Shown here in pieces: positions 1 to 64,000 of a DNA stretch of 64,000 bases (the stretch's first letter is position 1; each line of letters starts with the position of its first letter). Source of the stretch: Phorcus lineatus (taxonomy: Eukaryota > Mollusca > Gastropoda > Trochida > Trochidae); the NCBI GenBank assembly GCA_921293015.1, contig OV121092.1, forward strand, positions 31,627,764 through 31,691,763. The letters run 5' to 3'. Both the position numbers and the translations under genes were made by a program. Under the pieces are notes generated by a model. It worked only from the letters and a program-made list of their open reading frames with translations. It was not told the origin of the DNA and made no database searches.

Positions 1-3000
1 TTAATTGAAAGCAACTGATAAGGTGTACATAAACGAGTTAACCTGTGCTAAAAATACATAATGCAAATATGGTATTATTCAATACGTTTTTTGTCTGTTT
101 CTTGATAAATTTTACGAAAAAGTGAAAGGTACTCACAACTTTTCAGGTTTTGGGAAACAGCAGTTATGGAAAATGTTTGAAAATGTGAAAAGTTGACAGA
201 TTACGGACGGACATTTACCATGTCCACATCTTAGTGCCAAAGCATTTAAATTTAACTATATTTTTTAACTTTGGAGTATTTTAAAGTACTTGCATCTACC
301 ATTCACATGATTAAGCGACTTTAGTCTGCAGACTGCAATTGCCTAGCGAAACATGTAACTCCTGCCAGTCAAGTCCAGCTTGTGCGCACTAAATTTCATG
401 GTATGTGTGGGATACATCTTTGAATCGTTAGAAAACTCAGCTGCTGTAGACTACTTAGCTACCACAAAAAACTTTAGGGATAGGCTGCAATAACAATTCA
501 AGTGATAATGGCAGTACGAAGCTAGAAATTTAAATCAATATATTTCATCTTGAAACTTAAAGAAGTCTTAAGTGGCATGACACGTAGATTTTAAAGAACT
601 TAAAATGATATTTAATGGATGCAAAATTGGCTTAAATGATGAAAACCAAGCTAGTGTTGTCAGTTTTACCTTTTAAGTTCATAGTCCTATGTCCTGTCAG
701 CAGCAACTCAGTTCACTATTCTTTCTCAACAAGGGTTACTCGATTCATTTCATTCCCTCTATTCTGAGGTTTCTAGGTTCTACCTACGTGGGATGTGCAA
801 CACAGATACCATTTAATCGTACTATCAATTTCCGACAACTCCAAATTATTTGTTTTATACAAATTAAGCGTATGTGTGAAGCGCACAGGTAAAGGGAATG
901 CAGTCCCTGCGGTTACGGTCTCTTTATTACAGAGGCTACGTAGGAAGATATTGCTTAATTAACCTCCTTGGTGATATAATGTTTGTTTAAAGGGAGTTTT
1001 GAAAGTACGTCGCAAACGATTTTCATTTGACCAGCTATCACAATTGGAGAGGCCAGTACGACCTCACGCTTCCATATGGATTATTTAACCTAAAAGCACA
1101 ACTTGATTTACTTGCTCCTCATGACAACAGCTTGAATGAAATTGAAGTCCAAATAGCGATTTCCAGACATGGGCATCGATTTAACAGTTAACCTGCATTG
1201 ACTCGCCTTGTAGTAGTATTGTTCTAGACTCGCAGCCAGTCTCTAAAAATCTAAATTTATATTTGATAACATAAAAATGTATATATGTATCAATTGCACT
1301 TGTACTATAATGGAAGCCTAGGAGAAAACGGAATTACCAATGCGACTTTGTTCAGCATAGCTGTATGTCGGCGCTATACAAATTTTAATATGTATCTATA
1401 TATTTATAAAATCCAAAGCAAGACTTGTTTTTTAAAAACGCGTTCGGGCATTTGATTTAAAGATATTATGAAGTACAGTCTGTGGTTTAGCCTAGTATGG
1501 TCCAAATACAGCTTTACGCCAACCGAACGTGAATATTGTAATGCTGTTCGGTATAAGTTTGAACTGGTAAGGGGAGTCTTAAGTTGACCGCCAAAATTTC
1601 GACGCTTTCAATTAAGAAACATTTTCATCGAATTACATTTTGATAACATTCGGGTTAAAAAGATTAATATTTAATATTTACAAAAAAAACCCATTCATCT
1701 AACTCCCTTATTTAAAAAAAATTGCCATTTCTTTATATATACTAATCTGTCTATCCCCAAGCTGACTGGTATAAATAAGTTCGATGTCCATGCTACAATT
1801 TGTAGGTACTGGATTTTCTTTGCACGTAGGGTCAAGGGTCAGTCAAAAGGTTCTCGACCCTAATTACACAACAAACTATTTGGTCTAATTTTCTCACGTA
1901 ATCGCCAGTGATAGCAAAACACTTCTGATATTGATTTTTCCTTTATTACAGAGGGTATAGATCGTGAACAACTTTTCTCTTAACAGCTGACTTTGTTTCT
2001 CCAAACCCTGGATAGCATTCACTTGCCACGGCTTTATTACTTGGAAAAAGCACACGGGCTTGGTCAAGTTTAATTAAACATGTCTATGATGTCTCTCAGC
2101 AATACATCTTTATACTATATTTGGTAATAGGTAATAGAAAAGTTCACACCCCTTTTAAATTACTACGATGTTCACAATTTCTATCTCAGGTTCAAAATGT
2201 TTCAGATATGGACACGTCAACAAAGGCATAGATTTATTAACATAAGTTTTACATTACCTCTTCTTAGTTCAAAATTCAGATTATTTCTCGTATTATTACA
2301 TCTGACGTTACGACTCAATATATTTAAAGGACATATTTTCTCAGTATGAATTATAATTAGGAAATTGAATTTAAATAAGAATTTAACATAAACTCAATAC
2401 ATTGATGTAGTTTATTGCGACTAGTATCTTCTCATGCATGGCCTTATACGTGCGTCAGCCGAATGTATGTAAGAAAGGCCTTGCCGAATTTCCGGTATTT
2501 TTCAGTGCTTGTCTTTTTCAGTGCTTGTCGTCGCCAATGCTGTGCAACGGATCGCGATAGTCCAATGAGATTTCATATTAGAATTGCAGCTTTTCGCCGA
2601 ATTTTGACCCGTTGGCATCAAGGTTTAAACTAGCCAGTAATAGAGACTGGTGCAATTCATAGCCATGCCCAGGAAGTTGTGCGATCAGCTGTTCTCCATT
2701 GATTTCATATTTACCATTTACCCAATTTGATGGATAAGAAATCACAAAGGCATTCATTCTTTCAAATTATTTAATGTGATTGTTGCATATGGATCAAAAT
2801 GTTGACTGTCAAGTGACTTTCTATGAGTGATGACAAAAGGCACTTCTTACATGGGACAAAATAATTCATTATTTCATTTTCCTTATATTAAGCTGTGATA
2901 ATTAACAAGAAACTGTAGTTTTCCACTTATCACAACCTGTTAACAAAGGATATATGTGTGTGCATAGATAGTTTTGATAGTAATACAAATACATATCTAC

Positions 3001-3495
3001 AAAAATTCCTCTGACTTTATCTTTTAACTTCATTTTCACAAATATCATACTCATAATATTCATAATATCAATAGTTAACACTGTACCATAAAAAGACAGG
3101 CTAATATCTGCCCCACCCTAAAGTTCTCAAGTATTTTAAAATAATCCCATTGTCATACTTTGTTGACAAACCTAAAGCTATCATTACCTGAGTGCAAGAA
3201 GATAACAATCTCATTAGGATCGGATCATAGCTTTTACTGTGGCAAAGATAATATTAAAGATAAGATATTCATTTTGGAGATTGAGCAGGGCATGCACCCG
3301 AGAGTGGTTTAAACATGGTGTTGAAAAGAACCTACTTTCTATTTGCTTCTGAAGTTAATCTAATTCAGAAATGACACCAACTAACTTTCACACAATTTGC
3401 ATGTGAATGCCTATTCAAGAGAGAAATAAGACATTTCAGCGTTTTTTATCCACTGAAAAATACCATTTTTTGCAAGGACATCAAATTATATGAAC
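1..3495. other. AT-rich stretch without recognised genes
   Basis: No open frame here has protein-like composition or matches a family I know. The longest, at 2415-2633, looks random and contains a 16-bp tandem duplication of a TTTTTCAGTGCTTGTC block near 2500-2531. I see no RNA gene or convincing mobile element. Confidence 0.5.
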
Positions 3496-3518
3496 ATATA
3501 TATATATATATATATATA
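3496..3518. repeat. (AT)n microsatellite
   Basis: An uninterrupted AT dinucleotide run that abuts the left end of a short inverted-repeat element. Confidence 0.95.
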
Positions 3519-3641
3519 CTGGACAAAATTAGAGATATTGTAAATTTCATGATAAATATTTCATCATGTGATCAATGTAAGGATATGTCATTATTGATAA
3601 TTTTTGAATTTTCATATATCCCTACATGTTTCTGTCCAGTA
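3517..3641. mobile_element. Short MITE-like element, mariner-type ends
   Basis: A 125-bp segment begins TACTGGACA and ends TGTCCAGTA, a perfect 9-bp terminal inverted repeat. TA dinucleotides lie at both ends, as expected for Tc1/mariner-type target sites. The interior is AT-rich and non-coding. The TIR is short, so a chance pairing is possible. Confidence 0.45.
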
Positions 3642-5877
3642 TATCTGCTTTAATTGCTAACAGCATAATACATTTGCAGACATACAAATTTAAGGTATAT
3701 ACCTTTTGTTAACAGATGTATATATATATATCAACATATGCAAGGGACAAACAAGGTAACAAATGGATATGATCACAAGGAATAAGAACATTTTAGAAGC
3801 ATAGAGACATGTATAATCAATAGATCAAAATACTAATCACATTTGTTAATGTAATGACCTTTTAGATGATAATATAAAATTTGAGCAAATGTAAGTTTAA
3901 GTGGTCATATCTTGTCATTTGAGAAAATACATAACATATCATAATTGCGTAAAGCTATACAAAGTTTATGCTTAAAGATTTTTGATAAAAGGAGAGACTG
4001 TGACAATTATTTTGATCTCCATGAAATGTTAAAAAATGATGAAACAGAAAACAGAATCAACAACATTGAACCAAAATGAATAAAATATTTCATTTTTAAA
4101 AAATCTTAACAAAGGCACCAAAAACTATGACTTCAACTCGACCTTACTCAAAGATCTGATCATTCTCATATTATCAATTCATTGTATAATATTATCTTGT
4201 GACTTTCATCAAACTTAATAATTATAGTAACACATCTCTATACCATAAATGCAATGATAATTAATACTTGTTGACTGACAAAACTGGCAGAATATAAATT
4301 ATTTTCTTTAACAACAATCTTAAAAAAGATAACAAGCAAGTGTAGCTTAATCCTACATTTTTTCAAGCCAAAAATACCTTAAAAAAACAAGACAAGATTT
4401 AAGTTGAGCAGTTTCGTATTTCAAGATCATGCTCTAATAAACAGGGTGACCTTACTGCTTTGTCTAGTAACTATGATGAAGGTGACCCTATTGTAACTCA
4501 AGGGAAATACTTTTTCAGAGGGATGCCTTCATAATAATTGAAGCATTGAGTTAAAATAGCTTTAGACTCTTAACTTCAGATTTTTAAAGCTTCTCTTTCT
4601 GATAATCTTTGCAACAAAGGTTGACAATAAGGTAACATATAGTAACATCAGAAGCTGAAATTGAATGAATAAGATTGTGATTGGCTTTGCAAAGAATAAT
4701 ACAAGAATTCTATAAAACATACCATTTCAACTTTAACTCATTTTACAAAATCATAAAATCTTGAATGGAAAACATCCTAAAAGCATTTTTCCCATTGGCT
4801 TGATCTTTTTTCATTAAAACGATAGATTGACTTTTCTTATATGCATTTGCTATGTACAAAAAAGCACTTAATAATATAAGTATATATATTTAATGATGCA
4901 ATGAAATGGAAGATGGGTGAAAGACCCTGATACCACAATAACATCTTAGCCAAATTTTCAAGCCACATCTAAAAGAGTTTTATCGATTGACAGTTTCATA
5001 TTTGATTATAATAACAGAGAAATCAGTAAAAGACATAGAAATACCAGGCTGCATGAAATAACATTAAAATGATTATGTTTAATTTCTTCACCAGAATTAA
5101 TAATAATTCTCCTTGAAAAACCAGCTATGAAATATCAAAACACATTTAACCTTTACATGGCTTCAAATGTAGAGAACATTTAAAGTATAGATTAGTAAAA
5201 CAAGTTTGAAATAAAATTGTTAATGATGCGATTGCAATAATAATTAAATATTATTTTCAAAACATCTAATTATGTTTTTCTGATGTGCATTGATATACAA
5301 AAAGCACAAATTTAATCACATCAGAAATGTTTAAATATATATTGACCTATTAACTTCTCAACAAATCTTAATAAGATTAGATAAAAACATTTAAAATTGT
5401 GAGAAAATATTTTCCTCAAAACAGTTCAACAATTTCATAGGCACTTTGTATCAAACAGATTTCACATGTATAAGAGAAAAAATTATATGTAAGTAAATTG
5501 GACACACAGATTGAGCAGACAAAATATCATATAACATAAAACCAATATAAAGTTAAATACTGTAAATAAAGTGTAAGTAAATAATTGGCAACATAGAAAA
5601 AGAGCAATAGATAAACACTTAAAAACAGAACACATCAAATCATACTGTTCAAACAATGAATCAAGCCTTAAAGCATGACCATGAGAAAAAAATAGAAACA
5701 TTACAAAAATCAATTCGATTGGTCAAATATTAAATGAAACAAGTCCTGCATATACTGAAAAAGCTTATGTTTACAATTTAAAGCTATTAAGTATGTAATG
5801 ATCATTTCAGTAATTGAAATTTCAACTCTCAAAAACCAGTCTGATTAAAATCCACCGTTTACCCTAGGTATAAATTT
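3642..5877. other. AT-rich non-coding stretch
   Basis: Nothing gene-like is seen on either strand. The short minus-strand frame at 5483-5713 has low-complexity hydrophobic composition and no recognisable motif. Confidence 0.5.
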
Positions 5878-6234
5878 TTCAAAATATTGACTTCTATCGA
5901 GTTTTCAAACTTGTTCTGTCTAGGGTATTCCTCTTCACATGGTCTGACTGCAGCCACACGTAGTGCATGTTCTGAAGCTAAATCATCTTTCCTATCCCAA
6001 TACCTCAAGCAGAGGCAATTGGTATCAGCAGTGAGGGGCAAACAAGCCCCATGAACATTCTTTAAACCTACTTGCCACCATCCATCCAATGCAATGATGT
6101 GATTGGTCTGCTAAGGACTACGTTTTGTCTGCACCAAACTGGTGTCATGTGTCAGTGTGGATGTGGTCAGACAGTGTGAAGAGGAAAGCCCTAGACAGAA
6201 CAAGTTCAAATCTCTATACAGTCAATATTTTAAA
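5878..6234. repeat. Inverted repeat, ~80-bp arms
   Basis: The segment at 5878-5960 is nearly the reverse complement of 6155-6234. Both carry a TTGTTCTGTCTAGGG block and a TTCCTCTTCACA block in the same order when one is flipped. The spacer is about 195 bp. Short open frames on both strands (5859-6089, 6125-6349) share similar peptides only because the arms are inverted copies. A foldback element or MITE is the likeliest explanation. Confidence 0.65.
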
Positions 6235-8191
6235 ACTTTTATTCTTCTCTAAAATGTCAATTTTAATACCTATTTTTCAAAAACTTGGTTTACATGGAGA
6301 ATTTGTTGCATATGCAACAGCAGGGGGCACAAAAGAGATACATCTTTAAGCACGAGATTTTGTCTGATATCTAAAAATGATATGCAAGATAAATGAAATA
6401 ATCAATAAGAGGTGATCACTCAATGTTAAGATATTAAAAGAATCAAACTGTCTAAGTGATAACAAGTTCTGGATCAGGTTGTAGTTTGAGAATATCTGAT
6501 TATTGAAATATTTTTTGATATTTTGAACATTTTACTACTTTTTCTAAAGGAACATGATTATCAGGTCCAAATTATGGGAAGTTTGTTTCCACCTTAAACT
6601 GAGAGCCCTTAAAACCTAATGAGTGAATTCATAAAAACACTTTCAAATTTCATCAATACAGCTTCATCGTAACATTCATACAATAATCAATATTTGGCAA
6701 GACAAAAAAAAAAACAGACCATAAAAGAACACAGAAACACGGAAATCCTACAAAATGTAGGTCAACAAAGAACTGCTTATGTCACATGTAAAGTGCTTAT
6801 AAATTGATCGAAAGTATTGATCAAACTTTACTACATGAACCGGATTGATAAGTAGTTATAAGTAATAATCAATTAAGTCTCCCACATAAAGATAATAATG
6901 ATTGCCTTTTTCATGCCAACAAAAAGAATTAAATACCTTGCAATTTTCAATTGTCTTATTATTATGTTAGTATTGAAGTTAATTACTTAAGATTTAAAAT
7001 ATCTCATATAAATTTGGGATAACTTAATAAAATGTCGTAATTAATAATGAAATCAAAATTTGGTAAAATTTCCTAAATAACATTTAATAAGTATTTGGCT
7101 TAATGCCTGATAATGGCATTACACCAAAGCATAATACTGATCTTTTATTACAAGAGGAAATAAACTGTATCAAGGAGAAAAAAATACATTGTTAAATGTT
7201 GAAGATATATCATATTAGATATTTACTTAAATAACTGGAGAATAAGTAAATTTTTAGTCCTAAGAATATTAATATTTAAATATTGCAAATACAATTTGAA
7301 AATCTCTCCACTGTGATTAGAAAAATGGATATGGAATAAATGTTAATTGTCACACAAACAGATAATTAAGAGATTATTCAAATATAGGTCAAAAGATAAA
7401 AAGAGAACATCAAACGTTTTCATTACGTTTAAAGAAATTGTCTTCGCCGCTTCGATTAATATTCTAATAAATTTTCTTTCAAAGAAAAAATTAACTTTTG
7501 ACTTGACCTACAACCGTACACACTAGTGATAAATTCATGTTATTTGTTTAGTACTATCGGTTTTCGAGAACTACTCATGCATGAGATTATCTTCTCATAA
7601 ATCCCTTTACATTGATTAGTAATGCTCTAAGGGCTAAATAATCAATGTCATAATGATGTTGGCATTAATCTTGCTGTTTGATTCATTGATCAAACGATTG
7701 TTTCATGTCCTTACACTTAGGTTCCACATGAATGAACACATCAAATCTACTGGCCCATAAAAATTCATTGTTTTTTATCTTATACAATTGACCACAGCCG
7801 ACCTTGACCCTTTTGCCTTTTAGCAGGCGCTAATAACATATGACTATGGCAAGATATGAATTTCCTCTTTAGAGTAATGACTTCTCACTCCAAATACTTT
7901 TAAACAGTATAACAAAAGGCAAGATATCCCCATAAAGTAAACGGGAATTTAATTTTCATGAAAAAATATCTCCACCACCAGGCATCTTTCGATTGTTTTG
8001 ACATCAAGGCCCTTGAGACAGGCTATTATTTTTCTAGAATAAGCTGTTTGAATAGGATGTCAATTTACAGAAAATGAAATCAATTGTTACCTACAGCTGA
8101 TAATAGTAGTTCTAACTGTATCACTAAGCATTGCATAGATGTCCCATTGTACACACCATATCTATATCTAGAACATTTGGGATATACAAAG
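6235..8191. other. AT-rich non-coding stretch
   Basis: No reading frame, RNA gene or convincing repeat was recognised. Confidence 0.45.
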
Positions 8192-8533
8192 TCTTTATTT
8201 ATAGGTGAGGTGAGGTGATATGGGCTTTAACACTGCTTTCAAGATTATTTCACTTATATCGCGGCTGCTAGTATTATTGCAGGGAGAAAGCCCGCAACAC
8301 CATTGTGGTTATGCATTCCAGTGAAACCTGCGCGCATCGACTGGAACTAGCGAACCACGGGTGGTATTGTACTGAAATTCAGTGTTGCATTGCACCCAAA
8401 CCTGACTGCGTGTAGAACAGTTCTCTACTACAGATAAAGTTGCCGAGAGACTGGCGGGATTAGAACCACGGACCTCTTGATCCGAAGCCGAACGCGCTAA
8501 TCACTGCGCTATCTCGCCCCTCTTTATTCATAG
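8192..8533 (-). mobile_element. tRNA-derived SINE with target-site duplication
   Basis: On the minus strand the element starts at 8520 with a tRNA-like head. It has an A-box-like TAGCGCAGTGATTAGCGCGT and a B-box-like GGTTCTAATCCC, as in RNA polymerase III promoters. A GC-richer body follows, ending in a repeated CACCTC motif at 8205. The body is 316 bp. It is flanked by a 13-bp duplication differing at one base (TCTTTATTTATAG at 8192-8204, TCTTTATTCATAG at 8521-8533). The duplication and the box order show a retroposed SINE and not a functional tRNA gene. It lies about 1.1 kb beyond the aquaporin stop codon. Confidence 0.85.
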
Positions 8534-9612
8534 ATAGCTATGTTTAAGGGTAGATCTCGGGTGTCTAGCATTCATTAAAATGGTTTTTATTTGAGAATAA
8601 AGACGGATGTCCAAAAATATATAATTTAAATGTTCTATATTGCAATTCAAACTGTACACTTTATGTAGTAGCAGGTAAACCCTTTTTTGATTTTCATAAA
8701 AAACATGTAGATATTTAAGATGTTTTCTAACGAAAGAGAAAAAAAATCCTAGGGTGATGATAATAAGGCAAACTGAAGAATTTAGATGCTCAACCATAAC
8801 TTGAGTTAAACATTTTTGTATGAAGCAAGATAAAAATCAAGAGGATAAAACCATTTTAAATTTGTAATAAAGGCAGGACATGCTTCAAACTAAAACCTTC
8901 TCATGAAATACGCTTAAAACTTACAGTAAAAGAACAAGATGTAAAAAACAAGACTTCAAAGCTTATGCATATTCTATCATTCTTATCTATTCTATCATTC
9001 TTGCATCTGATATAGGTGTAAGCATGGACTCCAAAATGTTCCTTATCTTAATCTAAAATCGATTCTAACCAAACCATAAGATTTTAATTTCTGTCACCTA
9101 CAATTACCGAGGACTTACTTTCTGAAGCTCTGCACTATATCACCAATGGGTTTTCCCATAAAAAAAATTCATACTGATTTGAGTCAACTAGTCAAACTAC
9201 TACATGGATTGAGTCTATGAAGGGCACTATGTACGTTCGTTGACAAACTTCTATAAAGAACCTTACAATAAGCCATGTTTCTGGCTAAGGGACTAGATTG
9301 CAATTCAAACTTTCACCTTACATACAGGTGAAAATGATTTCTTTGAAGTTTCAAAGATGAGTTTCTGAGCTTGCACTGAAATGCGACTGTTTTTTAATCT
9401 GCTATCTGAATGAAACACATGTTTTTCAATAATCACATACAAGGCCTTTCTATCAAATCAATATTTCAGAAAAAGCTCAAGTGTAGATCTACAAATTGAG
9501 TACGAGAATTCCTGAAAAGTTTCCGGGAGCAACTTGTAAAGAGCATTGTAATTGACTGAGGATGTATTGCTACATACTTTTCAAATATTTCACCCATAAT
9601 TCATCGCACGCA
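8534..9612. other. 3' flank of the aquaporin gene
   Basis: This is probably the 3' untranslated and downstream region of the minus-strand aquaporin. AATAAA motifs on the minus strand occur near 8585-8590 and 8523-8528, but none can be assigned as the polyadenylation site. No other gene is visible. Confidence 0.35.
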
Positions 9613-9872
9613 CTAGTCCCTTTTCACTCTTTTCGACCTCGGCTTGTTTACACCATTCCTGTATTTGTTGTTATTGTTGTTTGGGACAGTCTTCTTTTTC
9701 TCATTGACCAGACTGAAATTGATGTGTTTGTTGAGGATGATTGACCCGTAGCAGCCCAGGAAGCCCCCAATCCAGTACACAATGATGTGTTCCCACGCTG
9801 ACGTCCCCTGGCAACTGAAGGAAAGCCCAGAAGCCATGGCAGGATGCATGTACATTCCAGTGTAGTGTAGAC
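9613..9872 (-). CDS. AQP11: Aquaporin-11-like, last coding exon
   Basis: This is the C-terminal exon of the unorthodox aquaporin whose main exon is at 26039-26678. The acceptor CTCCACCAG precedes 9872. The exon starts in phase 1, completing the glycine codon left open by the upstream donor, and ends at TAG (9613-9615). It encodes residues 214-299. These include the second pore box, HPA (223-225), in place of NPA; Cys234, nine residues after that box, matching the hallmark cysteine of AQP11 (human Cys227 after NPA 216-218); and the last membrane helix (about 240-262) containing YWIGGFLGCYGS. A basic, Asn-rich tail follows (TVPNNNNN, then Lys/Arg residues). The tail is not conserved in the family as I know it. 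HPA could alter pore geometry. Confidence 0.85.
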
Positions 9873-9915
9873 CTGGTGGAGACAAGAGAGATCATGGGTT
9901 AAAGATAACTCTACA

Positions 9916-10973
9916 GGGTGCCTATTCTTGAAAGTATTCTAGCCAGGATATATCTAAGCTATTTAGGACAGAAGTTAGGATATCCTAGGCTTAGGATAAG
10001 ACCTATTCTCGAAACTATCCTAAACTTGTCCTAACATAGGATACCGATCCTAGCTAGGATCAGAACTCTTCAGTCAGGGAGTAAGGAAAACTTCTATATA
10101 CTTGGGTATTCCCCTAGATATTACCAATAATTCATTCTATTAAAATCCAATCTGAAAATGAAGACTTTAGAGAAAACTTGCACATCAGTGAAAATAAGCA
10201 GATTTTGGACTAACAGCAAAAACACAATAAAAAAGGTCCTTCATGGGTTTTTTCCGGGAAACTAAAATTATTTCGTATCATCGAATATAAGGGAAGATGT
10301 AAAATAATTAACATAATCATTGGATATATTTTTATTTGAAGTGAAATGGTATTATTCTCATTCATATTTGATAATTTAGAAAAAAAATCCATTACTTTTA
10401 TTAATTTTTTTCAAGTTCATTCATTTCTGAAGAAAAATATTCTGTCAAATTAATATTTGTCAAAATTAAAATACATAAATCATTTGATTCATGACTTGAC
10501 CTCAATCTAAGCATCATTCAGCAAACTGAAAAATTCACCTTGGACTTAAAACAGAAGTTACTTCCCTTTACAAATTTGCCTTGACATTGAATTTTACATT
10601 GAAGTGACAGAGGAGGGCAATGTACGAATAAAATGGGCTAAGGTAACTAAGAAGAAGTGAGAATTGAACTGATCTACATTGAAGATAAAACATATATGTA
10701 TTTATTACAACAAATATGTCTATTTATTACCAAAACATAGTTATTATGTACAACAAAAAGCTATTATAAAAATGGTTAAAAAACAAATACCAAACCATAT
10801 CTGTTTTGGCTAGGATTTAGTTAGGACAGGTCAAAAGCTGTCCTAGTATTTGTCCTAAGTTAGGATATCCTAGCACTAAGATAGTCTTCCAGAATAGGTT
10901 AGGATTTTATCCCAGAGCTTAGGATCAAAGTTAGGATTTCTTAGGTCTAGGATAGTTTCGAGAATAGGCACCC
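9916..10973. mobile_element. TAGGA-rich foldback/MITE, ~1.06 kb
   Basis: The ends are inverted: GGGTGCCTATTCTTGAAAG at 9916 and its near reverse complement ending in GAATAGGCACCC at 10973. Both terminal ~150-bp zones are packed with TAGGAT/ATCCTA words in both orientations, so each end can also fold on itself. An internal copy of the terminus (CCTATTCTCGAAACTATCC) occurs near 10002-10021. The interior is AT-rich and non-coding. No clear target duplication is visible. It lies in the long aquaporin intron, 43 bp upstream of the last exon. Confidence 0.75.
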
Positions 10974-11805
10974 AGGACCCTTGAAGGAGGATTAAGATCA
11001 AACCTAAAAACATCATTCCTCATGTAACAAATATGCCATTCTGAAAATTTAGGTCATTATGCCATTTTGTTTCAATGAAGGCATTGGAAGAAAAGGTTTT
11101 GGGAAGATGACTGTGTCAGCCATATTTGAGAAGGGGGGGGGGGATTTACAAGGTTCCTCCCCACAATAAATTCAGCTTTGGGGTTAAAGCAAGGCAAAAA
11201 TAATACAGCATACGGTTGATGGACCAAATGGACCAACCCAGACAGGGTAGAGCCAAATAAAGAGAGCAGGGACTAAACTTGCTCCTAGTGTCATTTACAT
11301 TCTCAACAAGGCTATTCTGCAGACTAACAATGGGTCTCTGTTGCATTATAATTTGGTAAGAATTCAAAATTTTTACAATCATTTAGATTTAATGAGGAGA
11401 CAGAGACATAAAATCAAACTTTTTACTCTTTCCAAAGCCTTCAATCATATATTTGTTTGGTTCCTCTGAAAGATAAACCAGTATGAGTCACTAATATGAA
11501 TCACTTAGTGACTTTGTCTCTATAGGTAATGTATATCCCTTGTTTCATTGTACCATATTTTGGTTTTAAAGCATCCTTATGCACAATTAATCACAGGCCA
11601 CTCGGAGAGTTCTGATTTGGCTATCAAGTTCTGGTACAGAATAATGAAGACCTGGCACAGGAAAGGTAATTACATGCAAAGAATATCATTAATTATCAAA
11701 GCATGTGTGACAATAGCATTTCCAAGGTTTAAAAACAATATTCCACTCGATTTGGGGTTATTCCAATCAAGATTGCCAAATTAATTAATGCATGTGTAAC
11801 AGAAG
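10974..11805. other. Intronic sequence of the aquaporin gene
   Basis: There is no gene here. A poly-G run lies near 11133-11143. A short block near 11150-11185 containing TTCAGCTTTGGGG recurs near 23660-23705, apparently as a dispersed repeat fragment. Confidence 0.4.
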
Positions 11806-11900
11806 TGATCGTGAGATCACCTCCCTCGGGATTCTAGCCCAGGACCTCCATGTGAGAGTCCAACAATCTACCGATTCAGCCAAAGAGATATCCCTCTGAC
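11806..11900 (-). mobile_element. tRNA-like SINE head (second family)
   Basis: Read on the minus strand from 11900, the sequence has an A-box-like TGGCTGAATCGGTAGAT and a B-box-like GGGCTAGAATCCCGAG at tRNA spacing. This is the layout of a tRNA-derived SINE promoter. It differs in sequence from the SINE at 8.2-8.5 kb. I could not find the 3' end or a target duplication, so it may be truncated. Confidence 0.6.
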
Positions 11901-12762
11901 CAAAACCAGTAGTAGTGCTTTTATTTCACCCTGCCACACGTTTTTCATATCTTAGTAGTTCAGATTTGAAAAGGAATGGTCAACAAGGTTCAGCCAATAT
12001 CTGAAGATTGTCTAAAAGTAGCTAAATATCCAACTTGTCCAAATGCATAGACATGCCTCCTTGGTTGGGAATTGAATTTGAATAACTTGTCGATTTACAT
12101 ATTCAAACAGGTGTGAAAATGGGTCACCAATTAAACATATCCTGTATCTAGTAGGCAGAAAATGACTTTTCAAGATTAACATTTAAATTTTACAATTTGA
12201 ATATTTTTACATTACAAAATCTTGTCAGCATGTCACAAATATTTTTTGTGTTTCCTTAACATATATATTTTGTTAATATCCAGGCATATGTCCTAGATAT
12301 TTAGTTTTGATATTGATGATTATGTTTTATCTGAAAAATGAAAGCTATAGCTTTTCAGGTAAAGAAAAGAGGTCAACTTCTTATCTGATAAGGGCATGTC
12401 AATACAAACTCTTAATTGAACTACAAACTTTGATAAACTCTTGTGGTCCTTTCATGCACTGATATGAAGAACCCACTGAAGTCACACATTTATTAGCCTT
12501 TCAGAGAAATTGATCATTCATGTGAATGAACTTCCGTTAAAGAAAGGTTCTTTGAATTCCATCTTTTACATGCAATTTTCGTGAAAAGTAAGTGTCGGCT
12601 TAATGTAAAAGCAAACAGAGTTGTATGAGACAAGATCTGACTGTCCAAAAAACACTAAAAAGCATCCTTTTATTCGCAAAGTGTTATGAGATATGTTACA
12701 AACATAAGTTAGTTTGGTCACTTAAGCATGACCTTCTTGTTCCTTGACCTCCTTCGAGACAT
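11901..12762. other. Intronic sequence of the aquaporin gene
   Basis: No gene or clear repeat is seen in this AT-rich intronic stretch. Confidence 0.4.
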
Positions 12763-12884
12763 GGGCCTCCTTTCACAAAGCAACCTTCACTAAGATTAAC
12801 CTTAATGACTTTGGTACTTTTAACAAAGCACTAAAGTTAACTTGGAGACTAAGGGTCACGTCAAGGCTTCGTGAAAAGAGGCCT
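12763..12884. mobile_element. MITE with TTTCACAAAGC ends, copy 1
   Basis: The segment starts GGGCCTCCTTTCACAAAGC and ends with a near reverse complement, GCTTCGTGAAAAGAGGCC. The interior repeats AACCTTAAT/GTTAACTT words. A related copy lies at 58284-58393. It is short, non-coding and of MITE type. Confidence 0.7.
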
Positions 12885-15059
12885 TATAAAGTTTAAAATC
12901 AAGGTACTCACTTTCACAAAATAATAGAAGCTTAATTAAGTATTATTGTCATTTTGAAACTAGCTTCTCCAGAACTTGTTCTAATAGACTTGATCAGGTG
13001 AGGACAATTTATCTTGATTTGTTTTCATCTACTGTCTTTGAATACTATTTCTTTGAAATTCATCTTTGTCAAATACATGTGAAATATTTAAAACTGAAAA
13101 TGTCAGCCCATGGGGGTATACATGTTTGAATGGTTCACCTCCTCTTCTCCAATTCCAGTAAATTGAAACTTTCATTTGTAAACATTTCTCATCATTTAGT
13201 GGGAGAATGATGGCATATCTCTCTAGTGTTTAAAAACCATTTTCAAAATAATGAAGTGGTCAGGCAGTGGTGACAAATAGTAATTTATTCAAACCTGGTT
13301 CAATGATCTATAACAAATTACAAGAACAATTCTAAAACCAGGAAGTATTTCAAGGTTATTCATGTGACATGAGAATTTTCAGGAATCAATGTTTTGGGTG
13401 GCTGCCCAACTGACATGGTTCCATCTCTCTGTAATGTCAAAGCCTTCTCACTGGAGTATGGTCTCACCTAGTTTTCTGCTGTCTATTGATGTGCAAAACA
13501 TGAAAATGCTTTTAACTCATTGACATAATATTGATCTCATTAAAAACAGGAGAATCTTTAATGCAGCTGAAATCAAAATAATACAAGTGGTTATTTTTAA
13601 CATATTTTAAAAAGTGAAAATGTGATTCAAGTTTAACACTGCATTTCAAAAAGATCATTACAGTCCTTTAAATAAACATGGATGTTAAATAATCTAAATA
13701 ATTTGGCCTCTTTTTTTATTTTCAGAACTATTTTCATTGAAGAACATCCTGAGTAAATGCTTGCTCTCAATGACATTATTATGCACTCACTGTAAATGCA
13801 ACTAATCTAGTTAATACTAGCTGAAATATCATATGTCCCTAAGATTAGGACTTGGGCAGAGCTCCAGATAATTATTTGGATTCAGGGGTATTTCACTCCT
13901 CAAAATATAATTTGAGGAGTAAAATTACCAAATGAAAATAAAGTAGGAGTATTTCAAGGGTTATCGTTTTCAGAAGCTGATTCCATCTTTTTTTATCTTA
14001 GTCGTTGAATATATTTTTCACACGTTTAATCTGTAAATAAATGAGTGATTTCCTTTTGATGAAATATAAACTCCGTAATCTTTGTTTTCATACAGGTTGG
14101 CATCAAGTTGGCTTCTATTCGAGAAGTAAAGATCAGACATGTAGAAATGACTCTTTGTTTTGACAAGTCATGATCACTCCTGTAAACACATATCTGACTC
14201 GTATTCTTGGAAAGTTGTGCGTATCTGTCACTCATTGATTTCATTTTTAATGCGTATATCTGAATTACCTGTTTGTACCTTTTACGCAGATACGCATCTT
14301 ATCTGGAGCCCAGGCTTCGTGCAGAAGTAAAGGCCAAATTCCATGACTTTTCATGAAATATGTCAGTTTCATGACAATGTTTCAACAAAAAACTACCAAA
14401 ACTATAGCTGAAGCCATATAGCCATTGATATCACTGCAAGGAGCCTATTGAAGCCTGTCTGTGTTGCATCAACTGATCAAGCAACCACAGAATCAACGCT
14501 AAAATATCTTGTCAACTTGCTTCTGTTTTAGAAAAATATTTAAATTCAACAGATTCCTAGAAAATAACATGAATTAAAGTTCATTGTTTTCCATTATATG
14601 TATTCATTTCAAAAACTAACATTTTCAAATGTCATGAGTTTCTATTATTTTCAACAATTTTCGATTTACTATGATTATTTCAGGTAACCCTGAAATTCAA
14701 TGAGTTTTTCAGGTCTGTATGAACCCTAAAGATTGTAAATTCAACCAAAAGGACTAATCAAAGGCCAATAGGACAGGTATCTCTTAGCAAAGTAGAGAAA
14801 TTTCAATGAAATTGCAATGTCAGAAAATGTGTCATGTGTACTGATTCCCCAATGACCTGCAACTCAATTTAATCAATCTCAACGAACCTCCAGCACAATA
14901 CACCAATACACATTGATTATCCATTAACAAAAGATCATCAGCTTAATGGCACTTCCTACCTAAATAATTCATCATAGGTTGCTGGTATTGACACAATGGT
15001 CACACTGGATACAGGACTATGGTCAGTGTATCTATCTGACCTCTCAGCTTAAAGGGCCA
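12885..15059. other. Intronic sequence of the aquaporin gene
   Basis: No coding sequence was recognised. A small perfect hairpin (ACTCCTCAAA...TTTGAGGAGT) lies near 13894-13921. Confidence 0.4.
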
Positions 15060-15530
15060 CAGAGTATGTTGTTAGAGTCAAATGTGTCAAATTTCATAAA
15101 TGGTTCATTCAATAGAGAAACAGTGGTTGTTTCTGAAATAAAAATCTAAGTGCTAACAGGTTAAAGTCGTAATTTAAGATCGAAAACCTGACAATGGCGA
15201 GCGCAATTGATTGAAATGTAATTTTGGAATCTTATTTACAGCAGATATCAAGACAAAAAAGGGCTGGTAGGGTTAAGAAAGTTGTATAACATATAAACAT
15301 GTAAATTGGAAGCAGAATTTCGACTTCTTAACTGTCATATGACCATTTTTTTATTATCAATGATAACAAGAAAATATCGTAATTTTGACAGTTTAGAGTT
15401 AAAAATGAAACTATAGAAAGGCGATTTTAACTTATATCAGGACAGATTGTATTTTGACTCTATTCAAAAATTCTAGCCAAAAGTTCACATTTAAAAGGGT
15501 CAGTACCAAAACTTGAAATCATTGATCCCA
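15060..15530. repeat. Old tandem repeat unit, unoccupied copy
   Basis: This unit aligns, at roughly 70% by eye, with a second unit interrupted by the piggyBac element: its left part is at about 15570-15639 and its right part at 22046-22380. Shared blocks include a GATC-AAAACC block followed by GGCG, ATTTACAGCA, and AACAAGAAAATATC. The TTAA near 15163 in this copy corresponds to the TTAA used by the transposon in the other copy. Confidence 0.65.
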
Positions 15531-15649
15531 AAGCTGCAAGGAACCTCCCAACGACATTTCAGCTTTTGAACTGATGCGTATTGGAGTCAAAGAGGAACAA
15601 TCAAATATTAAAGTCAAGAAATTGAACTTGAAGCATTAACCCTTAAGAT

Positions 15650-15779
15650 GCGGGTCCCGGAATATTCCGGGATGAAATTAGCTTTGCCCGCAAGTCCTCT
15701 TAGCGGGATGCGAGTAGCACACTCTATTTTTCTCACGCTAACTAATTATGACCGCGGGTCTCGGTAGCGGGTCCCGGAA
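15650..15779. promoter_or_regulatory. Left-end palindrome and repeated motif of the transposon
   Basis: A perfect 18-bp palindrome, TCCCGGAATATTCCGGGA, lies at 15655-15672, ten bases inside the left terminus. The word GCGGGTCCCGGAA starts at 15650 and recurs at 15767-15779. Repeated words close to a transposon end are typical of transposase-binding sites; that role is inferred. Confidence 0.5.
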
Positions 15780-16143
15780 ATTTATTGCCTAGCAGTAGTC
15801 TCAGTTCAACGCTTGTATTTTCGTTCCGGCTGCCGCTAAGCTACCGTGTTTTGTTTCGTTGGTGGTCTAAATAATGCGCGAACATGCTCCGAAAGTTATG
15901 AGAATATTGATAATGTTTATCGTACCGAAAATAAGCGTTAAAATCACTCAATTTTCCCCCACTCCCCGCCGCACGTGCTAATAGCCTGTGGGCACTTTCT
16001 AGCCTCTCGCACGAGCTTACCGACCCGCGCGTGCTATCGTTTACTGAGACGCGTGCATTTTGACCCTATGCACGCCTTCCTATCGCACGCCCTATGTTCT
16101 GAACCCTTGGGCGGATTTCAATATAGGTGGGATCATTTGAAAG

Positions 16144-17130
16144 AGAAAAAAAATGTCTTTAATTCGATGTAAAAAACATATGTGCGCCTCGTGAAATAAA
16201 GATACCGCATGTGCCGCAAAAAAGGTGATTTTTATATATTTTTAGTTTTACACTGTTTTGTCACACCAATTTTCTCATGATGTGCTCAACATATTTTGAC
16301 ATTTTTTATATCACAAGATAGAGAAAAAGATTGTCTTTAATCCCATGTAAAATGTGTACATGCGCAACAATTCATAAAGATACAGCAAGCGCCGCACAAA
16401 AAGGTAATTTTGCCGACTTCCTTATCATGTGATCTGAAGCGCGATTTTCATGTGCCTTTCTTTCACAATGAATTTCTTTTACACCGTGAAAAAGATTTTG
16501 TTGAATTTTACATCACTATAAAGACAAATGAATTGTCTCTAATTCCCTATATCAATTATTATGCGCGCAAATAAATAAAGACTCAACAAGTGCCGTAAAA
16601 AGAACAACTTTCGCACTTCGCAATTCCGTTAGTGACGCAAATAGGGAAACTTTGGCACTTCATATCCCCGTGTACAAATGACACATTTCAAAACCATTTA
16701 TATCATTATCAAGAGGAATAAATTGTCTACAAAGTGATATATAAAATGTACATGCGCTAAAACAAACGACGATGCAGCAAGCGCCGCACAAAGGGTTCTT
16801 TTCATGTGATCTGAAGTTCGATTTTCATGTACCTTTCTTTGGCACTCGATATTTTCTATACCACTTGGCGGATTTTGATAAATATTACGTCTAAATAAAG
16901 ACGGAACGTTGTTTTCATTTCAATATATTGATCATACATGCGCACACAAAAATAAAGGCACAAGAAGTGCCGCAAATTTGGCAAGTTTCGCATTTCGTAT
17001 TTCTGTAACAAAGTGGCGCGCTCAACAACGTTTGGTATCAGCGTAAAGAGCAGAAAATTCTCTTCAATTTGATATACAATTTGTTAATGCGCTCATAGAA
17101 ATAAAGACTCAACAAGCGCCGCTAAAATGT
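16144..17130. repeat. Degenerate tandem array, left of transposase (6 units)
   Basis: Six diverged copies of a unit have a core that runs: AAGAG-like, TTGTCTTTAATTCC-like, (A)CATGCGC, AATAAAGA, then a GCAAG(C/T)GCCGC motif. The TGCGC cores start near 16183, 16361, 16562, 16753, 16939 and 17088, giving spacings of 149-201 bp. The cysteine-rich and Arg-rich short frame at 15975-16172 overlaps this zone and looks spurious. The same unit recurs in the same orientation right of the transposase. Confidence 0.8.
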
Positions 17131-17280
17131 TATAAATAAATGTAATAAGTAAAAAAAATTATGAAGGAAACCCTGTTTCTTTAGTGTTCAATTATAGAGT
17201 TTTATAAACCATGAAAGTTGAAGGAAAAAAAACTTTTGGATTTACATTCATAGCGTTATTGATGTCTTTTTTGAGTTAGG

Positions 17281-17555
17281 GGATTTTTGCGTCGGGCACC
17301 GCCATCAGTTCATGGGAAAATTGTCCAACGAAAATGTTGTGGTTGAGACACAGTATGTCGGGGATGCCGTCGGGAACCGCCATCAGGTCAAGGCAAAGTT
17401 GTCCAACGAAAATGTTTGTGGTTGAGACACAATATGTCGGGGATCTTTCGCCGGGCACCGCCATCAGGTCATGAGAAAATGTGTCCAACGAAAATGTTCG
17501 TGTTCGAGAAAAAAAATTTCAGCGGACTTTCGTCGGGCACCGCCAGCAGGTATGT
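17281..17555. repeat. ~80-bp tandem repeat, 4 copies
   Basis: GTCGGGCACCGCCATCAGG-like words start near 17291, 17369, 17450 and 17532 (period 78-82 bp). GTCCAACGAAAATGTT and GTTGAGACACA lie between them. The last copy is partial. Downstream, 17930-18110 is rich in GTCCGGC and TTAGAA(A/C)TTGTC words. The block lies in the transposase upstream region and might be part of its promoter. Confidence 0.8.
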
Positions 17556-18291
17556 GTTTTTTTCTGCCAAATTTTTGTTGGTCGAGGAAACTCATTTTTG
17601 AAAAAAAAGTTTGGTAGCATTCCGATGTTTTAAATAATTTGCTATATATGTCGGGATGGCATGAGTTCCTTCCAGTGAACTAAAGACAAGGGGCCGGGTG
17701 CTCGTTGACTACGGCCGTCCCGAACCTATCATTCTCGGAAGAGAAGTCAAAAGTTGAAAAACTTTTGTAATCCACAACTGACAATCAGAACTTTCCTGAC
17801 GTAGAAGGCAGTTGTTCGCGACTCGCCGGCTCGTTGCATAGGAGTCAGAAGGCGGCATCAGGGTTGATAATGTTGATACAACGTCGGCGGCCGTCGGTGC
17901 CATCGGCACCTTCGGCGGGATTGTGAAAAGTCGTCCAAAAGTTAGAAAGTGTCCGGCGACATTAGAACTTGTTCGGCTGGATTGTGAAAAGTTGTCCGAA
18001 AGTTAGAAATTGTCCAGCAATGTTAGAATTTGTCCTGATTTGTTATTTTTGCAAATCGTGAAACAAAATGTCCGGCTTTCGCCAGGACAATTAGAAAATG
18101 TCCGGATTATTGATGACCGCTGGCGCCAAAGGCGCGCAACGGCAAATTTGTTTCAAACACTTACAAAATGTGGCAATTGAATGTCCATGAAGCTCACATT
18201 GAATTTCTCTGTACAACAGGTCATGTGTTGATGTTATTATATCTTGCGTGTGCCTAAATTATTTTCAATCATTTACAGATTGATGTGAAAG

Positions 18292-20286
18292 ATGCCTAAG
18301 GCCAGGAGGCCGCGAACCAGGAGTTGGGAAGGTCCGTCAACGTCTAGCGACGACGACTTCATCAACGAGGTCCATGCCGATGAAGCTTCTGATATGGAAT
18401 CAACTGATGAGAGTGATAGTGACAGTGACAGTGACAGTGATAGTGAAAGTGACATTGATAGTGATCAAGAAATAAGAAACATTGCAAGAGACATATTAGC
18501 TGGTACGGGTGAAACTGCTACGGCTGGTACTTCCACAGAGGAAGAGTTCAGTGGCTTTGACGAGCAATATAATGAAATGGACACACATTTTGATGACCAA
18601 GATAATTTTATGGATCGCTGGGAAGAGGGGCCGAGGCAACGTGGACGTGTCGACTTGCATTTTACTGGCGCAACGGGATTAGGACGGTTTATAGAATTGC
18701 CTGATAACCCGCAACCTGTAGACTTTTTCGGACTGTTTTTTCATGAAGATGATTATGGATCATTGGCAGCAGAAACCAACAGATACTTCCACCAACAGGT
18801 CGATGATAAGGTTCTGAAACCCTGTTCACGGTTGAGGCACTGGTATGATACGAATGCCGAAGAAATGAAAGTATTCATTGCAATGACAATAGCAATGTCT
18901 CTGGTTGTACAGAGAAACTTTTCTGAGTATTGGTCAACAAGTGATGTTACGTCGACGCCCTTCTTTTCCAAGTGCATGCCCCGCGACAGGTTCTGGCTAC
19001 TGCTAACGTATCTACATTTGAATGATAACAACCTAATGCCGGGACGAAACACTCCGCATTTTTCACCAATGAATAAACTTGGCTATCTGTACCAACGCAT
19101 CGTGCATCGTTTTTCCAGAGTTTATAAGTCGCATCAAAACATTTGTGTTGACGAAGGGTTGGTGCCTTGGAAAGGCAAACTGAGTTTCAAAGTATATAAT
19201 CCCGACAAGCCGAAGAAGTATGGGATAAAGGCCTACATGTTGTGCGACTCAACAAATGGTTATGTTTGCAAGTTCAAACTCTACACTGGAAAAACAAATG
19301 AAGCTGTTTCTGTTGGTGGGAAAACGTATGATCTCGTCATGGACTTGGTGAAGGAATATGCTGGGAAAGGGTATCATGTGTTCATGGACAATTTCTATTC
19401 CTCGGTGGCATTGTATATAAACTTGTGGGAAATGGGAACTGGTGCGACGGGAACTTTGAGAGGAAATCGCAAAGGCATTCCTGAAAAGCTAAAGAAGGCA
19501 CAGAAGAATCAGAAGAAAGGGGATATGACAATCTATCACAATCAAGACCTACTCGTTTTGCGGTATGAGGACAGGAAGTCAGTGTTGCTCATGTCAACCG
19601 TAGAAGACGCCGAAATTGTAGAGACAGGGAAGAAGAACCGAGTGACTGGGGAAGCAAATACGAGACCACGTATTGTGCACGAATACAACAAATATATGGG
19701 AGGTGTGGATCGGGCCGACCAGATGCTGTCGTACACCCCGTTCAAAATGAAAACTCTTAAATGGTGGAAGCGCGTGTGGTTTCATGTGTTGAACGTTGCC
19801 ATGTTGAATTCTTACATTATCTATAAAGAATTCTCAGAAGACAAACCTTTGAAAACAAGCCGTCAATTTAGAAAAGATTTGGTGCAGCATATGATCACCT
19901 TCGCCGAAACAGAAAAAGTGCCCTCCCTGCGCAGACGTCCTCGCGGCCGGCCGAGCACGAGCGACGATAGTGTCTTGCGACTCCATGGTCGTCACTTTCC
20001 ATCAAAGATTCAGCCTGTTGGAAAGAAGAAAAACCTAACACGCATGTGTGTTGTTTGCTCCAAAGCGAATAGAGAACTTCGTCGAAGGGAATTCAAAGAA
20101 ACAAATCAGCCAGTTCGAAAGAAGAAAAGGGTAGGCAAAGAATCTTCTTTCGAATGTATCGAGTGTAATGTGGCTCTATGTGCAGCACCATGTTTCAGAA
20201 TTTATCACACGTCACAAGATTGCACTAAAGCTTATATCAGTTTGATGTCAGAGAAGGAAAATGAGGGGGATAATCAAGAAGATTGA
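18292..20286 (+). CDS. piggyBac transposase (PGBD4-like)
   Basis: An intact 664-residue DDE_Tnp_1_7-type transposase that should cut and paste its own element at TTAA sites in the nucleus. The N terminus is acidic with a Ser-Asp run (41-58, coded by GTGATA-like repeats). The conserved core runs from about 140 to 505. The likely catalytic aspartates are D287 (CVDEGLVPWKG), D366 (HVFMDNFYSS) and D473 (GGVDRADQM), with spacing close to the well-studied moth enzyme. The C terminus has a Cys-rich zinc-binding domain: C586/C589, C622/C625, C630/C634, H639, C644. A basic stretch (547-553, 609-614) may import it. ATG at 18292 is the first in frame; a TTTACAG acceptor at 18271-18277 suggests a spliced leader. 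There are no stops or frameshifts, so the insertion is recent or still active. Confidence 0.95.
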   Translation: MPKARRPRTRSWEGPSTSSDDDFINEVHADEASDMESTDESDSDSDSDSDSESDIDSDQEIRNIARDILAGTGETATAGTSTEEEFSGFDEQYNEMDTHFDDQDNFMDRWEEGPRQRGRVDLHFTGATGLGRFIELPDNPQPVDFFGLFFHEDDYGSLAAETNRYFHQQVDDKVLKPCSRLRHWYDTNAEEMKVFIAMTIAMSLVVQRNFSEYWSTSDVTSTPFFSKCMPRDRFWLLLTYLHLNDNNLMPGRNTPHFSPMNKLGYLYQRIVHRFSRVYKSHQNICVDEGLVPWKGKLSFKVYNPDKPKKYGIKAYMLCDSTNGYVCKFKLYTGKTNEAVSVGGKTYDLVMDLVKEYAGKGYHVFMDNFYSSVALYINLWEMGTGATGTLRGNRKGIPEKLKKAQKNQKKGDMTIYHNQDLLVLRYEDRKSVLLMSTVEDAEIVETGKKNRVTGEANTRPRIVHEYNKYMGGVDRADQMLSYTPFKMKTLKWWKRVWFHVLNVAMLNSYIIYKEFSEDKPLKTSRQFRKDLVQHMITFAETEKVPSLRRRPRGRPSTSDDSVLRLHGRHFPSKIQPVGKKKNLTRMCVVCSKANRELRRREFKETNQPVRKKKRVGKESSFECIECNVALCAAPCFRIYHTSQDCTKAYISLMSEKENEGDNQED

Positions 20287-20390
20287 AGAAAGAAGAAAGA
20301 AGCAGAAGTGTGGATGAGCGTTACTCTCCTTATAAAGTTTATTCTTCACATCAATAAGGTGAATAAGTGTAATATAAAATACTGATTGTC

Positions 20391-20396
20391 AATAAA
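20391..20396 (+). terminator. Polyadenylation signal of the transposase
   Basis: AATAAA lies about 105 bp after the transposase stop codon and is followed by a T-rich run. Confidence 0.6.
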
Positions 20397-20554
20397 ATAA
20401 TCTTTTTTTTAAGTCGTAAAAGAGACAGAGAAAGTCAATGTGAGCTGTCACTGGACGTTCGATACGAGCCGCATCACGAACCTACCCCCGATCTTTCGCA
20501 ATTTGTTTTCTTAGAATCGGGTGGCGAAACTTCATACTTTTTACATCATCGTAA

Positions 20555-21715
20555 AGGGAAAAGAACTGGCTTTGATTCATTATGAAATGTGTATGTGCGC
20601 AACACATAATAAAGAAGCGGCAAATAATGCGAGAAATGTCGCAATTATCAATTTTTTTCCCCAAATGTCTGAGGGTACCCCTCTTTAACGGTTCATATCT
20701 CCCGAACTGTTTGGCACTTTTTAAATTTTTTTCCACCTTTCTCAAGCGGAAAGAATGATCTTTAATTCCATGTATAATATACATGTGCGCAATTAATAAA
20801 AATGGTGCGGCGAGTGCTGCGACAAATGTCGCAAATAAAACGATTGTCAAAATCTATTTTCAAGTAGTTGAGGGTGTCGCTCTTTCGCGGTTCATATCTC
20901 CCGAACTATTTTATACTTTTTTATATTTTTTTCACCTATTTCAAGGGAATATAATTGTTTTTAATTCCATGTATAATATGCATATGCGCAGTCAATAATA
21001 ACGATGCGGTGGATGATGTCGCAAATAGAACGCTTATCAAAATTTGTTTTCAAGTAGTTGAGGGTATCACTCTTTCGTTTTTCATATCTTTTGAACCAGT
21101 TGGCACCTTTTCATTATTTTTTCACAGTCGTAAGGACGAAAGATTTATCTTTATTTCCATGTATAATTTGTACATGCGCAGCAAGAAATAACGATGCGGC
21201 GTGCGTATAGAATGATTGATTTTATTATCTCGGAATGTTCGCCCGCGTGTGACTGCACGCGCCGAGAGGATCGGTACAGCAGGAAGCAACGCTGGTGCTT
21301 AGAACACTGGCACTCGCATGCTGGTGCCTCGGGGGTGCCCCGGGGGTATAACGGTACTAATTAGCGTACCGATGCCAGACTGCCCAAGGGAGAATTAGTT
21401 CTGGCTAAAAATCCCGTTATGTCGGAGCATCCTCGGGATACCCCCAACCATCTTTCGCGGCGTATATCTTTTGAACAGGGTGACATTTTCTAACAATCTT
21501 TTATCATCATAAAGAAGAATAAATTGTCTACAATTCCATATATAATACATGTATGCGCGCTAAGTATTAGGGATTTTATTCAGCCGGAAATAAAGACAAT
21601 CTTTAGATAATTGTAGAAATCTAACTAGAGGTCGCATTGTAAAAAGATATATATCATCGTAAAGAGGAATAATGTATCTTCAATTCCGTATAAAAAAATT
21701 AATTGTGCGATTATA
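20555..21715. repeat. Degenerate tandem array, right of transposase (6 units)
   Basis: The unit of the left array recurs in the same orientation. TGCGC-type cores start near 20596, 20786, 20985, 21175, 21554 and 21705. Four spacings of 190-199 bp are followed by a double-length gap (379 bp) holding a GC-rich insert at about 21230-21450. Each unit has CATCGTAAAG-like, TTTAATTCCATGTATAAT, CATGCGC and TGTCGCAAAT words. This is a satellite-like structure, not a CRISPR array, because the units diverge throughout and there are no unique spacers. Confidence 0.8.
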
Positions 21716-22045
21716 TTTAAGGATTTTCCGTAACTCTAAATAAAGACAATCTTCATATTGCAATAGAAACCGTTCTAGGTAGGATAAAAATTTCATTCAA
21801 AGTGTCGGATAAAGATCGTTCATTTGTGTACGGGATTGGCGGGCTACTTTTGTATCGAACGGTCAGTTTCATCCGTAATCCGCCATGTGAATACACCATT
21901 TATCGAAAAAACAGCCGCGACTCGCGGTGCGAAATAATTCAGCCACAGGGGCTAATTGCGTTATTACCGTAGCGAGGCGAGTGCTGGAAAATTCAGCCAC
22001 GGGGGCAAAACTGGTCAAAATAATATTCAGCAACGGAAGGGTTAA

Positions 22046-22380
22046 GATATCATGACTTACGTGATACATGATCTAAAACCGAACAGTGGCGCGCCAACAA
22101 CTCTAAAGTAATTTTTGAAAATTATTTACAGCAAACACACTGAAAAACATAGGTTGATGGTATAAAGTTGGTCATCTTACTAATATACAAGAATTTTGAA
22201 TGTTTAACATTTGTAAGACTGTTTGATGATAATTATTGAAAACAAGAAAATATCAAAATTTGGGCATTTTTTGGGATAAAAATGCAAGTTTAGGGAGGCA
22301 ATTTTGACTTAGGTCATTATGTATATAGGCTCTTACTAAAGCCACATTAAAAATCATGATTTTACGCTGTGTCACTTTAG
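22046..22380. repeat. Right part of the repeat interrupted by piggyBac
   Basis: This matches the 3' portion of 15160-15500 in order and orientation, beginning exactly at the TTAA next to the transposon end. It shows that the transposon landed in one unit of an older ~510-bp tandem repeat. Confidence 0.6.
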
Positions 22381-22565
22381 CAAATGATCATCGCTGTGGA
22401 ACAGGTGAATGCATTTTAATCAACCAAGGTATTGGTGCGTATAAAGTATTATTACCCATATGGTTAATCATAAGCAGTGACATATTTTCAATATGAGCAC
22501 ATGTGCACATATCACTTTTGCCTAGCAACGATTGTGTGTCAACAAGTGACCGTATTAAGTCGCCT

Positions 22566-22598
22566 GTGACGTCATAAAACCATTGTTCATGACGTCAC
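22566..22598. promoter_or_regulatory. Paired CRE palindromes
   Basis: GTGACGTCAT (22566-22575) and ATGACGTCAC (22589-22598) form a perfect inverted pair 13 bp apart. Each contains the full cAMP-response-element palindrome TGACGTCA, bound by CREB/ATF factors in animals. It lies in the aquaporin intron. Regulatory function is inferred; the pair may belong to a repeat together with the adjacent hairpin. Confidence 0.55.
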
Positions 22599-22682
22599 TG
22601 AAGCGGGTCGTCGAAAGGGAAGGAGGCCGTTTTCTGAATAATCCCATGCGTTTGAAATGAAATAGAATCGGTAATAAAGAAA

Positions 22683-22820
22683 TTATTACCTTCGGAAGTG
22701 TGTCATATGCCTTTTACGAAACTCGTGCGAATTTGTGTATAACCCTCGCTCTCGCTCGGGTAATACAAAAATTCACACTCGTTTTGTAAAAGGCATATGA
22801 CACACTTCCTCGGGTAATAA
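22683..22820. repeat. Strong hairpin, ~57-bp arms
   Basis: The arms 22683-22740 and 22763-22820 are near-perfect reverse complements; both contain GTGTGTCATATGCCTTTTAC or its complement. The ~22-bp loop contains CTCGCTCTCGCTCGG. It may be a foldback repeat. Any transcript crossing it would form long double-stranded RNA. Confidence 0.85.
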
Positions 22821-24449
22821 TCTCTATATAATATATGAAATATTAACATAAATGAATCTCATGGAAAAATATTGAATAATATTATGACTCTATGCTCATA
22901 TTTTCCCGCAACATGAAGTAAGTTCATTTTTTTAAACTTAAAAACATAAAAGTGTGAATTTGTATGTCTATTGTGTGTTGAACAAAACTACATGTTTATG
23001 TTGAATTGTACCTGTTGAAAAGAAATAACATGATTTAAAAAAACATTAAAAAAAAAATATAAGTGTACTTATGAATATTTTTTACAATTCCTGTCAAAAA
23101 TAAACTCATTTCTTCTGTAGCTCATCATGATTTCAAGTAATCATAATATTTAACTCTAACTCTAAGAGCAATAGATCAAATCATAAAGCAATGCTCATGT
23201 GGTCTCGTTGATGGTTTTAACAGTCATCAAAGTTACCATCCTTAGATATGAAGGTATCTCCACACAAACATTTCAGTGACGGTTTTTCAAAGCAGGTGGG
23301 TTTAGCTATTGAAATGGGGTGGGGTCACCCTGGGGGTTCCCTGTTTTTAACAGTTAGTTCTATAGTAAAAGCTAGAGTCATGGGCTCTAGCTCACCAGCG
23401 TTTGTATTGTTTGATGTTCAAGAATCTGATAAATGTGTGGGTGTACACCCTGCCACGGCCATATTTGAAGGAAGGTCATCACTACATTTACAAATTTGAG
23501 TCGCCATGTCACAAAAATGTCAACTTAAAATTCTAGCCTCGTAATGATTGGTAGTAGATTGTTAAAGATTTTATTGAAAAATGCGTGCAATGGCCACATA
23601 ATAGGGGGGGGGGGGGGGGGGGTGGAGGTGGATCGGTCTCAAATGTACAAATATTGATCATCTAGGTGCAGGGGACATCCCAACAAAACTTCAGCTTTGG
23701 GGGTGCAGCGGTTCTGCAGGAGGAGTAGAAAATGTGAAAGTTATCGGACCTTGAGAACAAGCCATAGCTTAAGCCTATCTTACCTTTTAGGTCTGATGAG
23801 CTAAAGATTCATGTGTGGGGGAAGGAGGTGGAGGGTTTAAAAACACAGGAAGAGCTATTATATTGACAGAATTTGTAAAATTGTGTCTCCTTGAATCACA
23901 CCTACAAGCAAATATGAGCTTCTTGTGTGAATTAATGTCTTGAGAGTTTTTTGTAATAGTTTCAGGAATAATTCCTGCAATGCCAATATTTGTGTGAGGG
24001 GTCAGGACCCAAATCACAAACTTGTACCACCTTATAGCAATTATTCTCCCCAGATGAGCATTAAATTCAGAACATGAACTTGACAAAGTTCAAACAGCAA
24101 ACTATTAAGTCGGCTATCTTATCACATTAAATAAGGTCAAATTCTGAGCTCATAAATATTCCTAATTAATTCATTTACTATGAGACATAAGCATTATCAA
24201 CCCTTTATCAAGTACCGATAAGAAAACATATTTTGCCATTTTGCTTTTGATGTTATGAAAAATTTAATCTAATGTAGGTAAGGGGAAAGATTTTTTTATC
24301 ATATCAGTGAATTATTGAACATCAACTGAAAGTTTAATGGATCTTTATATATAATAAATGGGCTATATTAATTAAGATAGTGTATAATTTATTGTCAATA
24401 AACTGTTAGCAAGTTCATGTTGTATCATCATAATTGCTGTTTGAAACCT
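22821..24449. other. Intronic sequence with a poly-G tract
   Basis: No gene is seen. A poly-G run of about 16 bases lies near 23606-23622. The short frame at 23248-23499 has no recognisable family. Confidence 0.4.
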
Positions 24450-24750
24450 TTTAAAGGCAAATCAAATACCTTGAAAACATGTTTTACATTTTCATATTTT
24501 TTCCTGTGAATGCTTTTTCTTCAGAGGGTAAAACATCTCATTACTCATAGAATTATCTTTAATCATGGAAATGAGTGTCATGTCGCCAGTGAAACTGCAT
24601 TCAGCCAATTTAATGTGAACACCTTTCAATCAGTCAAATTAAGGAAATTTGAGTAGCTTAGCCAAAGTTCGTATTTTTTTCAAAACTCTATTGGTTTTTA
24701 AAAAAACAAAAAAATTTGCAATTGGTAACACTTTTTTGAACCTTTATGTG
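24450..24750 (+). repeat. Dispersed copy of the long-element terminal repeat (copy 1)
   Basis: This segment starts CTTTTAAAGGC and carries the TCTTCAGAGGGTAAAACATC block, a GTGAACACCTTTCAATCAG-like block and others, in the same order as 31441-31775, 41630-41965 and the reverse of 36045-36395. It is a stand-alone copy of the outer part of the long inverted ends described at 31-36 kb. Confidence 0.6.
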
Positions 24751-26038
24751 AGATCACTTTTATATCTATGTAAGAAAGGGTACTAAATTGTCTATAAAGC
24801 CAAGGAATACATTTACATTTTCACTTTACATTTAACTGAATTTCATATTACCATGAACAATGTAAATTTGTTGTGTCCTGCTGGTTTAAGATCATTGAAT
24901 ATGAATGAAGCGTGAAAATCCCTCAGGGATCTCCTCTCAAGCATAAAGAAACATGGTTTTCAGAAGTAAGTCATAAAGTAAGACCAATAAAGCTGCATTA
25001 GTTTAATCTATGAAACTTGTTCAACCAAAGACAACCTTGTTAAAAAATATATTAGATAAGCTGATTGATATACATATAATTCATATCTACACCAGCATAC
25101 TAGGGGCGCAAATGTAAATATCATTCAATCTTTTTTCTGCCTTGTGCTGTAAATTTTGCCCTGAATTTTATGTTTCTATTTCCAGAAATGTATCTTGTCA
25201 ACTGATGTTTTATCATTAACGATCTCTCATATATAAAGGCTCATACACAGGTCAATATATATAATTTGTATTGTAATATATATCTATATATCAATGTATC
25301 TGGTGAACCAGCTGTTTCTATTGGTATACATGTTTTTTGTATTTGAATACATAATGAGATATATTGACAGAAATCACAGATCTTTAATACAAAAAATAGA
25401 GTCATAGGCATTTTATCTTTCCTTAACTAGAATAAAAATTTAAATACTGAAAATTTCTAAAAGTTGGTTTTAGGGTCAACAAATCTACAATGGGCAATCC
25501 CTTTTGGTAAAGTGAGCTATACCCACAATATCAGCTGTCTTGGGTTTTAGCTCAAAAAAGGTAAAATATGGCTGATTGTCAACGATTTATTCAATCTTAA
25601 ATATTTCATTTTCAAAGGATTGTCTACACAGGATGTCAGCATTTAACTTTACAAGTGAGCAACATTGACTGTCAATTATATTTAATCACAATTGGTCCTG
25701 AAGTTTGTAGGGAATAGCCATGTAGCCTGGACTAATCAATAAAGAAGATTAAGCAAATTGGAATTTTGTCTAATTTCTAAATCACCATTGGCCTTTATAT
25801 ACTGATAACAAAGACTTCACAAAGTGTCAATAAATTTAGCTTTTTCATATTTGTTATATTTCTTAAGATGAAGGGCATGATTCTTTAGATTACACTTCTC
25901 TAGAGCAAGTTGTTCTTGAGAGACTCATAAATGCAATGACATTATTATAGAATGGAAGTAATGACAGCACATTTTCAGCTTTTATTATCATTCGAAATAA
26001 TCACATTTGTGCTTAAAGAAGTAAGATAACACACTTAC
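24751..26038. other. Intronic sequence of the aquaporin gene
   Basis: AT-rich, with no gene or well-defined repeat seen. The donor GTAAGT of the aquaporin main exon starts at 26038 on the minus strand. Confidence 0.4.
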
Positions 26039-26678
26039 CGAGGCAAACCAAGATGGATCCATTCAAAGTTTTAACAGCATCATCCAAGATGGTATACTTT
26101 GAGAGTCGTTGTAATGAAAGCCAGTTGTCGTAAAGAACTGCACACATCTCAATCAAGAACCCAACGAACATCGAAACCTTCAAATCAGTGTCACAGGTCA
26201 AGGCCGTCAAACTCTTCACATGATCGTTATGCATCTCCAGGGCCCAGATCAGTTGCACCAATCGAAAAGAAGCAAATCCAGCAGCGGTCTGGATCAAGAT
26301 TCTAACCATCGTGTTGGCGAGGAAAAGCTTTTTGGCAAGGAAGTCTTGAAAGACGCTCAAGGGTGACGGCGAACCTTCTTTGAAGGTATATACTGTGATG
26401 AGTCCCAGAGGCACTGCCACTGCACAATAACCGATATTTCCTGACACACTCCTGACTAGGCCGTGTCCATAGGGATAGGCGCACACCACAAGAGTCTTGA
26501 AGAAGTCTAGCACATAGATCTTCATGGATTTGGGACAGATCTGGTTTGAGATTGAGTAGAGGATCAAGCAGAGCAGATATGCAATGGTGTAAAACAAGAT
26601 GGCCGCCAATATTGGGTGAAGGAACTGCACTCCAGGGTCTGCCCCCAACGTGATCGCCCAAATCTCTCGCCAATTCAT
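26039..26678 (-). CDS. AQP11: Aquaporin-11-like, main coding exon
   Basis: This exon codes residues 1-213 and the first base of codon 214 of an unorthodox (AQP11/12, superaquaporin) channel, a family usually found in intracellular membranes and passing water, glycerol or peroxide. ATG (26678-26676) follows directly after a TTTTCAG acceptor, so the upstream exon must be non-coding. The donor is CTCG|GTAAGT at 26039/26038. Joined to 9872-9613 it gives 299 residues, near the family's ~270-300. Hydrophobic helices are at about 20-42, 55-75, 84-98, 166-187 and 202-214. The first pore box, normally NPC or NPA, reads SPS (103-105) inside EGSPSPLSVFQ. FLIEMCAVLY (174-183) matches the helix carrying the family glutamate. 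The unspliced open frame extends to 26723 only because the intron happens to be open. Confidence 0.88.
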
Positions 26679-27571
26679 CTGAAAATATGAAAATTTTCTG
26701 TTCAGAGAGGCAACCGTGACCAAAATTTATTGGATTAAACATTGCCACATAATTTTCATGACATACTGTAATTTAATTGAAATCTAATTATTAGTGCTTA
26801 TTCTTTGGGCAATGAAAATTTGTATGACTACTTTATAAATTTTGACTCATATTTTTCTCTCAAGTTTTTCAACATCAAATCAAAGGAAAATCAAATTAGT
26901 TATTTTATAATTATTGACCTATCATGAGCAAACAACAATCCCAAGCCATGACAAAGACAGAGTAGAAATAAATGGGTATTCTTGCTCAGCGGACGGAATT
27001 TTCTTTAAGTTGATTGCTTTCAGTGAAGACTTCACACAAAATGCAGTTCCCTTGTTGTAATATTGAAGGCTAGAAATATTTCCTATCAGATAAGTTTTAA
27101 ATACAAATAACTTGAATTTTCACTGAGAAAGTATTTGAACTAAAGCATATTTGTTTTCAGCTCTTACACTCATTGTTTTTCCAAATATATCTCAGAGGGT
27201 ACTTATATATATTGATTAGGTTTAGATAGTATTATCACAAAGCTGAGGCAGGGTTTCGGGTATTCATTGCTAATCTGCCCAAACATGAGATATTCTGGGT
27301 TATTTCTCTAGTTTTCTAGGTCTAGGAAGTAACTTTAAGCAGAAGAAATCCAAAGTCTATTGAATAGTTATGCACAAACATATTTACAGGAAAATTTATA
27401 TAACAACAAAGTAATAAAATGAAGATATATTCTGAAATCCCTCTAATTAAGGGGCTCTTATTACTTTTAACAGTTATCATCCCTGGGATTAAAAGATGGG
27501 TCTTATATGGTATCAAAAATCCAACTGTCTTCTCTAAAAGATACCTTAATAGAGTTCAAAATGCGTATCTA
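26679..27571. other. Upstream intron of the aquaporin gene
   Basis: This is presumably 5' UTR intron. No coding exon was recognised. The frame at 27419-27715 runs into a MITE and is spurious. Confidence 0.35.
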
Positions 27572-28044
27572 CTTAAAGAGCCACTCCGTGATTTTTATAA
27601 CATATTATTTACTGTTGATACGAACCTAAATGTCATATGTGGTGATATAAAATCAAAACACCTTAAATTTTCATGTCCAAAAGACTTATATATGACAAAT
27701 ACTGGTTTTCCATGAAAATCTAAAAACAGCCTTATAAATGCACAGAGGTGTAGATATCATGTCCAATATACATGTATACTAGTTATATAACCTAACAAAC
27801 GCTATCAACTCCTAACTGCCCTCCTGGCTGTTTTAGATAAGTCTCCAAAATTATGTTTGACTATTTGACGCACACCACTGTACGGTTTTCGCTCATAATT
27901 GCGACGTTCTTCATTCATATTGTCACTGTAAAAAAACAATAAGCTTTAAAATGTGTCTTTTTGGTATCAGCCGATACTTCGCAATCAACCATCGATTAAG
28001 TTTGGCATATATGACTATTACAACTCACGGGGTGGCTCTTTAAG
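27572..28044. mobile_element. ~470-bp MITE, copy 1
   Basis: It begins CTTAAAGAGCCACTCCGTGA and ends with the near reverse complement of that sequence (TCACGGGGTGGCTCTTTAAG). A same-orientation copy, very similar by eye, is at 39901-40364. Shared internal landmarks are TGGTTTTCCATGAAAATC, AACTGCCCTCCTGGCTG and ATTGTCACTGTAAAAAAAC. It is non-coding. TTAA occurs at both ends, which might be a piggyBac-like target site. Confidence 0.85.
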
Positions 28045-31000
28045 ATTAGGTCAGGTTATATAGCTATCAGTGAATGAAATAAATTGACAGTTAATAAACA
28101 GAGTAGACGATTCATTGTTCTGATAGACTGGTATGTCAATATAGCTTGAGGATTAATACAGTGAAATAAATCAAAGTGTCTAAATGGATTAAGTTAATTT
28201 TGCCTTAGGGTTTTTAGGCTTATAATTAGATTAAGAATAAGATACTTGTTTAAAATAGCAGAAATGCTTGTTAATGAATTATGGGGTATCTATGTGATTG
28301 ATTGTTATGTTGTTACATGTATAAAGCCAACAAACTTACATGCTATCAGTACACATTATGTGTATGTATCTTATGAAATTAAATTAAATGTATTTTACAA
28401 ATTCCTAAATCAATATTGATAATTTCAACCCACTGATAGTATGTCAATAGCCAGATTAGTGTTTTTACTAATGATAGGAATGATTATCACACTCCATCAA
28501 TAATATTCATATGAAATGACACACTGTATATACAATACATATACTCACTACTTACTGTTAGGAGCAGAACTTTACCTATTTTACCCTAATCACACCTAAC
28601 CTTTTCATTTAACAGGAAGTTGTAATTACCAAATTGATGTTTAAAACTGCAACTTTCCTACGTGCTTGTCAAAGCAAATTTAAGGATTTATCAAAGGTTC
28701 GTTAAGCAGATGTAATAAATGTGTGATCTTTCGGCAACAATATATTTGTGAACACTCTTAATTCTTCACATTGGGGAGGGGGGTGGGGGGTGGGGGAGCA
28801 TGAGGGGGAAGGGTTTGGCAGCATTACCTCGACTAGGTTTGAAAAATTATTTTTAAAGTTTAATTGAGGGTAATGAGGTATTTCTGTAGAATTACATAAT
28901 TAAGTGCTCAGTGCGCACAAATTCCAGTTTACAAGCATTAAATTTTTATACTAGGTCTTTTATATAATTATAGGTACATATTTCTGGTCAATTTATTTAG
29001 AGTTTCAGTTCACAGGAATGATGGAATGTTATCTTACAGAATGAAATTAAGAGTTAAACCTTTAACAGGTACATGTGGTGTGTTTGTTTTCTTCATATAT
29101 TAATAGCATTGAGTTGATCCTTGAGAGTAAGACATACTGATATGAAATCATATATATATGAGCCTCATATACTTTAAACAATAAATAAAATGAACTATTA
29201 TTTATCTAACTAATTAACAGATTTCTCATGGAAATAACTACATAGAAATTCTAAGGACAAATGAATTAAATTTATTAATTATATCGATATTACAACAAAC
29301 ACAACATGCTTGTTATATTTTATAAACGTTATAAACTAATTTATATAAACGTTGACCAATAACATTACACCAGTAAACTTAGCAAAACTTTATAAAAGTT
29401 TAAACCAACTTTATTTAAATAGGAGACCGTGACAAGTCTATGTGTCTTAAAAACAAGCGACACATCTTGAAAACGATTTAACTTCGTTTATTCTGTACAC
29501 CATTCCTTCAAAATCATTCACCCGTGAATTAAGCGATATAGAAACAGCCTACGTACCCTTCTGAATATCCTTCCGTCAGAAAAAAATAACAGGCAATCGT
29601 GAGAGCCTGCACGAAAACTGATACCCTCGCTCGCAAGAAATGACACACGCTCAGGTCAAATACAGTGATCACCCACGACTTGTAACTCTCATGTACAGCT
29701 ATTCCATAACATCAATGCGACTATGCACACACGTCTCACGTCAACCACTCGTCTATAACTTGGTGACAGCTTGTATTTCTCACCCTTGACGCATGCGCCA
29801 TGGGACATGGAGACACTCGAGTAAGTATGTCTTGTATGTTATCTTTTCTCAGTGAAATGATCAATAAAAGGGAGATAACTACAGATGGTAATTGCTAGTG
29901 TTATTCCTTCTGCACGAGCACGGCATGAAGTACATTTTCATTGGTAATTACAATGTGTGGTAATATAGTTATCCCGCCATAATTGGTCATTATGGAAACA
30001 ATGTTAGTATTTTGTGATATATTGTATTTTGGTGAATATGCTCATTTTAATCTCATATGAAGTGTTTCCACTGCAATATAAGGTTCTTTGATTGGCTTCT
30101 TAGTAGAGGCAAAACTTGTCTGAGAAAACGTGAATAACAGACAGACGAAAATGACATAAGTGAGTCTTTGGTCACGAGTTCTAATGAAAAACTCAGTTTT
30201 CGTATTGACAGCTATTCATTATCCACTTTTGTTATACCTCTGTAGTCCAGTGGATAAACTATTAAAAGCGGAGTCATCACAATCAGAGGTTTTCACACAT
30301 GTTCAGAAGTTTATTTGATATTTAAGACGTTTTGAGTTATTATACATTTATTATAAGCATTAAGCAAACAGATCAAGTAAGGCATAGCGTGACGTGTGTT
30401 CTGGCGTAGCATGCCTTTCCAAACTCATGGCGTTGCCATCTCGCAATATCAACATTTTCCTTCACTTCGTTACGCAGATTCGTATTGTAGATTATATTAA
30501 GTTCTTACTCTATTGGTATTTGTAGCGGCGAATGGTTTCACTTCTTAATGTTTCCTTTTGAAATGATTAGACACTATTCTTCGACAAATAGTGCATGATA
30601 TGTATTACAGCCTATATAATACTATTTTTACATCATGTATGTGGCAATTATAGCTATTGATTTGCCAACACTGTCTGAACTTAAAAGTCTCCCTTTAACT
30701 TGTATTCGAGTAGGTCTTGATGACCCAGTATTATAACATAGCGTGACGAATACTCCCCAATACTAGCTCTTGAGTAACTTCAATTCGGAGTAACGCGTAT
30801 CTCTAACGACTTCTCATACGTATTGATCATATCTATGAACTATATCAAGAGAGCTTTACTTTAGCTTGAACCCTATTTCATTGCAATGCTTTGTCCAAGG
30901 GTAGATAGCTTCGTGTCGGTTCTATAACTTTTTTGCTACCTAATACTGTATACTTTTTTGATAACTGATAGATTAGCGACAGGTCAAGGGCTGGCTTTGA

Positions 31001-31196
31001 CACAAACGTGCTTTGCACTAATTTCAAGACGCATCACTATTGTTAAAAAGTCTTTGTAACCGATATCGTTTTATCTGACTGTAAGAAAAAACTAAATTAA
31101 AAAAACCTTTACAATTACTAGGTTTTTCTTCGGCCATTAGTCGGTAATTAAAATGTAATATATGAACTCGTTAATCTTTCTCTTTGATCTATGTTG
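28045..31196. other. Non-coding, with a promoter-like patch
   Basis: No coding exon was recognised. A G-rich run (GGGGAGGGGGGTGGGGGG) lies near 28771-28800. The CpG-richer stretch at 29540-29830 is listed separately. Confidence 0.35.
29540..29830. promoter_or_regulatory. Possible bidirectional promoter region
   Basis: This stretch is richer in CpG than its surroundings and carries GACGCATGCGCC, one base off the NRF1 palindrome. On the minus strand a possible donor (AAGG|GTACGT at 29557/29556) could end the non-coding first exon of the aquaporin. On the plus strand CACTCGA|GTAAGT at 29820/29821 is another good donor. This is weak evidence, based on composition and splice consensus only. Confidence 0.25.
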
Positions 31197-31246
31197 ATCA
31201 TTCATTCATTCATTCATGCATTCATTCATGCATTCATTCATTCATA
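31197..31246. repeat. (ATTC)n microsatellite
   Basis: A tetranucleotide TTCA/ATTC run, interrupted twice by TGCA. Confidence 0.95.
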
Positions 31247-31800
31247 ATCAAACAGCCTGTACCGTAAATCATTAACGAAATAAGGCAATACATACAAATG
31301 TGACACTTCCGTCACGCCAATCACGAGCCTGCGAGAGATATCCGATGTTATTTTTATATCTTGGATTACATCTTTTCAATATGTTGGATGAAGATATATA
31401 CAACCAGTGAATGAAATGCGAAGCGATACTTCGCTGCTACCTTTAAAGGCCGGTAGTACATTCTTTGAAAGATTTACATCTTGAAATTTCACTCAATAGT
31501 AAGTGCCAATGTATTACCTTCAGAGGGTCGAAAATCACATTACTCTATCCAATCATACTATTGATACCTAAGGACATAATCAAGTATCAAGCAGAAACCA
31601 ATGGCCATAATTTTTATATGCACGCCTATCAATAACTTAAGGTATGGGAAAGTTTTTGCAAAACTTTACAGATCAAGGTATTTTCGTTATAAAACTGCTT
31701 ATTTTGATTAAAATAATTCTCTTGCATTTGGAAATGTTTTCGTAGGACCACTTCAATTTCCTAAAAAGGGACAGTAACCCGTTTTTTTAAATCAATAAAT

Positions 31801-32187
31801 AGTCCAGTAATTTTATGAGAATACCCACCACAAATTGCAACAGAAACGATTTCAACTGTTTTAAGTTTCTTGACTATTCCTTTATAACATATGAAAAATC
31901 TAGGAAAATCTAAGTGGTGGAACAAGGTCAAATTTGACCCCCAAGGTCATAGGGGTCATTGCCGGGTCCAAATCTTGTGTTGAAAAGCACATTTTAAAGA
32001 TATTTACTTTATGGTGTCATGTTATATATCAAATGAAAGCTCACAACACAGGCTTTTCAAAATGGTATAGTTTCATAGGGTTTAGACTGATAATATTAGT
32101 GCTATGAAAAAAAAATATATTTTAGAATATGAAAATCGTTGCGTCACATCCGTGTGTATATGAAGGTGACAGCAAAGCCAAGGATAT
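31801..32187 (+). repeat. Left inverted end of the long-TIR element
   Basis: It runs from AGTCCAGTAA inward to GGATAT and matches the reverse complement of 35642-36040 nearly throughout. Shared blocks include CCACCACAAATTGCAACAGA, GGTCAAATTTGACCCCCAAG and TTTAGACTGATAATATTAG. It contains TGACCCC/GGGGTCA words spaced like nuclear-receptor half-sites, probably by chance. Confidence 0.88.
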
Positions 32188-32478
32188 ATGTGAGGTCAAC
32201 GCTTTGCTGCTTTTAAAACATTTAACTTCAATATTTAAAGTAAAAAATAATATGTAAAAACATGCATCTGAGGTCCTTAAATTATAATTGACTGACATAT
32301 GTTGTCCTCCAAGTAGTACAGGAAGTACGGTCATGACACCAAATGTGACACTTTTTTTATTGCTTCTGCAACATTTTGATGGAAATAACGTAAATATTTT
32401 GCTTAATAGCATACATATAATATTCAAGCACTTAATTGACGTCAAACAAATGATAATTCAATCCATTTTATTTAGTTA

Positions 32479-35370
32479 TTGTACAGTGCTGCCTTTAAAC
32501 AAGGATCGGATATATCAGATGTTAACCCTGATTCATCACTTCAGTACATGGCTGACAACGTGGATCACAATGTAAGAACATTAGATGGATTTAACACTTT
32601 TCATGGAATGGGCATCATTGCCATAGTAACTCCAGCGCAAACAGAACACCCAGACCTTTGCCAAGAAAAGATGTCACAGCAGAAGACATTGTAACAATAG
32701 GATCAACATGCACTTCTACCAGTCTCCATCAAGTGGATTTCACAGCCTCAAGTACCTCCCGATATCTCAAGTGGATTGGACTGATCCAACATCCAATATT
32801 GACATACTCTGGTAGAGTGTCTGGCTACTCGTCCTACTCGGCCAAACTGTTCAGGCATGATGCAGGCTGTTCATCATGGTCATCATCCAGGACAAGCATC
32901 CGTTGTGTACCTGCCAATGATTGACATGAACCCAAGTGATGTGTCCTGTATATACACTATGTCAGTGTTCATCACCAAGCTAGCAGTGAGAAACAATGTC
33001 ACACCAATCATCACTTTTGATCAGCCTCTCCCGTGGAAAGCTTTGATGATAGTTTCAAGTGAATATTCATCAAGTGATTTGAGAAGCATCATCCTAAGGC
33101 TTGGAGGACTTCACACACAGATGAGCTTTTTAGGATGCATTGGACACATCATGTCTGGATCAGGTCTATTTGAACTTCTGGAAGTGATATATGCCAGTAA
33201 CACTGTGAATCACATACTAACTGGGAAAGCTGTTGCCAGAGCTATTCGAGGTCACTTTCTGGTAGACAGAGCTCTCAATGGCTTGTTGGTGTCAAGAACT
33301 TTAGATGTTGTTCCTAGGCTTTCTGCTGCTTGCCACTTCCCTTCCAGACACTGATGATGAGGATCTCAACACAGCAGTGATGATGTATGATGAGCTGATG
33401 AGTGATTCCTTAACTGTTGCTGAAGTATCCTCATCCAGCACATTAGAACGAATTCACCATCGGTTAACCCAAGAAAAAGGTGCACTTAGCAACATAAGGA
33501 CAGCCAAACTGTGGATCCAATACATGGATATGGTGGACATCATGCAAAAGTTCATCAAAGCTGAAAAATTAGGAAATTGAAAAATGCACCTAAAGTCTCT
33601 TGCTCAAATGTTGCCATTCACAACCTGTACACGAAATCAGTTCGATTGTACCTTCAGATGATGACCTCCCTACAAGAAACACATCCAAAGGTCTCTGATC
33701 TCTTCAACTCAGGTCATCATGTTATCCGGCGCTCTGATCGTTATTGGGGAGGACTTTCAACAGATCTTGTGATTGAACAGGTGCTAATGTGGAATATCAA
33801 GACTAATGGAGGACTTACAAGGGGAACAGGTATGTCTGAAACACAGAGGTTAGTTTGGCTTATGTCGATGCCATCATGTACAGAAGTTAGCAGTGCCATG
33901 ACCGATCTTAGAGTTACACAAGGATATGTCCAATGCAAGGCAAGAGAGAGACAAAAATGACACCATGAAACTTCTCCATTATCTGCAAGAATGAGATCCG
34001 TTCAAACATGATCCTTACCTCAGAAACATTGCAAATGGTGTCATCGCAAGTGCAACTGTGAATGCAGAAGAAGCGTGCTGTGTTGGTGGCTCAATTTTGG
34101 ACTCAATGAAAAACACAACCACTACTGATTTTAAATTCAAGAAGAATGATCACATTTAACAGATGAACAAGAGACCAATTAGAGAAGATGAAGAAATTTG
34201 TAACATTGATCCAGTGCTATTGTTTCAAGGGTACCTGATTGCTGGTAGATAATCAACACGTGACCTCCAAACTCTACTGAAGTTTGAACTATCAGCTTCT
34301 GATGTTGTGTATGTTCTCGATGGTGGTGCTCTGCTTCACACTGTTCCTTGGCCACGTGGAGTTTCATATGCTGACTTGTTCAACATGTACAGCACATATG
34401 TCAAGAAACACTATGACAGAGCAACTGTTGTCTTCGATAGATATTCCAATTCATCAACTAAGTACACAACACACATGAGACGGACTAGCGGAGCTGGTGG
34501 ACCAACAGTCAAATTTGATGAAAATATGATCTTGCAGTCAAAGAAAGAACCTTTTCTTGGCAATGTTCAGAATAAAGAGCAATTCATCACGATGTTGAGT
34601 TCAGTTCTACAAGCCGAAGGATGTGAAATCATTCAAGCAACTGGTGATGCTGATGTTTGGATTGTTCTCTAAGAAAAGTTCTCTAAAAAGGGTTCCCTTT
34701 TGGAACATCAAGGAAACTAAGAAAACACTCGGAGACAACACATTTCAGAATTTGTTGTTCCTTCTTGCTGTCCTAGGCTGTGAGACAACTTCAAGTATCC
34801 ATGGCGTTGGAAAAGCTGTTGCATTAAAGAAGTTCAAACAAGATGAATGTTTTAGAGATTGTGGAAAACCATTCAATCAGCCAATTGAAGCCATCACATC
34901 AGAGCAGATAATTCAAGCTGGGGAGAAAGCCATTGTTTATCTCCTAAATGGAGAAACAGGTGAAAGTCTGGACATGCTCAGATACAGACAGGTTTTGTGA
35001 GAAAATCGCCTCAAGTCAGATGCATGTACATCCTCAGAATCTCCCGCCTACCTCAGCAGCAGTCGAGTACCATAGCCTCAGAGTATATTTTCAGATCCAA
35101 GAGTGGAAAGGAAGACATCTAGATCTCTAGCTGAGTTTGACGGATTGGGGATGGAAAACAGATGGCAAGAAGATTTTACCTTTGGGAACAGATCTTGCCC
35201 CAGCTCCAAAAGAATTGTTGACAGTTATTAGGTGTAATTGCAAAACAAACATGTGCAATTCTCAAAGATGCACATGTAAGAAACATGGATTGAGATGTAC
35301 TCATCTGTGCAGTGTCTGTCGTGGCTGCGCATGTCTTAATGCTCAAAGGCTTGACCTCAGTGATGATTGA
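32479..35370 (+). pseudogene. Decayed ORF, PIN/FEN-like plus CXC cysteine cluster
   Basis: A broken coding region (about 900 codons) has frame changes near 32650, 32700, 32848, 33330 and 33610, stops at 33578-33580, ~33994 and 34670-34672, and gaps near 34160-34260 and 34672. In order, readable parts include DNVDHN...LDG..TFHGMG (~32550), YLPMIDMNPSD..CIYT and TFDQPLPWKA (~32900-33045), LRLGGLHTQMSFLG (~33100), RRSDRYWGGLSTDLVIEQ (~33730), YVLDGGALLH...PWPRG (~34305), TVVFDRY..SSTKYTTHMRR (~34430), TGDADVWIV (~34640), LAVLGCETTSSIHGVGK (~34765) and a CNCK...CTCKK...C..C cluster (~35230-35345). I recall this order from large uncharacterised invertebrate proteins. The D-rich motifs resemble PIN/FEN nucleases and the tail resembles tesmin CXC domains; both calls are by eye. 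The expected second acidic motif after TGDAD is missing. Confidence 0.7.
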
Positions 35371-35641
35371 GTCAATCTTTTAAAGGTAAATTGATGGAGA
35401 CATTGCCAAATAAAAATGATCTAAAGTAACTCAGTATGAAAAATAATTAATTCATTATTATATATAAAATCCTAAACAAAATTTTCAATTGACAAAATGA
35501 CCTTAGATTCACAAAGCTATATCTGGTGAATTTAAGTATTTAACTTACATTCTCCTCGTTATATTTGGTTTGTCAAGTTGTTGATGAAGATTTATTCTAA
35601 CATCTCTACATGTGTACAAATAACATAAATGATAGAAAAAA

Positions 35642-36040
35642 AGATATCCATTGACTTCAGTGTCACCTTCATTGGCATATGGATGTGACGAAATGATTTT
35701 CATATTCTAAAATATATTTTTGTTTCATAGCACTAATATTATCAGTCTAAACCCTATGAAACTATACAATTTCGAAAAGCTTGTGTTGTGAGCTTTCATT
35801 TGATATATAACATGACACCATAAAGTAAATATTTTTAAAATGTGCTATCAATACAAGATTTTGAACCCGGCAATGACCCCTATGACCTTGGGGGTCAAAT
35901 TTGACCTTGTTCCACCACTTAGATTTTCCTAGATTTTTCATATGTTATAAAGTAATGGTCCAGGAACTTAAAACAGTTGAAATCGTTTCTGTTGCAATTT
36001 GTGGTGGGTTTGGTCAAATATTCACCAGGATTACTGGACT
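35642..36040 (-). repeat. Right inverted end of the long-TIR element
   Basis: This is the reverse-complement partner of 31801-32187. It ends TTACTGGACT at 36040 and is followed by a flipped copy of the outer repeat to about 36395. Confidence 0.88.
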
Positions 36041-36420
36041 AAAAGTGATCTCACGGAAATGGAAATAAATGAAACCTATGTTACACCTATAACCTTTAAT
36101 GATATTACCTATAAACCTATTATCTCATCAAATGAAGCAATTCTAAACGAAGGTACCATGTTCACTTAAATTATGGGATTCCATTTCTCTAACTCAAATG
36201 ATAAAAAGGTGTTAAACATGGCCACCACTATTCATTTGCTTAATCCTCGATAAGTTCTTCCTCATCAGCGGACGTCAGGATAGATTAATGAGATGTGTGA
36301 CACTCATTAGATAAAACTTTTGGCATAAACGTATTTTTATTGTAGAAAATTTGAAGAGATTAATTTAAAAAAAAGTATTTCTGCCCCTTTAAAGACGTCT
36401 TTACATTTTCAATTTATGTT

Positions 36421-37615
36421 TATACACAAGGTCTAAACCTACGCTTTTGACACACGACTCGCTCGCATGGCAACGCTTCCACATGATTGAATATTTGATC
36501 AATTTTGATTAATTATGAATATTTTATTTTCAATATCATAGCTTTGATATTGTCTTCGTACATGAAAAACATTGAACACAGTTTGATTTAAAAAGGCATG
36601 TTAATGCAATGTAAGGATTTCAATACACTAGAGGATTTAAAAAATACTCTGTTTTACATTGCATTTCTAATAGTAAAGGTTCAAGGATATTCTATGACAA
36701 ATTAATTGGGGACAACACTGTCCCAAAGGTACTTGATTATTGGCATACTGTCTTTCAACATGATATATGCTGGAAAGATGTGTTTAGATTTTATAGGAAA
36801 TGTACAAGTGATTGTAAACTGTTAGATTTTCAATACAAATTTATTTACAGAACGATATACAAAGAAAGAATTAATGAAGATGAAGCTAGTTGATAATGAT
36901 TTATGCATATTTTGTAAACATTCCTCAGAAGATGTCTCGTATGTTTATTTCGACTGAATTCGTGAAGAAATTTTGGAATACTTTGAAACTTTTTCTAAAT
37001 ACTCATCTTAAATCTAACATCACACTTAAAAAATTTACTATTATGTTTGGACTTTGTTCACACAATAAATTATTTAACCATGTCATACTTTTGGCCAAAC
37101 GATTCATTTATGTTTCAAGTATTAAACAACATGTTCTTTCTTTTGAGGGATTTGTTAAATGTCTTAGGATGACATACAACATTGAAAAATTTATAGCTAG
37201 AAAAAAATAATAGGATAGCATCTTTAGATAAGAAGTGGAATCAACTACCTGCTATAATTAATTGAAGCACTCATAAAATACTAATATCTCACTGCCTGCA
37301 TTCTTATGTTATCCAACTTTATACAATTATTTGTATCAACATCATCAAAACATTTTCTGTTATGAACATGAAGTTTTTTGTACTCCTGATTGAGTAGGAG
37401 CTAATAAAAGCTCAATGGTATGTACATTGTCTTTTCATGTAAAATGTATGATATGAAATGGAATTAAAAAAAAAAAAATGAAGCCATTCTAATATATAAT
37501 TATTGAAAATAAGATATTCATAATTAATAAAAATTGATCAAATATTCAATCATGTGGAAGCGTTGCCATGCGAGCGAGTCGTGTGTCAAAAGCGTAGGTT
37601 TAGACCTTGTGTATA
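36421..37615. repeat. Inverted repeat (115-bp arms) around a LINE fragment
   Basis: The arms 36421-36536 and 37501-37615 are nearly identical reverse complements, sharing ACGACTCGCTCGCATGGCAA and CCACATGATTGAATATTTGA. Between them is the 3' end of a LINE. In addition, a 25-bp word (AAAAATACTCTGTTTTACAT plus TGCAT) occurs at 36640-36664 and at 37630-37654, the second copy just outside the right arm. Confidence 0.8.
36642..37480 (+). pseudogene. LINE 3' fragment (reverse-transcriptase C-terminal tail)
   Basis: Read with one frame change near 36860, the sequence gives a typical C-terminal region of non-LTR retrotransposon ORF2. It contains LDFQYKFIYRTIY followed by a zinc-knuckle-like LCIFCKHSSEDVSYVYFDC. 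Such C-x-x-C...H/C motifs sit after the reverse transcriptase in CR1/L2/Rex-like LINEs. In-frame stops are at ~36890 and ~36955. The fragment ends in an A-rich tail near 37465-37479. It is 5' truncated and inactive. The open frame at 36890-37210 is only part of it. Confidence 0.75.
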
Positions 37616-37654
37616 TTATATAATATTATAAAAATACTCTGTTTTACATTGCAT

Positions 37655-38157
37655 CGAATATCAAATTTCAATGCTGACAACGTGAAAAACAGCGTTCAAA
37701 GCATTTAAAATGTCAAGCCATTGACATTCGCTGGCTTATTTATAAAAAATTCTGTGGTACATAACCAAGCCCTCTGGATACATGACTAAATAATTTGTTG
37801 CCCTACCTGAAGGTATAAACACGCATATTAATAATTTCTATACCAGCTGCGTTGTCAGTGTAACGCGTTTAATGTTTATCAGACATTTCAGGGTTTATGT
37901 CGATTTTAAGACAGGTGTTTTTGGCAGATTTATAGAAAAATAGATTAGGTTTCGGGTTGTGATTGTACACGCTAAATATGAAAGTATCGTATTCGAGATA
38001 AACTATTGTAGTCTAGATTATTCAATTTGTTTTCAGATAGAACATCGCCGTTCGTTTTTTTCTAAAGTAGTAACACCCACTATCTTGTCAGTGTCTGCCC
38101 TGCATTGGAAAATATCTCATTGGAGACAGCATTCGGAGGAGTGGATTCGTGAAAAAA
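37655..38157. other. Non-coding stretch
   Basis: No gene was recognised. The open frame at 37959-38285 enters the left arm of the next foldback and has no known family. Confidence 0.4.
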
Positions 38158-39230
38158 TAATCAACGATCTCTTTCAGGAACTCACGATACCGAATGCATT
38201 CTGTATGTTATCGATATATAAGGTCATGAGACTAGAAAATGTCCTTTTCTGGAGAAGTATTCCCAGTTTTCGGATTTCTGTCTAAATGTTTGACAGTACC
38301 CCTTTGTAGTCAATACTTGCACTACCCGTTTTTCTCGTCAAAAAGTGTTTGTACCGGCACCGAGTCCTGGATTTTACACCATGGTCAGAACATTTCTTAC
38401 AGCGGAACAATTGAGATGGATATGGTGTAAAGGACGTCTCATTATACTCCGTGAAGGTATTGGCAGTTTAATTTATATGAATCTCATTAGCCATCATGGC
38501 TGCCTGCAGGGATGGAGGACAAGGTTATCTAAGTTAATGATGATCCTCACTAACTTGACTTAGCAAGGTCCACAAGGGTGAAGACCACAGATTCAAACCT
38601 GATGCACAGCTCATCCTAGAGAAGACAGCTATCGTGGCTGTATGTCAAAGTGACACGGGAACCTGTGCTGATGACGAGTCCACTGTAAGAAAGGCTGTTA
38701 TCCTGGTGTGAAATTCAGACTTCTGTATTGTTACCATCCTGGTACATCAGCGCATTTGTCTCCGACTACCTCATTCATATACCCTGATATCCTTCCGCCT
38801 TAAACGCTCGTATCGCTTACGACTGGTTACTCATGGCTATTTATAGCCTACATTGACGTTTGTTTGAATTCACATACGGGGTGTCGCTATTGCTGAATGC
38901 GAGTCATTTCATTGGCTTGCTATATTTAGCGATACGAGCGTTTCAGACCGAAGGATATCAGGGTATATTATGGAGCAAGGCGGAGACAAATACGCTGATC
39001 TAGCAGGATGTACTGTTACAAACAACTTAAAAAGAGCCGAACAATTTTGACGAGAAAAAGCATTGTAGTGGAATTACTGACTACAAAAGGTTACTGTCAA
39101 AACATAATATCCGAAAACTAGAGATACCACTACGGATTGTAGAATGGACATTTTCTAGTCTCATGACCTTATATGGATTATAATACAGAATGCGTTCGAA
39201 GTCGAGGATCCGTGAAAGAATTCGTTGATT
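38158..39230. repeat. Nested foldback (two sets of inverted arms)
   Basis: Outer arms 38158-38344 and 39045-39230 share, when flipped, AAGGTCATGAGACTAGAAAA and TTTTCTCGTCAAAA. Inner arms 38729-38816 and 38929-39020 share ATACCCTGATATCCTTC and ACGCTCGTATCGC. The inner loop is ~112 bp. The left side carries ~380 bp (38345-38728) without a partner, so the two arm sets are asymmetric. This is probably one or two foldback transposons. Confidence 0.8.
38559..38711 (+). CDS. Unassigned coding-like fragment
   Basis: A short open frame reads KVHKGEDHRFKPDAQLILEK and then TAIVAVCQSDTGTCADDEST and VRKAVILV, ending at TGA (38709-38711). Its composition is strikingly protein-like compared with neighbouring frames. 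It begins at an acceptor-like CTTAG (38559-38563) and contains a donor-like CACT|GTAAGA at 38693/38694. It could be one exon of an unseen gene or a piece captured by the foldback, in whose unpaired left region it lies. I do not recognise the family. Confidence 0.3.
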   Translation, partial: LSKVHKGEDHRFKPDAQLILEKTAIVAVCQSDTGTCADDESTVRKAVILV

Positions 39231-39900
39231 AAACCTAAATAAAACAATTTCTGAGTGACACCAATATCTCCCTCGGAGTTTACGTCCTTCCAGAGATCTA
39301 TATATATATATCAACGTAAATGCCAATTCCATGTCGATCCTAGGAGGCATTGTTCTAGAATAGAGAAATCATTAAAGTAAATATAGCGTTGTCTTTGTCC
39401 ATCACTGACGATTATCTTTTATGAAGTGACACTGCAGTTTTCTCTTATATGTACATTGGATACAATGCATTCGACCCGAAAATTCTATCGTGTATTCGAT
39501 AGTTGATGAATGGGTTTTAGCTGATACTTTATCGTATCGCATCACGGGTGATATAGATTTTTTATTTAAAGGACACAATATATAAAACACTGCAAAGAAA
39601 TACTGGTACTAAGAAAACGCTTGAGAAGCATATTCAACAGGTGCTAAAGTGATTTTTGCAAGCTATGTATTTGGCGCATATATCTAGATCGATCTCATGT
39701 ACTTGCAGGCGATACTACAATAATTATTTTCGGCTTCAGGACTAAAATTATTCTGTCTTCCTACTCTCGCGACATATCTTCAGCGTTGTGTTCATTTATA
39801 AACCTGTCAAAAAAAGTTTTCACTCCGGTGTCTTGTTATAAAAAGTGGTCGTGATAAACATTATTACCACAATTATTATCCAAAGTTTACACATTTAGTG
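39231..39900. other. Non-coding stretch
   Basis: A short (AT)n run lies near 39298-39311. The minus-strand frame at 39081-39350 shares residues with the 37959-38285 frame only through the inverted arms. Confidence 0.4.
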
Positions 39901-40364
39901 CTTAAAGAGCCACTCCGTGATTTCCATAATAAATTATTTACCTTTGATACGCACCTAAATGTCATATATGGTGATATAAAATCAAAACATCTGAACTTTT
40001 CATGTCCAAAAGACATATATATGGCAAATACTGGTTTTCCATGAAAATCTAAAAACAGCCTTGTAAATGCAGAGAGGTGTAGATATCACGTCCATTATAC
40101 ATGGATATTAGTTATATAACCTAACAAACACTAACTGCCCTCCTGGCTGTTTTAGATAAGTCTCCAAAATTACGTTTGACTATTTGACGCGCGCCACTGT
40201 CCGGTCTTCGATCATAATTGTAAAATTTTACTTTCATATTGTCACTGTAAAAAAACAAAAAGCTTTAAAATGTGTATTTTTGGTAACAGTCGATACTTCG
40301 CGATCAAATGACACCATTGATTAAGATTGGCATATATGATTCCAACAACTCACGGAGTGGCTCT
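39901..40364. mobile_element. ~470-bp MITE, copy 2
   Basis: A second copy of the element at 27572-28044, in the same orientation. The left end CTTAAAGAGCCACTCCGTGA is intact. The right end stops at GGAGTGGCTCT and lacks the final TTAAG, so the last bases are lost or changed. Confidence 0.85.
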
Positions 40365-41629
40365 AGCGCATGCATTGTTCGTAAAATCGAAATTCAAAGC
40401 GAAATTCCATTTTATAAAGGTATGTTATTAGTGCATGATTATAACATAACCAAGTCTAAACATATAAATGAGGGTATCATGTTGGTTAATTTAGATTTGG
40501 CAATCAGATAATTGAGGGTGCATGCTTAATAAGAAAATGAAGTACAACCATTCATCGGTGTTACGATTGTGAAAAGGGTTGGAATTTCTCTAAAATCTTC
40601 CTTGAAGATCTTTGCACGAAATTGCTGAAAGTCACATATAAGGTAGCTGAAGTAATGGGTATTCCATGTGTCTCTTTTCGTGCAGGAAACTCCAATATTT
40701 TTTTCTCACCGAGCCTTCAAAGTCAGCAACCTGGTTCGCCATCTTGTTTTGCTCCAGTGGCGGCAACCATGCAGTCATTGGTGCCAGGCCCACTCTTTAG
40801 CGCAAGCGTAACGAGGCCCGGGAACCACGTTGTCAAAGTCAGGTGACTATGAGTAACCATTTACAAGGGGCGATAACTCAAGAAGTTAGACTTACAGTTG
40901 CACATTTCAGGAATGTAAGACCAGTTTAAAGACGTGCCATTGATCGCAAACAGCCATCTTCATTCATAAAAAAAGATCAAAGTCGGAAGAATTTTCTTTT
41001 TTTTTTGAATTAACAAAGGCTTATTTTTCGAGTTACATGTAGAGACTTGCAAGTCTAAAGATGCACAATATCCCAAGATCAAGAAGAGTAAATCGTGCCG
41101 AAATCATAATGATTATGGTTTTTATGCATTGTCAACTTCTTTGCAATAATCACCAATTGGCGAGGAGATTTTGTTAAGACAATTCTTCAAAACATGCCGC
41201 TGGAGCTTAATGCATAAACCAAATTTTTTACGAAACTTGCGTTTGTTCAAATAACTTTATGTGTAATGAATATGTTTTAAATACGGCTGAATGCTGTTGT
41301 CGTCACTTGCGACTATATCATTGAATTTCGTGAAATTTGCATGAAGACTAAATCATCCTAATACTAAAGGACATGACAATGTCATGTATTGACGGAATAC
41401 CCAAGACAACATTATATTTGTAGAGCACTTGAGCCTATCACCTATGTTGACATACTTGTCAATGGTCTGTGGAACATAAGTAGAAAAATATCGGATTAAT
41501 GATATTTCATTTATGATTTTTGTAGTGCGTTTACATAAAAGATGTAATTATCTGAAGCAAAATAATATATAACGGAAGGTCCCTGATGAGATAAAATACC
41601 TAACGATTTAGTATTATCAGTGTAAAGGA
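40365..41629. other. Non-coding, with a GC-richer patch
   Basis: The patch at 40650-40870 is GC-richer and might hold a gene start on the minus strand (see findings). Nothing else was recognised. Confidence 0.35.
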
Positions 41630-41965
41630 GCTGGAGCACGTTTATCTAAAATTTTATTTTCCAAATTTTCCCGAATTTATGCCAAATGTATTATCTTCAG
41701 AGGGTCAAACATCTAATCACTCCACTCAGTCATTCGTAGTCATTTAAGAAATTATCACGTATCAAGCAAAAACCACTGGCGGCCATTTTAGTATGAACAC
41801 CTTTTTAATCATTTGAGGTAGGGAAAATGCTTTTTCGTAGCTTTACCAATCACGGTAATTTTCTTTAAGAACTGCCTCCTTTATTAAAAACATTGTCTTC
41901 CAATACTGGTAACATTTATGTTCGTTTTCGTGAAATAAGATTTGTGTGCCACTGTCCCTTTAAGA
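41630..41965 (+). repeat. Dispersed copy of the long-element terminal repeat (copy 2)
   Basis: Same orientation and block order as 31441-31775, including TTATCTTCAGAGGGTCAAAC, ATCAAGCAAAAACCA, a GGCCATTTTAGTATGAACAC block and a GGTAATTTTCTTTA block. It ends ACTGTCCCTTTAAG, giving short ends related to CTTTAAAGG. A stand-alone, MITE-like form. Confidence 0.65.
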
Positions 41966-42200
41966 TCATTGAGAATGTTAACTAGCTTGTTCACTAGGGC
42001 TTGAAGGTTAGCTGATTTCACACTTGTGCACAGAGCACCTTGAATAAAATGCCAAATGATAGGAGGATTTTGAAGCTGAACCGAAAGAGAATTTGGAAAT
42101 TTGAAATTGATCGAGAGGATACACAGGGGGATAGCTTAAAACAGCCCGACAGTGTTTAAAGAAATAAAAGGTTTGAAATATCATAAACATGTTTCAAAAT

Positions 42201-42418
42201 AACAAATATTGCCTCTACCGGGATACAAACTCGACCTATCGGAAGACCCCATCTGTACAACATTCTTACATGTAAAATGCATGTTCGAACATCGGCTTGC
42301 CAGTCGTGCGGTCTTCGCCAACTGTCTTCAGTAGGCTTGACACATGCGCTTTAACGGGTGGACGTCAGACCGTGTGGGGAGGATACTTGGTCGTCTCCTG
42401 ATAGAGGCAATTTTTGTT
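42201..42418. mobile_element. ~218-bp MITE with 26-bp inverted ends
   Basis: The left end AACAAATATTGCCTCTACC is matched by the reverse complement at 42393-42418 (AACAAAAATTGCCTCTATC). Pairing continues to 26 bp with four mismatches. The interior is GC-richer than the flanks and contains CpGs. On the minus strand a B-box-like GGTCGAGTTTGTATCCC occurs near the left end, so a tRNA-related origin cannot be excluded. Confidence 0.65.
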
Positions 42419-43002
42419 TACTTTATTTGATTCAGACATGCAGATGATGCAGTAAGAACTTTTGTAAACAATTTCTATCCAAACTTATATATGTTGGATG
42501 AATAACGTTATCGTCATAGAACATTACGGGTAAAAATGGCGATTTTAGAAAAATTTTGCAACATATTTAACGAAACCTGTCACAAGTTATTAGTCAAACT
42601 CAACAATGTGTGTATAAAAATAACTTACAGCATTTGAATTGGCGTTACCATAACAACTGTACAATTAACAAAAGTCATGAATGAACACGTGTGGAGAGTA
42701 GTTAAATACTTGAAAATATAATTAAGTTGACAAATGTTCCATTTTTGGTGCAAATTGAATATCACAAAGGTTATAACTAGTAAACTACAGCTGATTAAAG
42801 TATTTTCATTAATCATAGACCTGTTCGTAATTCGTAGAGCTAATCATTTAAACTTGCACCAAAAACGTACTTTTGGCTGAAATTAAAAATGGTGTAGAAA
42901 AACAGAGGGTTTCAAAGAACTTGCGTTCAAAAAACGAGAGGCACAGAAAAAGTCAGTATTCAGAATTTGAAGTTACTCATAAAAGAGCAGACGTAAAAAA
43001 AC
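42419..43002. other. Non-coding stretch
   Basis: Nothing was recognised here. Confidence 0.4.
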
Positions 43003-45090
43003 ATTTGGTTTCTTTAGCATGAGGACTTTAGAGCGTAAGATTCATTTTGCATGAAGAAATGCTTTGGTAGATATTTTTTAAATCTTTAAAGTTGATTCTT
43101 TAAACAGGAACAATAGTTAAATATTGGAGAACAAATCATACAGTGCCGTCCATTGAAAAATGTGTGAGCATGCATCCGGGAATGAAACGTCCGTAAAATA
43201 TTTATCAGCGAGCCTTTCTTAATATACTTGTTAGCGAGAAAAGAAACATTTTAAGTGTTTAATGTTTAGGAGATTGGTTGATAGATCTTACTTTATCTCA
43301 AAGGTCCATGTTTTTTGCTGCTTCATTAAAATTTGTTAAAATGTCTTTTGCCGATAGCGAGCTATTTCGTACTAGTTAGTGAGAAAAGTAAAGGTTTCAG
43401 TGTTTAATTTTTCGAAGATTAACTGTATCTCAAACGTGCAGGTATTTTTCACTTGATAAGAATCATCACAATTTGGTAAGTTTCTTTAGCCAATAGGTTT
43501 AGTTCTACTTGCTACATGTTTTTCTTAGTTTCTCTCAATCACATCTTACACATACATTTACCATTCAAAGGAGTCATTTTCCGAAAACAAATCATTCCAA
43601 ATTAGTAGAATGACCAATACTAAATGAATAGCTTGTTAATGAGGAATTAGGAATTAAAGAAAGTATTACTATTACATTGTATATATTTAAAAATTTTTTT
43701 TACCACGACTTAGGATTGATTCGAAGAACATAAAATAAAGACTTAAAAAACAACAATTATTTGAATTAAGAAAAAAATAATGTATATAAGACGTTATAGT
43801 TTTCAACTCTCTTGCGTGGGAAATCATCTTGCGAGACCAACATCTAAAATTCCAATTTCCGACTCCTTCTATAAGAGTTTGCAGATGTGTCCATGTAATT
43901 ATCTATAAACCTTACAACATGCATAGCTTTTATATCTACAAAGATTTTTAAAAGCAATACATTTATCATATTTTCTAAAGACAAATGTCAATAACCTAAA
44001 TGAGCGTGAGGAAATGTCCTTGGCGAATTGAAAATAAGTTACACAAATATCTGTAACATTACTTATTTAATTTTAGGCGTTAGATAATACAGAAACGTTT
44101 CAAGGACAGTAAATAGTACATATCATATTCGAGAAAAAGTTAACAAGAAACATTAAGTTTGGAAAAACAATTGGCAATAAATATTAAGCATTCAGAAACA
44201 AGGAACATAGAAACCGCCAAAAAGCATTTTGTTTATTTTGCCACGAGGACTTTATAGCGTAAGGTTCAGTTTGCATGTATGAATGCATTGGTATCAATTG
44301 TAATCAAAATTAAATCACCATTGTTACGTTGATGTAACATTGCAAATTATTGATCTCGATAGAAAGGACGGTGAGAGAGAGATAGAGACAGAAACACAGA
44401 GAGAGACAGAGACAGAGAGACAGACAGAGACAGAGAGAGATTTCAGTAAAATTTAGTATGATTATCCTAATATTGAAAAGGATGGACTATTTAATCGTGT
44501 GATTTTTAATTTCAGGCACTGTTATTTGTATAGAAGAAGTGTACAGGGTAATATGATAATGCAGAAACTAATTGTGAATCATAGATTTAAATTAATTCTT
44601 ACTTTATTGATTTACTTACAAACAACAAGAAATTGAAAAAAGAATTCTAAGAAAGAATACGACCAGAAATAATATACTTTTAATTGAAAGCACAGGGGCT
44701 TAGTTAATAATGTATTTCATCTGTCAACAACAAGTCAAAACTTCAAAAAGGTTGTTTTTAAAACACAATATTTTACATTTATTTTGTGTGGGAAGTCCAC
44801 TTGTTTTGAGACAAAAGCTGTGACACAAACATTTACAAAATTTCTATTTTTCGACTCCTTTAATACGATTTTGCAGATGTGTCCCTATAATAATTCATAA
44901 ACCTTGAACACGTATAACATTTATATCAACAAACATAGTTAAAGCAATATTTTATATTTTTAACTACCATTTAAGATTGTACATGTCAATTACCTAAAGG
45001 AGCGTGAGTAAATGTCCTCGACGAATTGAAAACAAGGTACATAAATATTTGTAAGGTTACATGTAAACGTAGGTATTAGGCAAATCACAA
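43003..45090. repeat. Ancient tandem duplication, ~1-kb units
   Basis: Unit 1 (about 43003-44110) and unit 2 (about 44222-45090) share ordered blocks. The start is GAGGACTTTA(G/T)AGCGTAAG. The end carries GACTCCTT, TTTGCAGATGTGTCC, CAATTACCTAAA-like and GAGCGTGAG...AAATGTCCT..GACGAATTGAAAA blocks. Unit 1 is longer because of an internal ~145-bp duplication at about 43220-43500 (GTTAG(C/T)GAGAAAAG ... TCTCAAA). Divergence is considerable. No coding potential is evident. Confidence 0.7.
44368..44442. repeat. GA/GACA-rich microsatellite
   Basis: An imperfect run of GAGA and GACA words inside unit 2 of the tandem duplication. Confidence 0.9.
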
Positions 45091-48000
45091 CAAGCCAGTG
45101 TTCAACTCTTATACTTAATCCAAGATTCACGATTTTAAAACAAGAATTTACTCAGATCATGTCAGCTTAACATTGAAAAAGGAAAAACATTAAAGTTTGT
45201 TGTTGTTGTGATTTTCTACTTGTGATATGTACAAATATCGGGATCGTGACCAAGGGCTTAACATTTTCATTATTCTTATTTGCATATTTTGTTACAATCG
45301 GTGACTCAAACCTGATTTTTATAATTTTCTGATTTTTATAATGTGTATGATCCAAGTTTAGAAATACTGACTCCATAAAAACCTAATGTTTCTTATTTCT
45401 TTTATTGGCAAAGCAAACTTATCATATTTTCACATAGGAACTGAAATTATGGAAAATGATGCAAATGGGTTTAGACAGTTATTACTGCATTCAAAGCACC
45501 TTGACCTTAATTTTTTGTATTTCAACTTATATGACACACAAAACAAAATTGGAAAAAACTTTTTAAAAATATATTGAAAGAAAAGAAACTTTTGACAGAT
45601 GCTAAATAACTTCTCATAATCGGACGATGATAGTCATCAACCCTATACCGAAACACCTATGAACAAGCAAATGTCACGCCACAAGAACATCACCAACCTC
45701 TAGAATTAAAAGGAAATGCCCACAGATGCAAGTTTCAGAAGATTTTCTTAATGAACATATACACCGCTAACTTTTGAAAAACATTAATGTCATAATAGCA
45801 CGATAAACGAAGAGCGTTTATAGGGATTGCAAAGCTCTCAAGGATTGTCACTCTTGTCACAACTCCCAGAGTTAGTGAGTGCTGGGGTTGAATGACTTTA
45901 TATTACACTAAAAGATCTATTCATGTATCCGACGCTCGCCATGTTTTGATCTAGCATAAATGGCAGCTTAAAACAACTAGAGAGCGTAAAAAGTATTAAA
46001 AAGGTAGTAACCACCCCCCCCCAAGTATAATTCTACTTGATCGAACAATTCTAGAGGTATCGTTTTTTTGCCATGTGTATATTTTCGTCATGTCAATATG
46101 CAGTATGCCACAATGTTCGGAAGACCAGACTCAATTTACTAGAGGGTCCCTTGGTAATAAGACAATTTGGTAATAATCATATTACATGAACAGAATGTCT
46201 AAATTGTTGACAACTGTAATAACCAACACAGCTGGCTAACATGTTGAAACGTGATGGAACAGATTGGACGTTTTGAACCGCTACTTGCTAAGGTTCCATT
46301 TCGAAAAACAAGGTAATTCAAAGAAAGCCAGTTGCAAAATGTTTACAATATCATTTGTTTTAAAGTGACAGTCATTGAATTCCTTCAGTCTTTAAATAGA
46401 TGGTTCTTATTATAAAATCGTATGAACTTTTCATTATCATTATGATTAGTGAAGCAGCTGGTGTGAATATGAAACCACACAAGTCTTTATAAGAAAAAAA
46501 TCCGATTTGATACGTTTTTGGTGAGAAAATGTGAGAGAAATGACGAAATAAGGGCGATTTAATTGGCTTCTAGCTACAAAATTATATCCTCCCTTTTGAT
46601 TGGAATTGTATCTGATTGTCCGTAACAAGCCTGAAGCATTCTTGCTAAACAAACTCTTGTGTGAATTTCTTTACACCTTTAGTGACACAAAGCTTTTGAA
46701 AATTATCAGTTGTGACAGGACATCGCAAATGGCGTGGAATATTCAATGTACAATACATTCGAAATACAACACATGGCATGACTGCCTAGTTGAACTGGCT
46801 GTACTTGCCTTTGGAAATAATCCGAGGATAAAATAACATGCAATGGTCATGTTAAAGCTGACAGAAACAAACAAGTATGGGATAACTACTGTCACGTTTC
46901 ATTTGTACCATTGGTACTAGTTATGCGTTGATGTTAAAACGTTAACCAACCTTCTAACGTTTGATGAATTTACACTTATATTCTACAATTGACATCACTA
47001 AATCTATATCAAACTGAATCATTGATATCAGACGTTATATCACATCATTTCTGGGTTAAATGCAATGAAATACTTCTCATGTTTGACAGTATAGCTTCAA
47101 AACATAATGATAGAATTAAGTTAGTTAAGGACATAAAACAATTCTAAGAGTCAGTTGTGCACAAATTGGCAAATAATGATTGTTGAAAATGGCTGAAGTT
47201 TAATGTACGCATCGTTTGAATAAATCTTTATCTGTTAAATGAGGCCAAATGATGTATGTTCTGTGTAAGGTTCATTGTTTTACTTCACAAATTTCTTATT
47301 AAAATTATAAACATTGTTGTTGCATAAACCATGTAGGCTGCCATTTTTTTTGTCAAAAAAAAAATATTAAAAATTTGAATATTGCCGATCTTGTACTTGT
47401 TGTGTTTTTTCATGTAAGATTGTATTCATTATTCTTAATCTTGAAGGGATTTCTTAACCTGAGTTTGTAAATATTCTCCTAATCACCCACACATGAATGA
47501 TACATTACCAAGTAAGTAATAAAGAGAGACATGCATTTGTGCTTATCAATATACACAGGTATTGGCGTGTGTCAGTGTCTTTAACGTTTCTACACCCTTG
47601 TTAGTCCATGTGGTAACTGATATAACATCGTTGCCCTTTTAAGTTGAAAGCAATGTTCGCTTATTAACGAACATTAAAACTTGAAAGGTAACAATAAAAG
47701 TGCTCTGTTTGAAATGAAATCCTATCATTTGTTAAAGTAAATATATGTTGAGTGAACTAGTTAAGACAAATTCCAATTATTGGATACATTGAAAATGACA
47801 TCCACGATATTCATGTTTTGTCTACGATTAATATATATAAGACTGAATACCTAAAAACATTTCATTGATAATGCTCATCCAATGTCCAGGTTATGAATCT
47901 AATTGTTATCGTTATTATCAATGTTATTTTCACGCTAGGATTAACTATTTCTATCACATTAGGTAGTATGTTGAACGTATCCTTTTTGTATTGTATATCC

Positions 48001-48720
48001 ATATAGTTCCAAAATGAACCACTATCTCTTATCGTACTGAGACTGCCATTCTTGTTCCGCTTTCTAGGGAAGTAAATAACACTTGTCTACACTGACATGC
48101 CTGCATTTCGAATCTGTAATCAAATTGAAAAGCTGGACACATTGGAATTGGGAACATTGTTACAATTCTGTTTGAACTACGAAATCAGTATAATGACATA
48201 CTAAAGATCAACAGCAAACAACGTCAGCCTGTGTTGATTTCCGCAAGAGCAAATCATACCTATGTCAAAACGGTTTAGTTACAGACAGAAGTTAATAAAA
48301 TCTCTTCATGAGTGTTGTGGTCAATTACCGCGTGGAGTCTTTATGTGTGCAAGATATATGTGTTAACTTAATTCAAGTTACCTGAATTTACGTTGTGGAA
48401 AATGGGTTTTCCGGATGTAACATAATACTCATTATCTCTCTTCTATATCAACGCTGCGTCCCGTGCCCAATCCAGTTCTCGGTTGTATCAGACCTGTTAC
48501 TACACCTAATTTGGAATTCCAAGACGATGAAGTTGCATACATAACCATTCAGAAGTTGAGTTAAAATAAAGAACATAAGCTGATGGCTGATGATGGTTTT
48601 ACACAAATCCCTCTATCTTACGTGTGAATGACATATAATGACTACAACAGTGAGCTCTTGAGGCCTCCACCAGTTGACACTACTCGCTGATTGGAGAACA
48701 ACGTGTGATCAATATTTGAC
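45091..48720. other. Non-coding stretch upstream of the receptor gene
   Basis: No convincing exon or repeat is seen. The short frames at 45386-45577 and 46600-46836 have no recognisable family. Confidence 0.4.
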
Positions 48721-48725
48721 TGGGA

Positions 48726-48828
48726 TATAAAGAGAGAGTGAGATGAGTTAGGCAACACTCTCAGTGGAGCTACGAGAGGACAGAGACAGGGATTTGGAAG
48801 TTTTATCATCCGAGGATATAAGCTTAAG
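48726..48828 (+). promoter_or_regulatory. Candidate promoter and non-coding first exon of the GPCR
   Basis: TATAAAGA at 48726-48733 is followed, about 37 bp on, by an initiator-like TCAGT (48761-48765). A donor AAG|GTAGAG lies at 48828/48829. The matching acceptor would be TTTTTTTCAG ending at 50178, 44 bp before the receptor ATG, giving a ~1.35-kb intron in the 5' UTR. The signals are in the right order and orientation, but each is short, so this is an inference. Confidence 0.45.
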
Positions 48829-50222
48829 GTAGAGTAAATTCGATACTTCGTTTATCCATTTTCTTAAACAGAAATTGTTCCAGGCTGTGGTTGTTATAAA
48901 TGTCATGTCAGAGTAGCACGGATGTTCATCGTAAGATCGAAAGTGCATATACCATACACATTTGTTTCTTTAAATATACTTGTTCTTTATACGTTATGTT
49001 TTCTGTAAGTATTCTTTTAGGAACATTTTATTGTAATCATCATGTAATATTATAAACTGGAATCATAAAATGATAGTGAATTCGGCATAAAATGAGATTT
49101 TCATGATGTATAAAAGTAGAGTTGCTTATAACATCAGCAATTTTGTTTGTTTCTTATGGAATTTATCATATATTTACGAAGGCGATTCATTGTTATTCAT
49201 TGTTTTGTTTAATAGCATGGTTAAGATATGCAACAATGTTACTATTAACATTTCGCTGTCACTTCATTAACAACTTTTAACACCCAATATCAAATGATTT
49301 GTTCTCATCTTATAAACAGATAATTAATACAAATATCAATTATGAAAACGTTTTTTTAAAACACAAATTAGTTTTGTTTTGATAGAAAATAATCAGAAAC
49401 TATCATAACATTTGAGAATTAGTATACATGTGATGGATATAAATACCGATGGTATAGGAATTAATTGTAATGTGATTGAATGACACAAAGTGTAATAAAC
49501 TAATAGAAAACGTTCAATGCACCATATCAAAAGGAGAATGTATTGTATAAAATGGCTTTACACAATATTTATGCTTACTATGTCAGATTAAAGGAGAACA
49601 GAGACGGCGATGATGATACATTTAACAACATGCCCTTATAAAGTGACAATGAACTCTATATATCATATAAAGCACTCTATTATTGCTTTGTCGGATTGAA
49701 CACTAACGACATATTATACTGTGTATGAATGTCCTCTCATGTAATTTTGATATCATGAGTGACAAAACTTGATCCCACTGCTGAACAAAAGTTTGTTTCA
49801 CCGTCTATGAATTCCTACGTAAATTACAGTTTTGGGAAAAGCGTCACAATTTCTTAGCAATAGATGGTACAGTCAAGTGTTTTAAATAATTTTGTGAAGG
49901 CAACATTTTCACACTATAGTACAAGACATTTGAGTTTTTTCAGTTTGGACCCTTTAGTGTTGCATCCCTGCAAAATGTATTCCTGCACTAAAATAAGTAT
50001 CATCTTTCAGTATGCCCTTGAAATATGATTTTCCTCGTCTTTTGAAAACATCATCTATCTTTCTTGTCCGGATGAGAAAAATAAATCAATAAAAATCCTT
50101 AGAAAGTCATTGTTTGATCGTATTTATATAGAATTCTTTTTTATGCTTCCCTAATTGTATTATATTTATTTTTTTCAGATTTTCGTCTATCGAACAGCAA
50201 GTATCTGTACAGTATAAAAAGA

Positions 50223-51374
50223 ATGAACTATACGAATCAATCAAGTTTAATGTGTCATTATAAAACTTGTGTAAATGCTTCAAACAGCTCTTTTGAATGG
50301 CCAGCCCTAGAGCAACTTGTGTTTGACATTGAAACAGTTTACCTCTGGATAATTCTAATTTTAGGGGTTCCTGGGAATTGTGCTACAATATTCACTGTAA
50401 CAAATATATCACCGACCAAGTCTCTAACTGTGTACATTGCTCTCTTGGCAGTTGTGGACAACTTGGCTATCATCAGTAAATTGCTGATGTTTGTACTCCT
50501 TGACCATAAAATCATTATTGGTAAAGCTGGGTGTAAGCTTCTTGGATACCTCGGTAATTTCCTCAGCACCTTCGCTAATTGGATTCTCGTCGCTCTTTCT
50601 ATTGAGAGATTTGCAGCAGTGTGGTTTCCTGTCAAAATGGCTCAAATCTGGACATTTAAGAAATCTACAATTACTGTTTCTATAACTGCTGTCATTTTAG
50701 CAACCTTGTTCTTGCATTTGTTCTGGACAATGACATTTGCTGTTGATGATTCCGATGGAATGGTTTACTGCAGTGCAGAGCTGGAATATATTCACTTCCT
50801 ACAGAACGTCTGGTACTGGATTAATGTGGTGATCTATGCTACACTACCGTGTGTTCTACTGGTCGTGTTTAATGTGTTGATCATCATTGGCATTGTCAGA
50901 GCTAAAAGGATGACAAGGTACCTGAAAGGAATCAAATCACCTCGAACGGTGACCACAAGCAGCGAGAGCCAGAGACAAATTACAGTGATGCTTGTGACTG
51001 CTGCCATCACTCTTGTTGTGCTGACCACCCCCAGGAGTGTGGTGCTCATCCTCACCCGCCATTATGACCCCCCGGAAAAGTCTCTGGCTGGTTCTGTGTA
51101 CTATTTGGTGGACACACTAGCTTTCATCCTCTGTGACTTCAATCATGCTATCAACTTTTACGTGTATTCCCTCAGTGCAAAAAGATTTCGAAGACAGTTC
51201 TTTCAGTTGATTTCGTGTAAGAAGAATCATGAAAGTCACAGGTCTTCACAATATATTTCTCTCAGCTATCGTCAGAGTACAAAGCGTTTTACAATAACTC
51301 AACCAGTGAAGGACAGAAACAATTCATATAAACAAGAGATAAATCTGTTAAAGGTTAATGACAGTCATTGTTGA
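50223..51374 (+). CDS. Class A (rhodopsin-like) GPCR, peptide-receptor type
   Basis: An intact 383-residue seven-helix receptor for an extracellular ligand, acting at the plasma membrane through G proteins. The N terminus has N-glycosylation sequons at N2, N5, N18 and N21. Landmarks are GVPGN (48-52, N1.50), LAVVD with D79 (D2.50), Cys104 and Cys183 for the usual disulfide, ERF 128-130 in place of DRY, Pro209 in helix 5, LTTP with Pro270 in helix 6, and N311-F-Y-V-Y315 where NPxxY is usual. An amphipathic KRFRRQF (320-326) follows, with Cys332 as a possible palmitoylation site. The tail is Ser/Thr-rich. The coding region is one exon. The layout resembles lineage-expanded FMRFamide/TRH-receptor-like orphans of molluscs and annelids; the ligand cannot be told from sequence. 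Confidence 0.93.
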   Translation: MNYTNQSSLMCHYKTCVNASNSSFEWPALEQLVFDIETVYLWIILILGVPGNCATIFTVTNISPTKSLTVYIALLAVVDNLAIISKLLMFVLLDHKIIIGKAGCKLLGYLGNFLSTFANWILVALSIERFAAVWFPVKMAQIWTFKKSTITVSITAVILATLFLHLFWTMTFAVDDSDGMVYCSAELEYIHFLQNVWYWINVVIYATLPCVLLVVFNVLIIIGIVRAKRMTRYLKGIKSPRTVTTSSESQRQITVMLVTAAITLVVLTTPRSVVLILTRHYDPPEKSLAGSVYYLVDTLAFILCDFNHAINFYVYSLSAKRFRRQFFQLISCKKNHESHRSSQYISLSYRQSTKRFTITQPVKDRNNSYKQEINLLKVNDSHC

Positions 51375-51582
51375 CATGGATAAATTCATTATGTTAGAAA
51401 AATGCGAACCAAACTCGCCATGATAGCATCTGCCGATTTACAATAACAAGATTTACTCAGTAGGCTTGAACCCGCAATGTATTTTTAGAATCGAGGCTAT
51501 TTTTCTAAACATTTTTCAAAGATTCTTACACTATTGAATTGTACACCCTTTGCTGAACACAATGTCTTGGATGAACATTTTC

Positions 51583-51588
51583 AATAAA
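51583..51588 (+). terminator. Polyadenylation signal of the GPCR gene
   Basis: AATAAA, immediately followed by a second, overlapping AATAAAG, lies about 210 bp after the receptor stop codon. A T/TG-rich stretch follows. Confidence 0.65.
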
Positions 51589-51855
51589 AATAAAGATTTT
51601 TATTGTGTCAATGTTTACTCATGTGTCTACTGACCCCAGCTAAATAAGTTTGATGACATAAATTGTATCAACCATTCAAATGATAGGTGTCGATCCTAAA
51701 GTATGTTTGATTATTCACATTGCTTAACCCAAACAAGCTATCCCTGACCACTAAGCCAAATTCGGGTATACACTTTATATATGTAAATGTCGAAATAAGA
51801 GATTTTCTTTTATCTCCGGTAATCAGGATGTGACATTTTTCGTTTAGAATTTTTT

Positions 51856-52233
51856 TTCACTTACCATTGTATCATAATAGAACTTGTACTTTTCTTTTAG
51901 TTTGGACGTCAATGAAAACATTCAGCAAAACTGACAAAATATCAACCATTGTCCATGTGTAAAACAGCAATATGTAACCTGATTTTTGGATCTTGTAGCC
52001 TTGTCTCTCGTACAACACATTTAATATTGGCATGATAAAATATGCGGTAGGAATCATGTTTTCAAAATTCCAATTTCCTTAAATTCTTATTGAAATATTT
52101 CTTATTGACTTTCTGAGAAAATAGCCACACTAATTTGTTGCAAATGAACAATCATGACTCGCTTTTAAGTTGTAATCACTTATAACGGATTTAAAAATGA
52201 TCACTTCATGGACATACCAACACTGTCAGGGTA
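51856..52233. repeat. Diverged direct repeat, copy A
   Basis: This aligns in order with 54680-55066. Shared blocks are TCACTTACCA, AACGTCAAT-like, TCAGCAA(A/G)ACTGACA, a GACT(T/C)TCTGAGA block, a GGTCACTTCAATGACAT(G/A)CC-like block and a CTGT..GGGTAA end. Origin unknown. Confidence 0.5.
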
Positions 52234-52282
52234 AACGGCTTGTGTATGTGCACCTTGTGTATGGATATAGCGCTTTATAAAT

Positions 52283-52345
<63 letters not shown>
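52234..52345. repeat. (ATT)n microsatellite with a retroelement-like tail
   Basis: About 19 ATT units at 52287-52345, preceded by ATATAGCGCTTTATAAATAC, a type of 3' tail often seen before ATT runs in non-LTR elements. The poly-leucine open frame at 52240-52491 is a product of the repeat. Confidence 0.85.
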
Positions 52346-52348
<3 letters not shown>

Positions 52349-54095
52349 CAATTCCCTTAACGTACAACGTTCGTAGGAAACGCAGGAATGCAAAGAAACT
52401 TTCGGTATGCAGCTGTAATATTTCTTCTGACACCATCATATTCTATCGTCGACCATTTAACCATATGGGGTTCTCAGTATCAGTCTTTTAAAATATCATT
52501 AGTTGAAATATCATCTATGATCTGGATGCAAATTGTTAAAACTTCACTTTCGAGCTTTAATGTTTTAATGTTTTCTACTTGCTTTTTAAGCAAATGTACC
52601 AAATGAGGTTTTTAATTAACTAATTAATTACAGACATTTTTAGTTTTAATCTGAATACCTATAACACTTGACCAATAGACTTCATCATTCATACCGATCG
52701 ACTGATAAACCCAAAATACTTTACATTCACTGCCATGTAAAGCAATATGTCAATTCTATATGTCAATGGATCATATGTTCATAATGTGTATCAATGTTTA
52801 GGACAAAAGTTGGTTCATGAATAATTAAGACTTGAGAGACTAATGACAGTACATGTAATGTTTAATACTTGTTTGGGGACGACATTTGCATATTTCTTAA
52901 GTTAGTCACCTATAAGTTTCCAATCTCGGTATAAGGCATCTGCAAAACCCAAGATAGTTTCCCACAGATCTGCCGGTCGTTTTGTCATGGCATGTAATCA
53001 TACATTTAAGTAACCCGTGGCTTTATTTTTGTTCACATTCTTTATCATCCATAGATCATTATACACGAATATATAATGCATAAATATTGTCCATTAGCAT
53101 GTGTGTTTAAACATGTTGAAATCTTGTAAAGGGTACTTGCTGACCATAAAGTTTTACTGCAAATCTTATATTATTATAAAAGGATTAAATGCTATTTTGC
53201 TCTGTCACATAATAAAAATCATTAATTAAGTAATTAATTCCTAAAATGAAGTTAATGAAACAAAATAAGATTGAATAGTTCATAGAACATTTTAAATGTT
53301 ATCCCTCTCAGTATCAAATATTATCTACTTCAAGATAACATCTCTATCCAGAGTATGGATATGATATGGCCCTTAAACTATTGAAGATATTGGATTTTGA
53401 ATCTAGGGGACTTTTAGGTTATATCTTTTTTGATAAAATACCACTGGTCAACAGTACATGTAAGCATGTACAATAAGATTAACGCCAATAACTGACCCTG
53501 GGTCTTACCGCATACGAAGACTTTTTCATCAAGGCAGTGATTAAGTGGATTCCTTACACAAAGCTTCAAACGAGTCAATTTGCTGTTCTTGCAATAAACC
53601 TTGCTGCTTTACTTATGATTACTCTTGGTGATGTAAGTTGAATTCCTTTTACTTAAAGAAATTACAAGACTCATACCAAGAGCCTTTCATCTAATGCTGC
53701 CTCCATTATGGCGCCATGCTAGCAAGGGAACCTACTTTCTCATTGTTACGTCTTGACAAATGTATGTCCTTTGAACAGTAAAATGTTACATTTCAAGGAC
53801 AGAAACGCTGCGTGCAAATGTAGGATTGGCATGCAGATAAATTTCATCATTGAAGTAAGGAATGTACAAAGAGAGACGTATTGATACTCTCAATGGATTT
53901 AATACGTTTTCCTACACACTTTGAAGAATCAAACTTTGGAAGAAGGCTTTTCTTTGAAATCAATTTCAATTATTTCTTATTATTAAACATATTAAAATAC
54001 AGAAGGGTAAGATGAGGACAAATGTGAATGTTTTTATGTAAGCCACCCACATATTGGATATAGACAAGAGTATACGATTACATTACTTTATTTGT

Positions 54096-54098
<3 letters not shown>
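52346..54098. other. Non-coding stretch
   Basis: No gene was recognised. A ~25-bp word, AAACTTTCGGTATGCAGCTG, at ~52397 recurs inverted near 54655-54680. Confidence 0.4.

Positions 54099-54172
<74 letters not shown>
54099..54172. repeat. (AT)n microsatellite
   Basis: 37 uninterrupted AT units. Confidence 0.97.
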
Positions 54173-54175
<3 letters not shown>

Positions 54176-54679
54176 GAGGTATTACAACACAACCAATTAA
54201 AATAACTTTGACATTTAGATAAAATGGATAAACCTAATTAAAAAAATGAGTTAAAAAAAAAGAAATGTTAACATATTCTTAAATAATAATATGCCAAGTT
54301 TCGTCATTCATTATATTAGCACTATTTTTCTCTCAATATGTTGATAATGCATCAGAAATTTCTCTCAACTCTATTAACTACATTGTAAATGTTTCTACAA
54401 TGCCTTTATTCAAATGTCTCTTAATGATTTTGTACTTTTTAAACATTTAAAAAGCTTAAATGTAAGCGGTATGCGCTGTTCATGTATACAGCAAACTCAA
54501 TACATAGATTAGAAGTCTATTGATCTTTTGTAATGAATCATTATTTGTAATGTAGATGTGTTTTAGTGTATTAACACTGTTAAATATGAAATGATTTTTT
54601 CTTTTCAAAAGATCAACGTACAAGTGCTCGACAAAAACGTTTTAAACGATATTCTATACAGCTGCATACCGAAAGTTTG

Positions 54680-55066
54680 TTCACTTACCACTGAATCGTA
54701 GTGCAAATATCATGCAATTTGGGTTTTGTTTCAACGTCAATAGAATAACTTCAGCAAGACTGACATTGGATCACCAACTATCCGTAAGTGAAATAGCCAT
54801 TCTTGAACTCATTTTGGCATTGTCTGGTCACTATATATATATTGACAGACGGGGTCACATTTTCGAAATTTCGTTATCGTTAATTGTTGAATAAAATGTT
54901 CCATATCGACTCTCTGAGATTAAAACCAACATAATCACATTGACTTTGTGCTAAGGAACAAACGTGACTAATTTTTCAATGTTGATAACTTTTATGGATT
55001 TTATTTAGTGTTTTCGGAAATTTGACCCCTGGTCACTTCAATGACATGCCAAAACTGTTACGGGTA
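54680..55066. repeat. Diverged direct repeat, copy B
   Basis: The partner of 51856-52233, in the same orientation. The open frame at 54712-54894 lies inside it and is not supported as a gene. Confidence 0.5.
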
Positions 55067-58000
55067 ATTGTGGGGTACGATAAACCTTTTCCTTAAAGAA
55101 GAATGGATCTGCATATGTGTATTGAAGATTCAATATTATACATTTCTTTTTCGCAACGATACGATACCCCAAAAGCATAGACCTTCTGACCTTATTTCTT
55201 ACATATAGCTATTTATCACCTCAGCTCTTAAGCATGATTTATTTTCAATTCTCAATGATAATTGAGATTAATAGTCATTGAAATGAAGTCATGCCAACGC
55301 TTTCATGTACTATCGCAAATGTTCGATCTAGTCTAAAGCTAAACATGTATTCAATGTATCATTTCTAATACAGAACTAGATTAATTATATGATGAGCAGG
55401 TTGGGTTAGAACATGGGATTCTTGTTTGTGCTATGCCTGCTAAAACGTCTATATTATGATGAGTCAATATAATCCACAGACAGGTTGGAAACCTTACTTT
55501 CACGGAACTATTTTTCAAATTTAGCTGCGTCATAACGACAGGTCTCATTTTCAAAGTTTGAAAAATTGACATTTCAAATGAATGTGCCATTAATGGCAAT
55601 TACTGTAGGCATGCTGATTCTATATATGTTAAGAATGCTATTGCTAAAAACAAAATTAATCATCACATGACTCAGGGGCACTCACCAACTTTGAAATGAA
55701 TCGTTGAATCGATATAACTTTCTGAAAAACGTTATCTTTTCATTGATATAATTGTGTTCAAGGATCTACTAGTATACATATACATAGATATTTCTAAAAC
55801 ATATACGAGGATTTCTATAGAAAGTGAAATGGGCTCCCGCAGCCTCAGGGCCAAAGATAGTATATTGAGTTTTTGTTAAATTGCTTTTTAAGACAATAAG
55901 TTTATCATTTTCAGTATGGAATTGTGATAATTTGATACTTTTTAGAAAACCCCTAAAAAGCTTTTACAAATTTTGATAGTGACAGTAGACTCAAGTTGGA
56001 GACTTTGTGATATTCTCTGTGCAATAACATATCTTTATGCATCCGTCTGTAACAAATATCTTACAATTTATTAAGCGCACTCTGAAATAACTCTCGAATT
56101 TCACTTGATTTCACCTCAAATGTTCATGTGCCTAATGTTGAGGGACCAACTTTAGTCCAACTCTCAAGGGGCCGTTTTGCCGTCCCCTTAAAATGCTGTC
56201 AGTTTATTTAACGGTCTTGTCTTGCTCACACGGATTGTAGAGGACGAACACTTAGATGACTTGATTCTGTCAACAGAGCAACTCAAAGCAACCCTGCATA
56301 CTTCTGCTGTCACTTAACAATTATTCTCTAACAGGTAAACGAAATGACATTCAATTTTTGTTTTCTGTAATTCAGCCAGAAAAATGTGGGAAAAAAATAC
56401 GGAGCAATACCGAAGTCATAAGCTTGATTTTATAAGAGTTGATTCGTTGCCTAGAACATACAACAAGTCTTTGTCATTCTGAACAAAAAACTGTACAGTT
56501 TAAAACTATAACATTGTACCATGTTGACATCTCTTCATCTCTTTTTGTTATCAATCGCTTATAACACTTTGTGATTAAAATCAAAATGCGATAAAATTTG
56601 ATATTTTAGTTACACTCATTATTGAAATCAAAATGAATGATGGTTGTTTCAGTTCAGACAGATATATCAATTAAGGTTAATTGTTTGTTATTCTATTTGA
56701 TCAAATCGAAAGTTCCCTTCGAAAATACAAATCTCTTACAAATTCACAATGATTAAGATGACAATAAATCGTGACATGTCAAAAACGTATTGTTGATATC
56801 AACAACATGGTCTAAGGATAACAATAATTTTAAACAACCTTTTTAATCTATATGGATTTTTTCAATGAAAGTTTTGTTATGGTACGCACATCTAATTCCC
56901 TATCTTGAATTATTAAAATTTTACTCACACTTAAATGGAACCATGAACTTTATGGTTCATGTTTGACCAAATTCTCTAAGATTTTAAATAATCAGTTTTA
57001 GTTAGAAGATGCTTTACGTTGTAAAGAAGATATTTTGCAAAGTATATAATTTAATCCAGAAAATTAATACATAAAAAAACATTGCTTCACCCAAAAACGA
57101 AAACTGTTATTATACTAATGGTAAGATTCGTTCGTGTTAAATTTTTATTTAGATGTGCTTTGGTTTATGCCTTTATTCTCAAAAGAACCGTTTTCTTGTT
57201 AAACATTGAGAAGTAATGGCATGCTCACTTTAATGTATTAAAAACTATTAGCACAATGACAATATGCAAATGGGCAAATGCTTGTTAGTAAATTGTTATT
57301 AGTATAGTAATAATGTCTGACAACCCAATGATTCAAAGTTATTCTTACTACAGCGAAGTATAAGTATGACGTTGGATTCGGAATTCTGGGTGAAAGTGTG
57401 TTATATTCAATGCATTTTGATAAAAAATAATTAGTGCTTGGGAAGCTTGAGCACTTGACTTATTAAAAAATATTTTAATAAATGATTAAAATACCTCTCA
57501 ACACAAAACTTATCATAATGATACGATATTAATTTAAGAGAATTTTAAATAGATTGATGCAGTTTCAAATGTCAATGTTGAAACTAATAATTAGTGCAAT
57601 AAAAAGAGAAAACACAATGCTGTGTATATAGTTACTTACATTTTGCATTTGAATATAGTATTTAGTTCGTTTATGAGAAGGACTTTTTAGAGTATTGAAA
57701 ATCGTTTAGAAGTGTTACTGTTATATATACAAAGAATTAGATCACTGCCATTTTATTTCATACAAACAGGCTTTGGAATTCAAAATTGAATTAACAAGAC
57801 TTAGTAGAATATGACACGAATGAAGAAAATGACGAACAAATGGTTCCGGTGCCGTTAAATATCTCCTCCTAATGCAAACAATAGAATATTTTTAATTGAG
57901 ATGGGAGATGTCTTATAATGGCATGGATTTAAAAGATTGAGACAGATTGTTATGTGATGAAGTATCTTAACGTTCAACCCACCATGTTGAAATAATAAAC

Positions 58001-58283
58001 ATATTTATTACCAGATCCTTGTTTCGAACAAACATTGCTTAGATTTAGATGCTCCGAATTAGTTGTCACCACACAGATCTTTATAGTAACTTTTCATAAT
58101 GCTTTTATAATCCTCTTTCGAATATCTCTCATGCGAAGTTTAAACAGTACCGAGTCTGTTCTCAGTTCCTATGGTATCGAAACAGCTGTCTCTATGAAGA
58201 TGTCAGTACAAGATTGATGATGTGAAAAATTATACCAGAGAGATTGTAAAGAGCAAAAATGATCACACTCTTTACTGACCTGA
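55067..58283. other. AT-rich non-coding stretch
   Basis: No gene was recognised. A small hairpin (AAGGGG...CCCCTT) lies near 56167-56190. Confidence 0.4.
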
Positions 58284-58393
58284 CCTTCTTTCACAAAGCC
58301 CCAAGGTGATCGCAAGACCTTAAGGTAACCTTAATGTTAACGTATGGGAGTTAAGGTTAACATTAGTTAAGGTTGCTTTGTGAAAGCAAGCCC
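58284..58393. mobile_element. MITE with TTTCACAAAGC ends, copy 2
   Basis: Starts TTCTTTCACAAAGC and ends GCTTTGTGAAAGCAAG. The interior is a near palindrome of AAGGTTAACATTA words. Related to 12763-12884. Confidence 0.75.
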
Positions 58394-60599
58394 AGTAATC
58401 CAGACACGCAAAAATCCAATTTTGTTACATTATTTGCCCTGAGGATAAACAATATCTCGTCTAATTTCAAAGATATCTATATCATCAAATTAAATCATTG
58501 TTGTTCTGTTTCAATGAAGAAATTATATATGACCTAGAGCTATTTGTCGACTGCAGCATTGTCAGACATTTCAGCTAAACATTGCTAGTTAGTCTTGAAA
58601 TTCTCAATTCGTTTGAAAAATGTATCAGGTATCTCCACTCATTACTTTCATTCATAATCTTATGTCTGTTCATATTCTTGTTGATTTGTTTTGTTTTTGT
58701 CGTCGTTGTTACTGTCTTATTTCAAACGTTACACATCCATTAAACAACTTTTATATGACTTGACGTGAGAGAGTTCTGTTAATGACAAAACATCAAGTCA
58801 GGTTTTGCAGTATCTATTACTGGTTTGTGTTTGTATTTCTTGAGTGAAATGTACAAAATTTGTTAATTGATAATATATAATATATTTTGTCAAGTTGTTT
58901 ATGCATGTATACTTGAGGTACTCACCTCTCATACTGATAGCTAAAACGAATACCTCATTTCTAGTCGCAATTCGTTTCAAATGTCAAACACCCATGACAA
59001 TGATGTAATGACTGGTATTTTTGCATGAAACTGACAGTACTTTGTTGCAAATGATTATTAATGAGAAATTTACTTTGACCAATAAGAAATAAGAATTTTA
59101 TAATCAAAATAGTATGCCTATAAATCTTTTATAACCACTTTAGAAACTTCTTTGTGATTCTTTACTTTTGTGTTGTGATGAATAACTACATGAAATGAAT
59201 AAATATTTCAGTGTAAACATATTAGTTTGTCTGGAAGTAATTCTCAACACAATAATAAAATCAAGTTGAAATAAACGGATATTTAATTTTCCTACTTAAA
59301 ATTAATGTAATTGCATAATAATTGACAGAGGATTTAAAAGATAATTTTATTTCAGGGACAAAAAATACCATATATCTGTTTAGGAATTACTACATGATTT
59401 TAATAAGGTTATCATGAATAAAAATGTAAGCCCTGTCCCCCTTTATGTAGGGCCTTTGTAGTTATTAATGATTAATTCCTGTTCTGTATAGATTGAATCA
59501 CATCATCTAATTACTAGGCACATTTAAGTGGATAAAGGACAATTTTATAAGAAGAGTGGACAAATTGAAATTTGAAAAAAAAAATGCGTCTTCACATAAG
59601 TTGTTTGTTCACTTTTGCACCCTGCTAAACACTTCAGGAGACAGCAATAGTTCAAATGACATTCTTTACATGTCAGTTATAGTAAAGTAACACAGACACT
59701 GTCACCTCCGTTACATAAACAAGATAAAAAAGCAAAACGGGATGTTATTGTTCTTAGCTCACAAACAATACTTTTTGTAACCCTTGAGACAACTCTTTTC
59801 CTTTTTGGAATATGACAGAATGGGTTTGGAAAACTTTCAACATTTTAAAGCTTAATGGCTTTACAAGTTGTATTTTAATCTTTAAAATGTCAACAGTACT
59901 TTTATAAAATGAATATATATATGCTAGATAAGATGCGAAAAAAGTCACTAAAGACACCAAAGATAATTAATGTTCTGATATCAGCATCAAAATGTATCAC
60001 TGCTATGTAATCATTTGTCTCCTGTCTTTTTCTGATCATATATAACGAAGGTTTCACTCAAGGTTTCAAGTCTTCATTACATGTGGCGCTCCATGTCAAG
60101 ATCATCTTGCTATATATGAAATGCATAATGGGCCGGTGGCCTCCATACAGAAATAAACACACACATACACTCAAGGTTTCGAGCCATTTTAGATGAGTAG
60201 CATCATATCATGAAGTCCGTTAAACAGATATGATAATATATACCTTATGTAATTGCATCCTATCGCAACTTAAAAAGGGCAGTCCACTTAAGTAAGGACG
60301 CAACTTAAAATTGTTGAAGAAAGGGAAATTAAAAGCTAAAAATCAGTATATACATTTACTATAAGTAACAGTTAATAGCTTTTTCCCCGAAGAGTAATTC
60401 CCCCGCCCCCATGCTAATATGAAAAGATTTTCCAGAACAATAATGTCATTTTGAATTATCTATATTGTTTAAACCCTAATTCATTTAGGGTGTGAGCCTT
60501 AACTGGTTCCTATATTCATTTCTTATCGTACATCCAATTACCATCTATTTATCTTGATTAAGCTAATTAGGCTACTGCAACTTAAAGATAGCTATAGCG

Positions 60600-60600
<1 letters not shown>
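58394..60600. other. AT-rich non-coding stretch
   Basis: Nothing was recognised beyond short low-complexity runs. Confidence 0.4.
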
Positions 60601-60658
<58 letters not shown>

Positions 60659-60887
60659 TGTAAAAGTTAAATGTTCATGTTTTATGTATTAAATATTCTT
60701 TAAAAATAACAAACTGAAGATTGGTCTTCATATAAGTTCATTACCAACCGGTTTCACAACATAGTGATCATCAGGGTAACTTATACATTGTGTTGCTAAT
60801 AGTATAGCGTTAACAATGGCCATTGTCGTCTGAAGTATTTTATTTTCAAATATACATTTACTTCACGTGCGACCTTTCACCTTTTTA

Positions 60888-60955
<68 letters not shown>
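60601..60955. repeat. Two (AT)n arrays enclosing a retroelement-like segment
   Basis: The (AT)n runs 60601-60656 and 60891-60955 flank a 234-bp unique segment. That segment contains a hammerhead-like fold on the minus strand (60731-60785). The arrangement suggests a short, structured retroelement piece lodged in, or duplicated with, an AT microsatellite. Confidence 0.85.
60731..60785 (-). ncRNA. Degenerate type I hammerhead ribozyme
   Basis: On the minus strand the order is stem I strand TATAAGTT (60785-60778), an internal ACC, core CTGATGA (60774-60768), a 12-nt stem II region, core GAAA (60755-60752), stem III ACC/GGT closed by a GGTT loop, then A at the cleavage position (a GUA triplet), an internal ATG, and AACTTATA (60738-60731). 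AACTTATA pairs perfectly over 8 bp with TATAAGTT, in register. The three stem I pairs next to the core, and two of four in stem II, are mismatched, so the copy is probably inactive. A short stem III is typical of hammerheads in Penelope-like elements and animal retrozymes. Confidence 0.68.
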
Positions 60956-60957
<2 letters not shown>

Positions 60958-63900
60958 AAATAACTGAAGAAAAGTATAGTAGATATCTATCTATATCTAG
61001 ATATCATTTAAAGACATATTAGTATTATGATAACCTATGACAACTTCATTTTTTAAAGTTTGTAACGACCATATCGTAGATATTGAAGGAATTTAAAAAG
61101 ATTTTTTGATACATTCATTACAACAAATTCGTACAAGATTACATTTGAGTTCAAGTGGAAATCATTACAAATCATTTTAAGAATTGAAGAAATGGAAACA
61201 TATATTCTCTTTTTAACAAACCTCCAATAGTAGTCTTAGATGTCATTTAGGTATTGTATGGTCATGTGTTTGAAATAATTTTTAGTTCACGGAAGACATT
61301 TCCAACAGTTTATCGATCTTCGCTAACGAAATACAAAACCCTTGATTTTGGGAAAGACAGGTATGCATCTTTCGAAACCATAAGCTCTTTGAATCTCATG
61401 TACATATGAATATAACAGGGACTGATAACAAGACATTTTAAAATAGTTCATTTCGTTTAAAAAGTATATGCAGGAAACAGAATGATTGATATACATAAAC
61501 ACATGGCATATGCAGTTTTATCACGCCTTGAAGCAAATTAATTAACTGAAATCAATTCGTTAACCCTAGATGATCCTATTGCAAATTGAAAAGGAAATAC
61601 AGACGTATCTTAACATACTTCCTCTAAACTTTTCGTGGACAGATTGATGACTTTAAGTTGCTATTCTTGTACCAAATTGATTCATCCAGAAGTCTACAAG
61701 GGTCATTTTGTCACCTGAATTAAAATTCATAAATTACAGTAGACTTACACCGTCAATGTGATAGAAGATTACAGGATTGTTGAATAACTGTTCTTATCAG
61801 AATGTTACAGTTTAGTTCAAGGGTTTCCATGTTGCAATGTGATAGATTCTCCTTTGAGAGTATTTTTTACGCTCTATCATCATTATTATCAGATACTTTG
61901 TAAACAAAAGTGATATTTTAAAATTAAAGGTAATAGATTTATTCATGAAAGAATTATTATTTTCACCAGATTTATTAAAAAATGTGTCTCTTGCCTCTGG
62001 ACGACGATGTAGACGGTAGCAATGCAATGCATAACGTTAAACATCATTATTCATAAGACACAAACAATTTATACATATCAAATTTATATAAGATATATGA
62101 AATAATGGTTCCGACAAGAATATCAAACGAGTTAATGAGTCTGACAATAAATCAAATTACAGGAATCCTTTCACATAGCATCCTTTACAAACACCCTTAA
62201 AAGGGATCTGAACTAATTCGACATTCTTCTTACGCAGCGAATTGATGTTATACAATAAAATTTACTAATGTTATCGGGAAACTTGGGATTCAGCTATAGT
62301 TTAAGAGATTGTCGAAACTGAACATAAGTATTAACATGTTGTGATATAATCATTTTCATATTTTTCCGAGTTTATGTAAACTAGCAATTTTGAGTTTATC
62401 AAGGTAAATTGATACTTAGAATAGAAGTCGTAACGCCTTTTAGAAATAGCAACTTTGACACTATTGGTTTATCATAGTCATTACTTGTTGAATGTTTTGA
62501 CCAACTAATGACTATGGCTCATGTATGAATGCAATTTAGGAACATCTTAAAAAACATATATCAACATCTCAAATCGTACTTTTTAGAACTATTTTCTTAG
62601 TCTTTCTTGTCAATGGAGTAATAACTAACTAAAGAAATGTGTTTCAGAAAGTCGAATGGTTTGAAATTTTGGAAAATGAAATGATAGGATTAAATTGACT
62701 TTTAATCCTTGAAGCAGCTGCTTTTGTTGATATTGATCTATCTTGCACGACTATCGTTACATGGTATATATTTTGAAAAAATATCCCCTTGACGTACGAA
62801 ATTAGATACGTGCAGCGGAAGCCACGTGGCCTAACAGGAACTTTTAATTTAATTATACAAAGTCTGCATCAATGTAGTGTTCTTTTTTTACTGTCAACAG
62901 AGTTCCACAGTTGTAAGCTGTTAATGACTTTCTGCAAAATTGCTTTGACATTTTTTTGGATTGACCCAATAACATTAAAATTTGGCAAGTCTTCCTGTAA
63001 CTTAATAAAAGCTTGTGCATTGTCTTTCAATAAAGTCTTGGTTATTGTAGGGGAAAATGTGCCTGTGTATCATGAATTGGAATTGTCAATAATAAAGGCA
63101 TCCTTGATATAGATACCACATTGCGTCCTTTTAACTCGATGATAATATGTTATCAATAATGCCACTAATCAAAATCATATAATTGTAATTCATTTGAAAT
63201 ACTTGAGGAACAACAGTGATTCATTTTCAAAGTTATTAATCTATGACCTCACTTGGTTGCGAACTCACCATTAACGCGAGGTCACCAAAGTTTTCATAAT
63301 TTTCAGTAATCACTTGTTGTAACTTGTCTTGACACAATTTAATTTTATAATAAAATTTATAAAATTACATACAAAGCATAGAAAACTTTGTAAATTAGTG
63401 ATATCCTAAATATAACCTACCAAGGAAGTGACAAGAGAAATGACGGCGAAAAGCAGATGAAAGGACGGAAGTGGTCAATGATTACGATGATGTTTTTTTA
63501 ACGGCTGAAAAAATGACATGTCATTTGTCACATTGAACCTACAACCGCTATGTTGTATGGCTATTTTTGGAGCTTTGCGGATACTATTACAATGATTTGG
63601 CGTAATGCACAGTTGGACCTCTCTGATGCTAAAGCTTCAAAATCTCCTTTAGCATTTGTACCAACGCTCTGAAGTATGGAATGTCCCTCTGAACCTTACG
63701 ACATGGGTTATTTGCGTCTGAAGCTGTTTTTGATAAACATCATTTATAGCATAGAAATGCTATGAATCAAAGCATTACACAGGTGCGAATGACCTCTTGA
63801 GCGAAGCCTGTCGGACCGATAAGGACCATTATATGATACAAACACATCCATCAGAAGTGAGAGCAGATCATTATCTTTGCCTGAACTGCCTCATTTCTCC

Positions 63901-64000
63901 TATGCAGAATTGTTCATATCAAATTTGGTTGAGAAAGTTGAGATCACAAACAACTTGTGATATAAAAAATACATTTTTATCCATCGTACAGGTATATTTG
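60956..64000. other. AT-rich non-coding stretch
   Basis: No convincing exon was found. The frame at 62789-63112 has no recognisable motif. Confidence 0.4.

Follow-up and report, generated by a model that had tools for sequence, protein, structure and literature searches.

The window (the whole stretch of 64,000 nucleotides of Phorcus lineatus DNA that was analyzed) contains a non-autonomous element of 4,242 bp that lies within an older, unrelated interspersed repeat and carries a single, broken coding region. The features of the locus are as follows (positions within the window):

31441..31799, left arm of an unrelated, older interspersed repeat that the insertion has split
31797..31799, left target-site duplication AAA (a lone AAA in two out of three related empty sites examined)
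31800..36041, plus strand, non-autonomous element, starts TAGTCCAG and finishes CTGGACTA; seven near-identical copies with differing flanks
31800..32187, plus strand, left terminal inverted repeat
32482..32483, site of a shared ~1.6-kb deletion relative to L015, L016, and L017 (a non-coding stretch and the N-terminal cysteine-rich region are lost)
32483..34292, plus strand, broken remnant of the central conserved DUF6589-like region (candidate DDE core; ADN, FDQ, IEQ)
34292..34293, site of a shared 111-bp deletion relative to L015 and L017
34293..34860, plus strand, FEN/XPG-like nuclease region, present as a broken remnant (LDGG, VVFDRY, TGDAD, GCETTS..HGVGK)
34668..34669, site of a shared ~122-bp deletion relative to L015, L016, and L017 (nuclease motif DDTDLLVLL lost)
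35230..35343, plus strand, C-terminal CXC-like cysteine cluster (Pfam TCR below cut-off; cysteine pattern common to relatives)
35644..36041, minus strand, right terminal inverted repeat
36042..36044, right target-site duplication AAA
36042..36395, right arm of the older unrelated interspersed repeat (matches all three related copies examined)

The likeness among six near-identical copies ends at 31789-31800 on the left and at 36041-36046 on the right, which is where the TAGTCCAG/CTGGACTA termini and the exact AAA duplication are located. The inverted arms 31807-31972/35860-36025 match at 93% and the arms 31986-32181/35651-35846 at 92%, and each arm measures ~390 bp when counted from the termini, in agreement with a preliminary description of this DNA. 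That description had also let the ends extend to perhaps ~750 bp and had placed the element at 31441-36395. The outer inverted likeness is real (the best 32-nt inverted match is 26/32, compared with a maximum of 23 in 200 mononucleotide shuffles) and represents the arms of the older repeat into which the element inserted: with 40 of 848 first-look candidates scored, sequence similar to the left flank at 69-75% was found in 39 other places, and two out of the three related copies examined represent an empty site, aligning straight across the two flanks once these are joined. The limits of copy likeness, the flank matches elsewhere and the empty sites thus reject the wider bounds and place the element at 31800-36041.

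The window copy and six further copies form a family of seven with pairwise identities of 99.45-99.93% (gaps excluded), all located at different sites and flanked by exact 3-bp target duplications. When four relatives (L016, L030, L033, and L035) are included, exact 3-bp duplications are present in all 11 elements that have both termini located (AAA, TTG, TAA, TTA, ATA, AAA, ATA, TTT, ATA, TAT, and CAA) and a 4-bp match in none of them (0/11). The search for copies and empty sites that had been suggested earlier therefore bears out the claim of a mobile element. All seven can be aligned over their full length, and none of them has three stretches that are present in older copies. A reading of the three gaps as intron loss (a retrocopy) was rejected because the older copies have coding sequence at these gaps, with the exception of ~0.4 kb ahead of the first frame within the ~1.6-kb stretch. 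The 4.2-kb copies are classified as non-autonomous on account of these common deletions of ~1.6 kb, 111 bp, and ~122 bp; a nuclease motif is lost with the ~122-bp stretch. Overall, the window element is a DNA transposon that has lost internal sequence and was copied recently.

Longer relatives, identified in the same genome, carry one uninterrupted frame within the same termini and 3-bp duplications (1,479 codons in L030 and 1,536 codons in L033); frames were read stop to stop, and L030-L032 contain no ATG ahead of the N-terminal cysteine region. L030-L032 represent three copies of one 7.1-kb family with the 1,479-codon frame that are 99.5-99.7% identical and display a dN/dS of 0.21-0.24, a value that rests on few differences. 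The same protein lies between inverted ends in L030, L033, and L035 (inverted repeats of 338 bp, 97%), so that the placement expected for relatives holds in this genome. The relatives with uninterrupted frames may be autonomous. No relative was confirmed in the viral contigs and genome contigs searched. The chance placement of a host gene, or of a family of host genes, between inverted repeats would agree with the long uninterrupted frames in five fetched relatives from three families and with the dN/dS <1 among L030-L032. For the window element it is refuted by the duplicated copies at different sites and the empty site, and near-identical copies with target duplications together with 92 genome-wide protein matches (some being pieces of one copy), many of which contain stops, make a host gene hardly conceivable.

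The single decayed coding region of the preliminary description was recovered in the reading frames of the window element together with each motif it had quoted (LDGG, VVFDRY, TGDAD, GC-ETTS-HGVGK, and the cysteine cluster). Comparisons of the broken window pieces with Pfam, PHROGs and PDB sequences gave no match above cut-off or convincing. Among PDB sequences, the nuclease profile A2 best matches Exonuclease 1, modestly, with E = 0.0074 and a domain E of 0.023; the two are collinear across the acidic motifs and GCD..S..GIG. The program hhalign aligns A2 with a host XPG_I protein (L036) at 92.2% (E = 6e-7), compared with 0.1% for the controls, piggyBac and a GPCR. The Exonuclease 1 match was absent with the whole-protein profile A1 (one chance match) and with the window piece alone, the best NCBIfam match of the A1 alignment had E = 0.086, and no Pfam XPG_N/XPG_I match was found in the frames of the relatives scanned. 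Profile comparison thus shows the C-terminal part of the protein to include a predicted nuclease of the FEN/XPG family (PIN superfamily), as the preliminary description had supposed. It shares the collinear motifs VFDG...K..RR, AD, ED.DLL, and GCD..S..GIG with EXO1, FEN1, XPG, and GEN1, but is remote from them, lacks their Pfam matches and is fused into a transposon protein. The C-terminal CXC named earlier is present as a CXC-like cluster whose Pfam TCR match remains below cut-off (E = 1.2 for the window piece and 0.21 for L016).

Ahead of the nuclease, the open frame contains some 700-800 aa of conserved sequence that include the conserved acidic motifs ADN, FDQ, and IEQ. This central region resembles DUF6589 (PF20231) in three out of six families scanned (E = 1e-4 to 8e-4), with all scores below the curated cut-off (best 21.6, cut-off 27 bits), and gave no DUF6589 match in the other three (L033, L029, and L015); Pfam assigns DUF6589 no function, and a literature search on the name found no paper. 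An alignment of the central region (A3) matched no transposase among PDB sequences (one chance match), displayed no likeness to the piggyBac of the window (0.3%) and reached 0.4% with the host XPG_I protein. Judged from its sequence, the central region is probably a DDE transposase, and the three acidic motifs could build the DDE core. The preliminary description was right that no standard transposase is recognizable, as no transposase Pfam domain (including DDE_Tnp) was found when the open frames of relatives were scanned, but the relatives with uninterrupted frames have a large conserved stretch ahead of the nuclease that probably is the transposase, and its proposal that the nuclease replaces a transposase is not upheld.

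The missing Pfam domain and the nuclease as the sole region with recognizable enzyme homology would also suit an undescribed superfamily in which the FEN/XPG-like nuclease cuts the ends itself, with the central region confined to a DNA-binding or structural role. This is very unlikely given the size, strong conservation and common acidic motifs of the central region; moreover, duplications of a constant 3 bp are characteristic of DDE strand transfer, and no FEN/XPG enzyme is known to join DNA ends. Equally outside the described superfamilies, and unlikely, would be a protein that unites a DUF6589-like integrase core, a FEN/XPG-like nuclease and a CXC-like module, in which the nuclease is essential in end processing and DUF6589 stands for a large unrecognized transposase family. 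Membership of another described superfamily (Harbinger, EnSpm/CACTA, P/Galileo, or Kolobok) is very unlikely. Harbinger (TWA) and CACTA also produce 3-bp duplications and Galileo has very long inverted ends, but only 2 of the 11 duplications are TAA/TTA, the termini are TAGTCCAG and not CACTA/G, the duplications are 3 bp and not 8, and the scanned frames lack a DDE_Tnp match.

The longer 6-7 kb elements encode one ~1,500-aa protein with, in order, an N-terminal cysteine-rich region that probably binds DNA, the central DUF6589-like region, the FEN/XPG-like structure-specific nuclease and the CXC-like cluster. In the proposed mechanism, this protein would bind to the conserved termini and leave the cutting and joining of the ends, staggered by 3 bp, to its putative DDE part; trimming of flaps, second strands or branched intermediates would be the task of the nuclease. 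The 4.2-kb copies, whose ends are complete, have spread recently and may have drawn on a longer relative for the protein. The DDE core, this division of labor and the supply of protein in trans are what we infer for the group. One genome thus offers recent non-autonomous copies paired with relatives that have uninterrupted frames, and the role of the nuclease is therefore testable in a transposon group with a DNA-repair-type nuclease built into its mobility protein. The central region provides a lead toward naming DUF6589. The results also suggest that large unannotated proteins with this motif order, which the preliminary description placed in many invertebrates, are transposon proteins.

The literature cited for the Academ superfamily and its AcademX lineage is Kapitonov and Jurka (2010) and Kojima (2020), the latter reportedly with the AcademX transposase and XPG nuclease within one protein. 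The element belongs with good confidence to the Academ superfamily of cut-and-paste DNA transposons, within the XPG-nuclease branch (AcademX), and the window copy is a non-autonomous deletion derivative; membership is inferred from described features (nuclease and duplication length). The nuclease and the 3-bp duplications fit AcademX as described in part of PMC10045372, where a nuclease and 3-4 bp duplications are given for this lineage; this weighs against an undescribed superfamily and against the undescribed element class proposed earlier, and the element is probably a well-documented new example of a described group. AcademX and the present element are both DNA transposons with terminal inverted repeats and a nuclease in the element, and the window copy differs in being non-autonomous with ~390-bp ends and in its C-terminal CXC-like cluster. 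The element size is near the mean of 5,565 bp stated for bivalve Academ elements in the excerpt of PMC10294476, a mean that may not be that of this host. No helicase was found above cut-off in the scanned frames (only the helicase-associated D5_N, E = 0.06, below cut-off, in L015). AcademH shares the superfamily name, but is characterized in the same part of PMC10045372 by a helicase and 9-10 bp duplications, in contrast to the 3 bp found here.

The 958-Mb genome was searched with the left arm of the element as the query. Of 77 first-look candidates, 40 were scored, giving at least 45 matches, and seven of these, window copy included, match at 99–100% across the whole query. The six other near-identical copies and 14 further stretches were fetched for comparison. 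The alignment of the six copies with the window spans approximately 31,800 to 36,041 and then ends; the ends of the element are TAGTCCAG...CTGGACTA, and an exact 3-bp duplication flanks each of the seven copies (AAA, TTG, TAA, TTA, ATA, AAA, and ATA). Pairwise identity is 99.45–99.93% (21 pairs, gaps excluded) and the spread is therefore recent. The inverted repeats reported in the preliminary description are real, and the genome search for full-length copies that it proposed yields these seven. The element and its flanks are arranged as follows:

31441–31799: left arm of an older repeat
31800–36041: mobile element, 4,242 bp
36042–36395: right arm of the older repeat

The left flank matches at least 39 other places at 69–75% (40 of 848 candidates scored), and the three best-matching places, the only ones examined, each contain matches to both flanks, in opposite orientations. 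Each flank represents one arm of an old interspersed, fold-back-like repeat, which the element has split. When joined, the flanks align through the junction in two of the three related copies (78% over 63 bp and 76% over 51 bp), providing the empty sites that were to be looked for; one related copy (L044) displays a stretch identical to ATAAAGTGATCTCAC, that is, a single AAA, at the junction, and in another (L042) the match ends before the junction. The older repeat is the landing site of the element's jump, and the longer ends initially suggested reflect similarity within this repeat. The fold-back-like repeat is apparently abundant in the genome, the left flank having produced 848 first-look candidates, of which 40 were scored.

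As deletion derivatives, all seven 4.2-kb copies lack ∼1.6 kb that is present in three older copies (L015, L016, and L017), 111 bp present in L015 and L017, and a net ∼122 bp (123 bases in L015 vs. one); stretches similar to the 123 bases are also found in L016 and L017. L016 (4,301 bp) carries an additional deletion of its own. The stretch lost in the ∼122-bp deletion encodes VVIGDDTDLLVLL in L015, and therefore the recent copies cannot produce an intact nuclease, quite apart from their broken reading frame. They may have been mobilised by a protein from another element.

With 90 of 364 candidates scored, a genome search with the L016 protein gave at least 92 matches, some of them fragments of a single copy, and seven stretches were fetched as relatives (L029–L035). 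Five (L029–L033) contain a single frame of 1,381–1,536 codons, stop to stop, and the coding region is divided into two frames in the other two. Read in this way, the frames of L030–L032 have no ATG ahead of the N-terminal cysteine region, and the N-terminal part of L029 sits in a second, overlapping frame. The three copies L030–L032 belong to a single 7.1-kb family (99.5–99.7% identical over the shared fetched part) and show a dN/dS of 0.21–0.24 based on few differences (5–8 synonymous, 4–6 nonsynonymous). No additional frame of at least 150 codons was listed in L030–L033. L034 (G000:C7:32675500-32683499) is related more distantly, and its regions follow the same order; its nuclease part is 37% identical to that of L033, and it is possibly a separate branch.

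Exact 3-bp duplications were present in all 11 elements with both termini found, a count that excludes L018–L028, L015 and L017 (each lacking one recognisable end), L031 and L032 (left ends beyond the fetched stretch), and L029 and L034, in neither of which TAGTCCAG termini were found; the frame of L029 is surrounded instead by a 115-bp inverted repeat (77%).

Two other coding regions of the window served as controls in the protein comparisons:

18289–20286 (+): open 665-codon frame, piggyBac-type transposase (DDE_Tnp_1_7, E = 1.1e-91), flanked by a 22-bp inverted repeat (18191–18212/20425–20446); TTAA-bounded 13-bp ends were not found around it in a simple scan
50118–51374 (+): 418-codon rhodopsin-family GPCR frame (7tm_1, E = 4.1e-14)

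A profile of six sequences of the C-terminal part (A2) was compared with 177,635 PDB sequences. The top match was Exonuclease 1 (E = 0.0074 whole sequence, 0.023 domain); the nine matches up to E = 10 comprise three Exonuclease 1 sequences (0.0074, 0.0077, and 0.063) and six antibodies (0.029 to 0.91). Neither the whole-protein profile (A1) nor the window piece alone recovered Exonuclease 1 among the PDB sequences. The nuclease profile matched a host protein picked via the XPG_I family (L036) at 92.2% (E = 6e-7, 219 columns), compared with 0.1% for each control, and the most divergent relative, L034, matches NYN_YacP at E = 0.0016, below the family cut-off. These comparisons support the PIN/FEN reading of the preliminary description. 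Of the CXC domain proposed alongside it, the C-terminal cysteine cluster was confirmed, and tesmin/TSO1 CXC matched solely below the cut-off (E 0.21 to 9.5). L036 (G000:C37:8626570 region) is probably EXO1 judging by its motifs; at least 732 codons are in one open frame, and that stretch is therefore apparently without introns.

The central region matches DUF6589 below the cut-off in three of the six families scanned (L030/L031, L034, and L035) and is unmatched in the other three (L033, L029, and L015). In the alignment of this region (A3), the motifs ADN (5/5 rows covering that site), FDQ (6/6), and IEQ (6/6) may form a DDE triad. This assignment is kept tentative because the comparison with PDB sequences gave one chance match and nothing else, and no similarity to the window piggyBac was found.

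Kojima, in 2020, is said to have described AcademX as having a transposase with an XPG nuclease. Support for the undescribed class of elements first proposed was not found in a literature search that had most subscription journals outside its reach. The accessible parts of seven sources name Academ or AcademH without a testable description (PMC9587614, PMC10799480, PMC9783078, PMC4455052, PMC6327564, PMC5704228, PMC12210899), and the library of PMC10294476 holds 100 curated Academ consensus elements (mean 5,565 bp), mostly from bivalves. PMC10045372 gives duplications of 3–4 bp for AcademX and 9–10 bp for AcademH, and ties these lengths to the encoded nuclease and helicase, respectively. The element, with its 3-bp duplications and FEN/XPG-like nuclease, resembles AcademX as described in both respects and is therefore a probable AcademX member, placed by published descriptions of AcademX rather than by reference sequences.
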